This document shows positions 1 through 64,000 of a DNA stretch of 64,000 nt, in pieces. Position numbers and translations under genes: made by a program. The first letter of the stretch is position 1. Every line of letters starts with the position of its first letter. Source of the DNA: Hirschia sp. (GTDB taxonomy: Bacteria > Pseudomonadota > Alphaproteobacteria > Caulobacterales > Hyphomonadaceae); NCBI GenBank assembly GCA_002709235.1, contig PAQI01000011.1:85680-149679 (forward strand), given 5' to 3'. The notes beneath the pieces were generated by a model. It worked only from the letters and a program-made list of their open reading frames with translations, was not told the origin of the DNA and ran no database searches.

Positions 1-3000
1 GTGTCTCGATGGTGATGATCTCGGAATTGCGGACAAGATTGCCCTGGCTCAAACGGTATGGACCGGATGTACCATCGGCAGCGATTTCGTCCTTGATGAA
101 GCCCTGATTGGTTTCAGCTGCAAAACCTGAGACCGAAAAGCGTTCGCCCTCATATTCAGCTTTGAGACCTGAAAGCTGACGCGAGTAGCGGCCAAGCTCG
201 GAATCCGACAAGTCAGTGTTGAAGTCACCGAAAAGGATACGGGCCGTTTCCTTTTCCAGTTTCACATAGACCGGGTAGCGGCTTTGCGCGTCATTGCCAT
301 AGACGGAGTTGTCACCATACAGCGTGTAATAGGCATTCGGGTCGATTGAGTCATACAGAGCATCGTCTTCGTTTCCGCGACGCTTGGCCGTGTCGACTGC
401 CAGGGTGAGCAACCAGTCACCCTTGACCAGCCCCTTGGCGAACAATGCGATCCGGCCGGAGCGGTTCCAGTCGTTTTCGTCAGCTCCCAGCGGGGCATCG
501 TCGTCAAACTGACCGATCTCCCCTTCTGCCAGACCAACGAGGATCCAGTCACGCTTTTCGGGACGGACATAGGCTTCGACTTCCTCGATACGATCACCGG
601 CCAGCGGCACGCGCACCCTGATCTTGCCAGTACGAAGTGTCGGCTCCAGTTCGACCATCAGGATACCGTCACGATTGACGCTGACGCCGCGCGCTTCAAC
701 GATACCTGTGCTGATCGGTGCAATCTCACCTAGCCGGTCAAGCTGCTTCAGTTCATAAGGCGCTGAGACATCAACTTCGACCACACGACCGGAATGAACA
801 GCACGTCCTTCAGCATTTTCCAGACGAATTGCAACAACCGGTGTCGAACGACCATCAGCAACCAATGTTGATTGATCATCTACGAGTTGTGCGCGTTGGG
901 CCTGATCTACAAACCAGACTTCTTCTGTCAGGGTCTGGGTCTGGCCATTGGCGTGAGTGATTACAGCCTTCAGAACGTTACGACCGCTTTGAATATCTAC
1001 ACCTCTCCAGCGCTTCAATACAGTTGACTGATCCGAAGACAGGAGGCGTGGCTGACGGTTCGAACGATCAACGGATAATCCGTTCAATGTGAGCGAAATC
1101 TCTGATTCTGCTGGTAGCTTGATACCGATATTGAGGCTGCGGCCCGATGGCGAACGCGATGTGTCAGGGTAGACCCAGGCAACGTCGGAATTCTGAGTAT
1201 TCAGCCACGCATCATCAAAAGCCAGATATTCCTGAGCTTCCAGAATGTCTGCCTCGACCTCCTCGACAACTTTTTCAGCTGTACGCTTCAGGTAGAAATT
1301 GGATCTCCAGATTGCACCACCCATCACATCCACGAACTGGGATGTCGAGCTACCCGCAAAGCGGCTGTTCTCTTCACATTTGACTGGTGTGTATCCTTCA
1401 GGAAGTGTCACCGGGTCGATCTGGACCACATGTGTACCTTCCTTCACACCCTCAAAGTGGTAAGCGCCCCTTTCATCAGTGACTGCGTATTCACCTGTTT
1501 CCAGGTAGATACGTACGCCTTCGACACCTTCTCCGCGGGATATCGCACGCGACCATTCCTCGTTTTCGTCACAGGCATTTTCCGAAACCCGGCCAATGAT
1601 GGTGGATTCAGAGCGCAACAGGTCCTCTGTGATGGAAATGGCGGATTCTGCTGTGTTCGAGAGCTTGCCACCAAAAGGATTGATGGCGGTTGCACGGTTC
1701 ACCGCCTCACCATTTTCGGCACCGGGACCGACGACAGCAACATAGGAAAACTGGTGCGTTTCACCGGCCTCGATCAGGCCACCATCGAATGTGAGCGTCG
1801 CGCCTGCCATCTCGACAGAAGCTTCCTTGAAAGCTTCTCCATCCAGCATGGAAGAGCCCTGCTTGTAGCGCAACGCACTCGGCATATCGTCCCGCACACG
1901 CATTGGCAGCGCATATTCAGAGCTGTTTGTTACATCAATCGAATAGACGACGAAGTCGCCGACCGAAGCCTGCAGAACGCTTGAATCCTTGGTGACTGTA
2001 AGACCGCGGGTTGTGTCGAGTGGCACATCAAAGTGCAAAGGCCCGGAGGATGTGACTGTAAAATCCAGGCCGTAAGAGCCATCAATGATTTCAAATGGAC
2101 CTGTTGACAGACCATCGAAGGAATCGGGACCAAAGCCTGACGGAAACACATAGCCCTGAGGCGGCGTGATCAGCAATCTGTAGTCGCCCGGGAACATCAG
2201 TGGAAAAAGGAACTGTCCATCTTCCAGGTCATATTCACGCCCGGAGGCATCCGTCACGACTCCACCGGTTGTGAGTGTGGACGGGTATTCAGACATCCCA
2301 TCAATGCCATAGACCGCTGCGGGTTGAAGCGTTTCAGCATCGACGATCGTGACGATTGCATCGTCAATGAGCCGCCCGGTCAGCGAATCGAACAGCACAC
2401 CATAAGGATCAACCAGAGCGGTATCCTCGGACACCTCGGTTTCATCGAAAACATCAATATATGTGGCTGTCATCGTGCTGTTTTCGGAGATGCTCAACAC
2501 GGCATCACTGGACGTGGAGCTTTCCTTTGACGATGGGACGTAAGCGTAGAACTGGCCGCTGTCAGGCGTGTCTTCATAGAGACGTAGAACGATGCTGTCT
2601 CCGGTCTGGGACACGATGGTCGCGGTGACCGTTTCTATGACATTGGGGTCTCCATTTTGTCCCTCGTCGACAACGCGGACAATCATGAGCTCTCCTGCAA
2701 AGAACGAGTCAGCAGGAATAATCGGAGTTGCTTCTGCTGCTGTTCTTGCTGTGTTGAAACCGGCATTGATCGGGAGAAAGCCACCTGGGGCCAAATTCCC
2801 GTCTGGGCTGTAGTCGCTGCCATTGAGTGCGACCATTACAGCATCTGGTGCCATCGGAGCCTGGCGAAAAAATTCAATGTCCGACACCGAGGGGCGCGCA
2901 GACACAGTGAACACTGCTTTGTTGGTGGTAAAATCATAACGACCGCTGGAGTGATCGAAAGACACTGTGGCGGTATTGGTGATCTCCGTACCCAATGGCG

Positions 3001-3088
3001 TTATCTGCGCCACTGCGGTTGCACAAGTGCACGCACAAGCAAGCGAGACTGCGATTTTCGACAACAGCTTGTTCGTGAACGTGAACAT
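1..3088 (-). CDS. Large secreted/outer-membrane protein with DUF11 and SdrD_B-like domains (3' end beyond window)
   Basis: The frame stays open from an ATG at 3088 to the left edge (about 1029 codons), so the C-terminus is missing. AGGAA lies at a good distance before the ATG. Residues 1-27 form a signal peptide ending in ATAVA. A DUF11-type repeat sits at about 355-470 (start LTVTKDSSVLQASVGDF), followed by an SdrD_B/carboxypeptidase-regulatory-like beta domain at about 496-585 (GVRIYLETGEYAVTDERG). A segment with WVYPDTSRSPSGRSLNIGIK is at about 640. From about residue 843 (RDWILVGLAEGEIGQFDDD) the pattern resembles the outer-membrane beta-barrel end seen in large proteobacterial DUF11 proteins. 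The inferred role is surface exposure, perhaps adhesion or envelope structure; no substrate can be named. The gene lies downstream of another DUF11-like secreted protein on the same strand. Confidence 0.8.
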   Translation of the reverse strand, partial: MFTFTNKLLSKIAVSLACACTCATAVAQITPLGTEITNTATVSFDHSSGRYDFTTNKAVFTVSARPSVSDIEFFRQAPMAPDAVMVALNGSDYSPDGNLAPGGFLPINAGFNTARTAAEATPIIPADSFFAGELMIVRVVDEGQNGDPNVIETVTATIVSQTGDSIVLRLYEDTPDSGQFYAYVPSSKESSTSSDAVLSISENSTMTATYIDVFDETEVSEDTALVDPYGVLFDSLTGRLIDDAIVTIVDAETLQPAAVYGIDGMSEYPSTLTTGGVVTDASGREYDLEDGQFLFPLMFPGDYRLLITPPQGYVFPSGFGPDSFDGLSTGPFEIIDGSYGLDFTVTSSGPLHFDVPLDTTRGLTVTKDSSVLQASVGDFVVYSIDVTNSSEYALPMRVRDDMPSALRYKQGSSMLDGEAFKEASVEMAGATLTFDGGLIEAGETHQFSYVAVVGPGAENGEAVNRATAINPFGGKLSNTAESAISITEDLLRSESTIIGRVSENACDENEEWSRAISRGEGVEGVRIYLETGEYAVTDERGAYHFEGVKEGTHVVQIDPVTLPEGYTPVKCEENSRFAGSSTSQFVDVMGGAIWRSNFYLKRTAEKVVEEVEADILEAQEYLAFDDAWLNTQNSDVAWVYPDTSRSPSGRSLNIGIKLPAESEISLTLNGLSVDRSNRQPRLLSSDQSTVLKRWRGVDIQSGRNVLKAVITHANGQTQTLTEEVWFVDQAQRAQLVDDQSTLVADGRSTPVVAIRLENAEGRAVHSGRVVEVDVSAPYELKQLDRLGEIAPISTGIVEARGVSVNRDGILMVELEPTLRTGKIRVRVPLAGDRIEEVEAYVRPEKRDWILVGLAEGEIGQFDDDAPLGADENDWNRSGRIALFAKGLVKGDWLLTLAVDTAKRRGNEDDALYDSIDPNAYYTLYGDNSVYGNDAQSRYPVYVKLEKETARILFGDFNTDLSDSELGRYSRQLSGLKAEYEGERFSVSGFAAETNQGFIKDEIAADGTSGPYRLSQGNLVRNSEIITIET

Positions 3089-3179
3089 AATACTTTCCTT
3101 TACAAGGCATTAGCGGGAAATCGCGAATTGAGTAAGAAAATGACGGAGAGCTAAAAAGCGACGGAGCGCCGTCCCGGTC

Positions 3180-3189
3180 GGGGGGGGGG
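3180..3189. repeat. G10 homopolymer between two surface-protein genes
   Basis: Ten consecutive G on the plus strand lie in the 148-base gap between the two minus-strand secreted-protein genes, followed closely by a second G5 run. No open frame crosses the tract, so any length change would affect spacing or transcript stability, not coding. It may also be a sequencing or assembly weak point. Confidence 0.7.
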
Positions 3190-3236
3190 ACGAGGGGGAG
3201 TGTGACCAGAACGGCGCGCCTTATTCGCGCGTCGCT

Positions 3237-4487
3237 TTAGCGAACGAGCGCGCGAATATAGAGTTGTGCGACGGCATCAGTTGCGCCAGCCACAGCATTC
3301 AGGGATGCATTCGTCAGTGTAACGGTGCAGGTTTCACCAGAAGAACCATCACAATCAGTTGTTCCGTCCGCTTTGCGGAAGGTCAGTGTCCCAGGAGTTG
3401 TGAAGCCTGAGATATCAGCCGAAACGAATTCGACTTCCGGCGGCAACACATCCTGAACCGTGAGGTTTTCAGCGTTGGAGCCTGCAACTTCACCCGTGTT
3501 GTGAACTTCTATCGTATAAAGAACACACGCACCTGGTGTCGGATATTCAGTCGTCGGAGCAGCCCCTGGTACAGCTTCACTGCCACACGCTGTGCTGTCG
3601 GACTCGGTGTCGAGCACCCAGACAAGTTTTTCTGCGATCAGATCTGGCGATGATACGACAAAGCTGGAGGGAGCCGACATCAGACCATCTTGTGCTGCTT
3701 CTTCAGATGACCCGGAACCATCGGCGAAAACGTTCTCGGCAACGCCATCAATCGTGTTCGCACCGTCGCCATCTTGAGCCGTGACACCCCCAGCGGTAGG
3801 AGGCGTTGCTTCAAAGGCCCACTGAGTCGGGTTACGCGTTTCAGCAACAAGGATCAGGTTGTCGATGTTCTGCTCGGCTTCTCCTGTTGGGATGTCACCG
3901 GAAATCTTGACCGTGAATGGAATATCCGTGGGAATGTCACACGTGTAGCTGGCAGTACCGGCAGAAGAACTGACGACTGTCTGCGGAATAGCTGTGTCAA
4001 CAATTTCCGCTTCACATGGGTCTAGCGTGTCACCATCTCCATTGAGGTCATATGCGGCGCGAGAATAGGTAAGTTCCAGGCCTGTGGCGTCAAAATCATC
4101 GCCAGCAACGTCCTGCACGCTGAAGGAATATGTCTGATAGTCATTACCCAGGTTTGTGACAGAATAGACCAACACACGGTCTTGTGCGTTGGGAGGCACA
4201 ATCAGGCCAGAATTGTTTGCGGTCACGCTCAGGTCGATCATGCGGTCCACAGTGAAGTCTGTTGGACCGGCCGGGTCGATCATCGGTGCAGGGTCACCCG
4301 CTTCAGGCGAATAGTCAGGGTCGTTTGTAATTGTACCCTGATCTACACCATCAACCTGGTAGTCGAGCGTAAAGGTGTTTTCCACTGATTTACCGGCATC
4401 CGTGCCGACAGCATGTGCTGCACCCACTATTACAGTGGAGCAGGCCAGAGCCAGGACGGCTCGAGACGTTTGATTGAGTAGGCGCAT
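3237..4487 (-). CDS. Secreted protein with C-terminal DUF11-like repeat
   Basis: A 416-residue protein. The ATG at 4487 was chosen because GGAG stands 7 bases before it and a signal peptide starts there (MRLLNQTSRAVLALACSTV, cleavage after AHA). A start 14 codons upstream is possible but would spoil the signal peptide. The body is acidic, Asp/Ser/Thr-rich and Lys-poor, typical of an extracellular beta-sandwich protein. It contains a calcium-loop-like DLNGDGDTLD stretch and, at about 285-416, a DUF11-like repeat (YTIEVHNTGEVAG, then VQDVLPPEVEFVSADISG). Paired cysteines suggest disulphides in the periplasm or outside the cell. It precedes the larger DUF11 gene by 148 bases and probably shares its transcript. 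The specific function is unknown. Confidence 0.8.
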   Translation of the reverse strand: MRLLNQTSRAVLALACSTVIVGAAHAVGTDAGKSVENTFTLDYQVDGVDQGTITNDPDYSPEAGDPAPMIDPAGPTDFTVDRMIDLSVTANNSGLIVPPNAQDRVLVYSVTNLGNDYQTYSFSVQDVAGDDFDATGLELTYSRAAYDLNGDGDTLDPCEAEIVDTAIPQTVVSSSAGTASYTCDIPTDIPFTVKISGDIPTGEAEQNIDNLILVAETRNPTQWAFEATPPTAGGVTAQDGDGANTIDGVAENVFADGSGSSEEAAQDGLMSAPSSFVVSSPDLIAEKLVWVLDTESDSTACGSEAVPGAAPTTEYPTPGACVLYTIEVHNTGEVAGSNAENLTVQDVLPPEVEFVSADISGFTTPGTLTFRKADGTTDCDGSSGETCTVTLTNASLNAVAGATDAVAQLYIRALVR

Positions 4488-4820
4488 TTGATTTCTCCAT
4501 AAGTTCGGTGATTGAACTAGGGAAATCATTCGTCATCGCGGTTTCCAGCGACCGAATCAGCCAACAAAAATCAAATCATTCACATTTTTTATTTCGCATG
4601 AACAACACGTAACATGTCTAAGTTTATTCCTTTAATTTCAAACATATATGGGAATTTTTATCCCTCATTATGGTTAACAAACGCAGGCCCCAAAACAAGA
4701 ACATACCAAGAACAATCATACCAAGGTCTGAGACTTGTTTACGAATTTAACGACTAATTAGGAGCGGCTGGAGTCAAATAAGACTCGTGGGGACGGTGAA
4801 CACAACTCAGGGTTGGGAAC
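4488..4820. other. Divergent intergenic promoter region
   Basis: This 333-base AT-rich gap separates the minus-strand secreted-protein pair from the plus-strand two-component genes, so it must hold promoters in both directions. A short hairpin (GGGA-ATTTTTA-TCCC) lies near 4651. I see no open frame with a ribosome-binding site. No sigma-70 promoter could be fixed with confidence. Confidence 0.6.
4747..4761 (+). promoter_or_regulatory. Imperfect CtrA-type box (TTAA-N7-TTAG)
   Basis: TTAA at 4747-4750 is followed by seven bases and TTAG, one mismatch from the CtrA consensus TTAA-N7-TTAA. It sits 60 bases before the response-regulator start. In AT-rich DNA such a match can arise by chance. Confidence 0.3.
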
Positions 4821-5462
4821 ATGTTGGATCGTTTTATGGTGGTTGATGACCATCCGTTATATTGTGACGCATTGAAATTGGCATTATTCGAGATCAATCC
4901 GAAGGTGCTGGTGACTTGCGTATCAACATTGACGGATGCTCATGTTAAATTGGATCAGGGTGAAACCCCGGAATTGGTCTATATGGACCTTATGCTTCCG
5001 GACTCTGACGGCGTGGCCAGCGTCAGTACAATGCGCAAACGCTTGCCCGATGCGAAATTTATCGTTGTATCGGCACGAGAAGAACCCGGTGTCGTCCGTG
5101 CTGTACAGGCGGCAGGCGCAAATGCTTTCTTTGGCAAATCCATGCCGATGAAGGATATCATCCGGCTCACCCGGCGTGTGATCTGGGGAGAAGCCGCTTT
5201 TCCGGACTTTTCCACTTCGGACGCAAAAACTCGTCGCCAGGTGGATTTGATCGCAGGCCTATCCAATGCCCAGGTACGCATTCTTGCAGAACTGGCCAGC
5301 GGACGACTGAACAAGCAGATTGCCAATGACCTGAACCTGGCGGAAGCCACGGTAAAAAGTCACCTGACATCCATCTACAAGAAACTCGGAGTCAGCAATC
5401 GCACACAGGCCATTCTGGTCGCGCAACAATTATTGCCCGAACAAATCGTCAATACAGGCTAG
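4821..5462 (+). CDS. NarL/FixJ-type response regulator
   Basis: A 213-residue two-domain regulator. The receiver domain (about 3-120) shows the acidic pair D9-D10, the phospho-acceptor D56 (VYMDLMLPDSDG), S84 and the conserved lysine K106. The LuxR-type helix-turn-helix (about 146-205) contains LASGRLNKQIANDLNLAE and VKSHLTSIYKKLGVSNRTQA. By family it binds DNA as a dimer after phosphorylation. The hybrid kinase starts 31 bases downstream and is the obvious partner. The divergent surface-protein genes are plausible targets, which is an inference from position only. Confidence 0.93.
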   Translation: MLDRFMVVDDHPLYCDALKLALFEINPKVLVTCVSTLTDAHVKLDQGETPELVYMDLMLPDSDGVASVSTMRKRLPDAKFIVVSAREEPGVVRAVQAAGANAFFGKSMPMKDIIRLTRRVIWGEAAFPDFSTSDAKTRRQVDLIAGLSNAQVRILAELASGRLNKQIANDLNLAEATVKSHLTSIYKKLGVSNRTQAILVAQQLLPEQIVNTG

Positions 5463-5493
5463 TCCAGTCAACAACATGCGGGAGGGGTATGAG

Positions 5494-8238
5494 GTGGCAA
5501 AAACTGATCAAACTCATGAGGAGCGTTCCAGACTTGAGGAACTCTCCTCGTTTGACCTGTTGGATTCTCCTGCAGACGCTTTTTTCGACGCCATGACTCA
5601 AACTGCCGCATCCATTTGTGATGCCCCGATCGCGTATCTGTCCATACTCGACAGGAAGCGCCAATGGTTCAAATCCAGGGTCGGAATCGATCTGAATGAA
5701 ACCTCGCGCAAAAGCGCATTCATCCCCTCCCCCGCGAACATGCTCCAGGAGCTGATTGTTCCCGACACTCTTCTGGACAAGCGTTTTGCAACCAATCCCA
5801 TGGTTACAGGCGCGCCGAACATTCGCGCCTATGCTGGCTTTCCTTTGATCACGAAGCGCGGCCTTGTGCTGGGACACCTGTGTGTTGTTCACCAGGCACC
5901 TTACCAGATCACCCCTTCCCAACTGGAACAGTTGAAACTGCTTACAGACGCAATCATGGAACACCTTGAGATGCGCCGACAAAAAGCGGTCATCCGAGGC
6001 CCCGGTGCGGAGTTGAAAAGCTTCATCGAACACTCCCCCAGCGCCATGGCACTTTTCGACAAGGACATGCATTACATATCCTGTAGCCGGAGATGGGCAG
6101 AAGATTTTGGCCTGGGCGACGAGGATCTGACCGGTCTCAATCAGTACGATCTGTTACCTGAGGTTGGAGAGGATGGTAAAACCATCAATGATAAATGCCT
6201 GCGTGGTGCCATTGAACGCCGAAAACGTTACCCGTTTGAAAGAGCTGACGGTACGATCCAATATCTGAATTTCGAGATCAGACCCTGGTTTGATCAGGAT
6301 GAAAATATATCTGGCCTGGTGATGTATACTGAAGATGTCACCAGAGAAGTGGAAACACTGAATACCCTGAAAAATGCCGAGGCCAGACTGGATTCCGCAT
6401 TGTTGATATCCGGATCCGCAGCATGGGAAGTCGATATCCAGAGTGGCAAGATCCACTACTCTTCCAATCTGGAGAACTTTCTCGGGCGCCCTCCCAAGTC
6501 CGACGAGGTTTTCAGTGACATATGGAGGTTCATCCACAAGGATGACCGTGATGGCCTGAAAGCGTTGTGGGCTGATCACATGAATGGCGCAGCTCCGCTT
6601 GAAGCTGATCACCGCTATATCAAGGAAAATGGCGAATCTGTCTGGGCGCGCAGTACTGTAGAACTTCAACGTGATGAAAACGGAAAGCCCTTGAAAGTCG
6701 TGGGGATGTCGCATGACATTTCAGAACGCAAGGCTGAAGAACTCGCGATTGCCACAGCCCATCAACTGGCTCAGGAAGCCAGTGATGCCAAATCGACCTT
6801 CCTGGCCACTATCAGCCACGAGATAAAGACACCCGTCTATAATATTGGCGGGTTTGCAAGCTTGCTGATGAAAAGCGACAACTTGTCCGACACTGAAAGA
6901 CGTCAGGCAAAAGTCATTCACAAAGCCTGTCGGATGCTGGAATCCATCGTAATCGACGTTCTGGATATTACCACCATTCAAGCCAAGGGCCTGAAATTGC
7001 GCCCTCACTTTATCGACCTGTCTCAACTGGTCAAAGATATTCACCACCTCTTCACGGAACGTGCCGCCGAAAAGGGGCTGGATCTTGAACTGCACATTGA
7101 TGAGACACTGGCGCAGGAAATTTTCATCGATTCGGCGCGCACACATCAGGTCATTTCAAACCTGGTCAATAATGCCGTAAAATTCACCAGCAATGGCAGC
7201 GTCAAGCTCAGGATAGACGTGATTCACAAGGATGATGGCCTTCAGACCATCCGTTTCATGGTGGAAGACACTGGCGAAGGTATCGCGGACGACCAGCTGG
7301 AGCTGATCTTTGATGAGTTTCATCAGGTAGATCGCTTTAATCGCATTGGGGCTGTGGGTGTTGGTATCGGACTATCGGTATGTCGCGGCCTTGTAGATCT
7401 GATGGGCGGCACATTGCAGGTCATCAGCCAACAGGGCATTGGTTCAAAATTCTGGTTTGATCTCGATCTCGAAACCCGGTCGACAACAAAACCTAGAGCA
7501 TCCGCCAACCTCGGGACATCTGTTTCGATGTCAGCCGCTGCCAGCAATCTCGGCGGACATCATATTCTCATGGTCGACGATCATGATCTAAACCATGAAC
7601 TGATGCGAAGCCTCCTCGAGCCTCTCGGTTGCCACCTTACGCCCGCTTATGATGGACAAACTGCTGTCGATATCTGCCGAGACCAGACATTTGACCTGGT
7701 TCTCATGGATATTCGCATGCCGGGTATGGACGGGATTGAAACCACAAGAGCCATTCGAGACATCAAGGGAGATTGGACGTCCATTCCAATCCTCGCGCTC
7801 ACCGCGAATGTCGCTCCTATGGAGATCGACAATTATTTTGATGCCGGCATGAATGACATCATCGAAAAATCTTCTGTTCAGACACGTTTGTTTCAGGCGA
7901 TGAAACGATGGCTACCAGATGCAACTTCCCAGGATCGCAGCGTAGACACGCAACTTGTCCAAGCCGAAAAATCCGATATCCAGACAAAATATTTGGCCCA
8001 GCTGGAATATTTCATAGAACTGGCCTCAGCGATTTCCAATGAACGCATGTCCCTGGAAAACAGTAATTTCGGAGCCATCTGTCACCAGATATCAGGGATA
8101 TCCGGCGCGCTTGGCTATGATGAATTTGCAGGCATCACCAGCGGGCTCGACCTGAAATTGCGAAATCACCAGCCTATCTCACGGTCAGACCTGCTTGAAT
8201 CCATTGAAGCTGGAACACGCGCTGCACGCGGTTCGTGA
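5494..8238 (+). CDS. Hybrid sensor histidine kinase (GAF-PAS-PAS-HisKA-HATPase-REC-HPt-like)
   Basis: A 914-residue cytoplasmic kinase with no membrane segment. The GTG at 5494 is preferred because GGGAGGGG lies 6 bases before it; the ATG six codons upstream has no such site. Order of domains: GAF (about 15-165), PAS (about 180-290), PAS/PAC (about 305-415), HisKA with H442 (TISHEIKTPVYNIGG), HATPase (NLVNNAVKFTSNG, DTGEGIADDQ, GVGIGLSVC), receiver with D739 (LVLMDIRMPGMDG), and a C-terminal HPt-like helix bundle around H864 (ICHQISGISGALGYDEF). This allows an internal His-Asp-His relay ending on the upstream LuxR-type regulator. The GAF and PAS domains suggest an internal signal, which cannot be identified from sequence. 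Confidence 0.93.
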   Translation: MAKTDQTHEERSRLEELSSFDLLDSPADAFFDAMTQTAASICDAPIAYLSILDRKRQWFKSRVGIDLNETSRKSAFIPSPANMLQELIVPDTLLDKRFATNPMVTGAPNIRAYAGFPLITKRGLVLGHLCVVHQAPYQITPSQLEQLKLLTDAIMEHLEMRRQKAVIRGPGAELKSFIEHSPSAMALFDKDMHYISCSRRWAEDFGLGDEDLTGLNQYDLLPEVGEDGKTINDKCLRGAIERRKRYPFERADGTIQYLNFEIRPWFDQDENISGLVMYTEDVTREVETLNTLKNAEARLDSALLISGSAAWEVDIQSGKIHYSSNLENFLGRPPKSDEVFSDIWRFIHKDDRDGLKALWADHMNGAAPLEADHRYIKENGESVWARSTVELQRDENGKPLKVVGMSHDISERKAEELAIATAHQLAQEASDAKSTFLATISHEIKTPVYNIGGFASLLMKSDNLSDTERRQAKVIHKACRMLESIVIDVLDITTIQAKGLKLRPHFIDLSQLVKDIHHLFTERAAEKGLDLELHIDETLAQEIFIDSARTHQVISNLVNNAVKFTSNGSVKLRIDVIHKDDGLQTIRFMVEDTGEGIADDQLELIFDEFHQVDRFNRIGAVGVGIGLSVCRGLVDLMGGTLQVISQQGIGSKFWFDLDLETRSTTKPRASANLGTSVSMSAAASNLGGHHILMVDDHDLNHELMRSLLEPLGCHLTPAYDGQTAVDICRDQTFDLVLMDIRMPGMDGIETTRAIRDIKGDWTSIPILALTANVAPMEIDNYFDAGMNDIIEKSSVQTRLFQAMKRWLPDATSQDRSVDTQLVQAEKSDIQTKYLAQLEYFIELASAISNERMSLENSNFGAICHQISGISGALGYDEFAGITSGLDLKLRNHQPISRSDLLESIEAGTRAARGS

Positions 8239-8397
8239 ACATCTGAACGGGCAGGCCCCTCACCTGAATAACGCCCCTCCACTGATAGGTGGTCTTAGCC
8301 CCTGTCACATAAAAAGTGCCGATTGAACATATTTAGGGCTAGCAATTAGTTCGCTAAATTACTATTTGTGCCGGTAGCAAACACAGGGTGATCCAAC

Positions 8398-9411
8398 ATG
8401 TTTGAGCCAGATATTCACGCACTCGGTACCAATGGTGAATTTCAGATTGTCTGGCACGATTCAGTCCCGGATCAATATCAGCTGGATTTCGTTCCCTCTG
8501 CCAACACCGAACTCTCAAAACGCACGCCCCTCACACCAGATGCAAAGACCGGTAGGTTTCAGCTGCCTTCACCACCTTCAGACAGCCGCCCTGCATTCAT
8601 CGTGACCACGCCACAGGGCGAACTTGTGCGTCTGAGCCGAAACCTGCCGCTCGATGGCGGCGTCAACCTCCGGGACCTTGGCGGATACCTGTCCCAGGCC
8701 ACGGGAAAACGCACCAAATGGGGCCAGATCTTCCGATCTGGAGAACTCCATCTTCTCAGCGATCGCGACCATGAGGTCATTTCCGCCCTCAACATCAAGC
8801 TTATCTGTGACTTTCGAACCCAGGAAGAGCGCACCAGAGCACCTGTAAAGGCAGTGCATGACCGGGACTCCTATTTTGCGTTCGAGGATCCAAAGGAAAA
8901 GGCAGCCGGAGCAATTCAACGTTTCTTTGACGAGCAGGACATTACGGTCGACGAAGCACGCAAATTGATGTCGCAACTTTATATCGAGATCCTGCACCAG
9001 CAAACGCCAGCCTACCGATTGATCTTTGCAGAGCTCCTGAACGGATCTGCACCGCTCCTGTTCAAATGTGCCGCAGGCAAGGACCGCACGGGAATTGGCG
9101 CATCCTTGATCTTGAGCGCCTTGGGTGTGGACCGGGATACCATCACCCGCGACTATGCTCTTTCGAGCCAGCTGACAGATTACATCGAAGTGTTCGTCAA
9201 CCGGCGAAAGCGCGGCCATGAAGGCAATGATTTCATACAAAGAATGAACCCGGAGGCTCTGAAGACCCTGATGAAGTCAGATCCTGATTATATGTTGTCG
9301 ACATTTGAATATCTCGATGCGGAATATGGGTCTCCGCTGAATTTTATCGAGAATGTGCTCGGTGTCGGCGCTTCCGATATCGAGACGCTGAGAACCAACT
9401 ATCTCGAATAG
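8398..9411 (+). CDS. Tyrosine/dual-specificity phosphatase family protein (Y_phosphatase3-like)
   Basis: A 337-residue protein. The N-terminal 80 residues look like a small beta domain of unclear role. The phosphatase domain starts with VNLRDLGGY and FRSGELHLLSD, family hallmarks of the LipA/PF13350-type phosphatases, and carries the P-loop C-A-A-G-K-D-R with nucleophile C224 and R230 (LLFKCAAGKDRTG). Such enzymes hydrolyse phosphotyrosine, phosphoserine or phosphoinositides; the lysine in the loop is common in lipid-active members. No signal peptide is visible, so it is probably cytosolic. It is a single gene behind a 159-base gap, with AGGGTGA before the ATG. Confidence 0.85.
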   Translation: MFEPDIHALGTNGEFQIVWHDSVPDQYQLDFVPSANTELSKRTPLTPDAKTGRFQLPSPPSDSRPAFIVTTPQGELVRLSRNLPLDGGVNLRDLGGYLSQATGKRTKWGQIFRSGELHLLSDRDHEVISALNIKLICDFRTQEERTRAPVKAVHDRDSYFAFEDPKEKAAGAIQRFFDEQDITVDEARKLMSQLYIEILHQQTPAYRLIFAELLNGSAPLLFKCAAGKDRTGIGASLILSALGVDRDTITRDYALSSQLTDYIEVFVNRRKRGHEGNDFIQRMNPEALKTLMKSDPDYMLSTFEYLDAEYGSPLNFIENVLGVGASDIETLRTNYLE

Positions 9412-9616
9412 CTCCGTTTCGCCGTTCAAATAGCGACCGACCAACAAAGTGGCATTAACACTGGAAATTGAGTGCCGCTTCCAACTTCCAGACATCCGGA
9501 CATGATAACAGCAGCTATCCAGCTCACCATTTATTTGTCGCATTGACTGCTGCAATGCAGAATGTCATTTCAATGCGATCATTTATGTATTCAGATGCCT
9601 CTGTTAGCTGAGCGCT

Positions 9617-9646
9617 TCATCAGTCATGACATTCGATGACTGATGA
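9617..9646. promoter_or_regulatory. Inverted repeat upstream of scoA (operator candidate)
   Basis: Arms CATCAGTCAT (9618-9627) and ATGACTGATG (9636-9645) are perfect complements, extended by one T-A pair, around an 8-base loop. It ends 45 bases before the scoA start. There is no T-run, so it looks more like an operator for a dimeric regulator, or a 5' leader hairpin, than a terminator. Confidence 0.5.
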
Positions 9647-9690
9647 CGGGCCAGCACAAAGAGCCACAGGCAAGGGGAAGATATAAAAGC

Positions 9691-10398
9691 ATGGCGAAAA
9701 AGGTATATCCAAACGCCGCAGCAGCTTTGGACGGGCTGTTGTTTGATGGCATGACCATGGCCGCAGGCGGATTTGGATTGTGCGGTATCCCGGAATTGCT
9801 GATTGACGCCGTGGTTGATAGCGGTGTGAAGGAGCTGACAATCGCATCCAATAATTGTGGTGTGGATGCTTTTGGTCTTGGCAAGCTGCTCGACACCAAA
9901 CAGATCAAGAAGATGATGAGCTCCTATGTCGGCGAGAACGCCGAATTCATGCGCCAATATCTGGCTGGCGAGCTTGAGATCGAATTCAACCCTCAGGGCA
10001 CGCTGGCCGAGCGCATGCGTGCTGGTGGTGCAGGTATCCCGGGCTTCTACACCAAGACTGGTGTGGGGACCGTGATTGCCGATGGCAAGGAATCCAAGAT
10101 TTTCGACGGCGAGGAATACATTCTCGAGCGCGGCATCTTTGCAGATGTCTCCATCGTCAAGGCGTGGAAAGCTGATGCGACAGGCAATGCGATCTTCCGC
10201 AAGACAGCGCGCAATTTCAATCCGCCCGCCGCAATGTGCGGCAAAGTCTGCGTCATGGAAGTCGAAGAAATCGTACCGACCGGCTCGCTCGATCCAGACC
10301 TCATCCACCTGCCCGGTATCTATGTGCACCGCCTGATCCAAGGTGAACACGAAAAACGGATCGAACAACGCACCGTTCGCAAGAGGGAGGACGTCTGA
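9691..10398 (+). CDS. scoA: Succinyl-CoA:3-ketoacid CoA transferase, subunit A
   Basis: A 235-residue alpha subunit of a class I CoA transferase, which moves CoA from succinyl-CoA to acetoacetate or a related oxoacid. The ATG at 9691 follows GGGGAAG by 10 bases; an ATG 16 codons earlier gives an unlike-family extension. Family features include [15 protein letters not shown] near the N-terminus (glycine-rich CoA-binding loop), [22 protein letters not shown] and the C-terminal [23 protein letters not shown]. The stop overlaps the scoB start (TGATG), so the two subunits are translationally coupled. Confidence 0.95.
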
Positions 10399-11027
10399 TG
10401 CCCTGGGATCGCAACCAGATGGCGGCACGCGCCGCTCAGGAACTCGAAGACGGTATGTATGTTAATCTCGGCATTGGCATCCCTACCCTTGTATCAAATT
10501 ACATCCCGGATGGGATGGAAGTTACCCTTCAGTCCGAAAACGGCATGCTGGGCATGGGCCCCTTCCCGTTTGAGGGTGACGAGGATGCCGACCTTATCAA
10601 TGCCGGCAAGCAGACCATTACCGAATTGCCGCAGACAGCCTATTTCGACAGCTCCACCAGTTTCGGCATGATCCGGGGTGGCAAGATCGCGATGGCCATT
10701 CTTGGTGCCATGGAAGTGGCTGAAAATGGCGACCTCGCCAACTGGATGATCCCTGGCAAGCTGGTCAAGGGCATGGGCGGTGCCATGGACCTTGTTGCAG
10801 GCGTAGGACGTGTCATCGTTGTCATGGATCACGCCAACAAACGCGGAGAAAGCAAGCTTCTCAAGGAATGCACGCTACCGCTGACCGGAAAGGCTGTGGT
10901 CGACCGGGTCATTACCGATCTTGGTGTATTCGACGTCACCGACAAAGGTCTGAAAATCATCGAACTGGCTCCCGATGTTACCATGGAAGAAGTTCGCGAA
11001 AAAACTGAAGCTGCGTTGGTTGATTGA
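10398..11027 (+). CDS. scoB: Succinyl-CoA:3-ketoacid CoA transferase, subunit B
   Basis: A 209-residue beta subunit, normal family length. It carries the catalytic glutamate in SENGMLG (E47), which forms the glutamyl-CoA intermediate, and the conserved [10 protein letters not shown] and [14 protein letters not shown] segments. Its ATG overlaps the scoA stop by one base. The etfB gene starts 50 bases later on the same strand, so ketone-body or short-chain acid use may be co-expressed with electron transfer from acyl-CoA dehydrogenases. Confidence 0.95.
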
Positions 11028-11076
11028 GACCAACACCGACCTATAACTGCCACAACAAAGATGCAGGAGACGCTCA

Positions 11077-11822
<746 letters not shown>

Positions 11823-11823
<1 letters not shown>

Positions 11824-12752
11824 TGGCTGTTCTGGTTATTGCCGATCACACAAACTCCGCACTTAACGACGCTACCCACAAGACAGTGACGGCTGCCAAG
11901 GCTTTTGGCGGTGACGTTGATGTTCTGGTCGCAGGTCAAGGCGCTGGCGATGCAGCAGCTGCGGCTGCAAAGATCGATGGCGTGCGCAAGGTCATCCACG
12001 TCGAGGGTGAAGCTTACAAGGCTCAGCTCGCTGAAGCCATGGAAGCGCTGATCCTGCCAATGATGGGCGGCTATGACGCCTTGTTTGCACCCGCCACTTC
12101 AATGGGTAAGAATGTGTGCCCACGCATCGCTGCCAAGCTTGACGTGATGCAGATTTCCGAAGTAACCGCCATTGAAGGAACGGACACGTTTGAGCGTCCG
12201 ATCTATGCGGGTAACGCGATCATGACGGTCAAGTCTTCTGACCCGAAGAAAGTCGTCACTGTACGGACCACGGCGTTTGACGCTGCTGGTGAATCAGGCT
12301 CCGCGGCCATCGAAACTGCTGATGCTCCTGCCGGACCATTCAAATCGACATTCGTGTCCGAGGAAGTTTCCAAATCCGACCGCCCGGAACTGACATCTGC
12401 CAAGCGGATCGTCTCCGGTGGCCGAGCACTCGGCTCCGAAGAGGACTTCCAGAAATACATGTTCCCTCTCGCCGACAAGCTCGGCGCGGCGGTTGGTGCT
12501 TCGCGTGCGGCAGTTGATGCTGGCTACGCTCCGAACGACTATCAGGTCGGTCAGACCGGTAAGGTGGTTGCACCTGAGCTCTACATCGCTATCGGTATCT
12601 CCGGCGCGATCCAGCACCTTGCTGGTATGAAGGACTCCAAGATCATTGTTGCGATCAACAAGGATGAAGAAGCTCCGATCTTCCAGGTCGCCGATTATGG
12701 CCTGGTCGCAGACCTGTTCAAGGTCGTTCCGGAACTGACAGAAAGCCTCTAG
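11823..12752 (+). CDS. etfA: Electron transfer flavoprotein, alpha subunit
   Basis: A 309-residue protein, the usual EtfA length. The C-terminal FAD-binding domain is clear: [69 protein letters not shown] and a final [11 protein letters not shown]. The FAD in this domain is the redox cofactor of the heterodimer. It is the last gene of the scoAB-etfBA stretch and is followed within 25 bases by a strong terminator. Confidence 0.97.
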
Positions 12753-12776
12753 GCTTTTGTCATCCACACAATCAAG

Positions 12777-12816
12777 CGCCGCGAGACATCACCATGTTTC
12801 GCGGCGTTTTTGTTTT
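12777..12816 (+). terminator. Rho-independent terminator after etfA
   Basis: Perfect 8-base stem CGCCGCGA (12777-12784) with TCGCGGCG (12799-12806), a 14-base loop, then TTTTTGTTTT. It ends the scoAB-etfBA transcript and also covers the weak upstream start candidate of the next gene. Confidence 0.85.
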
Positions 12817-12883
12817 CGGCGTTTCATGGGTTGCGCTGACTGGCCTTCTGGTCTTGCATCTGGAAGACCAAGGGGGCCAGCCA

Positions 12884-13630
12884 ATGCTTCGTGATGCCAT
12901 CAGCAAACGACTAGACCACGACCCTCGTTTCACTTGGCGCGGCGGACAGGTCACGCGTATCGAGAATCTGTCGGATATCGTGTTTGCGCTCGCGCTGGGC
13001 ATGCTGGTATCGTCATCAGCAGCCGTCGTAACCTTCGCTGACCTTGTCGATCACCTGCTGAATGTCATCCCGGTTGCCGCCGGGTTTTCCTTGTTGCTGG
13101 TGATCTGGAATGCGCATTTTGTATTCTTCCGACGCTATGGAGTCGCCGATGGCAGGATCATCGTGCTGAATGCAGCCTTGCTGTTGATTGTATTGTATCT
13201 TGCCTATCCGCTGAGGTTCATTTTCTCCAGCCTGTTCGCCTACATCCTCTATCTGTTTGGCGAGGCCCAACGTATTGAAGCCATGCGTGTCGGCTTCAAG
13301 GAATCGGGCATGATCATGGCCTTCTTCTCAATAGGCTATTGCATGACATATATCGTGATTTCCATGATGTATTCGCATGCGCTGAAAAAGGCCGACCTGC
13401 TTGAACTGAACGCAACAGAACGTGCCATGACGCTGCGGTCGATCTGGGAATTCAGGATTCAAGTTATTATCGCAGCCATTGCCGGTGTCGTCGCAATCAC
13501 CACACCGCTCGCAGGTGGCTCAGGCGCGCTACTGATCCTGATCTGGCCAATATCAGCGATCCTCAACCGGATCATCAAGCTTCCCGATAGTGGCGAAAGC
13601 ACTGGCGAGGCGACAGAGATACCGGCCTAG
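12884..13630 (+). CDS. TMEM175-like (DUF1211) membrane channel protein
   Basis: A 248-residue protein. The ATG at 12884 follows AAGGGGG by 8 bases; an ATG at 12794 lies inside the terminator hairpin and is unlikely. The first membrane helix carries RIENLSDIVFALALGML, the family signature (R near the N-terminus and the (F/L)SDxxxA helix) that lines the potassium pore in TMEM175. I count about six hydrophobic segments. By family it would be a potassium-permeable channel in the inner membrane, but the F of FSD is L here, so selectivity is uncertain. Its TAG stop overlaps the convergent amidase stop on the other strand. Confidence 0.8.
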   Translation: MLRDAISKRLDHDPRFTWRGGQVTRIENLSDIVFALALGMLVSSSAAVVTFADLVDHLLNVIPVAAGFSLLLVIWNAHFVFFRRYGVADGRIIVLNAALLLIVLYLAYPLRFIFSSLFAYILYLFGEAQRIEAMRVGFKESGMIMAFFSIGYCMTYIVISMMYSHALKKADLLELNATERAMTLRSIWEFRIQVIIAAIAGVVAITTPLAGGSGALLILIWPISAILNRIIKLPDSGESTGEATEIPA

Positions 13631-14712
13631 GCCATTGGCCCACCTGACAGCGCTTTCGACCAGTCAAATCCCTGGTTCGGGTCCCATCCCCAGCGCGCAA
13701 CCGGGTTTACATCTTCATGTCCACATACCGGGCCGAGTGTCCGCGAAATATTGTGACGCGCACAGATGTCAGCGATCAAGGCGGACAGCCCGGCATACAT
13801 CTTGTCGGTATAGACGCTGTCAGAGTGATGCTGGCTGCCGACACCCAGAATTTCGATCCCTATCGTATTGTTATTGGGGTCCTGGCTTTCCTCATAACCC
13901 ACCGGAAATGCGCGCCGGTTCCAGCGCTCGTCGAAATAGTCATAGTCAGACCACTCAGACCCGTCCTTCAGCATGACCAGCTTGGCATTGTCCTTGGTGC
14001 CTGTCAGTGGCTGGAGGCTCGCGTCGAGATAGACGGCATCCGTCGCATAGTCTTTCGACCACCAGTGATATTGCTTGTATTTGCGCCATGATCCATCGCC
14101 GCGATTGTAAAGCCGCTTGATGTGAGACGGAATACCCGAATGCCAGGCGCGCTTGTCTTCGGCAACGAACTGATGCACTTGCCCTTCAAAATCCACCAGG
14201 TAATGCGCACTGGCCTGCCCCGTCGTGAAGCTGTTGACGACCTGGGTGAGACTGTTCGTTCCGGTAATATGCACAACCACGCGAGTGGCCGTCGCCCCGC
14301 CCCGACGTTCATTGTGCACGCCCTTGTAACGCCGATCTGCCGGAACAGCCGGATTCCAGCCATCGACCCATTCTTCACCGCGCGAAACAGCAGGAGGTTG
14401 TGCATCGCGTGGCGGGTCAAAATCATCCGGCGCGCTAACTTCGCCGGGCATGGCAAAGCCGCTATGCGTCAACGCTGAAGGGTCGGCATCCCAGCGCTCC
14501 AGGAATGCGCTGTGTACATAGCCGACGAATACGCCGGCCCCCGGCGTGTCCGCGAAGACATAGAACCATTCACGCGCATCGCCCCAGCCATTGGCATCCA
14601 GACGCGCGACTGCCTGCCCCCGTTTCAGAAGGACAAGCGCGGCACCATTGCGGCCCGGCTGCGCACGCATGTAAAGCGCGCTGGCGTTTACCCTGAAAAC
14701 GCTGTCATTCAT
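13627..14712 (-). CDS. SH3b plus N-acetylmuramoyl-L-alanine amidase (Amidase_2) protein
   Basis: A 361-residue protein whose start follows AGGAGGG. An SH3b-like domain (about 5-75, LYMRAQPGRNGAALVLLKRG) is followed by a Pro/Asp-rich linker and an Amidase_2 domain (about 125-350). Zinc ligands expected for the family are visible: H148 (VVVHITG), H332 (CGHEDVNP) and probably D345; E288 (GIEILG) fits the catalytic glutamate. The domain has an insertion of about 70 residues at 200-270. By family it cuts the bond between N-acetylmuramic acid and the peptide stem. No signal peptide is present, which is odd for a housekeeping cell-wall enzyme and fits either an unusual export route or a toxin- or lysin-like use. 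It is the last gene of a four-gene minus-strand unit. Confidence 0.85.
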   Translation of the reverse strand: MNDSVFRVNASALYMRAQPGRNGAALVLLKRGQAVARLDANGWGDAREWFYVFADTPGAGVFVGYVHSAFLERWDADPSALTHSGFAMPGEVSAPDDFDPPRDAQPPAVSRGEEWVDGWNPAVPADRRYKGVHNERRGGATATRVVVHITGTNSLTQVVNSFTTGQASAHYLVDFEGQVHQFVAEDKRAWHSGIPSHIKRLYNRGDGSWRKYKQYHWWSKDYATDAVYLDASLQPLTGTKDNAKLVMLKDGSEWSDYDYFDERWNRRAFPVGYEESQDPNNNTIGIEILGVGSQHHSDSVYTDKMYAGLSALIADICARHNISRTLGPVCGHEDVNPVARWGWDPNQGFDWSKALSGGPMA

Positions 14713-14759
14713 GCCCTGTCCCTCCTACTCAACTAAACGACGTATCGCTGCCGTTGGTT

Positions 14760-15716
14760 CTATTCCGGCTGAGCCATCAGCTTGTCTGCACAAAACGCCG
14801 CAAGGACACTCTGGCCCAGCTTGCGGCGACAAGCGGCATCTTCATACTGGCCATAACAAGCCGTATCTTCATCGGTTGACGCCAGCTTCAGCTCTGTAAC
14901 CAAACTTGCTCGCAGCACCTGGCCACGCAGGTCATAGTCACGCAACTGACCATCTTCAGTCATGTTTTGAGGTTTCAATGCAGCCTTGCTGAGCTCGGTC
15001 GTTGCGCGCTGTGCAATACAGGAAAGTTCCTCATATTCGCGGCGTAACATGTTATAAGGTGTAGCAGTCTCTGTACCCGCCATATCGGCTTCCATGCTGG
15101 CCTTGGCTGCCGCCAGTGAACCCGCCCAGTTTGTCTGAACATCTTCGGTCAATGACGCCGTTGTGGTTTCCGCACTCTGCCAGTTTACAGCGTCCTCAGC
15201 GGGGATGGTTGTCAGTGCATCAAGCTGTTTTACAGCCGATCTGGCAAACAGGGTCGGACCGTAATATTCCGTCAGCAGGGCACATTCTCGCCGACCCGCC
15301 GTGGTTTCAATCGGGCAAAGGCCGCTCGCTGTATCAATTGCCGTCTGGGCACCGGAGACGAGACCATCTTCTGCGTCAGGCAGGAACGCGATCTCCGCCA
15401 GGGTGACACGTGCCTGCACTTCGATGAAACGACAGGACAACATCTGATTTGGAGCAGCGTAATTGGATGTATCCGACGCCTTGTCGGCCAATGCCTCAAG
15501 CGCATCAGCCTTGGCAATGATCGCGTCAATACGCCCCGCGCTCGCCTTTGACGGGATGGACTTGCTCAGCGCATCATAGGCAGCAAGGTCCTTTGTCAGC
15601 AGGCAGGCGGATGCCTTTGACGAACCACCGCCATCGCTCAAATCGTCACCACCTGTTGTCGCACAGGATGAGATAAGCACAGCACCCATAGTTGCCGCCA
15701 AGAATGTCCTGATCAT
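14760..15716 (-). CDS. Lipoprotein of unknown function
   Basis: A 318-residue protein. The ATG at 15716 follows GGGGAGC and opens a lipoprotein signal (MIRTFLAATMGAVLISSC, lipid-modified C18). The mature part is mostly alpha-helical and Ala-rich with scattered cysteines (CRFIEVQARV, LCPIET, CALLTEYYG, CYGQYEDAACRRK), probably disulphide-bonded in the periplasm. No known domain is recognised. It starts 10 bases after the stop of the 680-residue protein and ends 47 bases before the amidase, so the three are almost certainly co-transcribed. It may tether or sense the amidase, which is an inference from context. Confidence 0.75.
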   Translation of the reverse strand: MIRTFLAATMGAVLISSCATTGGDDLSDGGGSSKASACLLTKDLAAYDALSKSIPSKASAGRIDAIIAKADALEALADKASDTSNYAAPNQMLSCRFIEVQARVTLAEIAFLPDAEDGLVSGAQTAIDTASGLCPIETTAGRRECALLTEYYGPTLFARSAVKQLDALTTIPAEDAVNWQSAETTTASLTEDVQTNWAGSLAAAKASMEADMAGTETATPYNMLRREYEELSCIAQRATTELSKAALKPQNMTEDGQLRDYDLRGQVLRASLVTELKLASTDEDTACYGQYEDAACRRKLGQSVLAAFCADKLMAQPE

Positions 15717-15726
15717 ATTCGCTCCC

Positions 15727-17769
15727 CTAGCCTTCCACACGATTGATGGAAAATTCATCCCGTAGCACAGCCTTGATATGCTCGGGCTTGATCTGTGCCG
15801 TGGCGGCGTGTCCATTTTCTAGGATATGCGCCACGAAGAATTTATAGACATGCAGCCACTCATCCGCCGTCATCGACAGTTGCGGATCATCGGTCTGAAG
15901 CGCGTAACCATTGATCTGGTCAATGAAGTCACCCAGTGCCGAAATGTGAGACCGCGTTCCATCAGATGCCGTCGACATGATGGATGATTTGAGATTCACA
16001 TTGGCCGCCTGCACAGTTGCAACCAGTGCTTCTCTGAGCGTTTCTCCAAACAATACACGGCCCGGTGCACGCCCCTCAACCGCCATGGACGCCTGTGCCT
16101 TGCCCAGCACATGGGTGATCAGCGTTGTCGCGAGTTGCTCACCAAAATCATCATTGCCATCGAGACCAAACAAGACACCGGGGTTTTTCGCCGCCGAGTT
16201 CATCATCACCGAGATCAGGCTGCGCCAGTCCTGCGCGCCCATCAATTTCATTTCGTCAGCCGCCACGGCCTGGGCCACGGCGCGTGCGATATTCACCACT
16301 TCAGGATTGGCATTACTGCCCGTAATCATCTGCGGCGTGGAAGCAATATGCGTCGCCATGATCTTCACGATATCCAGCGCCTGATCGCGGCTGAACAAAT
16401 TGTCAAACAGATTGGCATCCCGCCCTGACAAACCGCTCTCGAAGCCAGAGAGAATGTCTCTGGTCAGTCCTGAACAGATATCTGACCACATGGGGTCAAA
16501 ATCACCATCGCTGGATGCAAAATGCGTGCGGATGCGCTGATCAGTATAGCCAGCAGCAACGTCAAACATGATCGAGGCCAGTTCTGCGCCTGTGCCATCC
16601 TCCATGCGAAACGGCGCAATGCTGGACCGCTGCACGGCTTCAGCCACACCGCGTAACATGTCACGTGCTGCATTGGTTTCCTGGCCGTCGCCGCGAATGA
16701 ACAGGTCTGGACGTTGAGATGCCGTCTTGAGAGCCGTGTTATAGATTGTCACGACCCCGCCAACCGAGAACACATCCTTGAACCCGATTGACCGGGATGG
16801 ATCAGCAACAAGGTCTGACAACAGGGACCGCGAAACGGCACCCAGCACATTGTCACCACGTGCATCCCCTTTCAGAAATGCATCTGCATTGTCATTGATG
16901 GCATTGAGAGCCCCGTGCAGAACCGGGCCCTTGAGAACCTCGCTAAGACGTTTTTGCGCGATGAAATCCGCATTGCCGTCTGCATCCTGCATCTCTGCAA
17001 CGATCGGCGACAGGATGGATGACACCATCGGTTTCCAGCGGTCCTCACTGGTGACCAGATCGGGATGCTGGGTGATGGCTGACATCGCCCCATGCATGAA
17101 TGTCTTGACCATGCGCTCACCGAAACGTTCACCGCCGCCCTGATTGAGCAGTTCGGTATCGACCAGCGTGTTGAAACTCGGCAGCAGGGCACGCAGCAGC
17201 TTGTCTGCCTTGCCATCCATGCCCAGCATTTTGGGATCACTGCCGATCACGTCGAGTGCAGTATTGGCCAGCTCCAGGCCAAAGCGACGCCAGCCGGTCG
17301 GTGGGTCCTGATTGGTCAGCCAGTCCTTGTGGAGCAAGGTCACGCGAGGGTCTGCTGTGGCATCCATGGCAATGCGTGCGCGCAATGCAGGATCGAGTCG
17401 CGCCTCGATTTCGTGACTGTAAAAATGGTCCAGCAAGGCTTGCACCTGGGTGCGGCGTTCAGGCGTATCAGCAACATTCACAAAATCGAATGTATGCCCC
17501 CGCGCGACACTTGCCTCTGTAAACACCAGATCATAGGGAGCCCCCGGTTGCAGCCATTGCATGTCCAACCCGGAGGCATAGATCATTGCAAGCTGTTCAA
17601 GTTCCTGCGGACGTCCCATTGGAAAGCGGGAATTATCAGCCTCGAAAATAGAGACGACGACCTCTATATCGCGCGACTGCGCGCGCTCCACAAACATGCG
17701 CCGTCCTGCAGCCCCCATCCGTATAAGACCGGAAACGGCAGTGACGAAAAGCGTTGGCGTGACCAACAT
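15727..17769 (-). CDS. Large helical-repeat protein of unknown function (680 aa)
   Basis: A 680-residue protein not matched to any family I recognise. The start has AAGGAGG at 7 bases. There is no signal peptide; residues 6-24 are mildly hydrophobic. From about residue 160 the chain is almost all predicted helix. It repeats a pattern of an Ala-rich helix, a short x-P-[DGQ]-[LVM] turn and another helix: AMSAITQHPDLV, ALKTASQRPDLFI, THIASTPQMIT, NSAAKNPGVLFG. This suggests a solenoid that binds other proteins. It is sandwiched between a multi-pass membrane protein (22 bases upstream) and a lipoprotein (10 bases downstream), so it may be a cytosolic or membrane-associated scaffold of the same machine. 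Confidence 0.7.
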   Translation of the reverse strand: MLVTPTLFVTAVSGLIRMGAAGRRMFVERAQSRDIEVVVSIFEADNSRFPMGRPQELEQLAMIYASGLDMQWLQPGAPYDLVFTEASVARGHTFDFVNVADTPERRTQVQALLDHFYSHEIEARLDPALRARIAMDATADPRVTLLHKDWLTNQDPPTGWRRFGLELANTALDVIGSDPKMLGMDGKADKLLRALLPSFNTLVDTELLNQGGGERFGERMVKTFMHGAMSAITQHPDLVTSEDRWKPMVSSILSPIVAEMQDADGNADFIAQKRLSEVLKGPVLHGALNAINDNADAFLKGDARGDNVLGAVSRSLLSDLVADPSRSIGFKDVFSVGGVVTIYNTALKTASQRPDLFIRGDGQETNAARDMLRGVAEAVQRSSIAPFRMEDGTGAELASIMFDVAAGYTDQRIRTHFASSDGDFDPMWSDICSGLTRDILSGFESGLSGRDANLFDNLFSRDQALDIVKIMATHIASTPQMITGSNANPEVVNIARAVAQAVAADEMKLMGAQDWRSLISVMMNSAAKNPGVLFGLDGNDDFGEQLATTLITHVLGKAQASMAVEGRAPGRVLFGETLREALVATVQAANVNLKSSIMSTASDGTRSHISALGDFIDQINGYALQTDDPQLSMTADEWLHVYKFFVAHILENGHAATAQIKPEHIKAVLRDEFSINRVEG

Positions 17770-17791
17770 GGCATCGCCTCCTTAAATCTAC

Positions 17792-19177
17792 TCAGGACCG
17801 CAAGTGACGAATGCTGAGCGGTGCATCCGTTCCATTTCTGACATTACTCGCGGGAGCACCCAATTCGTCGGCAGACACAAACGAGGAGGATGCAATAGGT
17901 GCAATGGATGCGACAGGTGCCGTAATGGGCGCGTCACCTGTCAGATCAGCTGATGCAGCACCCAATCGACGCCCGACCGGGGCCGCGCCCGTATCCTTGC
18001 CGGATACGATCAGGAAGGCATCCGTCAACACATCCAGATCAGGCTCATCGCCCGGTGTCGCCAGACTGGGATTGGGTTGCTTCGGGCGGCGCAATTCACC
18101 CGGTGCGAGCGCAGGCCCACTGACCGCGGCACCTGCAGACTTCGCATTGCCTGTGAGCGCCTGCGAGCGGACAACCAACCCCGCCATGGACTTGAACAAG
18201 GTGAACCAGAAGGGAGATCCCAGACCAATCAGACCGGCCGTCGCGACCATGCCGATAAACCACTGAAACCCTTCCGGTGTGAACATTCGCGGAATGGCCT
18301 CGCTGACATACCAGTGCCCCGTACCTGGCATGGGAAACAAGGGAACAGGCGAAAATGCGGGCTCAACACTGCAACCCGGATTAGTGGGCACTGAACAATA
18401 TGGGAAGAACTGGCGACCAACAGGAAAGCCAAGCTCACTCATGTCTCTCAACTGGGCTGCGACTTCTGCGACAAGCTGTTCACTGGCGACCTCTCCACCA
18501 TCGGCCATCGCCTGTATGCTGGCCCGTCTTTGCTCGACCACTGAAGAAATCATGGCGGCGTCATTGTTGATGAGATTCTGAATGCTCGTCACTGTGTCGT
18601 CATTCGTCGCCAGATGCTGGTAGAGCGTCAAAGCGTTGAAATTGCCCATCACAACGATCACCAGCGCAACCAGTGTCGTCAGGATCTTCGCACGCGCCCG
18701 GAAAAAGTCAGTCTGCCCAGACCCGAACCGGTCAAATTCATAAACAACCCGATTCAGCGTATGGCGAACTTCCTCTCGGGGCTTTCCTGCGAGTGACTGA
18801 CCAAATGCCGTCCTCGGCAATTGCTCGACAAACTGCAATTTGGTGAGGTTCTGAAAGCGGCGGCTCAACAGGCCAAGCAATGGGATATTTGCCAGATGGC
18901 GATATTTGGACGTCGAGCCATATGAAGGACTACGCGTCATTTCCTTCGCAAAGGACTTGGCATATTTCGATGACGGGCCGGGAATTGGGCGGGTGACATC
19001 CGGCAGATTCGGATCGATTGGCGCAATCACATCGTCATGTAGCGCAGTGAGCATGTCCTGCAGGCCGCGTCCGCGTAGTCCGAAAACCTTGTGAATGGCT
19101 TCGACACACACCGACACGACGGTCGACATCACAGCCATTACACCGGCAAAGGCAAAGAGTGCCAACACCCAATTCAT
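17792..19177 (-). CDS. Inner-membrane protein of unknown function with N-terminal and paired C-terminal membrane helices
   Basis: A 461-residue protein. The ATG at 19177 follows AAGGGG by 7 bases. Membrane helices are visible at about 2-25, 165-190 (ILTTLVALVIVVMGNFNAL) and 300-335 (ending LIGLGSPFWFTLFKSMAGL), with a periplasmic-looking stretch containing two cysteines in between. The pattern 'RAK..TT...V...NFNAL' plus 'GLGSPFWFTLF' resembles a widespread but uncharacterised membrane family with the signature LGAPFWFDLL. The C-terminal 130 residues are low-complexity Ala/Pro/Ser-rich and probably disordered. It is the first gene of the four-gene unit that ends with the amidase and may provide its membrane platform. 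Confidence 0.7.
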   Translation of the reverse strand: MNWVLALFAFAGVMAVMSTVVSVCVEAIHKVFGLRGRGLQDMLTALHDDVIAPIDPNLPDVTRPIPGPSSKYAKSFAKEMTRSPSYGSTSKYRHLANIPLLGLLSRRFQNLTKLQFVEQLPRTAFGQSLAGKPREEVRHTLNRVVYEFDRFGSGQTDFFRARAKILTTLVALVIVVMGNFNALTLYQHLATNDDTVTSIQNLINNDAAMISSVVEQRRASIQAMADGGEVASEQLVAEVAAQLRDMSELGFPVGRQFFPYCSVPTNPGCSVEPAFSPVPLFPMPGTGHWYVSEAIPRMFTPEGFQWFIGMVATAGLIGLGSPFWFTLFKSMAGLVVRSQALTGNAKSAGAAVSGPALAPGELRRPKQPNPSLATPGDEPDLDVLTDAFLIVSGKDTGAAPVGRRLGAASADLTGDAPITAPVASIAPIASSSFVSADELGAPASNVRNGTDAPLSIRHLRS

Positions 19178-19327
19178 CGCCAATCCCCTTCGCGATCATC
19201 CTCCCATGCCCCATGGAAGGTTATTCACACTCTGGACCCGCCTCAAGCAAAAAGACAGCCCGCATGAATTTATAATAACTAAGAGATTGTAAGAATAGGA
19301 ATTTGTTTTTCTTGTCCGACAGCGAAT

Positions 19328-22300
19328 CTACTCTACTGAACCAACATCTTCTGGCACAGCATCTTGCAAATTGTCATCGAATTCAGGCGGCGGACGACTT
19401 GGGTTTTCCATGATGCGACGCAAAAATCCGGGCGTTACAGCAGATAAGGGATTGATCGCTACCCGTGCACGTTCAAGGTTTCCACTGACCGAATACACAA
19501 CGGCAAAGACACCCTCACCCTGACGCGACACGAAAAGATCGCCAATAATCGGAATGCCACCCAGAGCCGAGTTTACACCGAAACTGGGAACGACGACGCC
19601 GTCCAGTCCCAACTCTCCTGAGGACAGCCCCATCCAGCCGCGCAGTGTCAGCCCGAGAGCCGGACCCGAAGCCCGGGCGCCGAGAAAATCAACACGGCCT
19701 TCCCTGAATCGCAATGGCGCGTTGATCTCGGAAAACAACACGCCCTCCCCGGACAACACATCCGTAAGCCCCTGCAAGCTGGCCAGCGAAAAGACCTGTG
19801 CCAACAAAGGTGCGTTTTTCAGCCGTACATCATTCAGCCGGAGTTCTGCAGATCCGACATCCTTTCCGAAACGTCCGGTAAGATTCATGATCCCGCCAAG
19901 CAGATAATCCGTCTTGGTCAACACACGTATGACCCAGCCCGCATCATCAGCACGAAGTGACACGACCCTCTGATCTTCATCGGTTTCCATGGTCGCTTCC
20001 AGGCCTTTACTGTCCGTAATCGACCCCGCAACCAACGCCTTGATAACCTCTCCCTGTTCGGCTTCCAGCACGATCTGGGCGTTCTTCAGTGACGCATCTT
20101 CCCGCAGGATGAGATCATCCACCGCAATACTGACACCGGCATCCGGCCCCGATGCTGGTCGGCCCGATGCGCTCGCCGATGCACCAAAATCCAGAAGGCC
20201 GTCAATCCAGCCCGACGCATTCAACAATGGGCCGGAGACATCGACTGTATAGCGTCCCTGCGTATCCTTCAGTAGCGAACCGCGCAGATCCATACGATCA
20301 CGCGAATAGATACGCTCGATCGTCGCCCTTTCCAGCCCGTTATCAGGCCGCATGAAGACTTCACCTGTGAGTTCCAAACCATCCGATTTGATATCCCCGG
20401 ACGTCGTTGTGCGACCATCAGCATCGCGGGCGTAGCGTAATACGCCGGAGGCAGGCTCATTGACCCGCTTGATCCAACCCACTTCTGAAAGATCGATAGC
20501 TGCACGTGTCAGGTCCAGCCTTGCATCAATTGCCTCAAAGTCCCGGCCTTGTCCCTGTGCCGACAACTGGACCTCGATCTCACCTGCAAGAATATTGCGG
20601 GCAGCCAGGTTGAACGCATTGAGAAAATCCGGAGACACAACTGCCGTCGCCTCAAGGCGCGAGTGACCATCTTCGCCCTCGACCTTGGAAAAGGTTTCGA
20701 CCCAGCTGAATTCAGTCGGTGCCGGCCCGAACCGCCCCTGCCCCCGCAGGATCAGGCCGTCATTATCAACTTCAACATCCACATCGCTGTCGATCAGGCC
20801 AAACCCGCCCGCCAGGCCAGGAACGCTGGCATCGATGAAGCCGCCCTCGACCTCGAATCCGATATCGGTGTCTTCGATCACGGACTGCATGGGCCAGGTA
20901 ATGGTCGCATCCATTCCACCAAACCCCTTGAGCGGATCAATCTCGATGCCAGCTTCGGATGCTGTCTTCAGGCTGGAATTTTCCAGAATCGTCATCAGGG
21001 ATTTGAGATCGCCGCGCCCCGTTGTCTTCAGGACGGCAGTTTCGCCTTCCGGGTGGAATCTGGGAAGGTCGATAGACCCATCATCCATGATCCAGCCACC
21101 AAGCTCTCCCTTCTTGACGTCAATGGTCATGGAATTTCCGCGTAATGTGCCCACACCACTGGCACCGGAAACAGGCGGAACGTCATCCAGAAACGAGACC
21201 TTTGCCCCCTCGACTTCAAACACGAGTTCGAGCGAATCATTGTTCAAATAGCCACGCTCATAGACTTCCGGACGCAGATCCATCTTGAAATCGAGCCGCG
21301 TTGCCGTGCCCTCCAGCACATGATCATCAACCCAGCCGCGAGACATCGCCCCCAGATTCACCGGCCAGAAGTCCAGCACTTCGCGTTTTGATACGCGGCC
21401 CTCGGCTTGCGCATTCAAGCGCGCTGCGAATTTGAGGCGGGGTTCAGGCGGCGGTGTTTCTTCTGTGCCAGCCTGATCCTTCGCGCCTGCGGGCTTGGCT
21501 TCATCGGCTGGGATTGGACGCTCTTCCAGCCACATCCGTCCATTTGCCGTCCCATTCAATGTACCGATGCGTGCAATGGCTCGCTGTATATCGACCGCTT
21601 TTTCCTGCGGGAAGAACACACCGCCCACATCAACCGCTTCAATGTTCCATTCGCGCTCGAATACAGGCGTGACATCAAGATTGATATCGGTGCCGCTCAG
21701 AAAGAACGGGGCGCCTGCATCTTCAGTGTTTTCGGCATTCTCTCCAATATAAGAGCCAAGCTCTGCCCAACCCTTGTATTCGCCGGAAAGACGATCGGTT
21801 TCCAGATGCAGACTGGTCAGATCGAGCTTTCGGCTCGTTACGTCATACAGCAGCTCAAACCCGATCGCAGCGATATCGTAACGCTGCTCATCTCTGGTAA
21901 ACACGCCATTCTCGCTGGCCGCAGAAAACTGCAAACGGCGTAGCCCATCCACTTCGCTGGCTTCACCGCCGAAGACGATGTCGGACCCGCCCTCATATCT
22001 GAATGGCAGATCACGGGCAGTCAGTAATGACGCAATACGCTCTGGGTCTGCCCCGACAATTCCAACTTCAAAGGAAAATTCTTCGACCCCTGGGTCAGTG
22101 TAAAAGGTCAGCTGAATGGCTTCAGGCGCATCTTCTCCTTCAAGGTCAGCAGACACATCGATCATGATGCCGTCGGTGCTGGCCAGCCATTGACCCAATG
22201 TATCACGCGCGCCCCATCTCAGACCGGCAACAGCGTCATGGATCTCGATATCAAACCCGGAAAACTCGACCCGTTCGAATGTGTTGACACCTATTGCCTC

Positions 22301-22795
22301 TCTGAGCGGGGGCAACAGGTCCCTCCAGGCCGCAAGATCAAGTGTCCCCTTCTCCTCGATCCGGATCTGGTCAAGCGGCGCTTCCTGTCCGTAACTCCAG
22401 ACGCCATCAGAATTTCGATAGATATTGGTGCTGCCATCTTCGAGCCGAATCGATTTGACGCGTGCCTTGCCCTTGAACAGGGAGACGGCGTCAAAAGCGA
22501 CCGCACCCCGGGCCGCTTCGACCTGAATCTCGCCGTCTTCATCATATGCGGTTATACCGCGCAGAGTCGCTTCGGCCCGACGCCGGTCACGGGACCATTC
22601 CAGAGCCAGCCCATCAAGCGTGACTTTCCGACCGCCGCGCGCATCGGCAAGCGCCATTTCCACCTGGGGACGCAGGAAATCAAGGTCCAGCGGCCCTTCG
22701 GACAGTCGCCAGGCAAGCGCACCCGCGGATACGATTACCAGCAGTCCAATGACCGCGCACACTTCCAGCAGGAATTTGCCGAGGGAAAACTTCAT
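19328..22795 (-). CDS. YhdP/AsmA-like protein (DUF3971 and AsmA-like C-terminal region)
   Basis: A 1155-residue protein, close to the length of YhdP-type proteins. It has one N-terminal membrane anchor (residues 8-30) and a long repetitive beta-rich periplasmic part. The DUF3971-like core spans about 190-700 and the AsmA-like end about 850-1120 (GIPIIGDLFVSRQGEGVFAV, VAINPLSAVTPGFLRRI). Family members form hydrophobic grooves bridging inner and outer membrane and carry phospholipids outward. The protein ends in an acidic Pro-rich tail. It is transcribed away from the peroxiredoxin gene, with 109 bases between the two starts. Confidence 0.85.
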   Translation of the reverse strand: MKFSLGKFLLEVCAVIGLLVIVSAGALAWRLSEGPLDLDFLRPQVEMALADARGGRKVTLDGLALEWSRDRRRAEATLRGITAYDEDGEIQVEAARGAVAFDAVSLFKGKARVKSIRLEDGSTNIYRNSDGVWSYGQEAPLDQIRIEEKGTLDLAAWRDLLPPLREAIGVNTFERVEFSGFDIEIHDAVAGLRWGARDTLGQWLASTDGIMIDVSADLEGEDAPEAIQLTFYTDPGVEEFSFEVGIVGADPERIASLLTARDLPFRYEGGSDIVFGGEASEVDGLRRLQFSAASENGVFTRDEQRYDIAAIGFELLYDVTSRKLDLTSLHLETDRLSGEYKGWAELGSYIGENAENTEDAGAPFFLSGTDINLDVTPVFEREWNIEAVDVGGVFFPQEKAVDIQRAIARIGTLNGTANGRMWLEERPIPADEAKPAGAKDQAGTEETPPPEPRLKFAARLNAQAEGRVSKREVLDFWPVNLGAMSRGWVDDHVLEGTATRLDFKMDLRPEVYERGYLNNDSLELVFEVEGAKVSFLDDVPPVSGASGVGTLRGNSMTIDVKKGELGGWIMDDGSIDLPRFHPEGETAVLKTTGRGDLKSLMTILENSSLKTASEAGIEIDPLKGFGGMDATITWPMQSVIEDTDIGFEVEGGFIDASVPGLAGGFGLIDSDVDVEVDNDGLILRGQGRFGPAPTEFSWVETFSKVEGEDGHSRLEATAVVSPDFLNAFNLAARNILAGEIEVQLSAQGQGRDFEAIDARLDLTRAAIDLSEVGWIKRVNEPASGVLRYARDADGRTTTSGDIKSDGLELTGEVFMRPDNGLERATIERIYSRDRMDLRGSLLKDTQGRYTVDVSGPLLNASGWIDGLLDFGASASASGRPASGPDAGVSIAVDDLILREDASLKNAQIVLEAEQGEVIKALVAGSITDSKGLEATMETDEDQRVVSLRADDAGWVIRVLTKTDYLLGGIMNLTGRFGKDVGSAELRLNDVRLKNAPLLAQVFSLASLQGLTDVLSGEGVLFSEINAPLRFREGRVDFLGARASGPALGLTLRGWMGLSSGELGLDGVVVPSFGVNSALGGIPIIGDLFVSRQGEGVFAVVYSVSGNLERARVAINPLSAVTPGFLRRIMENPSRPPPEFDDNLQDAVPEDVGSVE

Positions 22796-22904
22796 CCAGT
22801 CCGGCCCGTCCGTTTTAAAGTCGACTCTACATGAGCAGGCGTTTCAACTTGATCGCCTGCCGTGACGCACTAGTACATAAGCATGATTAATAAATGAGGC
22901 GAAC

Positions 22905-23381
22905 ATGAGTGATGTGATTTCTGCAGGACAGTCCGCTCCTGATTTTTCCATGCCAGCGAATGACGACAAAACGATCAGTCTTTCTGATTATGAAGGCAGA
23001 TATTTGGTTTTGTATTTCTATCCCAAGGATTCCACACCCGGCTGCACGACGGAAGCCCGCGAGTTCACGGCGTTCAAGGCCGATTTTGCGGCACTGAATG
23101 CAGAAATCGTCGGCGTCTCGCGCGACAGTGTCCGCAAACACGAGAATTTCATCTCCAATCAGGAACTCGGCATCACGCTGGGATCTGACGAGGACGGCAA
23201 GGTGTGCGAAGATTATGGGGTCTGGGTCGAAAAGAAGAATTATGGACGCACTTATATGGGCATCGCCAGGTCAACATTCCTGATAGGCCCCGATGGAACC
23301 GTGCTCGAAATCTGGCGAAATGTCCGGGTAAAAGGTCATGTAGAGGCCGTCCTGAAATCCTTACAGGCGCACTCCAGCTGA
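22905..23381 (+). CDS. bcp: Peroxiredoxin, Bcp/PrxQ type
   Basis: A 158-residue thiol peroxidase that reduces hydrogen and organic peroxides. The active-site segment YFYPKDSTPGCTTEAREF places the peroxidatic cysteine at C47, with the conserved P and T before it. The usual PrxQ resolving cysteine five residues on is R52 here; the only other cysteine is C101 (VCEDYGVW). It may therefore work as a 1-Cys enzyme or use C101. The C-terminal STFLIGPDG(T) segment is typical. It is a single gene, cytosolic by lack of signal peptide. Confidence 0.93.
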   Translation: MSDVISAGQSAPDFSMPANDDKTISLSDYEGRYLVLYFYPKDSTPGCTTEAREFTAFKADFAALNAEIVGVSRDSVRKHENFISNQELGITLGSDEDGKVCEDYGVWVEKKNYGRTYMGIARSTFLIGPDGTVLEIWRNVRVKGHVEAVLKSLQAHSS

Positions 23382-23461
23382 TATATGACCATTTCTTAAC
23401 AGGACAGCCGCAATTTTTGACGCGAATTTAGTCATCGATTAATATCCCAGGACGAGAATGC

Positions 23462-23479
23462 AGGAGAATGTCTCCTTTT
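23462..23479 (+). terminator. Weak hairpin with short T-run downstream of bcp
   Basis: AGGAGA (23462-23467), three-base loop, TCTCCT (23471-23476) and TTT. It lies 80 bases after the bcp stop. The short T-run makes termination uncertain. The remaining gap up to 23596 must contain the promoter of the peptidase-bactofilin pair. Confidence 0.35.
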
Positions 23480-23596
23480 GGGGTGTGCGATGATGGAATT
23501 TTGCGTTAAGCAGTGTTCTAGAAGTCACACCGACATGGCGGGGAGTCGGTTCTGGTTAGTTGTGTTCTTATAGTAGCGGTCGGGCGATCAATATAA

Positions 23597-24832
23597 ATGG
23601 CGTACGAACTGAAGACTCGAGCGAAAACGCTCTTCGAAAAAGTATTCCCAGAACGACAGATTTATCACCGAAGCGGCGGCTCAGTCCGATATGTATCGGT
23701 ATCTCCCTTCCAGCAGGCCATGTTCGCAACAGGTGCGACGCTGCTTGCAGGCTGGGGAGCATATGCGACCGCCAATGTCGTTCTTCGTGGCCCGACCATG
23801 AACCTCCAGTCAGACGCGGCCGAGCGCAAGATCGCCCGTCTGGAACGCTGGCTGCAGATGTCTCGCGCCAAGGAAGCTGCCGCCCTCTCCCTTCTGGAAG
23901 AAAAATCCCGCGCCTTCACCGAGGCCACCAATGAATTCGAACGCCGCCACGCGACCCTGAAATCACTGTTGAACGCCCTCAAGGGTGATGAAGCCGTCGA
24001 ACAGCACGCCCTGCACGGAAATGGCGGCATTGTTCTCGCCAGTTCCACCATCGAGGAAGCCGATGCGCGCCAGAGCCGCGCCACCTCCCCGATTACCGGC
24101 CGAATGGAAGTCGCCGGCTTCCGCGCCCAAATTGATCAGCTGCGCGATGAGCAAAACGCATTTCTGGATGAAGCAGAAGATCGTGCCGTCGAGCGTGCCG
24201 AACGCCTGCGTGGCGTACTCAGCCTGACAGGCGTGTCCATGGGACGCGTCATGGATCAGGCAACCGCGACACAATTGGGTGGCCCTCTCATTGAAATCGG
24301 TACCGATGGTGCGCATTCCAATGCCATTGACGACGATAGCGGTGAATTCTCCACGCGCGTGCGTGAAGTTGCTGCCCGCCTGGATGAAGCTCGCCTGTTT
24401 GAAGAACTGATCCACGCTTTGCCACTGGGTGCCCCCGTTGGCGTGGAATATCGTGAAACTTCCGGCTATGGGAAACGTCGTGACCCATTTACAGGACGGT
24501 TGGCATGGCACTCCGGCATGGACATGGGTGCGTTCCGTAATGCTCCCGTTGTTGCCTCGGCACCGGGCAAGGTCGTTTTCGCCGGGCGCAAGTCAGGCTA
24601 TGGCCGCGCTGTCGAAGTCGATCACGGCTTCGGTTTCATAACTCGTTACGGACACCTTGCCAGCATCTCTGTAAAAAAAGGGGATATTGTCACATTGGGT
24701 GAAAAGGTTGGTGGTATGGGTACAACTGGTCGGTCGACTGGTGTGCACTTGCACTATGAGGTACACTTCCGCGGCAAGACATATGATCCCCAGAAGTTTT
24801 TGAGAGCCGGTAGACATGTTTACGAAGGGTAA
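23597..24832 (+). CDS. lmdC: Membrane-anchored M23 peptidase, LmdC-like, paired with bactofilin
   Basis: A 411-residue bitopic protein. A short cytoplasmic N-terminus with RQIYHRSGGSVRYVSVSPFQQ-like residues (20-40) precedes a membrane helix at about 41-62, a coiled coil at about 75-200 and a C-terminal LytM/M23 domain (about 290-400). Zinc and catalytic residues are intact: H305 and D309 (HSGMD) and H384-x-H386 (VHLHYEV). M23 enzymes cut peptide cross-links of peptidoglycan. In Hyphomonas neptunium and Rhodomicrobium a protein of this architecture, LmdC, is encoded next to bactofilin BacA and acts with it in stalk and bud growth; the symbol is assigned on this architecture and context. Its end overlaps the bactofilin start by 17 bases. 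Confidence 0.88.
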   Translation: MAYELKTRAKTLFEKVFPERQIYHRSGGSVRYVSVSPFQQAMFATGATLLAGWGAYATANVVLRGPTMNLQSDAAERKIARLERWLQMSRAKEAAALSLLEEKSRAFTEATNEFERRHATLKSLLNALKGDEAVEQHALHGNGGIVLASSTIEEADARQSRATSPITGRMEVAGFRAQIDQLRDEQNAFLDEAEDRAVERAERLRGVLSLTGVSMGRVMDQATATQLGGPLIEIGTDGAHSNAIDDDSGEFSTRVREVAARLDEARLFEELIHALPLGAPVGVEYRETSGYGKRRDPFTGRLAWHSGMDMGAFRNAPVVASAPGKVVFAGRKSGYGRAVEVDHGFGFITRYGHLASISVKKGDIVTLGEKVGGMGTTGRSTGVHLHYEVHFRGKTYDPQKFLRAGRHVYEG

Positions 24833-25301
24833 GACACCTGACAATACGACGCCTCAGCGTCCGGGCGGACAGCAACCGCCTGTCACTCCGAATCTCGATG
24901 CTTCCAAACGTCCACCAGCTGCTAACCGAGCAGGTCCGTCCCTGATCAGCGCTGACGTCACCATGAAGGGTGAGATCACCTCTCAGGGCGAAATTCAGGT
25001 TGATGGATCAATCGAAGGCAATCTTCGTGCGGCTGCTTTGACCATCGGAACAACTGGTGCCGTCAAAGGTGAAGTCTGCGCGGATACCGTGATCATTCGC
25101 GGCTCAGTGACAGGCTCTGTACGCGGCAAGAAGGTTCAGCTTTGCACAGGTGCCAAGGTTGATGGTGACATCACCCATGCCTCCCTCTCCATTGAACCAA
25201 ATGCAATTTTTGAAGGACAGGTCCGCCACTCGCAGGACCCTCTTTCCAGCGCGCCAACATCAAGCACATCGCCCACGACACCGCGTCCGATGGGCTCCTG
25301 A
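24816..25301 (+). CDS. bacA: Bactofilin
   Basis: A 161-residue polymer-forming scaffold protein. A Pro-rich disordered N-terminus (about 1-40) is followed by the bactofilin beta-helix (about 45-140), read from its six-residue periodicity: VTMKGEITSQGEIQVDGSIE, AVKGEVCADTVIIRG, VDGDITHASLSIEP. A disordered Ser/Thr/Pro tail ends the protein. Bactofilins assemble without nucleotides on the inner membrane and position cell-wall enzymes. The 17-base overlap with the M23 gene argues for fixed stoichiometry. A terminator follows 29 bases downstream. Confidence 0.95.
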   Translation: MFTKGKTPDNTTPQRPGGQQPPVTPNLDASKRPPAANRAGPSLISADVTMKGEITSQGEIQVDGSIEGNLRAAALTIGTTGAVKGEVCADTVIIRGSVTGSVRGKKVQLCTGAKVDGDITHASLSIEPNAIFEGQVRHSQDPLSSAPTSSTSPTTPRPMGS

Positions 25302-25329
25302 TCTTCAAGACATCTTACAGATGAACAAA

Positions 25330-25357
25330 GCCGACCTCGCAAGAGGTCGGCTTTTTT
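25330..25357 (+). terminator. Rho-independent terminator after bactofilin gene
   Basis: Perfect 9-base stem GCCGACCTC / GAGGTCGGC with a GCAA tetraloop and TTTTTT. The flanking AA/TT pairs extend it, and it may also serve the convergent lysozyme gene weakly. Confidence 0.9.
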
Positions 25358-25389
25358 GATGACACAACGTAATCAGCGATCCCAGAATA

Positions 25390-26760
25390 TCACGCGATTT
25401 CCGAATCATCCCCGCGAACAAAGAAATAATAAACACCGATCAATCCGAGGATCAGCCCAAGCAGGAACAGCATCGGGCCAAAGGTCACCTGTTGGCGCGA
25501 GACAACCTCTGCCGCCTGGGACTTCAGGAAAAAATCGACCAGCCCCCAGACCATCAAGCCTACGGCACCCGCCATCAACATTCCCCACAAACCCCGATTG
25601 CCCGATGAAGCACTGTCATGCTGGTCGCGATATTCCAGCGCAGTGTTGTCTGTCACCGGAAGGGAAATGATTTCAGTATCATCAATAAATCCAGACCCGC
25701 GTGGCTCGATTTCAGTGGCGGCTTCTTCAGATCGCGTGAAAACTTCGCTTTGATCGGCCAGATCGACAGACAAATCGAACGCATCATGAATTTCGGCGGT
25801 AGCCGTTTTTTTCTTGCTCAAGGGCTGTTCGAAAGCCGTTTCGGACTCTGCTGACATATCCACCCGGTCAGTTACGCTTGGCTCTTTGGCGATTACAGCG
25901 CGAACAGCTTCCAGCATCTGCTCATCAGGGTCCGCGTCACTGTCAGGCTCGGGAGCGATCGGCATTGCCACAACCGGCTCAGGCGTGCCTATCACAGCTT
26001 CTTCACGTTCCAGAACCCGGCTGATGCGCTCCTTTAGCTCGGCAACAGCCTGCTCCGGCGTCTTGTGCTCTGGCGAAGAACGGTCTTCATCTTCGTCATC
26101 ATCGACCGTTTCAGCAGGTCGCGTAACGACTGAAAACCGTGGGCTGTCAGCAAGTGCCTCAACTGCACTGGTAACATTTTCCACCTCTGCCTCAATCTCG
26201 GGTGCCAGCTTTTGCGGCACATGCTCAAGTTCGAGATCTCCGGATTGGTGCCATTGCGGGTCAAACTCTGGCGATATCAGCGGAGTCGGGCAAAGGGCTC
26301 TGCCCTCAGGGTGTTCCAGAAACAATGCTTTTTCAGCCGCGCGGCGGCGCACAAGCGCATCCACAATCATCAGTTGACCATTGATGCGCGCCTTGCGCCA
26401 GGCCTCCATACCCATGGCAGCGGCAATATGTTCGCCACGATTGAGCATGCGCAGGACATCGCTCTGGCGAAACTGGCCAGGAGAGATATTGTACACGAAT
26501 GAGACAAGCGAATTGTATTGATTGGCATTCAGCGGGCTTAGCAGACAATCCTCGATTTCAGCCTCGATCCGACGAATATCATAGATCAAGAGCAGTTCCG
26601 CATCGTCACGGCTGATTCTCACGCCTTCACGCGCTGTACGGACATGTCCATGGCCGATCGTCCAACGGCCATCCGGCAACCGCGTAGAGCGCGCACGGAA
26701 GCCCTCAAAGCTCTTGATCAACTCAAGACCAGCCCGGGTGGTGCGTAGCGGTAAAGTCAT
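25390..26760 (-). CDS. GH24 lysozyme with C-terminal membrane anchor
   Basis: A 456-residue protein. The ATG at 26760 is preferred over a TTG four codons earlier. The GH24 (T4/P22-type) lysozyme domain covers about 1-150: E19 in LELIKSFEGF is the catalytic acid, followed by a D30 region and the TIGHGHV motif, NQYNSLVSFVYNISPGQF and RRAAEKALFL. A long acidic disordered segment (about 165-370) leads to two membrane helices at about 392-412 and 427-447. With the enzyme N-terminal and the anchors C-terminal and no signal peptide, its topology is unusual. It converges on the bactofilin gene. Phage origin is unlikely here because no other phage gene is near; a membrane-tethered muramidase acting with the bactofilin system is an inference. 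Confidence 0.85.
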   Translation of the reverse strand: MTLPLRTTRAGLELIKSFEGFRARSTRLPDGRWTIGHGHVRTAREGVRISRDDAELLLIYDIRRIEAEIEDCLLSPLNANQYNSLVSFVYNISPGQFRQSDVLRMLNRGEHIAAAMGMEAWRKARINGQLMIVDALVRRRAAEKALFLEHPEGRALCPTPLISPEFDPQWHQSGDLELEHVPQKLAPEIEAEVENVTSAVEALADSPRFSVVTRPAETVDDDEDEDRSSPEHKTPEQAVAELKERISRVLEREEAVIGTPEPVVAMPIAPEPDSDADPDEQMLEAVRAVIAKEPSVTDRVDMSAESETAFEQPLSKKKTATAEIHDAFDLSVDLADQSEVFTRSEEAATEIEPRGSGFIDDTEIISLPVTDNTALEYRDQHDSASSGNRGLWGMLMAGAVGLMVWGLVDFFLKSQAAEVVSRQQVTFGPMLFLLGLILGLIGVYYFFVRGDDSEIA

Positions 26761-26845
26761 CGCGTTTGCCAACCTCGACAGAATTCATCTTCAAGCTTGG
26801 TAATTCTGCAAGATACGCGCCTGAGAGTAGAAAAGCGGCCTGAAA

Positions 26846-27496
26846 TCAGAGCGCGAAGGTTTTGGGCACCGAAAATCCAGGAAGCGCCGGAGGCGTTGCA
26901 TCGAACACATTGTTGAACGATGCCGTATCTCCGGTCTTAACGTAAATGCGGGCACGGCTGGCGCGTCCTTCACGTACGACCACAGCAAGCCGCCCGCCGG
27001 TTTTCAGCTGATCAATCCAGGCTGCCGGTACGCGCTCGACTGAGCCATTGATAAAGATGACATCAAAAGGTGCCTGGCTTGGCAGCCCCTCTTCCAGCTT
27101 ACCGGCAACAACATCAGCATTGTCGATATCAAGGCTGTTAAGGCGCTCAGAGGCCGCATTCACAACAGCCTCATCACTCTCAAGTCCCACCACAACAGCT
27201 GCGAGCTGAGACAGGATGGCGGCCGTATAGCCAGAGCCAGACGCGATATCCAGCACTTCATCCTCGGGTCTGATCTGAACCGCCTGCAGCAATTTTGCAA
27301 AATCCCGCGGACGCCACATATACCGGCCATCCGATGTCTTGTGTTCAACTTCCGCATTGGCAAGCGCATGACGCGACTTTGGAAGGAACTCTTCGCGCGG
27401 TATCTGCATCAAAGCCGCATGAATGCGGCGGTCGGTTACGTCACTGGGACGAACCTGAGTGTCAAGCATGGTTTGGCGTGCGGCGACGTCATACAT
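26846..27496 (-). CDS. Protein-L-isoaspartate O-methyltransferase family protein
   Basis: A 216-residue SAM-dependent methyltransferase-fold protein. Motif I (EVLDIASGSGYTAAILSQLA) binds SAM; EFLPKSRHALANAE and FDVIFINGSVERVP are typical of the alphaproteobacterial Pcm-like family. These proteins often lack repair activity, so I do not assign pcm. Position 101-110 reads VVGLESDEAV, the usual acidic ribose-binding loop. GAGG stands 9 bases before the ATG. It lies upstream of the lysozyme on the same strand with 85 bases between. Confidence 0.85.
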   Translation of the reverse strand: MYDVAARQTMLDTQVRPSDVTDRRIHAALMQIPREEFLPKSRHALANAEVEHKTSDGRYMWRPRDFAKLLQAVQIRPEDEVLDIASGSGYTAAILSQLAAVVVGLESDEAVVNAASERLNSLDIDNADVVAGKLEEGLPSQAPFDVIFINGSVERVPAAWIDQLKTGGRLAVVVREGRASRARIYVKTGDTASFNNVFDATPPALPGFSVPKTFAL

Positions 27497-27630
27497 GGAT
27501 ATATACCTCGATTGCCAAAAAACGGGTGTGAGTATAATTGGCTCTTGTCGAATGACGGCTCATATCATAGGCAGAGCACAGAGCAATGCGGCGAAGGGTA
27601 GTTTTCCTTTGCATTGTTCATTTTCCAAGA

Positions 27631-27704
27631 GGCCGCGTGGCGGAGTGGTGACGCAGCGGATTGCAAATCCGTGTACCCCGGTTCGATTCCGGGCGCGGCC
27701 TCCA
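27631..27704 (+). tRNA. tRNA-Cys (GCA)
   Basis: A 74-base cloverleaf: acceptor GGCCGCG pairs with CGCGGCC, T-loop GTTCGATTC, anticodon loop ATTGCAAAT with GCA, and encoded CCA at the end. Confidence 0.95.
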
Positions 27705-27848
27705 GGAAAATGAAAAAGCATGATGGATATTGTGCGCGCTCCCCAATCCATGAACCCCCGAATCAAATGCACCGAACGTCGGTGAGGTTAGCGCACTCCC
27801 AATGTCCGTCTGCTTTTTTTCGCATGTTCGTTTTCTTTTGATTCACAA

Positions 27849-27863
27849 TTAACGGCTCCTTAA
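27849..27863 (+). promoter_or_regulatory. Perfect CtrA-type box TTAA-N7-TTAA
   Basis: TTAA at 27849-27852, seven bases, TTAA at 27860-27863, followed by CC. This matches the full CtrA consensus of Caulobacterales. It lies 63 bases before a strong terminator hairpin on the plus strand. Confidence 0.55.
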
Positions 27864-27869
27864 CCCTGA

Positions 27870-27953
27870 GCGGGCAAGTTGAACTGGTCTTCTCTGAAGA
27901 CACCCCACCATCACCCAACGCCTTGGCGGGAGCTCTGTGCTCCCGCTTTTTTT
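27870..27953 (+). ncRNA. Candidate CtrA-linked small RNA
   Basis: The 5' end is estimated. The stretch holds a first hairpin (GTCTTC-TCT-GAAGAC, 27887-27901), then an unpaired C-rich linker (ACCCCACCATCACCC) that could pair with G-rich ribosome-binding sites, then a strong terminator hairpin. This is the classic layout of a trans-acting small RNA. No open frame of note fits inside. It was not matched to any named RNA family. Confidence 0.45.
27926..27953 (+). terminator. Strong Rho-independent terminator
   Basis: Perfect 8-base stem GCGGGAGC / GCTCCCGC with loop TCTGT, then TTTTTTT. It is too far (222 bases) from tRNA-Cys to be an obvious part of that transcript, which supports a separate short transcript before it. 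Confidence 0.9.
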
Positions 27954-28052
27954 CTGTCTGATCGGTAAATGACAAAAGAATGTCGCGCCATCAGTGAAAT
28001 TGGGATTGCGTCGGGGCACGCCACTCGTTATACAACGCGCCTCTAACGGCAT

Positions 28053-28128
28053 TCCGCGATAGCTCAGTTGGTAGAGCAGTCGACTGTTAATCGACCGGTC
28101 GTAGGTTCGAGCCCTACTCGCGGAGCCA
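28053..28128 (+). tRNA. tRNA-Asn (GTT)
   Basis: A 76-base cloverleaf: acceptor TCCGCGA with TCGCGGA, D-arm AGCTCAGTTGGTAGAGC, anticodon loop CTGTTAA (GTT), T-loop GTTCGAGCC, encoded CCA. Confidence 0.96.
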
Positions 28129-28171
28129 GTTAGCTTTCACATAGATCCTGAAAACCGAGAGACACGCAGAT

Positions 28172-28591
28172 CTAGGCCGCGTGCTCCCAGATGGATTCAT
28201 TGATCACCTTTGGCGGCAACGCACCCTCTTTTTGCAACTGCATGAGATAGGCGAGTGTCGTGATGGGAGCGTCAACAATCCGAAATTGCACATCGGTACG
28301 CGAACGTGCTTTCGCCGGACGCACAAAAAGCGCAGCATTTGCGTCCGTCTTGTCGCCCAGCAAAGCCGCCAATGCGATCAGGAGTTCCAGACGCGGACGC
28401 ACATCATCTGCCTGAAAGAACAGTTCCCGGCCGATTTCCACAGCTTCAACAGCCGTCAGTTGAAAGGATGGAACGTTTGAAATCAGATGCCCCAGCTTCG
28501 CAGCCGTCGCGGCAGCGTCACCAACATCTATAACTTTATCATTTATCAGGAATAGCATGACCGGTTCCACAAACACGTGCAGCTTCACCAT
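28172..28591 (-). CDS. Conserved hypothetical protein
   Basis: A 139-residue, mostly helical, neutral protein with no signal peptide and no family I recognise. The N-terminal MVKLHVFVEPVMLFLINDK is hydrophobic but too short and charged for a clear membrane helix. The start has no good ribosome-binding site, so it is uncertain. It follows a DUF1491 gene on the same strand with a 74-base gap and may share its transcript. Confidence 0.55.
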   Translation of the reverse strand: MVKLHVFVEPVMLFLINDKVIDVGDAAATAAKLGHLISNVPSFQLTAVEAVEIGRELFFQADDVRPRLELLIALAALLGDKTDANAALFVRPAKARSRTDVQFRIVDAPITTLAYLMQLQKEGALPPKVINESIWEHAA

Positions 28592-28665
28592 AGCGAAACG
28601 GCATTAAGGAATGCCTGTTTCTTCGGTCAAAACTTCATTGATCGTGCTGTAGATACCAAACGGAG

Positions 28666-29025
28666 TCAGGAAAACGGGTCTTTATCGGGAAGAATGCGTT
28701 CTGTCAGAAAGTGCCGCCCGGCGTGATCCTGAATTTCTACAATCCACAGATCCGGATCAGATGTGATACGGCCCTCAATATAGGCATTTGCATCACTTTC
28801 AGTTTCTGCGGGGCTCCCTTGCGGCAGTCGCCTGAAAACGGTTGGACCATCGGGATTGAAAGCCTTGCCATACACAGAACCGCCGCCCTTCCCATCGATG
28901 ATTTTTACCAGCACATCACCGCGTTCCTTGTCCCCCACTCTCTCTATAGTTGAGTAGCTTCCTTCAATATTCGCGCGCCTGGTGAGGGCTTGCACCCATA
29001 ACTGTGTTTCCAACTGCAAAGACAT
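28666..29025 (-). CDS. DUF1491 family protein
   Basis: A 119-residue protein. The layout fits DUF1491: ETQLWVQALTRRANIEG at the start, a GDVLVKIIDGKGGGSVYGKA beta region, a Thr-Val-Phe-Arg-Arg-Leu stretch and a D-A-N-A-Y-I-E-G-R helix before a final acidic beta strand. The family is found in alphaproteobacteria and has no known function. AAAGAG precedes the ATG. Confidence 0.75.
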   Translation of the reverse strand: MSLQLETQLWVQALTRRANIEGSYSTIERVGDKERGDVLVKIIDGKGGGSVYGKAFNPDGPTVFRRLPQGSPAETESDANAYIEGRITSDPDLWIVEIQDHAGRHFLTERILPDKDPFS

Positions 29026-29145
29026 GAGTTGATCTCTTTATCTTTCATTAAGAACTGGTATATGGAACGCGCTCATTTCTTATCAACTTTGCTTACATGT
29101 CATTTGAATTCCACAGCATAGAACGAACACAGGGGATAGTGCAGA

Positions 29146-29454
29146 ATGCACGCTAAGACCATCTCTCGAATCGCAGGCTGTTTCAGCTTGGCGATCGCGG
29201 CAGTCCCTGCGGCTCACGCCCAGTCGGCCATGCAAGGCGGCGCTTTTCCGATCATTATCATAGCGCTTGTTGTCCTGTGCTTTTCAGGTCTGATCTTTCT
29301 GGCGCTTGAACACGCAGCCTATAGCCGTGAACTGTCTGCTGGTGTTGATACAAACACAATGTTCGCCCAGCGCAAGATCGAGAAACCCACTCACATCGCG
29401 CAAAATGACGATGCAACCCCCCGCGCAAAGACCGCAAACCGCGCAGCAGCCTGA
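29146..29454 (+). CDS. Small exported or membrane protein
   Basis: A 102-residue protein with a signal peptide (cleavage near AHAQS, residue 26), one strong membrane helix (about 33-53, FPIIIIALVVLCFSGLIFLAL) and a charged disordered tail. GGGGA precedes the ATG. No family is recognised. The following gene begins 46 bases after its stop, so the two may be co-expressed at the inner membrane. Confidence 0.6.
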   Translation: MHAKTISRIAGCFSLAIAAVPAAHAQSAMQGGAFPIIIIALVVLCFSGLIFLALEHAAYSRELSAGVDTNTMFAQRKIEKPTHIAQNDDATPRAKTANRAAA

Positions 29455-29499
29455 TTGGCTTTACTTCCGGGCAAGAAGCACTGTGCTACACACTGCTCC

Positions 29500-30522
29500 A
29501 TGCGTTCAGAAATACCAAGTTTCATCTTCCGGCACCTCTCATTAAGCCGCGCCCCTGGCAGTCGGCCAGCGCTGCTGGCTGCCCTTGCCAGCCTGGTCAT
29601 GTCCGCCACTGCTTTGGCACAGGAAGCTGACAGCGCCTTTCTGGAACGCGCCGCTCTGCGCGCAGCCAACACGAACTGCAAATTCCTTGACGCCTCGGAA
29701 GCCCTCGCACTCGACATGGGTTACTGGCAGGCGCGCGGTGCCTTGCTGCGTGGGAACTACGAGCTGAGCAGCGTCAACGCCATGCAGTTCGAGGCTGAAG
29801 ACTATGCCATCAGCAAGCCTTGTGAAGATGAAGCCTTGCTGGCCGCCACCGAGCGCCTGAAAAACGCGTTCCTGGCCTTCTCGCGCACGCCCTTCATGGA
29901 ATATTCCGGCATGTACCGCCAATGGACGGCGACACGGACCCTGACCGATGTCTGGGCCGCCCATCAGGAAGACAATGTAACAGGGGTCCGGCTCGGCCTG
30001 ATCTATCCTCAACGCTCAAGTGACCCCATGGGGTTTGCCGATCCTGACAAGCCGCGCGAACAAAGTGTCTTTGCGGTCCTGCTACCATTGCCAAAAGGCA
30101 TGACGGCACCTTCAACAGCCCACCTCATCGTGCGTAACCCGGCGAAGGAGCCCAATCCCTGGTTGGGTGGACCGTTTGGCTGGGGTGGTTCAGGATTGTC
30201 GATCCCACCGCTTGCGCTGACCAACCGTATTTTTCCGGCAAAGCGCCAGATCGTCGACGCCCCGCCCTATGGCGATGGCGGAGCCACGCCCGGCGTGCTC
30301 TTCATGTTCGACGAGAAGGCACAAGGCCAGTTCGAAGCGCTCGACCCGCGCGAAGCCGTCAGGATCGATTTCATCCCCTCTGATCGCGACAAGTCGTCAA
30401 GGCCCATGTCAGTATTGATCGAGGTCGGCGATTTTCGCGCGGCAGCCGCCTTCAGCAAGATCCCGCGAAACCGGCCCGAGCCACAGACAGCCAAGGCTGA
30501 AGCCGCGGCTGTGGGCCATTAA
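29500..30522 (+). CDS. Secreted protein of unknown function
   Basis: A 340-residue protein. The ATG at 29500 gives a signal peptide with a long charged start and cleavage near ATALAQEA; a TTG start directly after the previous stop (29455) is possible. The first 100 residues hold four cysteines in a helical part (NTNCKFLDASEALALDMGYW, KPCEDEALLAATERLKNAF), which may form disulphides. The rest is beta-rich with a Trp/Gly/Pro segment (PWLGGPFGWGGSGLSIPP). No domain is recognised. It converges on the histidine-kinase gene with 15 bases between stops. Confidence 0.65.
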   Translation: MRSEIPSFIFRHLSLSRAPGSRPALLAALASLVMSATALAQEADSAFLERAALRAANTNCKFLDASEALALDMGYWQARGALLRGNYELSSVNAMQFEAEDYAISKPCEDEALLAATERLKNAFLAFSRTPFMEYSGMYRQWTATRTLTDVWAAHQEDNVTGVRLGLIYPQRSSDPMGFADPDKPREQSVFAVLLPLPKGMTAPSTAHLIVRNPAKEPNPWLGGPFGWGGSGLSIPPLALTNRIFPAKRQIVDAPPYGDGGATPGVLFMFDEKAQGQFEALDPREAVRIDFIPSDRDKSSRPMSVLIEVGDFRAAAAFSKIPRNRPEPQTAKAEAAAVGH

Positions 30523-30537
30523 GCCAACACATCCGGT

Positions 30538-31869
30538 CTAATGGCCCTCATTGGGAAAGGTCGCAACGATCTCTGAGCCCGAACCGGGATTTTCCACCAA
30601 AATCAGCTGGCCGCCATGCAGGTTCATGAAGGCATCGGAAATTGTCAGCCCCAGCCCCGTTCCCTTCGGGCCTGCACGCTGCTGAGAGGCTGTTCCGGCC
30701 TGCTCGAAGGGGCGTTTCAAGGCCTGGAAAAGCGCCTGATCCATTCCGCTTCCCGTATCGCGAACACTGAGTTGTGCAGCCTTGTCCCCCTGCTGCACCC
30801 GCACTTCAACCTGGCCACCACGTGGCGTATATTTGATGGCGTTTGACAGCAGGTTCAAAGTCACCTGGCGCACAGCGCGCGGATCAGCAAAGGCGGCGAC
30901 ATCCTGATCCGGACGCAACATCTTCAATGACACATCCGAGCGCCTTGCCTGATCTCCCATGAACCGGACCGCTTCCTCGACAATATCGGATAATGAGATC
31001 TCGATAGGTGAGATTTCATAGCGACCTGCCTCAATCTTGGACAGGTCCAGCACATCATCAACGATGACCTGAAGTGACTGTCCGCCCTCATGTATCAGAC
31101 CGGCATACTCCTGGTAACGCTCCGGCAGTGGTCCGAATAGCCCTGTTTTCATGGCTTCTGAAAAACCCAGAATCGCATTCAACGGCGTACGCAGTTCATG
31201 GCTGGTCTGCGCAAAGAAGCTCGTGCGTGCCTCCATGGATTTCTTCAAGGCGTTGACATCGCGCCGCGCATCGCGCCAGCGTTTTTCCATGCCGGCCCGT
31301 GCCCGCATCGCTGCATCGACATCGTCAATCAATGCCTTGCGCTGCGCAACAGATCTCCACCGCCAACGGATGATCAATGCAGCAAAATAGATAATGGCAG
31401 CCCCGGTCAGGAACGCAGGAGCCGGTGCATATTCATCCGGGATTAACCCAGAATGCCCAAATGCAACAAAGAGTGCCGAGAAGCTGAACCCAAGCAGTGA
31501 AAAGACCACAGCTTCTATCGCCAACCGCGAACGCCCCCTTGCCAGAGCAGTGGCTACCGGAAGGAAAAACAGCACGCAAAGGGAAGAATTTGCCCCTCCG
31601 GTCATGGCTGTTGCAGCTGTTGCAGTAAGCGTCCAGGCCGTGATTTCGATCTCATCAGCACCGTTTGCAGACACCGCTTCGCCGATCAGACCCAGTACAA
31701 CAGGCGCACAAGCGATCAGAATCAGGCCCGCTATGTGAGGCGCTATTCCGCTGATCCACGCAAGGAAGGCAGCTGCACAGCAGAGCATGATCCAGGCTAT
31801 TCGAGCGCCTGACATGTCGTGAGACCCGTTCAATCTTGTTGACCGACGAGCGGTATTTTCTTCAGGCAT
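30538..31869 (-). CDS. Sensor histidine kinase, DivJ/PleC-like
   Basis: A 443-residue kinase. About six membrane helices fill residues 23-168 with only short loops. HisKA carries H224 (FAQTSHELRTPLNAILGFSEA) and a segment typical of DivJ/PleC kinases (FGPLPERYQEYAGLIHEGGQ, VLDLSKIEAGRYE). HATPase motifs follow: NLLSNAIKYTPRGG, DTGSGM, KGTGLGLTIS. There is no receiver domain, so an unlinked regulator must be the partner; in Caulobacterales this is DivK/PleD. Calling it divJ would need phylogeny. It is transcribed away from a secreted-protein gene across a 121-base gap. Confidence 0.88.
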   Translation of the reverse strand: MPEENTARRSTRLNGSHDMSGARIAWIMLCCAAAFLAWISGIAPHIAGLILIACAPVVLGLIGEAVSANGADEIEITAWTLTATAATAMTGGANSSLCVLFFLPVATALARGRSRLAIEAVVFSLLGFSFSALFVAFGHSGLIPDEYAPAPAFLTGAAIIYFAALIIRWRWRSVAQRKALIDDVDAAMRARAGMEKRWRDARRDVNALKKSMEARTSFFAQTSHELRTPLNAILGFSEAMKTGLFGPLPERYQEYAGLIHEGGQSLQVIVDDVLDLSKIEAGRYEISPIEISLSDIVEEAVRFMGDQARRSDVSLKMLRPDQDVAAFADPRAVRQVTLNLLSNAIKYTPRGGQVEVRVQQGDKAAQLSVRDTGSGMDQALFQALKRPFEQAGTASQQRAGPKGTGLGLTISDAFMNLHGGQLILVENPGSGSEIVATFPNEGH

Positions 31870-31990
31870 AATAACCGCGCATAAACGAATCTAACCTATT
31901 CATAAATTTAGAAGCACTTTGCGGGCCATACATGTTAAAACCCGCTTCATATCTGAAGCCCCCCAGCTTTGTTTCGGAGTAGACAAATAT

Positions 31991-33007
31991 ATGAGACTTC
32001 TGAAATTGATCGCCCCGGCCGCCCTGGCAGTCGGATTGGCAAGCACTTCGTTCGCCCAGACCGCAACCCCGGAAGCACAATCAGCTGCCGCAACCGCCTC
32101 ACCGGCAAAACGCAGTGTCATACCATCTGCCGCCGCCACCTATGCCACCTTTCAAGGTGATATTGGCGAAATTGGTGCCAAGCCCCTGTCGTCCCAGGCT
32201 GAAATTGAACAGAAACTCGATGCTCTTGGCGGTCACAACCCTGGCAAGCTGACAAATGGGTGGATGTCCTACTCCGCACTCGTCGCTGCACAGAACCGTG
32301 AATTCGCGGCCTCCGTGCGCGATATCGACAGCTATTACGGCCGTGAGCGCCTCCTCGCCGCCCTGGAAAAAAACCCGGCCTATGTCACTCAGCTGGACGG
32401 TGGCGACAAGGCGCTGCAATCCGCACTGGCCGCCGCAAAGGCCGACTCACGCCGCATGGCAAGTGCAGCCGCCTTCATGGAATCACAGGAATCCAGCCTT
32501 CAGAACAAGAGCTGGGTCAAGGAACGCATCCGTGACGGCAAGGACCGCGCAGACAAGCTGTTGTCCATGTCCTATTCCGGTCGCCCTGTCTCTGCATCCG
32601 CACGCGAACTGTTTGCCGGTGACGGTGTTGGTGCCATGCTGGAAAACGCTGGCTCTCCCGGTGCAACATCTGTCTGGGATCGCGCCAGCATTCTGGTCTC
32701 CAACGCCCCCGGATCAGCTCTGACCAGCTTTACTGGACCGAAATACCAGGTGAACCCGTCCCGGACCGAGACAGCCAACCACATGGCTTCCCTGGCTGCC
32801 TATGAAATCGTCGGTCAGGCAGACGCATCCCAGAAGGGTGTGCAGAACGCCATGAACGACCGCAAGGCGGAAGATTGTTTTGACTTCGCCCAGTTGCAGC
32901 TTCGCGGCTGTGTGGCCGGCCAGTCTGACCATTACGGCCTTCAGGCCTGTCTTCGCCAACATGCAATTTCCGATGTAGGGGCTTGCGTCGGCGAAGTCGC
33001 CCGCTAA
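31991..33007 (+). CDS. Secreted alpha-helical protein of unknown function
   Basis: A 338-residue protein. The ATG at 31991 opens a clean signal peptide (MRLLKLIAPAALAVGLASTS, cleavage after FA-QT). The mature part is helical and Ala/Ser-rich, with Arg/Lys clusters in LQNKSWVKERIRDGKDRADK, and ends in a cysteine-rich segment with four cysteines (EDCFDFAQLQLRGCVAG, QACLRQHAISDVGACVGE), probably two periplasmic disulphides. No known family is recognised. Codon use is like its neighbours. It is a single gene divergent from the DivJ/PleC-like kinase. Confidence 0.7.
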   Translation: MRLLKLIAPAALAVGLASTSFAQTATPEAQSAAATASPAKRSVIPSAAATYATFQGDIGEIGAKPLSSQAEIEQKLDALGGHNPGKLTNGWMSYSALVAAQNREFAASVRDIDSYYGRERLLAALEKNPAYVTQLDGGDKALQSALAAAKADSRRMASAAAFMESQESSLQNKSWVKERIRDGKDRADKLLSMSYSGRPVSASARELFAGDGVGAMLENAGSPGATSVWDRASILVSNAPGSALTSFTGPKYQVNPSRTETANHMASLAAYEIVGQADASQKGVQNAMNDRKAEDCFDFAQLQLRGCVAGQSDHYGLQACLRQHAISDVGACVGEVAR

Positions 33008-33079
33008 ACCGTAACTGACGAGCAATCAACAAGGCATGGCCCGCTTGCATCATCGTGCAGGCGGGCCATCTTTATAGAC

Positions 33080-33514
33080 ATGACCACAGACCACGCCACA
33101 ATCGAAGACGCAGCCAGCGACATGCGCGAAGACTTTGCCTTCCTGGAAGACTGGGAAGCGCGCTATGCGCATATCATCGATCTTGGCAAGGCGCTGGAAC
33201 CTCTGTCCGACAGCGAAATGAACGAGGCCAACAAGGTTCGCGGCTGCGCCAGCCAGGTCTGGTTGGTCTCCGAACCCTCCGATATACCCGGTGCCCTGCG
33301 CTTTCGTGGTGGATCAGACGCCATTCTGGTCTCGGGCCTGATCGCGCTATTGCTCAACCTCTATTCGGACCGCAAGCCGAAAGACATTCTGACCTTTGAC
33401 GCCAAGGCGTTTTTCCATGAACTCGGCGTGGATGAAGCCTTGAGCCCACAACGTTCCAATGGTTTCCATGCAATGATCGCCCGCATCAATGCAGAGGCCG
33501 AAGCCGCCGCCTGA
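33080..33514 (+). CDS. sufE: Fe-S cluster assembly sulfur acceptor SufE
   Basis: A 144-residue protein. The signature NKVRGCASQVWL contains the sulphur-accepting cysteine C56; WEARYAHIIDLGKALEPL and GGSDAILVSGLIALLL are typical SufE segments. It takes persulphide from SufS and stimulates its desulphurase activity in Fe-S cluster assembly. It stands away from any suf operon here, as is common in alphaproteobacteria. It converges on the DUF6456 gene. Confidence 0.95.
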   Translation: MTTDHATIEDAASDMREDFAFLEDWEARYAHIIDLGKALEPLSDSEMNEANKVRGCASQVWLVSEPSDIPGALRFRGGSDAILVSGLIALLLNLYSDRKPKDILTFDAKAFFHELGVDEALSPQRSNGFHAMIARINAEAEAAA

Positions 33515-33529
33515 AGCTGCTGTCTTGTC

Positions 33530-34258
33530 TCAACGCAGTGATGGTCCAGCATCAAGTGCATCAGCAAGTATTCGCAGCACGGCTGCCAGCTGGTCGCCAG
33601 CCTCCCCCTTGCGCCACCCAAAACGCCGCTCCAATCGGTTCAAAGACTGACCATTCAAGAGTGCCGCCTGCACAATCTCACGCTGTATCTCATCCAGAGC
33701 AGCATGCACGCGTCTCAATTCATCCTTGTCCTGCATCTGATGGATATAGGCCGCCTCCACAGCCGAGCCCGATCCTGCCCTTTGTGCACCTCCCACTGTA
33801 TCCCAGCTCTGCACGAGGCGCGGACCGCGCATTGTGCGTTCCTGTAGCGCGCAATATCGCTGAGCCGCCAGGACCATATGTTTGTCCAACGGCCCTTCCC
33901 CGCGACGTGCCAATTGCGCAAGCCGCATGAACCCTGTGCCCTGAACTTCAGCGCGCGCAGGGGGGATAACAGGTGCATCCATCATCCCTTTTACCGGTTC
34001 GCGCAGTTGCGCCGCGTCCGCCACTGCATAGGCTTGCGGAACATCCTCACTGGCGATCAGATGGCCGCCTTCGTGCAATAAAGTCAGCACTTCATCGCTC
34101 ACCTCGATCATTGGCCGGCGGCGCAGATCTCCATGCGCAAAGACAGCCCACCCTCCCTGTGGCCTCTGGCGCAACAGGCGATCGCCACTCGACAGCAATC
34201 TCAATACCCGCCCCAGATTCTCATCCACGTTTTGGCCGTGTTTGATAACCCGCATCAT
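33530..34258 (-). CDS. DUF6456 domain protein
   Basis: A 242-residue protein with the DUF6456 layout in its C-terminal half: GFMRLAQLARRGEGPLDKHM, VLAAQRYCALQERTMRGPRL, then DELRRVHAALDEIQREIVQA and an HTH-like helix pair ending LERRFGWRKGEAGDQLAAVL. The N-terminal 100 residues are less conserved. The end resembles a sigma-region-4-like helix-turn-helix, so DNA binding is likely. Its ATG overlaps the stop of the preceding DnaA-domain gene by 4 bases, so the two are translated together. Confidence 0.75.
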   Translation of the reverse strand: MMRVIKHGQNVDENLGRVLRLLSSGDRLLRQRPQGGWAVFAHGDLRRRPMIEVSDEVLTLLHEGGHLIASEDVPQAYAVADAAQLREPVKGMMDAPVIPPARAEVQGTGFMRLAQLARRGEGPLDKHMVLAAQRYCALQERTMRGPRLVQSWDTVGGAQRAGSGSAVEAAYIHQMQDKDELRRVHAALDEIQREIVQAALLNGQSLNRLERRFGWRKGEAGDQLAAVLRILADALDAGPSLR

Positions 34259-34599
34259 TGCGGCACCGTCTGCACTGGTGGTGGAGGTGCAGCGCGTGCA
34301 CTATCCTCGAGCGCCGCCACCCAGTCATCAAATTGCGGATCATCGCGGCGGTCTTCCACCAGATGACAGGCATGCGCCACGGTCGACCTGTCGCGGCCGA
34401 ATGCATAGGCCACGCGTGCCAGGCTCATGCCCAATCCGGTATGAGCCAGATACATAGCCACCTGCCGGGCAAATGCCGCATCACGCCGCTTGCGCGTTCG
34501 TGCCAGCAAATCCGCCTCAGACACACCCAGCGCATATCCCGCCAGGCCCACAACCAGACGCGCATGCGCGGCATCCTTCACCCATTTTTCCTGTATCAT
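34255..34599 (-). CDS. Free-standing DnaA domain IV-like DNA-binding protein
   Basis: A 114-residue protein containing only a DnaA C-terminal-like helix-turn-helix. ARQVAMYLAHTGLGMSLARVAYAFGRDRSTVAHA corresponds to the DnaA segment that contacts DnaA boxes (usual signature G-x-R-D-H-T/S-T-V). There is no ATPase domain. Such proteins could compete with DnaA at the origin or act as regulators, an inference from the fold alone. It is the first gene of a two-gene unit with the DUF6456 protein. Confidence 0.85.
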   Translation of the reverse strand: MIQEKWVKDAAHARLVVGLAGYALGVSEADLLARTRKRRDAAFARQVAMYLAHTGLGMSLARVAYAFGRDRSTVAHACHLVEDRRDDPQFDDWVAALEDSARAAPPPPVQTVPQ

Positions 34600-34611
34600 T
34601 CATCCTACTCC

Positions 34612-34634
34612 CATGCTGGATAAGCCTCAGCATG
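34612..34634. promoter_or_regulatory. Inverted repeat just upstream of the DnaA-domain gene
   Basis: CATGCTG (34612-34618) and CAGCATG (34628-34634) are perfect complements around a 9-base spacer, 13 bases before the start codon. It could be an operator for autoregulation or a leader hairpin. It does not match a DnaA box. Confidence 0.35.
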
Positions 34635-34759
34635 CACCCCATTCCTCGGTGTAGGATTATTTTCCTATATTTGGACCATGCGTCAAGCCCGGTGGTGAGG
34701 AACCATCGGGACAGGGCATCATGAAAAGGGTGAGGATAGCGCTTTGGTCAGGACGCAGC

Positions 34760-35257
34760 TCAGGCGGCGTGGGAATAATCCGAGCCAGCCACTTCATCTT
34801 CGGCAATGCCCTTGGCCAGCTTGTCAGCATTCACCACACGATCATGACACAGGACAAAGGAGATTTCCCCCGCATCATTCAGCAGGGGAAGACGCAACCA
34901 GCAATGTATGTCGTCCACATTGACATCACGCTGCCCGTAGAGCGGTCGCCCACTCGACAAGGCACGCAACACCGTTTTGACCGAGAATGATCTACGGCTG
35001 AGTCGATCGATCTCTTCAATACAGCGTCCTCGCGCCTCAACACCGAGCACGCGCCTGATCTCTGTTCCAGCAAGCCGGAAGTAAAGATCATCATTGGACT
35101 GTTCAATGATCGAGATGAATGCAAGCTCTGTCAGGAATTGCGCAGGCTGCATATCTTCGCGATAAGCAGGCGCGCCGCCTTCCGCATGCACGATCCATTC
35201 ATTCAACAGGGTCTGCTGGCCAATCAAGGCCAGCGTATCTCTGTTATCAGTCATCAA
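34760..35257 (-). CDS. PAS domain protein (PAS_5 type)
   Basis: A 165-residue protein consisting of one PAS-like domain. The pattern DLYFRLAGTEIRRVLGVEARG, then CIEEIDRLSRRSF and LRLPLLNDAGEISFVLCH is typical of the alphaproteobacterial PAS_5 family, small sensory proteins without an output domain. Ligand and partner are unknown. It is a single gene upstream of the DnaA-domain unit on the same strand (160-base gap). Confidence 0.75.
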   Translation of the reverse strand: MMTDNRDTLALIGQQTLLNEWIVHAEGGAPAYREDMQPAQFLTELAFISIIEQSNDDLYFRLAGTEIRRVLGVEARGRCIEEIDRLSRRSFSVKTVLRALSSGRPLYGQRDVNVDDIHCWLRLPLLNDAGEISFVLCHDRVVNADKLAKGIAEDEVAGSDYSHAA

Positions 35258-35410
35258 GCGCCCCTGCCCTTAGACCAGTTCAAAATAACGAATCAGATCA
35301 TCACCAACAGACATGCCTTTGGCAAGAGTCCGGATTCGCTTTTCTTGAAAAGGGCAAAACAAACACATAATAGTGTGGTTAACGCGCCAACAAGATTGGT
35401 TAAAGAACCG

Positions 35411-35842
35411 TTACTTCTTGGGCATTCCCAGGCCCATACGCTTGGCAAGCTCGGATCGTTGCTTGGCATAGTTGGGAGCGACCATCGGATAGTCAGCGGG
35501 AAGCCCCCACTTCTCGCGATACTCCTCGGGCGTCATATCATAACGCGTACGTAAATGTCGTTTGAGAGATTTGAACATCTTGCCGTCTTCCAGGCAGATC
35601 AGATAATCATCGTTAAGTGATTTCTTGACAGACACGGCTGGCTTCAAATCAATCTTCGCGTCAACGCTTTCGTGTCCGTGAAGTTCAAATACTACATGAT
35701 ACACTTTTTCTATCAAACCGGGCAGGTCAGCTACTGGTACAGGATTGTTACCAACATAAGCTGAAACTATTTCAGACACGATTTCAATAAGTGCAGCGTC
35801 GCTGGAAGTATTATTTACTTCCTCGCTCAATTCCCTGTTCAT
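35411..35842 (-). CDS. mucR: MucR/Ros family transcriptional regulator lacking zinc ligands
   Basis: A 143-residue protein when started at the ATG at 35842, which matches family length; an ATG 17 codons upstream is possible and neither has a good ribosome-binding site. The N-terminal oligomerisation part (LIEIVSEIVSAYVGNNPVPV) and the C-terminal DNA-binding domain (KSLKRHLRTRYDMTPEEYRE, GLPADYPMVAPNYAKQRSEL, KRMGLG) are clear. Compared with Ros, the zinc site keeps C83 and H96 but has D86, R100 and Y101 in place of Cys, His and His. MucR proteins are H-NS-like global repressors that bind AT-rich DNA and act in cell-cycle and surface gene control. Confidence 0.92.
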   Translation of the reverse strand: MNRELSEEVNNTSSDAALIEIVSEIVSAYVGNNPVPVADLPGLIEKVYHVVFELHGHESVDAKIDLKPAVSVKKSLNDDYLICLEDGKMFKSLKRHLRTRYDMTPEEYREKWGLPADYPMVAPNYAKQRSELAKRMGLGMPKK

Positions 35843-35969
35843 TTTATCAATGGACCCCAACTGCTCTAGCCTTAAGTAGAGCAAGTCCGACATGTACGAT
35901 CAAATGTAAAGGAGAAATGGCAGTTGCACTCAACGCACAATTGCTTGTGCCGCCAAGATTCAACCAAAG

Positions 35970-37742
35970 TCAGATCGCCGAGAGTATAGAAACGATGAGG
36001 ACGAGACCAAGAATAATCGCTGTCCAGATCGCCGATACACCTGCAAGCGCGCCCCGACTCATCTGTCCTTCAGGCGAGAATGCGAATGTCAGCCTGCGCT
36101 GGAACACGCCAAACAGAGAGCTCATCCCTTCGCCCAGCGCCGGACCCATCCGCGCCCAGACATTGTTCGCCCAGCTCGCAATGCCAAAGCCCGGCTTGCG
36201 ATAGATCCAGTCGACATCCAGTATGGTGCCCGGCTTCTCTGGTGGATAAAGTCCGATACGTTTCAGCAGGATAAAGGCGAATATGGCCAGCACCAGCAAT
36301 TGCAGCTGGGTGATGACATGGTCAGTCGTCCACAGCGAGTGATCCAGATATTCCTGGGCCGATTCGGCGTAAGGCAGCAGGCTGTAGAGCCATCTCGTCC
36401 CGCCAAGCCCCGGCACACCCACAGCCACACAGATAAAGGCCGCACAGCCCATTGCCAGCAGCATGTTGAACGGGGCCTCCTTGGGACGCTTGCCGCTGTC
36501 ATGGCTGAAAAAGGCAAAATACGGGATCTTGATACCCGAATGCTCCAGCACACCAGCAGAGGCAAACAACAACATGCACCAGACGATGATATAGCCCTCA
36601 TGCGCAGCCGCCGACATGGTCATCGACTTGGCGATGAACCCGGAAAACAGGGGGAATGCCGAGATCGACGCACCACCGATCAGACAGAACAGGGCTGTCA
36701 GCGGCATGGTCCGATAGAGCCCGCCCAACTCGGATGCCTTGGCCGTGCCGGTACGATAGAGCACCGCCCCCATCGTCATGAACAACAATCCCTTGTACAT
36801 GATGTGCGCAAAGGCGTGGGCCGCCGCGCCATTCAGGGCATATCGGCCATATTCGGTCGACAGATCCGCCATACCGATCGCGCAGATCATGAACCCGACC
36901 TGGTTGTTCAGTGAATAGGCCAGCACCTTGCGAAGGTCGTTCTCGATCACCGCAAAGAAGACCGGGAAAATGGTCATTGCCGCGCCGATATAGATCAGGA
37001 TGTCTTCGCCCGGAAACAGCCGCGCAAAGGCATAGACCGCCAGCTTGGTCGTGAAGGCAGACAGCACCACCGCGCCAGTTGGCGTGGCCTTGGGATAGGA
37101 ATCCTGCAGCCAGTTGTGCAGGAAGGGAAAGGCCGCCTTGATTCCCAGCGCGATGAAGATCAGCCAGGCACCATTTTCCTGCAACGAAATCGCGCGAACA
37201 TGCAAATCACCATGGTTCTGCAGGTAGAATGTCGCGCCGAACAGCAGCAATACACCCGACAGGATCTGTATCGCCAGATAGCGCATGCCGGCCTTGTAGG
37301 CGGCTTTCGTGCCCGAGCGCCAGATCAGGAAGACAGATGAGATAGCTGTCAGTTCCCAGAAGATGAAAATGGTCAGCAGGTCGCCCGCCGCAGCAGCAGC
37401 CACCGCCGCGCCCGCATAGATCAGCCCGCATCCTTCCTGCAATGGGTCGTCAATATGCAGCGAATAGATGGAGTTCAGCACCGCCGCGATACCAAAGGCC
37501 AGCACGAAGATGAAGCTCAGGCTATCGACGCGATAGGTGACCATCTCGATCCCCATCAGGGAGATCACACCATGATCAACAGAGAAATCGGAATAAAGGC
37601 GCAGCAATATCAGCGCCAGAAGCGGCCCACCAATGGTCACAAAGGCGCGTAGAATCGCCGGACGGATCAGGAAGGAAAGAAACCCTGCCAGGATCATCAC
37701 GAAACCGGGATTGAGTTCTTGCAGCAGCTCCATCGACATCAC
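35970..37742 (-). CDS. Mrp/Mnh antiporter NuoL/M/N-like subunit (third D-type subunit)
   Basis: A 590-residue membrane protein with about 14-16 helices. The proton-antiporter core is clear: IFIFWELTAISSVFLIWRSG (with the key glutamate on helix 5), GIKAAFPFLHNWLQDSYPKA (key lysine on helix 7) and KVLAYSLNNQVGFMICAIG. It probably replaces the N-terminal antiporter part of MrpA, which is missing elsewhere in the operon. The extra C-terminal helices and a loop with WIYRKPGFG resemble NuoL-type ends. It is the last gene of the operon and overlaps the preceding small gene by 4 bases. Confidence 0.88.
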   Translation of the reverse strand: MMSMELLQELNPGFVMILAGFLSFLIRPAILRAFVTIGGPLLALILLRLYSDFSVDHGVISLMGIEMVTYRVDSLSFIFVLAFGIAAVLNSIYSLHIDDPLQEGCGLIYAGAAVAAAAAGDLLTIFIFWELTAISSVFLIWRSGTKAAYKAGMRYLAIQILSGVLLLFGATFYLQNHGDLHVRAISLQENGAWLIFIALGIKAAFPFLHNWLQDSYPKATPTGAVVLSAFTTKLAVYAFARLFPGEDILIYIGAAMTIFPVFFAVIENDLRKVLAYSLNNQVGFMICAIGMADLSTEYGRYALNGAAAHAFAHIMYKGLLFMTMGAVLYRTGTAKASELGGLYRTMPLTALFCLIGGASISAFPLFSGFIAKSMTMSAAAHEGYIIVWCMLLFASAGVLEHSGIKIPYFAFFSHDSGKRPKEAPFNMLLAMGCAAFICVAVGVPGLGGTRWLYSLLPYAESAQEYLDHSLWTTDHVITQLQLLVLAIFAFILLKRIGLYPPEKPGTILDVDWIYRKPGFGIASWANNVWARMGPALGEGMSSLFGVFQRRLTFAFSPEGQMSRGALAGVSAIWTAIILGLVLIVSILSAI

Positions 37743-38092
37743 GCGCCCTCCTCGTCATCGGAGGCGTCGGAGCCATCGATATCCTGATCTTCGTAGAAAT
37801 TCTCGTCCCGGCGCAACAGCTTGCCCAGCGGCCATCCGCAGACCACCACAAACGCAAAGGCGCTGAACCCGTAGAGCCCGTAGAACATCGGGAACAGGGA
37901 GAATGTCACCGGCTTGTAGGCGTGGCGCTCGATCATGAAATCGGCGACCAGCAGGCCAAGCGCGATCAGGCCGACCACGATGAACATCGCCATCGGTGCC
38001 CATTTTGCAGACGTCCAGCCAAACAGCATTCGAGCCAGCGGCGTGGAACCGTCATCCGAGCCATTAGTGTGCGTTACGGGTTTCTCGCTCAC
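37739..38092 (-). CDS. Small two-helix membrane protein in Mrp operon
   Basis: A 117-residue protein with two membrane helices (about 32-50 and 65-87) and an acidic C-terminal tail (DGSDASDDEEG). It overlaps both neighbouring genes by 4 bases (ATGA), so it is surely co-translated with the antiporter subunits. It is not one of the classical Mrp A-G subunits. A stabilising or assembly role is an inference from position. Confidence 0.75.
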   Translation of the reverse strand: MSEKPVTHTNGSDDGSTPLARMLFGWTSAKWAPMAMFIVVGLIALGLLVADFMIERHAYKPVTFSLFPMFYGLYGFSAFAFVVVCGWPLGKLLRRDENFYEDQDIDGSDASDDEEGA

Positions 38093-39597
38093 GGGCGGCC
38101 TCCGAACACGGGCGACAGGAAGTCATAAAGGACATTCACGCCGAAGAAGAGAACAATACAACCAATCGCGGTGATCAGTGGCGGCAGCACGGCCAGAGAT
38201 GGTGTGCCATTGGGCGTCTTGAAACTCGCCACCGGTGCAGAGCCTGCAGGCGGCATCAGCGCCAGGATCGAGATCGGAATCAGATAGGCCACATTCAGGA
38301 TGGACGAGATGATCAGCGTCCAGGCCACATAGGCCTTGTCGGCATCCAACGCACCAAGCATCAGCTGATATTTGGCCCAACTGCCGCCCAGCGGTGGAAC
38401 ACCGATAATCGAGAGCGTGGCCAGAAAGAAGCAGCCAAACACGATCGGCATACGCTTACCCAGCCCTCGCATCTGCGAGATATTGGTCATGCCCGTGGCG
38501 ACATAGATCGCACCCGCACACATGAACAGCGTGATCTTGCCCATGGCGTGCATCGCGATCTGAAGCGCGCCGCCCATCATGCCCGCAGAGGTCGCCAGCA
38601 TCGCCCCGACCGTCACATAGGACAGCTGCGAAATGGTGGAATATGCCAGGCGCGCCTTGAGATTGTCTTTTGTCAGGGCAATCAGCGACGATACGATGAT
38701 GGTGAAGCATCCCACCACCAGAACGATATCCTGGCCCGGTATCGATGCCAGATAATCCTGCCCGAAAATATAGGATGCCACTTTCAGCACGGTGAACACA
38801 CCTGCCTTCACCACCGCAACGGCATGAAGCAGTGCCGAGACCGGCGTAGGCGCAACCATCGCATTGGGCAGCCAGAAGTGAAACGGCATCAAGGCCGCCT
38901 TGCCGATACCAAACGCAAACAGCAAGAGCAGAACCGATCCGACCAGCGGGCTCGCCTTGCCTTCCAGCACGCCGCCCAGTGTGAATTCCGTCGTCGCCTG
39001 GGCTGCATCAAATCCATCCGGCGTCATACCGGTCACGACATAGGTGCCGACAATAGCGACCAGCAGCAGGCCGACAGATGTCCCCACCAGCGTGGTCAGA
39101 TAGATCCGTGCACCGCGCCGTGCATTCTCGTCGCCCTTATGCGCCACCAGCGGATAGGTGGAAAATGTCAGCACTTCATAGAACACGAACAGCGTGAACA
39201 GGTTTGCCGACATGGCCACACCCATCGCCGCAAACAGCGCCACGCCGAAACACATGTAAAAGCGTGTCTGGTTCTTCTCTTTGCTTCCACGCATATAGCC
39301 GATGGAATAGATCGAATTCAGAATCCACAGCCCGGATGCGATACAGGCAAACATCGCTCCCAGCGGTTCGAGCTTGAACGCGAAGGCAAATCCCTCAGCC
39401 GCCCGAATGGCCTCCCACTCCGGCGCGTCGCCACCTGAAACGCGCAGCGCCATGGAGATGGCGACCACGAACAATGTTATCGCGCTGATGACTGTGACGG
39501 TTTCGCGCACATCCGGTGCGCCGCGAAAAGCCCAGACGCCCGCTGTACAGAACAACGGAACAATCAGAGCCGCGATGATCAGCTGTTCACCGCTCAT
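38089..39597 (-). CDS. mnhD: Mrp/Mnh antiporter NuoM/N-like subunit (second D-type subunit)
   Basis: A 502-residue membrane protein with about 14 helices. Core motifs: TLFVFYEVLTFSTYPLVAHKG (helix 5 glutamate), GIGKAALMPFHFWLPNAMVA (helix 7 lysine), ALLHAVAVVKAGVF and KARLAYSTISQLSYVTVGAM. These are the proton-path residues shared by complex I NuoL/M/N and Mrp A/D. It overlaps the upstream subunit by 4 bases. Confidence 0.88.
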   Translation of the reverse strand: MSGEQLIIAALIVPLFCTAGVWAFRGAPDVRETVTVISAITLFVVAISMALRVSGGDAPEWEAIRAAEGFAFAFKLEPLGAMFACIASGLWILNSIYSIGYMRGSKEKNQTRFYMCFGVALFAAMGVAMSANLFTLFVFYEVLTFSTYPLVAHKGDENARRGARIYLTTLVGTSVGLLLVAIVGTYVVTGMTPDGFDAAQATTEFTLGGVLEGKASPLVGSVLLLLFAFGIGKAALMPFHFWLPNAMVAPTPVSALLHAVAVVKAGVFTVLKVASYIFGQDYLASIPGQDIVLVVGCFTIIVSSLIALTKDNLKARLAYSTISQLSYVTVGAMLATSAGMMGGALQIAMHAMGKITLFMCAGAIYVATGMTNISQMRGLGKRMPIVFGCFFLATLSIIGVPPLGGSWAKYQLMLGALDADKAYVAWTLIISSILNVAYLIPISILALMPPAGSAPVASFKTPNGTPSLAVLPPLITAIGCIVLFFGVNVLYDFLSPVFGGRP

Positions 39598-41144
39598 TGC
39601 GCGCCTCCTGAGATGTTGAGATCGACGCCCAATACGGCGCGGGCCCCGGCTTCAGCCATGCCAAGCGGCAGGCTGGGGTTGAGACCGAATACAATGTTGA
39701 GACCGGCCAGCAGCCAGAGCGGCAACAGCACGACAAAGGGCGCTTCCTTGATCTCGGGCGCACCTTCCTCAGCCTTGGCGAAGAAAGCCGCCTGCATGAT
39801 CCGGCCGACATAAAACAGAGCCAGGAAGGACGAGATACCGATCACTACGGCAGCCCACCACCAGCCCTCTGCCAATGTGGCTTCCAGCAGTTTCCACTTG
39901 GACAGGAAACCGGCCGTCAATGGCACACCCATCAGTGAGAAACCGGCAACAGCAAGCCCCGTGAATGTCAAAGGTGCACGTGCGGCCGCTCCATTGAAAT
40001 GTGAGACTTTCCAGACACTTGCATTGAGCGCAGCGGCCCCAACCGCCATGAACAACGCACCCTTCATCAGCGCGTGGTTGGCCATGTGGAACATGCCTGC
40101 CGTCAGGCCGGCCGCTGTACCGGTCGCAAGGCCCAGCAACATGTAACCAACCTGCGCCACCGAGGAATAGGCCAGGATGCGGCGCACATCGGTCTGGAAC
40201 ACGGCCTGGAAGGAACATGCCAGCATCGCGATCGCCGCCAGCGGGGCCAGAACGTAAAGGAAGACTGGCTCAAGGAATGAGAAGGTCGGGTCGAATACCG
40301 AGAACATGAACCGCGCCAGCGCATAGAATGCGGCCTTGGTTGCGGTCGATGACAGGAACACCGTCACGAAACTTGGTGCATGCGCATAGGCTGGCGGCAA
40401 CCACTGATGCAATGGGAACATCGCCGCCTTCAGGCCAAGCCCGACGACGATAAAGCCGAACCCGGCCTGCACGACCCGGCTGTGATGCAGGCTGTCCGCT
40501 TCCATGATCCGCGCCATGTCTGCCATGTTCAGCGTGCCGGTTGCAGCATAAAGAAAGCCCACACCGATAACGAAGAAGGTCGCACCGATCGTCCCGAGGA
40601 TCAGATAGTTGAAGGACGCAGTGAGCGCACGCCGATCCCGACCAGCCCCCAGAGCCACCAGCACATAAGTCGCAATCGAGGAAATCTCGAGGAACACGAA
40701 CAGGTTGAACGCATCGCCGGTCAGCACAATCCCCAACAGACCAGCCAGGCAGGTCTGATAGGCGGTATAAAACATGGGGCGCTTTTCGATGCGAATTTCG
40801 CGCTCCACAGCAGGCTGCGCGTAGATCGCCGACATCAATCCCATGAAGGATATGATCACCACCGCCAGTGAGTTGAGCGCATCAATACGGAACTCGATCC
40901 CGCGCGGCGGTGCCCATCCGCCCATATGATAGGAAACCACCCCGTTCTGGGACACTTCCATCGCCAGCGAAATCCCCATCCACAGGCAGAACGCGCTGGT
41001 GGCTACCGCCATATACCAGGCAAACCGGCCTGAGGGTGCCAGAACAGTGGCCGCACCAACCAGCAAGGGTGCAATAACCAGCAGGACAGGCGCATGCATC
41101 GCCAGCACCGTCGGCGCTATGACCAGATCAGCAAGCATTGTCAC
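39594..41144 (-). CDS. mnhD: Mrp/Mnh antiporter subunit D
   Basis: A 516-residue membrane protein with about 14 helices, standard MnhD length. Core motifs: NLFVFLEISSIATYVLVALG (helix 5 glutamate), GLKAAMFPLHQWLPPAYAHA (helix 7 lysine), FLSSTATKAAFYAL and RRILAYSSVAQVGYMLLG. It is directly downstream of mnhC, the usual place of mnhD, so it is the best candidate for the classical D subunit. It overlaps mnhC by 4 bases. Confidence 0.92.
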   Translation of the reverse strand: MTMLADLVIAPTVLAMHAPVLLVIAPLLVGAATVLAPSGRFAWYMAVATSAFCLWMGISLAMEVSQNGVVSYHMGGWAPPRGIEFRIDALNSLAVVIISFMGLMSAIYAQPAVEREIRIEKRPMFYTAYQTCLAGLLGIVLTGDAFNLFVFLEISSIATYVLVALGAGRDRRALTASFNYLILGTIGATFFVIGVGFLYAATGTLNMADMARIMEADSLHHSRVVQAGFGFIVVGLGLKAAMFPLHQWLPPAYAHAPSFVTVFLSSTATKAAFYALARFMFSVFDPTFSFLEPVFLYVLAPLAAIAMLACSFQAVFQTDVRRILAYSSVAQVGYMLLGLATGTAAGLTAGMFHMANHALMKGALFMAVGAAALNASVWKVSHFNGAAARAPLTFTGLAVAGFSLMGVPLTAGFLSKWKLLEATLAEGWWWAAVVIGISSFLALFYVGRIMQAAFFAKAEEGAPEIKEAPFVVLLPLWLLAGLNIVFGLNPSLPLGMAEAGARAVLGVDLNISGGAQ

Positions 41145-41932
41145 GCCGCATCGCCCTCCGCTTCACCTTCTGCAATATCGGCGGCGCGTACCTCGTCCAT
41201 TTCGATCGTCCCATAGGCTTCCCGAATACGAACAACCAGCGCCAGGCCGACAGACAATGTCGCCACGCCGACCACAATTGCGGTCAGCATCAGGACATGC
41301 GGCAGAGGGTTGGAATAAATGATATCTCCCGCCACCATGTGCAGCGGCTCTCCGCTTTGCCCATAGACAGCGTCCGCAACCGCCTGACTAGGCGCATGCG
41401 GTGTTGCAATGAATTCCGGTGATGGCAGGTCTGACACTGCGCCATGCGCATCCGCACCATTGGCAACATGCCCCGGATCTGCGCCCGGTTCAGCCCCATG
41501 TGCTTGTGCCCCATGTGCTTGTGCCCCATGTGCCTCAGACGCGTGGCCATCCACATTGTTCGGCGCAAGCTCGGTCACACCCTCGGAAATTTCCGCTTCA
41601 ACGGTCTCAAGCTGGTGCGCCACATCAGACTCTTCATGCAAAACGGGCGCAGCGTGAGTTTCGCCATGAGCCACTGCCGCGGCACCATGGCCGGCTTCGG
41701 CTGCGTGCCCGTCGCCATGGTCATCGCCATGACCTCCGGTTTCCACCAGGATCGGTGCAGTTCCGCCAGCGGTCTTACCCAGCGTGACGTAAAAGAACAG
41801 CACAGACGTCTGGAAAATCCCCAGCCCGACCAGTTTCTTGATCATGTTCTCAGCTTCGAACACGATGTATAGCCCGCCCATCATCAGAACGATGATGATC
41901 CAGTAATTATAGCGTTCCAGTACGAATTCCAT
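41141..41932 (-). CDS. mnhC: Mrp/Mnh antiporter subunit C (NuoK-like) with large His/Ala-rich insertion
   Basis: A 263-residue protein, more than twice the usual MnhC length of about 115. The three NuoK-type helices are intact: two at about 8-52 (GGLYIVFEAENMIKKLVGLG) and the third at about 208-240 (NPLPHVLMLTAIVVGVATLS). Between helices 2 and 3 about 150 residues are inserted, rich in His, Ala, Gly, Asp and Glu (GGHGDDHGDGHAAEAGHGAA, repeated HGAQA). On the NuoK topology this loop would face one side of the membrane as a flexible, possibly metal- or proton-buffering segment. The sequence on both sides is normal for the family, so this is an insertion and not a fusion. Confidence 0.9.
   Translation of the reverse strand: MEFVLERYNYWIIIVLMMGGLYIVFEAENMIKKLVGLGIFQTSVLFFYVTLGKTAGGTAPILVETGGHGDDHGDGHAAEAGHGAAAVAHGETHAAPVLHEESDVAHQLETVEAEISEGVTELAPNNVDGHASEAHGAQAHGAQAHGAEPGADPGHVANGADAHGAVSDLPSPEFIATPHAPSQAVADAVYGQSGEPLHMVAGDIIYSNPLPHVLMLTAIVVGVATLSVGLALVVRIREAYGTIEMDEVRAADIAEGEAEGDAA
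41493..41533 (+). repeat. Tandem 15-base repeat inside mnhC insertion
   Basis: The unit GCCCCATGTGCTTGT occurs 2.7 times in tandem (starts 41493, 41508, 41523). On the coding strand it encodes HGAQA-HGAQA-HGAE. The unit length is a multiple of three, so copy-number change would keep the frame. Confidence 0.85.
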
Positions 41933-41935
41933 GTC

Positions 41936-42997
41936 TTACCAGTCCTCGTCCCGGATTTCCGGCGTGCGTCCGGCAAAGGCGTAGAATGCTGTGATCATCA
42001 CACAGGCCACGGCAACGACAACACCAACTTCGACCCCGATAATGCCGGTAATCTGCGGCCAGTTATGATGGCCGTGAGCCTCACCGGATGGCGGACCGAA
42101 AATATAGTCATAATCGAGAAAGCGCCCGCCATTGAGCATGCAGATCACACCGACCAGACCATAGATTGCCACGCCCATCGCCGCACCAACACGCGCCCAG
42201 ACCGGGGGGAAAGCCGTCATGGCCGCCTTCAGTCCAAAGATCAGCGAATAGAGCATGATCGCCACAGCGAAGATCACGCCCGCCTGAAAGCCACCACCGG
42301 GTGAATATTCCCCATGGAAATGCACATAGAAGGCATACAGAACAATCAATGGAATCAACAATTTGGAAACGACGCGCAGAATAAGGTGGCTGTCATCACC
42401 CTGAGCATCATCATCTTCGCGGCCGCGCCAGTTGGATGCCGCCAGTGCGCGCTCTCCAAAGCCGATCAGCAGGATCACCGCAACCCCGGCGATAAACACC
42501 ACAACCGTCTCACCGAAGGTATCAAAGCCACGATAGCTGGCCAGGACCGCCGTCACCACGTTTGGCGTGCCGACTTCCTTGGGCGAAACCTCCATATATT
42601 GCATGCCAACACCGGTATTGACCGGAGAGTCCAGCGATCCGAATGCAGGCAGGTCAACGGATGCATAAAGCAGCGCAGATCCGGTTCCGATCACCACCAG
42701 CAATGGTGCCCAGCGCTTCAATATGCCCTTGGTCGGCTTTGCCTTGCGGACCGTCAGCAACATGGCCCCCAGATAGAGCGCAGTCGAAATACCCGCACCC
42801 ACTGCCGCTTCTGTGAAGGACACATCCACAGCATCCATCGCCTGGAACCAGGCCGCAGACACCAGCGAATACACCCCTGACAGCATGACTATCCCGAACA
42901 GGCTGGTCATGCGGATGATCGCAATCGTGATCACACCCAGCATCGACATCAGCGCAATATTCGCGATGAGAACCGAAGGAACGAATTGCTCTTCCAT
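41936..42997 (-). CDS. mnhB: Mrp/Mnh subunit A C-terminal part fused to subunit B
   Basis: A 353-residue membrane protein. Residues about 10-90 match the DUF4040/MbhD-like part of MrpA (LFGIVMLSGVYSLVSAAWFQ, FTEAAVGAGISTALYLGAML). Residues about 120-185 match the MbhE-like MrpA tail (VTAVLASYRGFDTFGETVVV). Residues about 205-345 are MnhB proper (LYAFYVHFHGEYSPGGGFQA). In classical Mrp the first two parts belong to MrpA. Here the antiporter half of A must be supplied by one of the separate NuoL/M/N-like genes. It follows mnhG by 5 bases. Confidence 0.9.
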   Translation of the reverse strand: MEEQFVPSVLIANIALMSMLGVITIAIIRMTSLFGIVMLSGVYSLVSAAWFQAMDAVDVSFTEAAVGAGISTALYLGAMLLTVRKAKPTKGILKRWAPLLVVIGTGSALLYASVDLPAFGSLDSPVNTGVGMQYMEVSPKEVGTPNVVTAVLASYRGFDTFGETVVVFIAGVAVILLIGFGERALAASNWRGREDDDAQGDDSHLILRVVSKLLIPLIVLYAFYVHFHGEYSPGGGFQAGVIFAVAIMLYSLIFGLKAAMTAFPPVWARVGAAMGVAIYGLVGVICMLNGGRFLDYDYIFGPPSGEAHGHHNWPQITGIIGVEVGVVVAVACVMITAFYAFAGRTPEIRDEDW

Positions 42998-43002
42998 ATC
43001 GA

Positions 43003-43380
43003 TCAGCCCTCTTTCGCCAATTCAGGTTTTTCGACCTTCTCGCCATTCCACTTGCCCAGAAGCGGTTCCAAACCGGCGACAAGCGCAGCATGTGCTGCTG
43101 CATTCGAGGCCGCAGGGCTGGTGATGAACAGGAACAACCACGTCATCAGAAGCTTGAAGGAATTGATGGACCAGCCAGCAAGGATCATCATGCCGCCCAG
43201 AACCAGCGTCGCACCCAGCGTATCGGTCACTGATGCTGCATGCATGCGGGTGTAGAAGTCAGGAAAGCGCAATACGCCAACCGATCCCACCAGCACGAAC
43301 AGTGCACCCAGAAGGATCACACCTGCAGCCACCATCATTCTAACGGATTCCCAGAATTCAGGAGATGTCAGATCAACCAT
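43003..43380 (-). CDS. mnhG: Mrp/Mnh antiporter subunit G
   Basis: A 125-residue protein with three membrane helices. The family segment GVLRFPDFYTRMHAASVTDT is present, followed by LGATLVLGGMMI. The C-terminal tail (LLGKWNGEKVEKPELAKEG) is hydrophilic. It overlaps mnhF by 8 bases. Confidence 0.93.
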   Translation of the reverse strand: MVDLTSPEFWESVRMMVAAGVILLGALFVLVGSVGVLRFPDFYTRMHAASVTDTLGATLVLGGMMILAGWSINSFKLLMTWLFLFITSPAASNAAAHAALVAGLEPLLGKWNGEKVEKPELAKEG

Positions 43381-43660
43381 TCTTGCCTCCCCGACGTGAC
43401 AGCGGCACCGTAAAGGAGCGGTAGCGGAAGAACTTCAGCACGGCGATCGTCCCGACAAAGTTGATCAGCGCATAAAGCAGCGCAATATCCAGAAAGTCCG
43501 GTCGGCCTGTGACAAAGCCCAGAAGTCCCAGCATCAGGACCGTCTTGGTTCCGAATGAATTGACCGCCAGAACACGGTCATAAAGCGTCGGCCCCATCAG
43601 GGTCCGCGCAAGCAGGAGCGACATGGCCGCGATAATGGCCAGGGTTGCAGCGACCAGCAT
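43373..43660 (-). CDS. mnhF: Mrp/Mnh antiporter subunit F
   Basis: A 95-residue protein with three membrane helices. GPTLYDRVLAVNSFGTKTVL and RPDFLDIALLYALINFVGTI are the conserved subunit F segments. It lies 3 bases after mnhE. Confidence 0.93.
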   Translation of the reverse strand: MLVAATLAIIAAMSLLLARTLMGPTLYDRVLAVNSFGTKTVLMLGLLGFVTGRPDFLDIALLYALINFVGTIAVLKFFRYRSFTVPLSRRGGKNG

Positions 43661-43663
43661 GGA

Positions 43664-44143
43664 TCAACTCTTCCCATCAATTGCGTAAGCGGACCTGCGG
43701 TCCATTTCGTCGAACGCGCCAGGAGCAGCATCCGCAGCGTATAGGGCGTGCACAGTCAACTCATCGCCATCCACATCAACCGTAACGGTTCCCGGCGTCA
43801 GCGTGATGGAATTGGCGAACACGACCCGCGCCAGATCAGATTTGCAGCGTGTCTTCACCTTGACGACAGCCGGTTCGATATCGGGTTCGGCCCGGATGGC
43901 AGCACGCAGGACAACCATATTGGCCTTCACGATCTCCTTCATCAGCCACACCCAGTAAAGAAGGATGCGCGGCATGATCAGATAGGGCGAGGTCTCGCGG
44001 TCAATGATCTTCAGTCGCGCTGTAAACCAGACCGTGAAGACAATGGCACCCGCTCCCATATGCAGGATCGGAAAAGTGTAATGTCCGGAGAGCCCGAGCC
44101 AGAACAGCACGAGCGCGGCTATCAAGCCGATAAAGTTAGTCAT
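43664..44143 (-). CDS. mnhE: Mrp/Mnh antiporter subunit E
   Basis: A 159-residue protein: an N-terminal membrane part (about 1-85) and a small cytoplasmic alpha-beta domain carrying the family pattern ANSITLTPGTVTVDVDGDEL. It is the first gene of the operon E-F-G-(A'B)-C-D-D-small-D on the minus strand. The whole complex exchanges sodium or potassium for protons in the inner membrane, which fits a marine habitat. The promoter should lie in the 200-base gap upstream, where no clear box was seen. Confidence 0.93.
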   Translation of the reverse strand: MTNFIGLIAALVLFWLGLSGHYTFPILHMGAGAIVFTVWFTARLKIIDRETSPYLIMPRILLYWVWLMKEIVKANMVVLRAAIRAEPDIEPAVVKVKTRCKSDLARVVFANSITLTPGTVTVDVDGDELTVHALYAADAAPGAFDEMDRRSAYAIDGKS

Positions 44144-44343
44144 CAGACCTGGCGACGCCCTTTGCTAGTCTGTCTGGTTCAGCCCATTCGTGCTCCGCAT
44201 GGTAAAGACCATACAAGCGTCAGTCGCTCATCCAGACCTGAACGACCTCTTACAAAATCGAATAATGACTTGAGACAGGTTTGGCTAGACCTTGGCACGA
44301 CAAGTTGAAGCTTTTCCGTGGATTGCATCTATCTGCGGCATGC

Positions 44344-45558
44344 TCAGCTGCGACCAAAGATCAGGCGCATAGACTTGCGAGTATGGCTTTCAACCCCACC
44401 AGCATCCTTTTGCGTGAGGTCAATTGTCTCATCTCCGACATTCAAAATTTCCGGAGAGAAGGCCGCACTCAGCGACCAGTTCCAGTACCTGACAACCGTC
44501 TGCGCCTTGGCCACAGCCATCATCTCGAAGACTTCAAGCACTTCCAGAAAGCGCGGGTCAGGATCATTCGGACGCCCGATGGGTCGCTTCAGGGCAGACC
44601 ATAACGCCTTGAAATACTGGCGCTTCAGGCCCACAGCCTTGCACAACACCGCAACCCCCTCCCCGCCATCATCAGCAAAAATCTTGGCACCGGTCAGCGG
44701 TTTGATACCGCAAAGATAACAAATCTCATCCATCAGTTCGCGGCTGAGCCCTTCCTTCAGCGCAAACACGATTGCATCTTCAAGGCTCTTGAAATCACTG
44801 CGTTCCAGCGCCGCCCGATTCCGTTGGCGACGCTCGATCACCTGCAATCCCTTGCGAACGGTTGGATCGCTCCAGTTTTCGCGCGCAGCTTCGGCAAAAA
44901 TATCCGAACACGCTTCAATCAATGTGTTCCGTTCTGCTGAAAATCGCTTGAGGATATCAATGCGCACACCCTTTTCGACCCACCAGAACATGACCAGCGC
45001 ATGAGCCGGGCGCAATTCAGGACGTTGCAACATCAGAGAACAAAGCTGTGCGGCGTCACGGCTTTCGGACACCAGCCGATCGACAGCAAAATCAGACAAT
45101 TGAGACTGCCTGTTTGCCAGCATGACTTCCATCGCCTCGATATCACCGCTTTCGGTGATCGCATCCGCCACACAGGGACCGACATCGCGCCGACCGGCGA
45201 CAGCGACACGATGCTTGGATGTTCCCGAGCGCACGACATTCACCAGGTCAGATTGGTCCAGCCCCTTGCACTCATTGAGAATAATAGACGACACCGTCGG
45301 CGTATCATGCGCCAGAAAGCGCAGCACACGTCGCGGGGCCTCGACAAGAGGTGCCAACCGGCGCGCGGTCATGATACGTCCCGCCTCATCCGATTCGATC
45401 AGCATTTCCAGAAGGATATCGCCCGCAATGGCCCGGTCCTGAAGCCCGCCTGCAGATGCAGGAAGAGCCACCACGTCCACAAGCCGACGCAACAAGGCAA
45501 TGCGCTCCAATGCGCTCTTGTCCTCGATGTTCTTTAGACTGGATACGCCGTCTGGCAT
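44344..45558 (-). CDS. DUF2336 family protein
   Basis: A 404-residue, largely helical protein without membrane segments. The ATG at 45558 follows GTGGGGAG by 5 bases, better than an ATG five codons earlier. The N-terminal half reads as HEAT-like repeats (RRLAPLVEAPRRVLRFLAHD, SGDIEAMEVMLANRQSQLSD) typical of the alphaproteobacterial DUF2336 family, whose role is not established. The C-terminal part (GLKRQYFKALWSALKRPIGR) is conserved in the same family. Confidence 0.85.
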   Translation of the reverse strand: MPDGVSSLKNIEDKSALERIALLRRLVDVVALPASAGGLQDRAIAGDILLEMLIESDEAGRIMTARRLAPLVEAPRRVLRFLAHDTPTVSSIILNECKGLDQSDLVNVVRSGTSKHRVAVAGRRDVGPCVADAITESGDIEAMEVMLANRQSQLSDFAVDRLVSESRDAAQLCSLMLQRPELRPAHALVMFWWVEKGVRIDILKRFSAERNTLIEACSDIFAEAARENWSDPTVRKGLQVIERRQRNRAALERSDFKSLEDAIVFALKEGLSRELMDEICYLCGIKPLTGAKIFADDGGEGVAVLCKAVGLKRQYFKALWSALKRPIGRPNDPDPRFLEVLEVFEMMAVAKAQTVVRYWNWSLSAAFSPEILNVGDETIDLTQKDAGGVESHTRKSMRLIFGRS

Positions 45559-45663
45559 GCAAGCTCCCCACAATGTTGTGGGGGAGTCTCAGAGAAATCC
45601 GTTAAACAAAACTGACCAGAGACGACGAAATATTGCGCAACACGCTAATCGGCTGACAGTCTC

Positions 45664-46095
45664 TTAAAGACGCCGCCTGCGTTTGCCGGGATGAATCAGC
45701 ATCAGGATCGCACTCGCCGTCAGCAGGCCAAGCGCCAGATAGAACAGCATGCCGCCATCGGTTTCCGGTGCGCCCAGCACGAGCGGCACTTCCGTCCCAA
45801 GCCAGGGCGACAGATGCAACGCGACCGCCCCAGCCGACACACAAAAGGCAATGAAGGCCCCGAATCGGCGTGTGAATGGCAGGAACAGGAATAATGCAGC
45901 CAGCAGCTCGATTATCCCGGTCACGAATCGCCCGGTCGGCTCGAACAGTTCAAACCCGGATTTTGCGGCAAGGGTTGCGAATATGATATTGGGCTGCGCT
46001 GGATCTGCAAAAAGTTTGCGATCCGCCAGATAGACGAACATGGCAATCAACAGCAGCGCCAATATCCAGCTAAGAATGGTCTTGATGCCTCTCAT
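45664..46095 (-). CDS. DoxX-like membrane protein
   Basis: A 143-residue protein with four membrane helices. The helix pattern KSGFELFEPTGRFVTGIIEL followed by AALFLFLPFTRRFGAFIAF fits the DoxX/DoxX-like family. Function in such single-gene contexts is unknown. The C-terminus is a run of arginines and lysines (PGKRRRRL), marking the cytoplasmic side. Confidence 0.8.
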   Translation of the reverse strand: MRGIKTILSWILALLLIAMFVYLADRKLFADPAQPNIIFATLAAKSGFELFEPTGRFVTGIIELLAALFLFLPFTRRFGAFIAFCVSAGAVALHLSPWLGTEVPLVLGAPETDGGMLFYLALGLLTASAILMLIHPGKRRRRL

Positions 46096-46337
46096 GGCCT
46101 CGAAATCCCCTGTCGCGCCTGTTTACTATCGTCCCCATGCCAATCTGGTTTATGGACCATTTCCACGACAATCCAAATAACCTTCCGCAAATCATTTGCG
46201 AGTTTTTGAACTTGCCTTACGCTGATTGACTGACTTGACGAAACCGTCGCAAGCGCCTTTCTGTGACTTGGAATCCCGGCACAGTAGTCAGGGACAGCGA
46301 TGCGATTCGCGTAGAGTCTGGAAGGTCGCCAGTAGGT

Positions 46338-47744
46338 ATGAGCGATGCATTTGACGCCCTGGACGATGACGTTGCCGAAGGGGCGCGATCTCCCGTTTCA
46401 GGCGTTACAAGCGCCCTGGCAGCCGGCGAGGCACTCTCCGCAGCCGACCAGAAGCGGGTCATCATCGAATTGCCCGCCTATCTGTTTGTCCAGATCGCCT
46501 GGTTCACGGCCTTCGGCCTTCAGATGGTGGTCTTTCCCTACCTCCTGAAGAACCAGCTGGATGTTTCCGGCACGCTTCTGGGTGCCGCCCAGATGGCCTT
46601 GTCCCTCCCATCCGTCATCTTCATTCTTTTGGGCGGCGTCATAGCCGAACGCGCGGACGGTCGCACCCTGCTCATCCTGTTTCATGCCCTCGCCGCCCTG
46701 CCTGCTGCCATGCTGGCGTTTGCCATAGGCGCGGACAAGCTGGAATACATGCTGATGATCGCCTATGCGGTCGGCATGGGCACGGTTGGTGCCTTCATGA
46801 TGCCCGCACGTGACGCCATCCTGAACGAGGTCGTCGCAAGGCGTGTCCAGTCAGGCTCGAAGATCACGCTTCAACAGGGCGTCGCATTCGCCACCATCGC
46901 CCAGTTCGCTGCACAGATATTGGGATTGTCGCTGGGCGGCATGGCATCGCAATGGGGCGCAGGCCCCCTGATGATCGCTCAGGCCGTCATCGTATCCACC
47001 GGCGCGGTCGCCTCGCTCTTCCTCGCACGCGGGCAGATGGCACGCACGCCTGCCGCTGAACAAAACGGCATATTGGCCGACATTGGAAGCGGCATGAAGA
47101 CCGTCGCAGACAACAAGGTCCTGTTGTCGATGGTGGCGTCCATGTTCGGCGTTGGCCTGTTCGTGATCGGCGCATTTCTCGTTGTCCTGCCCATCGTCAA
47201 TGCTGATGTCTTCGGCATGGATTCCGGCGGACTACGAAACATCTTCATCACCTTCTGGGCCGGGGCATTTGTATCTTCCGTCATTCTCTCCACACGACGT
47301 GACGCAGGCCATCCCGGCCGCCTCCAGCTGATCGCACAGTTTGTCGGCGCATGCTGCATTCTCGTGCTGATCTTCAAGGTGCACTATCTCTTCTTCCTGG
47401 TCCTGGTCTTCATCTGGGGACTTTGCGCCGGCGTCTCGATCACCATGAGCCGCGCCATCGTCCAGAAAGCCGCCCCGGTCAACAAGCTGGCCCGTGTGCT
47501 CTCCATCTACCAACTCGGCTTCATGGGCGGTGCCCCGCTGGGTGCTGCCGCAATGGGCCTTCTGACCGATATCGTCGGACCCCAGAAAGTCGCACTGGCA
47601 CCGGCACTCGGGCTGTTCTCCCTCGTCTTGCTTATGGCCTTGTTCACCCCGCTGTGGAGCATGAAAACCAATGAGCTGGGCGAGACTTCGGATGAATCTC
47701 CCCCGGAACCTTCTGTAGTAACCTCCGATAAGGACACTGGCTGA
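46338..47744 (+). CDS. MFS transporter
   Basis: A 468-residue transporter with 12 hydrophobic segments. The ATG at 46338 is preferred; a GTG 25 codons upstream is possible. The first 45 residues are acidic and probably cytoplasmic. Helix 2-3 loop GGVIAERADGRTLLILFHAL is the MFS signature, and the overall layout resembles the MFS_3/enterobactin-exporter group. The substrate cannot be inferred. An inverted repeat lies 20 bases after the stop, before the acyltransferase gene. Confidence 0.9.
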   Translation: MSDAFDALDDDVAEGARSPVSGVTSALAAGEALSAADQKRVIIELPAYLFVQIAWFTAFGLQMVVFPYLLKNQLDVSGTLLGAAQMALSLPSVIFILLGGVIAERADGRTLLILFHALAALPAAMLAFAIGADKLEYMLMIAYAVGMGTVGAFMMPARDAILNEVVARRVQSGSKITLQQGVAFATIAQFAAQILGLSLGGMASQWGAGPLMIAQAVIVSTGAVASLFLARGQMARTPAAEQNGILADIGSGMKTVADNKVLLSMVASMFGVGLFVIGAFLVVLPIVNADVFGMDSGGLRNIFITFWAGAFVSSVILSTRRDAGHPGRLQLIAQFVGACCILVLIFKVHYLFFLVLVFIWGLCAGVSITMSRAIVQKAAPVNKLARVLSIYQLGFMGGAPLGAAAMGLLTDIVGPQKVALAPALGLFSLVLLMALFTPLWSMKTNELGETSDESPPEPSVVTSDKDTG

Positions 47745-47763
47745 TAGATATCTGGTCGCCACG

Positions 47764-47786
47764 GCTGATATCCCGATGATATCAGC
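47764..47786. promoter_or_regulatory. Inverted repeat between MFS and acyltransferase genes
   Basis: CTGATATC (47765-47772) and GATATCAG (47778-47785) pair perfectly around CCGAT, extended by a G-C pair. It has no T-run. It overlaps an ATG at 47776, which argues for the downstream GTG as the true acyltransferase start. It may be an operator or an mRNA hairpin. Confidence 0.4.
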
Positions 47787-47814
47787 TGGCAAGCAGGCGC
47801 AGGAGCCCGGCCAC

Positions 47815-48864
47815 GTGAACCAGATACAATCCCAACATCCCGGTGCCGCCACCCGCCGTGACGACAATATCGACACGCTGCGCGGCTTTGCCTGTGTCCT
47901 GCTCGTGATCTTCCATGTCATCGGCTACAATGCCCAGACCGGCCTTGAACTGCCCGATGGCCATCCGCTGCGCGAATTTGCCTATGCGCTCACCTCTATC
48001 CGCATGCCGCTTTTCACCGTCCTGTCCGGCTGGGTCTATGCGTGGCGACCACTCAAAAGCGCACCCGCAATCCCTGGCTTCATGCAAGGCAAGCTGCGCC
48101 GCCTGATGCTGCCGCTGTTCTTTGTCGGCGGAGCAAATGCCATCTTGATGGCACTGATGAGCGATCCTTCCCTGCGCCCAGATCTGCTGATCCTGCCCTT
48201 CAAGGCTTTGGTGATCCCGCATTCGGTCTACTGGTTCCTCAATGCCCTGTTCTTCGTGTTCATCGTCGTGGTGGTTCTGGAAGTGCTGGGCGCGATGAAC
48301 ACCTTCAGGGGCTGGGCCGTCGTGTTCCTGCTCGCACTGGCCGCCGAAGCCATCACCCCCAGCCTGCCGCGCCATTTCGGCATAGGCGGCGGGGTTTATT
48401 TGCTGGCCTTCTTCATCCTTGGTGTCGGTCTCAACCGGTTCAAAAATGTCCTGCTCTCCGCCCGCCTGCGCCCATACATCTATATTGCAGCCCTCATCAT
48501 GTTCGCCATCGACCAGTATTACTTGCAAACCCACGGCTTCCTGCGCACGCCCGAAGCCCACATGATCCGCTGCGTCACCGGTGTTGTCTGCACCACAGCG
48601 CTCTTGCACCTGTCGCCACAATGGAAGCCGCTGGCCTTTATCGGGGCCAGCTCCTACGCGATCTATCTCTTCCACGTCTTCGGCGTAGCGGGTGGCCGTG
48701 AGCTGGCGATGAAACTCCTTCCCGCAGGCGGCGTGCCCTTTGCCTTTGCGATATCATTGATCGTGGGCCTGTTTGCCCCGCTGCTCGTGCAAGCCATTGC
48801 CAAACGCATTCCGCTGTTGCGCACCGCCCTGCTAGGTCTTCGATTTTCCAGTTCCCCCAGATAG
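47815..48864 (+). CDS. Acyltransferase family 3 membrane protein
   Basis: A 349-residue membrane protein. The GTG at 47815 is chosen because AGGAG stands 9 bases before it; an ATG 13 codons earlier lies within an inverted repeat. The family start RRDDNIDTLRGFACVLLVIF with the catalytic-type histidine in VIFHVIG and the segment RMPLFTVLSGWVYAWR are typical of Acyl_transf_3 (OafA/NolL-like). About ten membrane helices follow. Members acylate surface sugars or lipids; the acceptor is unknown. Confidence 0.88.
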   Translation: MNQIQSQHPGAATRRDDNIDTLRGFACVLLVIFHVIGYNAQTGLELPDGHPLREFAYALTSIRMPLFTVLSGWVYAWRPLKSAPAIPGFMQGKLRRLMLPLFFVGGANAILMALMSDPSLRPDLLILPFKALVIPHSVYWFLNALFFVFIVVVVLEVLGAMNTFRGWAVVFLLALAAEAITPSLPRHFGIGGGVYLLAFFILGVGLNRFKNVLLSARLRPYIYIAALIMFAIDQYYLQTHGFLRTPEAHMIRCVTGVVCTTALLHLSPQWKPLAFIGASSYAIYLFHVFGVAGGRELAMKLLPAGGVPFAFAISLIVGLFAPLLVQAIAKRIPLLRTALLGLRFSSSPR

Positions 48865-48973
48865 CCCGCCAGACGGAACCATGCGTTTGCCCCTGTTATT
48901 CAGCGACACGAAACCTATATCGTAGTCTTGCCCCATCAAGGCCTCTTCGGCCTTCAGCATGAAGAGAGATCAC

Positions 48974-49384
48974 ATGTCAGACACACCCAGCAAGGTCGAC
49001 AAGGATAATTCAGAATGGCGCGAGGAACTGTCAAGCGACCAGTACCGCATCGCCCGCGAAGAAGGCACGGAACGCGCCTTCACCAGCCCGCTGAACAATG
49101 AAAAGCGCAAGGGTGACTATCACTGCGTTGGCTGCGGCACTGTTCTTTGGACATCCGACGCCAAATATGATTCCGGTTCCGGCTGGCCCTCCTTTTACAA
49201 ACCGGCAGATGACAGCGTGATCGGCACAAAAACCGACCATAAGCTCGGCATGGCCCGCACCGAAGTGCACTGCGCTGTCTGCAATGCGCATATGGGGCAT
49301 GTTTTCCCGGATGGGCCCGAACCAACGGGTCTGAGATACTGCATCAATGGTGCAGTACTGGATTTTCAGCCCGAAGAGAGTTGA
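48974..49384 (+). CDS. msrB: Peptide-methionine (R)-S-oxide reductase
   Basis: A 136-residue MsrB that reduces methionine-R-sulphoxide in proteins. The ATG at 48974 has GAGAGA before it; an ATG five codons upstream is less well placed. Zinc cysteines are C51, C54 (CVGC) and C100, C103 (CAVC). The catalytic cysteine is C123 in LRYCINGAVLDF, where the usual NSA/S is NGA. SGSGWPSFYKP is a family hallmark. There is no signal peptide, so it is cytosolic. Confidence 0.96.
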   Translation: MSDTPSKVDKDNSEWREELSSDQYRIAREEGTERAFTSPLNNEKRKGDYHCVGCGTVLWTSDAKYDSGSGWPSFYKPADDSVIGTKTDHKLGMARTEVHCAVCNAHMGHVFPDGPEPTGLRYCINGAVLDFQPEES

Positions 49385-49462
49385 TTTTGCGCGATTAACC
49401 ACTTTCGCCGCGCGCCGGATTGGTCCACCTTGCCTGAGATCAAGACAGGCAGGGAGACCACC

Positions 49463-51706
49463 ATGCTACGCATTTCGCTGATGGCCGCGGCCGCAATCGC
49501 CATTGCGGCCTGCGCCACAGAGCCAGCGCCCGATAGTTCCACGATAGAAGACACCACAGAAGAGACGTCCTCAAACATGGCAGAACTTCCCACTCCACCC
49601 GTTGCCAAGCGCATCGACAAGGTGACCGAACAGGCCGGCCGCATCCGCACCGACCCCTATGCCTGGCTGCGTGACGACAACTGGCAGGAAGTCATGCAGG
49701 ACCCGTCCGTCCTCAATCCGGAAATCCGCGCCTATCTGGAAGCTGAAAACGCCTATACCGAAGCCGCCCTGGAAAAACCCACCGAAGCGCTGGCCGAAAC
49801 CCTCTTCGAGGAAATGAAGGGCCGCATCAAGGAAGATGACAGCTCGGTGCCCGCCATTGACGGGGAATGGGCCTATTACCGCAAATTCGTGGAAGGCGGC
49901 GAATACGCCATCCATGCACGCAAGCCTGCCGCCACAGCCTTTGACGATGCCGCCGAAGAACAGATCCTGCTGGATGGAAACAAGCTGGGAGACGGGCTGG
50001 AATATTTCGCCTTCGGCACCGTGGCCCACAGCCCCGATCATTCCATGATCGCCTATTCCTTTGATGACAAGGGATCTGAATTCTACACGCTGAAGATCCG
50101 CAATCCGGCCACAGGTGAAGACCTCGAGGAAGTCATCGAGAACACCTATGGCGACTTTGAATGGTCAGCCGATTCAAAGGCGATCTACTGGATCTCGCGC
50201 AATGATAACAACCGCCCGGAAAAAGTATTCCGCCGTGTGATCGGCTCCGGCGTGGACGAACTCGTCTATCACGAAGAAGACCCCGGCTATTTCCTTGGCG
50301 TCGGTCGGTCCCAGTCCAACAAGTTCATGTTCATCCGCTCCGGCGACCACACCACATCGGAATATTACTTCATCGCATCGGATGCATCCGATCAGGTCAC
50401 ACCACAGCTCATCGCCGCGCGTGACACTGGGGTTCAGTATAATGTCGTCGATCATGAGGGCCGCTTCTACATCACCACCAATGCCGATGACGCGGTGGAC
50501 TTCAAGATCGTTTCTGCCCCCTATGACAATCCGGGCCGTGCGAACTGGAAGGATGTCATCCCCCACAAGCCGGGCACGCTGATCCTTGATCTGATGGCCT
50601 ACAAGAACTGGCTGGTGCGTGCCGAGCGCAAGGACGGCCTGCCGCGTCTCGTCGTCAAATCCCACAAGGATGGATCAGAACACGAGATCGCCTTCAAGGA
50701 TGCTGCCTATGATGTCGCTGGCAGTTCGGGCTATGAATATGACAGCGACACGCTACGCATCACCTATGCCTCCCCCTCCACACCTGACCAGACCTTCGAC
50801 TACAACATGGCCGACCGCACCCGCCTGCTGCGCAAGACCCGCGAAGTGCCCTCCGGCCATGATCCGGAAAACTATGTCGTCGAGCGCGTCATGGCCCCCG
50901 GCTGGGATGGCGTGGAAATCCCCGTCACCATATTGCGCCACAAGGATACGCCAGAGGATGGCAGCGCGCCGCTCCTGCTTTACGGCTATGGCTCCTACGG
51001 GATCACCATCCCCGCAGACTTCCGCACCACCCGTCTGTCGCTGGTGGATCGCGGCTTCATCTACGCCATCGTCCACCCGCGCGGCTCCATGGCCAAGGGC
51101 TATCAATGGTATCTCGACGGCAAGCTCGACAAGAAGACCAACACCTTCAAGGATTATGTCTCCGCCGGGCGTTACCTCGTCGACGAGAACTATTCCAGTG
51201 CTGGCAAGATCGTCGGCATGGGCGGGTCCGCCGGTGGCCTGCTGATGGGCGCAGCTTCCAACATGGACCCGGAACTCTTCGCCGGGATCATCGCAGCCGT
51301 GCCTTTCGTGGATGTACTCAACACCATGTCCGACACCGAGCTGCCACTCACCCCGCCGGAATGGCCCGAATGGGGCAACCCGATCGAGAGCGCCGAGGAT
51401 TACGACCAGATCCTCGCCTATAGCCCCTATGACAATATCAGCGACCTGCCCTATCCGGCGATGCTGATCACAGGTGGCCTGACAGACCCGCGCGTGACCT
51501 ATTGGGAGCCCGCCAAATGGGCTGCCAAATTGCGCCACGAAGCCCCCAATGCAGGCCCCTATTTCCTGCGCATAAACATGGGTGCTGGCCATGGCGGTGC
51601 TTCAGGCCGGTTCGAGGGCCTCAAGGAAACCGCCGTTGAATTCGCCTTCGCCCTCGCCACCGTCGGCAAGACTGGCGACGCGCTGGACCTGTCATCAGCC
51701 GAATAG
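49463..51706 (+). CDS. ptrB: S9A oligopeptidase (oligopeptidase B-like), lipoprotein form
   Basis: A 747-residue serine peptidase. The ATG at 49463 follows AGGGAG and opens a lipoprotein signal (MLRISLMAAAAIAIAAC, lipid-modified C17), so the enzyme is probably anchored in the periplasm. The beta-propeller domain covers about 90-450, and the alpha/beta-hydrolase domain follows. The catalytic triad is visible: S589 (GMGGSAGGLLMGA), D675 (GGLTDPRV) and H710 (GAGHGGASGRF). Oligopeptidase B cuts short peptides after basic residues. The cytosolic E. coli enzyme lacks a lipoprotein signal. Confidence 0.93.
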   Translation: MLRISLMAAAAIAIAACATEPAPDSSTIEDTTEETSSNMAELPTPPVAKRIDKVTEQAGRIRTDPYAWLRDDNWQEVMQDPSVLNPEIRAYLEAENAYTEAALEKPTEALAETLFEEMKGRIKEDDSSVPAIDGEWAYYRKFVEGGEYAIHARKPAATAFDDAAEEQILLDGNKLGDGLEYFAFGTVAHSPDHSMIAYSFDDKGSEFYTLKIRNPATGEDLEEVIENTYGDFEWSADSKAIYWISRNDNNRPEKVFRRVIGSGVDELVYHEEDPGYFLGVGRSQSNKFMFIRSGDHTTSEYYFIASDASDQVTPQLIAARDTGVQYNVVDHEGRFYITTNADDAVDFKIVSAPYDNPGRANWKDVIPHKPGTLILDLMAYKNWLVRAERKDGLPRLVVKSHKDGSEHEIAFKDAAYDVAGSSGYEYDSDTLRITYASPSTPDQTFDYNMADRTRLLRKTREVPSGHDPENYVVERVMAPGWDGVEIPVTILRHKDTPEDGSAPLLLYGYGSYGITIPADFRTTRLSLVDRGFIYAIVHPRGSMAKGYQWYLDGKLDKKTNTFKDYVSAGRYLVDENYSSAGKIVGMGGSAGGLLMGAASNMDPELFAGIIAAVPFVDVLNTMSDTELPLTPPEWPEWGNPIESAEDYDQILAYSPYDNISDLPYPAMLITGGLTDPRVTYWEPAKWAAKLRHEAPNAGPYFLRINMGAGHGGASGRFEGLKETAVEFAFALATVGKTGDALDLSSAE

Positions 51707-51730
51707 GCAACAATCTGTCATTGATGCTTT

Positions 51731-51763
51731 TGGCGGCGCATGCAGAATGCGCCGCCATTTTTT
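51731..51763 (+). terminator. Rho-independent terminator after the oligopeptidase gene
   Basis: Perfect 11-base stem TGGCGGCGCAT (51731-51741) / ATGCGCCGCCA (51747-51757), loop GCAGA, then TTTTTT. It ends 16 bases before the next start codon, so the kinase gene must use a promoter in or near this hairpin or depend on read-through. Confidence 0.92.
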
Positions 51764-51779
51764 ATTTGGGGGCCAATAA

Positions 51780-52301
51780 ATGAAACGCATCATGATCATC
51801 GGCCAGCCGGGCTCCGGCAAATCCACGCTGGCGCGCCAAATGGGCGATATCACCGGCCTGCCCGTCATCCACCGCGATCAATTGCTGTGGAGCGCGTGCT
51901 GGATCGAACCCGACAATGCCGAAAAGGACCGCTTGTGCCTGGAGGCCGAGGCCCGCGACACATGGATCTTCGAGGGCGGCCATTCACGCACCTGGGCCAA
52001 CCGGCTCGACCGTGCCGACATGCTGATCTGGCTGGATTTTCCGCTCGGGCTACGCACCTTGCGCGTCATCCGCCGCACGCTGGAATATCATGGCCGCACC
52101 CGGCCTGACCTTCCCGACAACTGCCCGGAGCGCTTTGATCCGGAATTCTATCGCTGGATCTGGACCACGCGCCACTCAGCCCACGCCAAGATGCAGGCCC
52201 TTTTCGACGCCGCGCCACCCCACAAGATCAAGGCACGCCTGCGCACACGAGCAGAGGTCGACACCTTCCTGAAAGTGTTGCCCTCATCTGGCGTGACTTG
52301 A
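51780..52301 (+). CDS. Small P-loop kinase, adenylate-kinase-like (FlaR/topology-modulation type)
   Basis: A 173-residue P-loop protein. Walker A is GQPGSGKS at 8-15; IHRDQLLWSACWIEP and WIFEGGHSRTWANRLDRADM are typical of the small adenylate-kinase-like family annotated as topology-modulation protein. Its substrate is not known. GGGGG precedes the ATG at 51780. It lies just after the terminator of the oligopeptidase gene. Confidence 0.82.
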   Translation: MKRIMIIGQPGSGKSTLARQMGDITGLPVIHRDQLLWSACWIEPDNAEKDRLCLEAEARDTWIFEGGHSRTWANRLDRADMLIWLDFPLGLRTLRVIRRTLEYHGRTRPDLPDNCPERFDPEFYRWIWTTRHSAHAKMQALFDAAPPHKIKARLRTRAEVDTFLKVLPSSGVT

Positions 52302-52407
52302 AATCCAGCCAGAAACAGGACATATAAACCGCTCCAACAGTTAGCGGAGGTCGCGATGAAGTTTGTGAAGAGAGCCCGATTTATTCCTCTTCATGCACGA
52401 GCGACCC

Positions 52408-53975
52408 ATGACCACCTGTCTGACATTCGACCATATCAGCGCCGCAACACCTGACGGGCGCACACTTTTTTCTGACCTGACAACCACCATCAATACCGAG
52501 GCCGTCGGGCTGGTCGGGCGCAATGGCTGTGGCAAGTCCACCCTGTTGGCGATTGCCGCCGGGAGCCTGTCGCCCCTGACCGGCACAATCACCCGATCCG
52601 GGCGGCTGGCCGTGCTAGAGCAGGTCGCAACCGACACCGGCACCATCGCCAATGCCCTCGGCGTGTCCGATGCCCTTGCCTGCCTGGCGCGCATGGAGAA
52701 CGGCGAAGGCTCGCTGGATGATGCGGCCTCAGCGGACTGGCTCCTGCCCTCACGGCTGGACGCCGCACTGGCAGATTTCGGCCTCACCAACCTGCCCATG
52801 GACAGCCCTGTTGACCGTCTGAGCGGCGGAGAACGCACACGCCTGTCGCTTGTGCGGCTGATGCTGACCGAACCGGATATCATCCTGCTGGATGAGCCTA
52901 CCAATAATCTCGACCATATAGGACGCCAGGTCATCAGTGATCTGATTGCCCGCTTTGACGGGGCAGTGCTGGTGGCCAGCCATGACCGTGAGCTGCTCGA
53001 TCGCATGGACCGGATCATCCATCTGGCCCCCACTGGCATCACCCATTTTACCGGCACCTGGTCACAATTCGAAGTCGCCCAGGACGAGCATCGCGCTCGC
53101 CTGGAAGCCGAACGCGACCGCGCCAGCCAGGCCCTGTCCCGTCAGAAACAGGATATCCAGCGCCATGCCCAGAAAAAGGCCCAGCGTGACCGGCAAGGCC
53201 GCGCCCGCCGCGCCAGAAATGCCGACCCGAAAATGCTGCTCGATGCCCGGAAAAACCGTGCAGAACAGACCTCAGCGCGCGATTCAAGGCTGGCGGACCG
53301 TCAGATGAAAGCCGTTGAATCCACCCTGCAATCGGCAAATGAACAGATAGAGATCATCACCCCGCTGACCATCGACATGCCCCAATGCCAGCTTCCGGCC
53401 TCACGCACCGTGCTGCGCGTCATCGAACTGGAACACCGTTTTGGCGACCGCAAGCTGTTTGGTCCCCTGTCATTTGCGATCGAAGGCCCCCAGCGCTGGG
53501 CGATCAGCGGTGCCAATGGGTCTGGCAAATCCACATTGCTCAAGCTGATCACCGAAGAAATCGCCATCCAGAGAGGCTGGCCCCGCCCTTTGCCGTGCTC
53601 GACCAGTTTGCCAGCTGCCTGGATCCCCAGCAGGATCTTGTCACAAACATGCGCCGCGCCCATCCGGACTTTACCGAAAACGACGCCCGCGCCGCCCTTG
53701 CCCGCTTTGCCTTTCGCAACAAGGACGGATTGAAACGTCCTTCGGAACTAAGCGGCGGCGAACGCATGCGGGCCGGGTTGGCTTTAGCCGTCAGTGGCCC
53801 GGTCACGCCGCAATTGCTGATCCTGGATGAACCGACCAATCATCTCGACATTCCCAGCCTTGCTACGCTGGAGGCAGCACTGCGCGATTATGACGGGGCG
53901 CTGCTGATCGTCAGCCATGATCGGCGCTTTCTTCAGGCCGTCGGCATCACGCACAGCATTGATCTTGGACAATAG
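52408..53975 (+). pseudogene. ABC-F ATPase gene with internal frameshift
   Basis: Two overlapping frames together encode one ABC-F protein of about 522 residues. Frame one holds the complete first cassette (GLVGRNGCGKSTLL, RLSGGERTRLSLVRLM, IILLDEPTNNLD), the charged linker and the second Walker A (ISGANGSGKSTLLKLI). After about 53570-53592 the homology continues in another frame: PFAVLDQFASCLDP, ELSGGERMRAGLAL, LLILDEPTNHLD. One lost base (or two gained) in the GGCTGGCCCCGCCC stretch explains it. If real, the product ends at 53733 without the second signature motif and Walker B, and is probably non-functional. A sequencing error in this GC-rich run is the main alternative. ABC-F proteins act on ribosomes. 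Confidence 0.85.
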
Positions 53976-54019
53976 CCCCTGAGCACGGGGCATTTCTGCT
54001 TCCGCCCAGGTTCAGATAG

Positions 54020-54056
54020 AAAAAGGCCGGCTGGAACATGTCCAACCGGCCTTTTT
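54020..54056. terminator. Bidirectional terminator between ABC-F and TPR genes
   Basis: AAAAAGGCCGG (54020-54030) pairs perfectly with CCGGCCTTTTT (54046-54056). A-run and T-run on opposite sides make it work in both directions for these convergent genes. Confidence 0.9.
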
Positions 54057-54083
54057 CGATTTCATCTTGATGCCCAAGAGCGA

Positions 54084-55520
54084 CTATTCGGTCTCTCCTT
54101 CAGCCCCAACATCTTCAGCTGTCAGTTCACCACCATCCGCATTGCGAAGGCCCAGCCTGATTTCCAGCGCCTTGATGTCTTCATCAACCGAGGCACATTC
54201 AGGACCTGGCTCTCCACCAAGAACTTCTGTCTGGCTACAGATTTTCTTGACGTTGCGCTTCTCATCCAGCTCGACGCGGATGTCGAAAGTACGCAGCGCT
54301 TCTGCGGTTTTCTCTTCGGATTCCATGAAGTCCAGCCAGGCACGTCCACCGCGGTCGCCAGCTTTGTTGGCATTGCTGAAGGCCGTTCTCGCCTGATCGC
54401 GATTGCCACGCTCATGGTGCATCTGGCCAATCAGGATCCAGGCATAACCCGGCTCCTTCATGCCGCCGCGTTCCATTCCGGTGCGCAGTGCTTTTTCCGC
54501 TTCGTCATATTTCTTGAGCTCGAAATATGAACGACCCAGACGCTCATATGCGCGCCCGGAATTGGTTTTCTGGGCGTATTTCTGGATCACAGGGATGGCG
54601 CGGTCATATTCACGTGCAACCTGGTAGAGGTTCGCCAGCGTGTCGAGCTTTTCAGACGTTGCCTCGATACGGCCCGCATTCATTTCCTTTTCCAGCACCT
54701 TGGCGGCTTCATAAGGGGCGTTGAACTGGTTGTAGAAGTTCACGATCCGCATGATTTCGCTTTCGGTCGTCAGGAACCCGGCGAGATACATCGCCTTGGT
54801 TACTTCAAACGCCTTGCGGTCTTCCTTGCCGTCATAATAAAGGCCGGCCATGACTTCCCAATAGCGCTTTTCAGACGCAAAGCGCGGGATAACCTTGTCT
54901 GCCAGGAATGATGCAAGCTTCGCTTTCTGGCCCAGCTCATTGTAGAGATAGACAGCAAAGTCGATGGTCTGCTTGTCCAGTTCGGCACCGCTGTTCAGCA
55001 TCCGCTCAAGAAACGAAAGTGCCTTCGGGTTGTCGCCCATCTGGTTGTAAAGCACAGCCAGCTGCATCAGCTGCTGATTGTTTGGCTTTCCGCCCTTGGC
55101 AAGCCAGGTTTCAAGATATTTGGCTGCCTTGGCCTTGTCATCCAGCTGGAGGTAGAGCTGGGAGATATCATAATAGGTCTTGACCGCATCAGCGCCCGTG
55201 ATGCCACCTGTATTGATGGCTTCCTCTAGGTCGCGTGCAGCACCGGCATAATCACCCGCCTGTACGTTGATCGCAGCCGACAGCCGGATCATCGCAGCAC
55301 GTTCGTAACAGTTCAGTTCAGAATTACGAAGTTGACTGATCTTCTGCTTCGCTGACGCAAAATCTTCCGCAACATAGGCGTTCTCGGCATCGAGATAGGC
55401 CTGTCCGGTCTTGGCGCTAAATTGGGTTTCTTCACATACGGCCTGCGCCATCGCGCTGGGCGTAGCGAAAAAGGCTGCGGCTGCACAAGCCGCAATCGCC
55501 GAAACTATTCGCAAACGCAT
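54084..55520 (-). CDS. Periplasmic TPR protein of TonB2-type cluster
   Basis: A 478-residue protein with a signal peptide (cleavage near AMAQA, residue 26) and at least eight TPR-like helix pairs from about 35 to 400, for example VKTYYDISQLYLQLDDKAKA, QLAVLYNQMGDNPKALSFLE, RAYERLGRSYFELKKYDEAE, AWILIGQMHHERGNRDQART. Four cysteines near both ends may form disulphides. In Vibrio-type TonB2 clusters a TPR protein is the last gene and aids TonB-dependent uptake; the same order is seen here. It is separated from tonB by 303 bases containing a long hairpin, so its level may be set separately. Confidence 0.88.
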   Translation of the reverse strand: MRLRIVSAIAACAAAAFFATPSAMAQAVCEETQFSAKTGQAYLDAENAYVAEDFASAKQKISQLRNSELNCYERAAMIRLSAAINVQAGDYAGAARDLEEAINTGGITGADAVKTYYDISQLYLQLDDKAKAAKYLETWLAKGGKPNNQQLMQLAVLYNQMGDNPKALSFLERMLNSGAELDKQTIDFAVYLYNELGQKAKLASFLADKVIPRFASEKRYWEVMAGLYYDGKEDRKAFEVTKAMYLAGFLTTESEIMRIVNFYNQFNAPYEAAKVLEKEMNAGRIEATSEKLDTLANLYQVAREYDRAIPVIQKYAQKTNSGRAYERLGRSYFELKKYDEAEKALRTGMERGGMKEPGYAWILIGQMHHERGNRDQARTAFSNANKAGDRGGRAWLDFMESEEKTAEALRTFDIRVELDEKRNVKKICSQTEVLGGEPGPECASVDEDIKALEIRLGLRNADGGELTAEDVGAEGETE

Positions 55521-55823
55521 CGGTCTCCTCCAAACGATGTCAGGCGGGTCAGAACCCGCAATTCAGGTGTTCAATCACCGAACCCATGCCGCGCCTGCGT
55601 GTCACCAGGTTTGACTGGAAACTCCGCTTTCGTGACCCGGAATAATCCGCAGCACTACAAACACCACAGACCGGAACGATGAACTTGTTTCGCACTTCAC
55701 CCGCTTCGAACCTCGAGCCGGAGGAAGTTGAAGGTGATACCAGATACCAATATTCCCGGTATCACCTTCTTGTTCTGCACCTTCCCCGCTACGCCCATGC
55801 AGCGGAGAAGTTATGGTTGAGCC
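55521..55823. other. Intergenic region within TonB2-type cluster
   Basis: A 303-base gap between tonB and the TPR gene, without a supported gene. It contains a small hairpin near the TPR start (GCGGGT-CAGA-ACCCGC, 55544-55559) and a long hairpin near the tonB end, listed separately. A separate promoter for the TPR gene may be here but none was fixed. Confidence 0.6.
55730..55769. promoter_or_regulatory. Perfect 12-base hairpin between tonB and TPR genes
   Basis: GAAGGTGATACC (55730-55741) and GGTATCACCTTC (55758-55769) are perfect complements around a 16-base loop. On the minus strand it is not followed by a T-run, so it is more likely an RNA processing or stability element, or partial attenuator, than a terminator. 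Confidence 0.55.
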
Positions 55824-56489
55824 CTAGTCTTCGAGGTTCAACTCGAAGGGGTAGACAACTCCGCGACGTTCGGCCGGCTTGCCCTTGACGATCTTCGGTG
55901 CAAATTCCGCAGCCGAAACAGCCTGTTCTGCAGCCCGCTCATAGCCGGACACGTTACAGGTCGCGTGGACATTATAAGGCTTGCCGCGAACATCCACATC
56001 GAGGCTCACTTCACAGGCAGCACTTTTGCCGATCCGCTGAATTGCGCGAATGAGCGGTCCCTGATTTGGAGGCCTGATGGGCTGAGCGTCGCGGTCGTTC
56101 ACCACAACCGCACCAAGGTCGATATTGCTGACACGGTCAAACTCGATCTTTGCCGGTGCAGCACCCGATATGGATGGCGTCGGAAGGTCGACATTCGATT
56201 TTGTGGCAGACATTTTCGGCGGTGGCGGCGGCTTATTGGCCTTGTCCATCTTCTTTACTTCCTTGCGGTTCGTACGGACAGTTTCAACTTCTGCCTTTTC
56301 CGCAAAGATGTTCCGAAGGTTCCGGTTGTCGGCTTTCACACACTCTTTCGTGCGCGAATCAAACAGGGAGCCAGGAGGACAGACCTGATCAACACGGATC
56401 AGTCGTTCCATCAGGAGAAACAGGGCCACTGCAATGATTGCAGCGATCGGGATACCGATGGCAATACGAATGAGAGGGTTTGCAAACAT
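55824..56489 (-). CDS. tonB: TonB-family energy transducer
   Basis: A 221-residue protein. A membrane anchor at about 8-28 is followed by a short extracytoplasmic helix with two cysteines (VCPPGSLFDSRTKEC), a basic region and a very short proline run (PPPPP). The C-terminal domain at about 140-218 (ACEVSLDVDVRGKPYNVHAT, ERAAEQAVSAAEFAPKIVKG) fits TonB C-terminal domains that touch outer-membrane receptors. The short linker is typical of TonB2-like proteins. It lies 11 bases after the second exbD. Confidence 0.88.
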   Translation of the reverse strand: MFANPLIRIAIGIPIAAIIAVALFLLMERLIRVDQVCPPGSLFDSRTKECVKADNRNLRNIFAEKAEVETVRTNRKEVKKMDKANKPPPPPKMSATKSNVDLPTPSISGAAPAKIEFDRVSNIDLGAVVVNDRDAQPIRPPNQGPLIRAIQRIGKSAACEVSLDVDVRGKPYNVHATCNVSGYERAAEQAVSAAEFAPKIVKGKPAERRGVVYPFELNLED

Positions 56490-56500
56490 GTCGTTTCCTC

Positions 56501-56905
56501 CTAATCCAACGGTGCTGTCGACAGGTCGATCTTGCGAATGCCTGCACCGACCATTGTATCCTGCAATTCCTTCAGGACACCGTAGGTACTGCCTTCATCG
56601 ACTTGTATCATGGCTTCACCGCCCGGATTGTCTTCGATCATGTCCTGCATGATGGCGTAGACTTCCCGCATTTTCACTTTGCGGCGGTCAACCCAGATTT
56701 CGTCATTCTCATCAAGCGCCACAATGATTGACGATTTGATGGGCTTTCCGATTTCAGCAGTGATCTTGTCGACCTCTGTACCGGGCGTCTTTACGAATGT
56801 GGCAGTCACAATGAAGAAAATCAAGAGAATGAAGACGACGTCGAGCATCGGCGTCAGGTTCACATCTGTCTGATCTTCAGGTTCCAAGCGACGATTTCTA
56901 GCCAT
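56501..56905 (-). CDS. exbD: ExbD-family protein (second copy)
   Basis: A 134-residue protein with the ExbD/TolR signature VNLTPMLDVVFILLIFFIVT, where the helix aspartate carries the proton path, and a periplasmic domain ending LKELQDTMVGAGIRKIDL. It has the usual length of TonB2-type ExbD. It lies 18 bases after the first exbD. The two are not close copies outside the membrane helix, so they may act together rather than being redundant. Confidence 0.93.
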   Translation of the reverse strand: MARNRRLEPEDQTDVNLTPMLDVVFILLIFFIVTATFVKTPGTEVDKITAEIGKPIKSSIIVALDENDEIWVDRRKVKMREVYAIMQDMIEDNPGGEAMIQVDEGSTYGVLKELQDTMVGAGIRKIDLSTAPLD

Positions 56906-56923
56906 TTGTCTGGTCCTTTCTCG

Positions 56924-57325
56924 TCACTGCGCTTCCAGAACGTTGACATTTTCGATGCTGGCTCGCTTGGCCTGGTCGAATACTTCAACAACATATCTGT
57001 TCTGCGCGTCACCATCCGCGAGGATCACCACGGAGATTTCCGGGTTCTCCGCCTTGCGGCGCTCAATATTCGCCCTCACCGATTTGATATCCACCGGACG
57101 CCCATCCACACTGATGGCATTGCTTTCATCAATGTAGATATTGACTGCAGGCACCGGTTTGGGGGGCGGGCCGTCATTTTGCGGCGGCGGGGTCAGGTCG
57201 AAACCGACCTCGCTGAGGAATGTCGACGTAACAATGAAGAAGATCAACAGGATGAAAACAACATCCAGCATCGGCGTCATGTCGACTTCGGCTTCATCAG
57301 AAGCCCTGTTGCGGCGTTTACGCAC
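56924..57325 (-). CDS. exbD: ExbD-family protein (first copy)
   Basis: A 133-residue protein. The GTG at 57325 is chosen because it overlaps the exbB stop by 8 bases and yields VRKRRNRASDEAEVDMTPML, a normal ExbD start; reading further upstream gives an unlike-family extension out of exbB. The membrane helix keeps the aspartate (MTPMLDVVFILLIFFIVTST), followed by a Pro-rich linker (PPPQNDGPPPKPVPA) and the periplasmic domain. Confidence 0.92.
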   Translation of the reverse strand: MRKRRNRASDEAEVDMTPMLDVVFILLIFFIVTSTFLSEVGFDLTPPPQNDGPPPKPVPAVNIYIDESNAISVDGRPVDIKSVRANIERRKAENPEISVVILADGDAQNRYVVEVFDQAKRASIENVNVLEAQ

Positions 57326-57839
57326 GGCTGGTCTCCATCTTGTCTTCGACCTTGGCCACTTCGCGTCGGACCTTGCGGTCCAGGTCCATTGTAGCCAATA
57401 GGCCCGACAGCGACACAACCATGCCCGCCATTGTCGGGATCGTCGCACGCGACACACCTGCCGACATGGCCTTGGCGTCGGATGATCCGGTGATCGCCAT
57501 GAGGTCGAACACCCACACCATGCCTGTCACCGTTCCCAGCAGGCCGAGCAATGGCGCAAGCGCCACGACCGCCCTCAGGATGGCAACATTCTGCTGTGCC
57601 TTCTGACGCACTTCCGAAACCAGCTTCTCCTTGACCCAATGGGCGTAGGTGGACGAGTGGTCCGTGCGTTGATTCCACTTGTCGAGCGCCTCACGGGCAA
57701 TCTCGCTGTGGGAGAGACGGAAGTAGAAAAACCGCTCAATAATCAACGCCCACATGACAAAGGCCGCCGCCATGATCACGAACAGAACCGGGCCGCCTCT
57801 GTCCAAGAAGCCGTTCAGGCTGTCTGGAAAGAATGGCAT
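57318..57839 (-). CDS. exbB: ExbB-family proton channel subunit
   Basis: A 173-residue protein, the length of TonB2-type ExbB. Three membrane helices are seen at about 15-35, 85-110 and 125-150, with the family core ALAPLLGLLGTVTGMVWVFD and RATIPTMAGMVVSLSGLLAT. With ExbD it forms the proton-driven motor for TonB. GGGAGAG precedes the ATG. It lies 41 bases after the longer MotA/TolQ/ExbB protein. Confidence 0.94.
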   Translation of the reverse strand: MPFFPDSLNGFLDRGGPVLFVIMAAAFVMWALIIERFFYFRLSHSEIAREALDKWNQRTDHSSTYAHWVKEKLVSEVRQKAQQNVAILRAVVALAPLLGLLGTVTGMVWVFDLMAITGSSDAKAMSAGVSRATIPTMAGMVVSLSGLLATMDLDRKVRREVAKVEDKMETSRA

Positions 57840-57880
57840 TTGAGCTCTCCCTTCAAAAATGAAGGGGCGAACCCGGGCGA

Positions 57881-59245
57881 TTAAGCCCGAGCACCGCCCT
57901 GCTTCTCCGCACGTTCTGCGACCATGCCTGCAGATTGTTCTTCAAGAACCTGCTGAACACTCTTGGCCTGCGATGCCACAATGGCGTGGATCAGGATCAA
58001 CGGAATTGCCGCTGTCAGACCTTCAACCGTGGTCACAAGTGCCTGCGAGATACCATCGGCCATGGTTTTCGGGTCACCGGTACCGACCAGCGTGATCTGC
58101 GTAAAGGTCTTGATCATACCGACAACCGTACCGAGAAGACCCAGAAGCGGCGCAACAGCAGCCAACACCTTGATGATGTTGATACCACGCTCCAGTTTTG
58201 GAGTTTCGCGGAGGATGGCTTCGTCAAGGCGCAGTTCCAGCGCTTCAACATCGTCATTGCCAGCATCTTCATAGGCAGAGAACACGCGAGCAAGAGCGTT
58301 ACCGGAACCAGCCTGCTTGGTTTTCGCCGTGCGTGCCACAGCCGAGCTTTCAAGGAACAGCGTAACCAGCTTGTAGACACCGATCAGCATACCGATCGCC
58401 AGAAGCACAAGCACCACATAACCTGGCAGACCACCCTGCTGGATACGTGCGCCCAATGTCGGCATGTCAGCCATCATGCCCAGAAGGTCACCTTGCGATG
58501 GGTCGATCGGAGCCTTGACGATTGCACCTTCACCAGCTTTCACCAGATCAGCAGCGCCGCTCATTACATCACCGCTTGGCTGCGTGCCGTACGCGATCAG
58601 CTTGCCAGCTTTCAGTTCCAGGAATTTCGGGCTGGATTCGTTGGTGAAGACCGTGAACGGGCCGATACGCATCACGTCAACAGGTTCGTTGTTGTTCTGG
58701 TTCGCCACGACAGTCGAGTAGACCTTGACCTCGGCTTGACCGACAGCTTCCTGAAGCATGGCTTTCCAGAGCAGGTCCAACTGGGCCCGGTTTGGAAGTG
58801 TACGTGCCTGGGAAATATCGGAGAGTGCCTCGGCACGGCCCTGGTATTCGGTCGAGATGATCGAACGACGCAGAAGCGGGTCGATTTCACCAGCAGCTGT
58901 ACGGAACTGACCGAGCAGCTCGGAGAAGTCACCGGCTTTTTCCTGAAGTTCGGCGTTCAACTCGGACAGACGTCCTTCATTGGCTTCGAACTGTGTACGA
59001 AGCGCAGCACCGCGTGCATCAAGCTGGCGAACAGTCGCACGAGCAGCGTTCAGCTCGCCCGCTTGCTGATCACGAGCGGCCTTGAACTCGGCCAGACGAC
59101 GCTCGTTTTCAGAATTGAGCTGGGTTGCGTCCTTGCGGAGGGCGGAGACGACATCATTGAGAGATTGCGCCTGCGCGCCGACGACGGAAGTTGCAAGCAC
59201 AGCGGCTGCAGCAATCGCCTTGATAGAGAATTTAATGGCTTTCAT
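57881..59245 (-). CDS. TtpC-like long ExbB/TolQ family protein
   Basis: A 454-residue protein. A signal peptide (cleavage near AQAQS, residue 26) and a coiled coil (about 35-115) form a periplasmic N-terminal half. The C-terminal half has three membrane helices and the MotA/TolQ/ExbB core LAAVAPLLGLLGTVVGMIKT and GISQALVTTVEGLTAAIPLI. This architecture is that of TtpC in Vibrio TonB2 systems, needed in addition to the short ExbB. It lies 24 bases after the DUF3450 gene. Confidence 0.92.
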   Translation of the reverse strand: MKAIKFSIKAIAAAAVLATSVVGAQAQSLNDVVSALRKDATQLNSENERRLAEFKAARDQQAGELNAARATVRQLDARGAALRTQFEANEGRLSELNAELQEKAGDFSELLGQFRTAAGEIDPLLRRSIISTEYQGRAEALSDISQARTLPNRAQLDLLWKAMLQEAVGQAEVKVYSTVVANQNNNEPVDVMRIGPFTVFTNESSPKFLELKAGKLIAYGTQPSGDVMSGAADLVKAGEGAIVKAPIDPSQGDLLGMMADMPTLGARIQQGGLPGYVVLVLLAIGMLIGVYKLVTLFLESSAVARTAKTKQAGSGNALARVFSAYEDAGNDDVEALELRLDEAILRETPKLERGINIIKVLAAVAPLLGLLGTVVGMIKTFTQITLVGTGDPKTMADGISQALVTTVEGLTAAIPLILIHAIVASQAKSVQQVLEEQSAGMVAERAEKQGGARA

Positions 59246-59269
59246 CGGTCTAACTCACCTGAGAAAATA

Positions 59270-60061
59270 TTACTGCTGAGCGGACAATTTGGAAACGGGG
59301 CCCATGATCACCGCAGGTGTTGCCACCTTGGAAGCGATACGGATACCACGCACAATGTCGTCCTTGTACTTGCCGTCGAGAACTTCCCAGGCCTTGGTCT
59401 CGCGGTTCCAGCGACCAACTTCGCTACGATCCTGCGTGACATAAACCAGAGCAATGCGGCCATAGCGGAACACATCAACAGTCTTCACTGCATCACCAAT
59501 AGTGACATCATCGGTATAGGTGTCGATCGTGCGACCATATTCCATTTCACGCTGGAACGCTTCGATGATGAAGCGGTACTGCTCGGCCGGGGACACGTCA
59601 CCGCGGTCGAGGATCGTGGTGAGCTGCTCATATGAGTCGGCGCGGGCATCGATGCCGGTCTCGGTCATGTCCTTGAAGGGCAGGTCCCATGCGCGGAAAC
59701 TTTGCAGTGCAGCGATCATGTCCTGCATCATCGGCACCATCTGTGCCTTCATTTCCTCAACACGTCCAAGCTGCTCTTCGAGAGAAGCAAGCTCATTGGC
59801 CTGCGAAGCAACAACACGTTCCTGCTGGCGAGCGTAGAGCTCGGCGGCATCCTGCTGCTGCAGGAGGGTGCGGAACTCACGGACCATGTCGGAACGCTGA
59901 TCGTCCAGCTGGTTGATTTGTTCTTGGGTTTGCTCTGCCTTACGCGTGGCCTGCTCACTTGCAGAAATTGCGCTGGTCAACTGAGCATAAGCCGGCACTG
60001 TCGCGCCAGCCAGAAGGACCGACGCAAGGATTGCGCGCGCCGGAACGAGAATCCGTTTCAT
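59270..60061 (-). CDS. DUF3450 family periplasmic protein
   Basis: A 263-residue protein with a signal peptide (cleavage near AYAQL, residue 26), a long coiled coil (about 35-115) and a small C-terminal domain (VDVFRYGRIALVYVTQDRSE, GRWNRETKAWEVLDGKYKDD). This is the DUF3450 pattern; the family regularly precedes ttpC in TonB2-type clusters. The coiled coil may pair with that of the TtpC-like protein. It is the first gene of the seven-gene minus-strand cluster. Confidence 0.92.
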   Translation of the reverse strand: MKRILVPARAILASVLLAGATVPAYAQLTSAISASEQATRKAEQTQEQINQLDDQRSDMVREFRTLLQQQDAAELYARQQERVVASQANELASLEEQLGRVEEMKAQMVPMMQDMIAALQSFRAWDLPFKDMTETGIDARADSYEQLTTILDRGDVSPAEQYRFIIEAFQREMEYGRTIDTYTDDVTIGDAVKTVDVFRYGRIALVYVTQDRSEVGRWNRETKAWEVLDGKYKDDIVRGIRIASKVATPAVIMGPVSKLSAQQ

Positions 60062-60734
60062 GTTTCGCCTCTCAACTCCCCGATACGATCACCGCCAACT
60101 CATTTATGCGGTGCCGCTCGAAACTTTATCCATTGCGAATGTGTCCTGATGTCCACAATCGCCAACAAGCGTCCTTAGCGCCCCATCACACCGGCCGCAA
60201 CCGGATGAGAGACGCAAATTCAGACAATCGACCTCAGTCTTTGGTGAAATTGAATTCTCAAACTATCAAACCCATTCTCACCGACACGTGACGCTTCAGA
60301 AAATTTCCGGCGCCCTTCTCTTTCGTGCGACCGTCTGAAAACGGCCTCGTCATCGCGCTCTTCTTGCCCCATTGGTAAAACCGCGACAACAGGACGCTAG
60401 CAACAGATTGTAAGATTGATCAAGTAATCTTACGCACAGTTAGTGAAATTCCTTTACCCTCATGAGAATGGAATGCAACGCCTCCATCTCAGTAGTCATG
60501 CGGGTTTTTCATATAAACCACGGTCGATTCAGGAGATCGCAAAGGGGTGGTCTGCTTCAGAATACGGTGAATTTTCATCGTTTTCCTGAATGAAAAAAGT
60601 TTTATGAAACCTGGCTTTTGCCCGCATAGCGGCCACGAATGGTGCCGTTTACGTAAAGATCAAGCAGATTTGGCTCCGCGTACATGCGTGAGGCGCATAT
60701 CCAGATAGGTGATTTCAGGGAGCTGAAGAGCCCC
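60062..60734. other. Intergenic region upstream of the TonB2-type cluster
   Basis: A 673-base stretch with no supported protein gene. It must hold the promoter for the DUF3450-tonB cluster. The main visible element is the inverted repeat at 60410-60433; the rest is AT-rich with no clear boxes or RNA gene. Confidence 0.6.
60410..60433. promoter_or_regulatory. Inverted repeat, operator candidate upstream of TonB2-type cluster
   Basis: GTAAGATT (60410-60417) and AATCTTAC (60426-60433) are perfect complements with an 8-base spacer. The arms have no T-run after them. It is about 350 bases before the DUF3450 start. A dimeric regulator site (for instance iron-responsive) is possible but the sequence does not match a consensus I can name. 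Confidence 0.4.
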
Positions 60735-60809
60735 TGGCTGGGGTACCAGGATTCGAACCTGGGAATGGCGATACCAAAAACCGCTGCCTTACCGCTTGGC
60801 GATACCCCA
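60735..60809 (-). tRNA. tRNA-Gln (TTG)
   Basis: A 75-base cloverleaf on the minus strand: acceptor TGGGGTA with TACCCCA, anticodon loop TTTTGGT with TTG, T-loop GTTCGAATC, encoded CCA. Confidence 0.94.
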
Positions 60810-60929
60810 ACGAGGGAAGCGGGTTGATATCCAAACTCTGAGAGGAATGCAACAGGTGTTTTTTGATCTTTGTTCAGTGTTCTGAATCTTGCCCACAATA
60901 TTCCAAGCCTCTATATGACTTCACTCATG

Positions 60930-61006
60930 CGGAGTATAGCTCAGCCTGGTAGAGCACCGTCTTCGGGAGGCGGGGGCCGGAGGTTCGAATCCTCCTACTC
61001 CGACCA
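60930..61006 (+). tRNA. tRNA-Pro (CGG)
   Basis: A 77-base cloverleaf: acceptor CGGAGTA with TACTCCG, D-arm AGCTCAGCCTGGTAGAGC, anticodon loop TTCGGGA with CGG, T-loop GTTCGAATC, encoded CCA. Confidence 0.95.
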
Positions 61007-61212
61007 GGCATCCTTACAATTCATGCTCGCCCCTGACCCAAGCGCTGCTTTTTCAGCGATCCGGCTGCCTGTTCCTGCGTCATCACTTCATAAAAAACAT
61101 TGCAGCGCTTTCCTTTTACGCAAGAAGCCTTATTATTTATCGATAAACAGCACGTTTCCGGGTCGTCACCTGTTCCAATGCGCGACCTGTTCAACTCCAA
61201 CAGGATTCGTCG

Positions 61213-62982
61213 ATGAAAACCCTGCTTCTGTCTCTGGCTGGCGCCTTCATGGCGTTGATCCTGTTCTTCCTGATCGTTCCGGTCATTGTCATCTCCCTGC
61301 TGGTTCCCTCTCAGGAGCCCAAACAGCCGACTGCGCCGATCGTCCTCAGCCTCGATATGCGCAATGAATATACAGACCGCACTGCCACAGATGGTCTGGG
61401 CGCGTTGTTTGGTGGGGTCAGCTTCATCGATATCATCACGAAACTGGATGCAGCAGCGACCGATCCGAACGTTGTCGGCCTGACGATTCGCGCCAGTGAA
61501 ACCGGCATCGGCTCCAGCCGTGCCGAGGAGCTGCGTGACGCCATTCTCAAGCTCAAGGCGAACGACAAGTTCGTGATTGCCCACTCTCAAGGCTTTTTCC
61601 TTGGCGGGCCCTCCTCCTATCGCGCCGTGAGCGCAGCGGACGAGATCTGGATGCAGCAGGGCTCGGAATTTTCCGTTCCCGGTATTTCCCTGGAAAGCCT
61701 GTTCTTCAAGGGATTGCTCGACAAGGTCGGCGTCACGCCAGAGATCATGGCGTTTTACGAGTTCAAGAACGCGCCCAATTCCTTCACCCAGGAGGGCTAT
61801 ACCGAAGACCACGCCCTCGCCATGCGCGCATTGGGAACGGATCTTTGGAATATTTCGCTCAGCGACATCTCGGCTGACCGCGCAGACCGCTTCAAGGGCG
61901 AGCCGGATATGCGCACCGTGCTGGAAGACAGCCCCTATTCTGCCACTCAGGCGCTGGAACTGGGCCTCGTCGACCATCTGGGCTGGCCCGAAGACATCGA
62001 ACGCGAGGCCGAATCACGCAGCAAGGGCCACATTATCGACATCGGTGAATACACGGCCCCAGCCATGGGCCCCGATGCACAGCTGATCGCGCTTGTCGCC
62101 GGTGAAGGCGCAATCGTCACCGGCACGTCCGGCGGAGATTTCGCGAATATAAACGCCGAAAACAAGATCGCTTCCGACACTGTCTCCGAGCAGATCTACA
62201 AGGCGGGTGACGACCCCAAGATAAAGGCCATCATCTTCCGCGTGGACAGCCCGGGAGGATCACCCACAGCTTCAGACCAGATCTGGCGGGCCATTGAATA
62301 TGTGCAGTCGGAGAAGAAAAAGCCCGTCATCATCTCGATGGGCTCGGTCGCAGCATCGGGTGGCTATTATGTCTCGATGGGCGCGGACAAGATTGTCGCC
62401 AACCGCTCGACCATCACTGGCTCGATCGGTGTCTTTGGCGGACGATTCGCCATTGCCGAAGGCCTCGCCAAGATCGGCGTGACGTCTGATTCCATTGATA
62501 TTGGAGGCCCCTATTCATCCACCTACACATCGGTGGAGCCGCTCACACCTGTTCAGCGCGAGAAAATGCACACCTCGCTCAAGAATGTCTATGACCGCTT
62601 CGTCACGCTGGTCGCAGATGGCCGTGGCATGAGCTGGGATGATGCGCATGAACGTGCGCGTGGCCGCGTCTGGTCAGGCATCGCGGCCAAGGATCAGGGA
62701 CTTGTCGATGAACTGGGCGGGTTGATGCGCGCTGTGGAAGTTGCCCGCGAAGAGGCTGGCATTGATCCCGACGCGAAGGTCGAACTGCGCAATATCGAGC
62801 CTGTGCCAGACCCGATGGAGATCTTTACAACCATGTTCTCCGGGTCCGAATCCGAAGCGCGCGCCATGCGTTTCATGGGCTCCATGATGTCCGACAAGCG
62901 AATCTCCGCAGCGCTGGGCCAGTTCCAGTCCATGCAGGGGGAGCCACGTCAGGCCAGCATATCACCGATCATCGAGCGCTAG
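61213..62982 (+). CDS. sppA: Signal peptide peptidase SppA, 67K type
   Basis: A 589-residue inner-membrane serine peptidase with an N-terminal membrane anchor (about 5-32) and two tandem S49 domains. The catalytic pair is split between the domains as in the E. coli enzyme: K166 in SLESLFFKGLLDKVGV and S382 in MGSVAASGGYYVSMGADKI. IFRVDSPGGSPTASDQIW is the second-domain hallmark. It degrades signal peptides left after export. AGGA precedes the ATG by 10 bases, and the RraB-like gene follows after 16 bases. Confidence 0.95.
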   Translation: MKTLLLSLAGAFMALILFFLIVPVIVISLLVPSQEPKQPTAPIVLSLDMRNEYTDRTATDGLGALFGGVSFIDIITKLDAAATDPNVVGLTIRASETGIGSSRAEELRDAILKLKANDKFVIAHSQGFFLGGPSSYRAVSAADEIWMQQGSEFSVPGISLESLFFKGLLDKVGVTPEIMAFYEFKNAPNSFTQEGYTEDHALAMRALGTDLWNISLSDISADRADRFKGEPDMRTVLEDSPYSATQALELGLVDHLGWPEDIEREAESRSKGHIIDIGEYTAPAMGPDAQLIALVAGEGAIVTGTSGGDFANINAENKIASDTVSEQIYKAGDDPKIKAIIFRVDSPGGSPTASDQIWRAIEYVQSEKKKPVIISMGSVAASGGYYVSMGADKIVANRSTITGSIGVFGGRFAIAEGLAKIGVTSDSIDIGGPYSSTYTSVEPLTPVQREKMHTSLKNVYDRFVTLVADGRGMSWDDAHERARGRVWSGIAAKDQGLVDELGGLMRAVEVAREEAGIDPDAKVELRNIEPVPDPMEIFTTMFSGSESEARAMRFMGSMMSDKRISAALGQFQSMQGEPRQASISPIIER

Positions 62983-62998
62983 TCACAAAGGGGTCTGC

Positions 62999-63361
62999 AT
63001 GCCGGATAATCCTGTCCTTTCGACCAGAGACAATGGCGTCCTCAAGGCGCTGGCCGATCATGGCGAGATGAACCCGGGGCGCGCGCGGCACACCCTGCTC
63101 TATTTCTACCCGATCAATGACATGGCACCGGAAGACGAGCGCCGCGCCATCACACGCGCCGGTGCCCAATTGGCAGAGCGCGATGGCTGGCGCATCTCCT
63201 TGCAGAACGCCGAAGTTTTGATCCTGGAAACAGAGGCCGATGTCACGCCCGCCACCATTGCGCCGCGCTCAGCCTGGGCCGAGGCAATGGCAGAGGAAAT
63301 CGGCCTGCATTTCGATGGATGGGAATGCATGGTCCTCGCTGATCCCCCAGACGAAGACTGA
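62999..63361 (+). CDS. rraB: RraB-like ribonuclease E inhibitor domain protein
   Basis: A 120-residue acidic protein. The pattern DNGVLKALADHGEMNPGRAR, LLYFYPINDMAPEDERRAI, an AGAQLAERDGWRISL helix and the end GLHFDGWECMVLADPPDED fits the RraB family (E. coli RraB ends with YDGWGTYFEDP). E. coli RraB binds the RNase E C-terminal region and alters mRNA decay; whether this protein does the same is an inference. It is probably co-transcribed with sppA. Confidence 0.75.
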   Translation: MPDNPVLSTRDNGVLKALADHGEMNPGRARHTLLYFYPINDMAPEDERRAITRAGAQLAERDGWRISLQNAEVLILETEADVTPATIAPRSAWAEAMAEEIGLHFDGWECMVLADPPDED

Positions 63362-63385
63362 CGGCACCGCACAACACCCCAGATA

Positions 63386-63420
63386 AAAAACGGCGCTTCA
63401 GCATATGAAGCGCCGTTTTT
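63386..63420. terminator. Bidirectional terminator between rraB-like and binding-protein genes
   Basis: A 15-base perfect stem, AAAAACGGCGCTTCA with TGAAGCGCCGTTTTT, around loop GCATA, with A- and T-runs at the ends. It serves the two convergent genes. Confidence 0.93.
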
Positions 63421-63452
63421 CATGATCTCAATCAGCCCCAAAGCCGAATGTC

Positions 63453-64000
63453 TCAGCCCTCTTTCAGGGATTTGCGGCACATATAGCGCGAACGATGGAT
63501 ATCCTCGACATTTGGTTCAAAGCCCGTGATGTCGGGATTGACCAGATATTGGCGCCCCGGTGTCCACATCGGGATCATCGCCGAATCATCCATCAGCACC
63601 TGCTCTGCCGCCCGCAATGTCTTGGCACGCGCCACCGGGTCCAGCTGGAGATGTGACTTGTCGATGAGCGCATCAAATTCCGGGTTGGAATAATTGCCGT
63701 AATTCATCGGACCGGAACGGCTGTCAAACAGGTAAAGGAAGTTGAATGCGTCATTATAGTCAGCCACCCAGGCCGCATCTGACGCTTCAAAATCACCCTG
63801 CTGGAGCTGCTTGTAGAGCACTTGCGTGTCCACCCGGCGGATCTCCGGCTGCACCCAGTCAGCAATCTCCAGCCAATTGGCCTGGATCACCGGAGCAGCC
63901 TTCGGGTTCTCTCCCGTCGAACGGTAGATATATTCGAATTTCAGCGGATTATCCGGCCCGAATCCAGCCTCTTCCAGCAGGCGTTTGGCCTCAACCAGAC
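63453..64000 (-). CDS. Peptide ABC transporter substrate-binding protein (SBP_bac_5), C-terminal part
   Basis: The last 182 codons of a gene whose start lies beyond base 64000. The frame is open to the edge (upstream residues read LVEAKRLLEEAGFGPDNPLK). Family segments: QVLYKQLQQGDFEASDAAWV, DYNDAFNFLYLFDSRSGPMN, NYSNPEFDALIDKSHLQLDP, RAKTLRAAEQVLMDDSAMIP and WTPGRQYLVNPDITGFEPN. Oligopeptide- or dipeptide-binding proteins of this family deliver substrates to an inner-membrane ABC permease. A single C-terminal cysteine (RYMCRKSLKEG) is unremarkable. Confidence 0.93.
   Translation of the reverse strand, partial: LVEAKRLLEEAGFGPDNPLKFEYIYRSTGENPKAAPVIQANWLEIADWVQPEIRRVDTQVLYKQLQQGDFEASDAAWVADYNDAFNFLYLFDSRSGPMNYGNYSNPEFDALIDKSHLQLDPVARAKTLRAAEQVLMDDSAMIPMWTPGRQYLVNPDITGFEPNVEDIHRSRYMCRKSLKEG

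Follow-up and report, generated by a model that had tools for sequence, protein, structure and literature searches.

An enlarged, acidic and histidine-rich loop in the MnhC antiporter subunit of Hirschia sp. and its relatives

The closest described systems to the gene considered here are the MrpC (MnhC) subunits of Mrp antiporters, for which solved structures are available (7QRU, 6Z16), and the MbhG-type subunits of the MBH and MBS complexes (6CFW_G, 6U8Y_G). In Mrp antiporters, the periplasmic entry of protons is presumed to be located in MrpA, and residues 66 to 82 of MrpC are among the regions surrounding a putative periplasmic Na+ exit, according to an account in which that exit is presented as still debated (PMC9568556). 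The same source assigns MrpC Arg27, found in the turn between transmembrane helices TM1 and TM2, to the cytosolic side of the membrane. Bacillus-type MrpC is further described as carrying two histidines in TM2, His37 and His40 (PMC7419157).

The window, which is the whole stretch of 64,000 nucleotides of Hirschia sp. DNA analysed here, encodes a subunit of this kind (mnhC/mrpC) at positions 41141 to 41932 of the minus strand, in a single unbroken frame of 263 amino acids from ATG to stop. Membership of the MnhC/MrpC family was judged by the curated cut-off of NF005624 (PRK07375.2-3), "cation:proton antiporter subunit C", which matches the whole protein at 124.2 bits, above its threshold of 95. 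PF00420 matches at 63 bits, split into two stretches that flank an insertion, and in a six-frame search either half of MnhC alone stays under the NF005624 cut-off. The genome of origin has one MnhC match. By score, fold and operon, the ORF is a member of the MnhC/MrpC family with a loop that is a lineage-specific variant, and the coordinates, strand and identity given in the original prediction were right. The accompanying description of the core as normal stands with respect to the protein's own subfamily, the sequence being NuoK-like on both sides of the insertion, but not with respect to the TM2 histidines of Bacillus-type MrpC, as His37 and His40 are replaced by Thr42 and Leu45 (pairwise alignment with 7QRU_C, read by eye). 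Residues 41 and 42 are QT in all 12 of the commonest sequences of the order (Caulobacterales), which account for 110 of 115 proteins, and FQTSV is found at residues 41 to 45 in most relatives from the order and the class.

The gene is located in an intact mnh operon on the minus strand, together with mnhE (43664 to 44143; PF01899), mnhF (43373 to 43660; PF04066), mnhG (43003 to 43380; PF03334 and TIGR01300), a 353-amino-acid MbhD-MbhE-MnhB fusion (41936 to 42997; PF13244, PF20501 and PF04039) and three antiporter-like, MnhD-type subunits. The first of these subunits (39594 to 41144, 516 amino acids) matches PF00361 and has PRK12662 as its best NCBIfam model, under its cut-off; the second (38089 to 39597, 502 amino acids) matches PF00361 and PF00662 and has PRK08375 as its best NCBIfam model, likewise under its cut-off; the third (35970 to 37742, 590 amino acids) scores 662.6 bits against PRK12668, the cut-off of which is 564. 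Across the operon (35970 to 44143), the three antiporter-like subunits and the fusion protein replace a single large MrpA. A small protein of 117 amino acids encoded between two of the antiporter-like subunits (37739 to 38092) has no family match in Pfam or NCBIfam, but is conserved in six loci of the Ponticaulis type (L031 to L036; tblastn E values of 1e-18 to 7e-24), where it lies approximately 3 kb downstream of mnhC and shows about 42 to 54% identity over 81 to 108 amino acids. Loop comparison also identified HGHHNW in a predicted outer loop of the MnhB fusion (residues ~308 to 313, ~42056 to 42076, minus strand), the outer-loop histidine motif in the window's genus being GHHNWPQ. The idea that histidines in this MnhB loop are linked to the MnhC loop was considered and dropped, since the GQH motif of 102 of 111 MnhB proteins from the order is also present in 16 of 20 MnhB proteins from outside the order that are paired with a short MnhC loop (hand count). 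Because it is common outside the order as well, GQH in MnhB appears to be older and unlinked to the MnhC loop.

The insertion in MnhC spans residues 62 to 207 (41312 to 41749, minus strand), between TM2 and TM3, and is an acidic, histidine-rich stretch of 146 amino acids that includes 16 His, 24 Asp or Glu and 50 Gly or Ala residues and no Lys or Arg. This bears out the predicted insertion of about 150 residues rich in His, Asp and Glu, and the HGAQA repeats expected within it are present as HGAQAHGAQAHGA (residues 135 to 147), encoded by an exact 15-nt tandem repeat of 2.7 copies and 41 bases (41493 to 41533, minus strand; TRF, 100% matches). A membrane-proximal HGDDHGDGH box, scored as HGxxH type in the motif count, lies at residues 68 to 76 (41705 to 41731, minus strand). 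Among 393 crude ORFs, spurious ones kept, from 460 kb or about one eighth of the genome of origin, no other ORF equals MnhC in histidine density over spans of 100 or 140 amino acids; over spans of 60, where MnhC has 8 His, several ORFs are alike and three are higher with 9 to 10. No foreign domain was seen in the insertion, Pfam and NCBIfam showing the MnhC core alone at E values up to 0.001, and an inserted foreign domain was rejected on these core-only matches and on the stepwise change in length between genera.

MnhC matches were found in 49 of 61 genomes, comprising the genome of origin and 60 relatives, and in 125 of 200 genomes sampled from the order. The extracted set consists of 115 complete genes from 115 genomes and 28 genera in three families, f1 (50 genes, including Ponticaulis, which NCBI places in the Hyphomonadaceae), f4 (35) and f5 (30); 98 of the 125 matched order genomes are in the set, the other 27 being nine of distant types (g244/g248) and 18 not included. 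Left out were G003, in which the gene is split by contig ends, L031 to L036, the proteins of which duplicate other loci (MnhC is identical in L015 and L031), L133 and L134 (second matches to the same gene), L037 to L041 (outside the order), and L129 to L132 (another MnhC type, below thresholds). Loop length within the order ranges from 18 to 165 amino acids with a median of 55, and is at least 25 in 110 of the 115 proteins. Every one of the 115 loops carries a surplus of acidic residues (1470 Asp or Glu against 251 Lys or Arg in total), 84 contain at least three His, and those of the window's genus measure 114, 121 and 146 amino acids.

The survey of MnhC loops covered Pseudomonadota and 14 control genomes, along with a small number of loci from Clostridia and haloarchaea. 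In class genomes outside the order, all 76 contiguous matches over the cut-off (from 74 of 289 genomes) fit at most about 5 extra residues, and in phylum genomes outside the order, 11 matches in 10 of 299 genomes fit at most about 9, two genomes being also in the class sample. The loops of 20 relatives extracted from outside the order are 9 to 13 amino acids long, without a single His among 193 residues. A short TM2-TM3 loop, which is a usual rather than a formal feature of MnhC, is thus absent from the window protein (146 against 9 to 13 amino acids), and the ordinary loop is shorter than the few tens of residues originally supposed. The two outcomes that had been named as counting against the insertion, absence from close relatives and a frameshift or assembly artefact, were not observed: it is present in frame in both congeners found (114 and 121 amino acids) and across the three families, and an artefact is ruled out because the loop is in frame in these congeners as well as in the other genomes of the set of 115. 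As judged from the compared sequences, the TM2-TM3 loop of MnhC is genuinely enlarged, in a lineage-specific manner.

A fixed-length, nearly histidine-free version of the loop coexists with the swollen ones in the order. In eight genomes it is exactly 32 amino acids long with 0 or 1 His (L044, L047, L049, L051, L052 and L054 of g5, L045 of g7 and L046 of g10), most of these loops ending alike in ..YV..YGV.GVVY. Five genomes of g245/g247 have a loop of 18 amino acids with no His, and in the largest f4 loop, that of g257, His accounts for just 5 of 139 residues. Since the lineages with loops of 32 or 18 amino acids, as well as relatives outside the order, do without a swollen loop, it is dispensable for antiport as such.

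Tandem repeats make up 1822 of 25,284 loop bases (7.2%) against 3253 of 250,349 flanking bases (1.3%), are found in 37 of the 115 loops, and have a period divisible by three in 54 of 59 repeat matches. Going by these repeats, the loop has lengthened through tandem duplications, mostly in frame, in several lineages of the order. On a quick tree of the MnhC core and MnhB (135 rows, with 43 of 129 inner branches open), where changes are counted as the fewest gains or losses, the best tree requires at least five changes for loops of at least 90 amino acids, three for those of at least 25 and eleven for those with at least three His, suggesting that loops of at least 90 amino acids arose in several lineages, about five. 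Loop length and histidine fraction have a Spearman correlation of 0.27 when kinship is ignored, but independent pairs lend it no support (7 pairs, median p of 1), and the correlation was dropped.

Histidine makes up 8.1% of the loop (683 of 8428 residues) in the 115 order proteins, where codon-position base frequencies predict 4.6%; the corresponding values for the core and the Ala/Glu-rich C-tail are 1.2% and 1.6%. In 43 independent pairs, 40 to 97% identical within the loop and scored by identity, His is retained at 74% and Asp, Glu, Asn, Gln and Lys pooled at 60% (bootstrap difference 0.09 to 0.18), while 18 ungapped pairs give 72% and 59%, respectively (0.01 to 0.22). Leu (77%), Gly (73%), Arg (73%), Lys (71%) and Ala (70%) are also well retained, and His is therefore one among several well-kept loop residues that is kept better than the other two-codon polar residues pooled. 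An earlier count, in which pairs were selected on loop identity and BLOSUM62 was used, was biased towards histidine retention and a low pN; picking pairs on core divergence instead raises the loop dN/dS from 0.15 to 0.26. The latter value (0.20 to 0.32, from 30 histidine-rich pairs) is approximate, with dS near saturation and an identity-maximising alignment that lowers pN. In 41 core-chosen pairs, pN and pS are 0.26 and 0.60 in the loop and 0.04 and 0.41 in the core, a roughly sixfold difference in pN; pN exceeds pS in one of the 41 pairs, and indels occur within the loop in 30. The loop is thus fast-evolving and under weak to moderate constraint, below neutrality, with dS near saturation.

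Certain histidine spacings recur in the loops, although the shuffle comparisons pool related sequences and their counts are not calibrated probabilities. HGxxH is present in 59 of the 115 loops, where shuffling gives 8.8 on average, and falls within the first 30 residues in 55 of them. Pairs of His spaced four residues apart are more frequent than in shuffles (108 against 57), whereas HxH (2 against approximately 57 to 58) and HH (27 against 58) are depleted. Within f5, 19 of 30 loops have LHxxP followed by Asn within 2 to 14 residues (24 occurrences against 0.3 in shuffles); LHxxP is found in none of the 50 f1 loops, that of the window included, and in none of the 35 f4 loops. Loci such as L022, L068, L077 and L121 of f5 show recurring LHxxP...N and N(D/E)(L/I), neither of which is seen in f1 or f4 loops, and loops of genus g3 have a recurring segment, VDELGRP..(V/I)DG, in their second half.

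In an alignment with chain C of 7QRU, read by eye, N208, the first residue past the insertion, corresponds to residue 66 of B. pseudofirmus MrpC, and Lys32 to Arg27. Because MrpC residues 66 to 82 are near the Na+ exit and Arg27 is cytosolic, the TM2-TM3 loop should be periplasmic, in agreement with the basic residues KK (32 to 33) and RIR (235 to 237) on the face opposite the loop; the loop therefore probably lies on the periplasmic, outer side of the membrane. The original suggestion that it lies near the ion path gains support from this homology, N208 falling at the edge of the region at the putative Na+ exit. A structure model that is poor overall (mean pLDDT 56.7, 11 sequences) has the three-helix core of MnhC/MrpC proteins, with helices at residues 8 to 26, 30 to 54 and 209 onward, two of them well predicted and the third with pLDDT in the 70s. 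The loop is predicted to be mostly disordered, with pLDDT below 50 over most of its length and possible short helices at residues 104 to 117 and 183 to 189, and a fold search yielded nothing with an E value below 0.001.

The explanation that we tentatively put forward, with somewhat less than even confidence, is that the MnhC loop is a selected and disordered periplasmic cap that holds ions at the Na+ exit, metal ions being likelier than protons. By homology, the loop would cap the mouth of the Na+ exit that MnhC and MnhB are proposed to form together with the MbhD/E (MrpA C-terminal) domain. There it may reversibly hold ions locally, transition-metal ions bound by carboxylates and neutral imidazoles being the likeliest case, and in this way tune or protect the antiporter without being part of the transport path itself. 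Of the 16 His in the window loop, a computed ~0.3 would be protonated and ~98% uncharged at pH 8, an estimate that assumes pKa values (6.3 for His) and a seawater habitat. Metal is ranked above protons because His would be nearly uncharged at this pH and proton entry is presumed to be in MrpA (PMC9568556), which also leaves the original idea that the loop buffers protons weak. Neutral imidazoles would fit metal binding, however the depletion of HxH and HH counts against it. It is also possible, if somewhat doubtful, that the loop represents tolerated low-complexity growth at a permissive site, where replication slippage adds sequence, selection purges just harmful charge and hydrophobics, and His is copied from a starting HG motif. 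This is a serious rival to an ion-binding cap, as the excess of tandem repeats over the flanking bases (7.2% against 1.3%, in 37 of 115 loops), their periods divisible by three (54 of 59), the indels that separate 30 of the 41 close pairs, a loop pN roughly six times the core value, the existence of histidine-less lineages, and the retention of Gly and Ala about as well as His all agree with it. Against such growth stand a loop dN/dS of about 0.26 rather than 1, with its saturation and alignment caveats, the retention of His above other two-codon polar residues pooled, and the fact that these proteins have just 1.6% His in their Ala/Glu-rich C-tail.

A polyanionic loop with titratable His might instead act as an antenna that gathers protons, or attracts and releases Na+, at the outer face, although high salt would screen its charge. 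The excess of acidic over basic residues in 115 of 115 loops and the charge of the window loop, about -24 at pH 8 and -13 at pH 6 with assumed pKa values, would suit this role, and the gathering of scarce external protons by a large Mrp surface has already been proposed in print (PMC7419157, citing Ito 2017). An antenna is nevertheless quite improbable given that only ~0.3 of 16 His would be protonated at pH 8 (assumed pKa), that periplasmic proton entry is presumed to be in MrpA (PMC9568556), and that no loop of this kind is present in the relatives sampled outside the order. Short linear motifs such as the f5 LHxxP with its Asn (19 of 30 loops, 24 occurrences against 0.3) and the g3 segment in the second half of the loop could also mark a docking arm for a periplasmic partner. 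This is very unlikely, as the motifs are lineage-specific, LHxxP being found in 0 of 50 f1 and 0 of 35 f4 loops, and we know of no partner. Returning to the ion-holding cap, a bolder version, in which several lineages of the order separately built it and a periplasmic metal ion or pH prompts it to gate or protect the exit of Na+, would seem unlikely. Neither a regulatory cap at the Na+ exit of Mrp nor a description of a swollen MnhC loop turned up in the literature searched, which excluded subscription journals and preprints.

The natural series of loops of 18 to 165 amino acids in related genomes provides ready-made variants with which to test whether the outer mouth matters, and the native histidine-rich loop might allow tag-free purification of the complex on a metal column. 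If the loop is inert, it would be a clean case of slippage-driven loop growth in a membrane protein.

Histidine-rich metal-binding loops of the ZIP, ZnT and ZnuA kind contain runs of HxH or HH. Such runs are not matched here, HxH and HH numbering 2 and 27 where shuffles give 57 and 58. For PA4063 and similar periplasmic zinc proteins, a histidine-rich periplasmic loop is described that is disordered without metal (PMC8561739); the window loop is likewise predicted to be mostly disordered, but is part of a three-helix membrane subunit and is depleted in HxH and HH. Of the MbhG-type subunits, 6U8Y_G is the best PDB sequence match (E value of 1.2e-13) and also the top fold match, with a probability of 0.98 but an E value of 0.31, the MbhG type being the one expected. 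The operon of the window likewise has MbhD/E-like parts, here fused to MnhB, however 6CFW_G and 6U8Y_G are without the insertion (114 and 117 amino acids) and the MBH and MBS complexes include a redox module. The window protein has in common with MrpC/MnhC of Mrp antiporters (NF005624) the three-helix NuoK-like core, the operon partners and the APxx...xPLPxxL edges of the loop, and differs from it in a loop of 146 rather than about 10 amino acids and in Thr42/Leu45 where MrpC has His37/His40.
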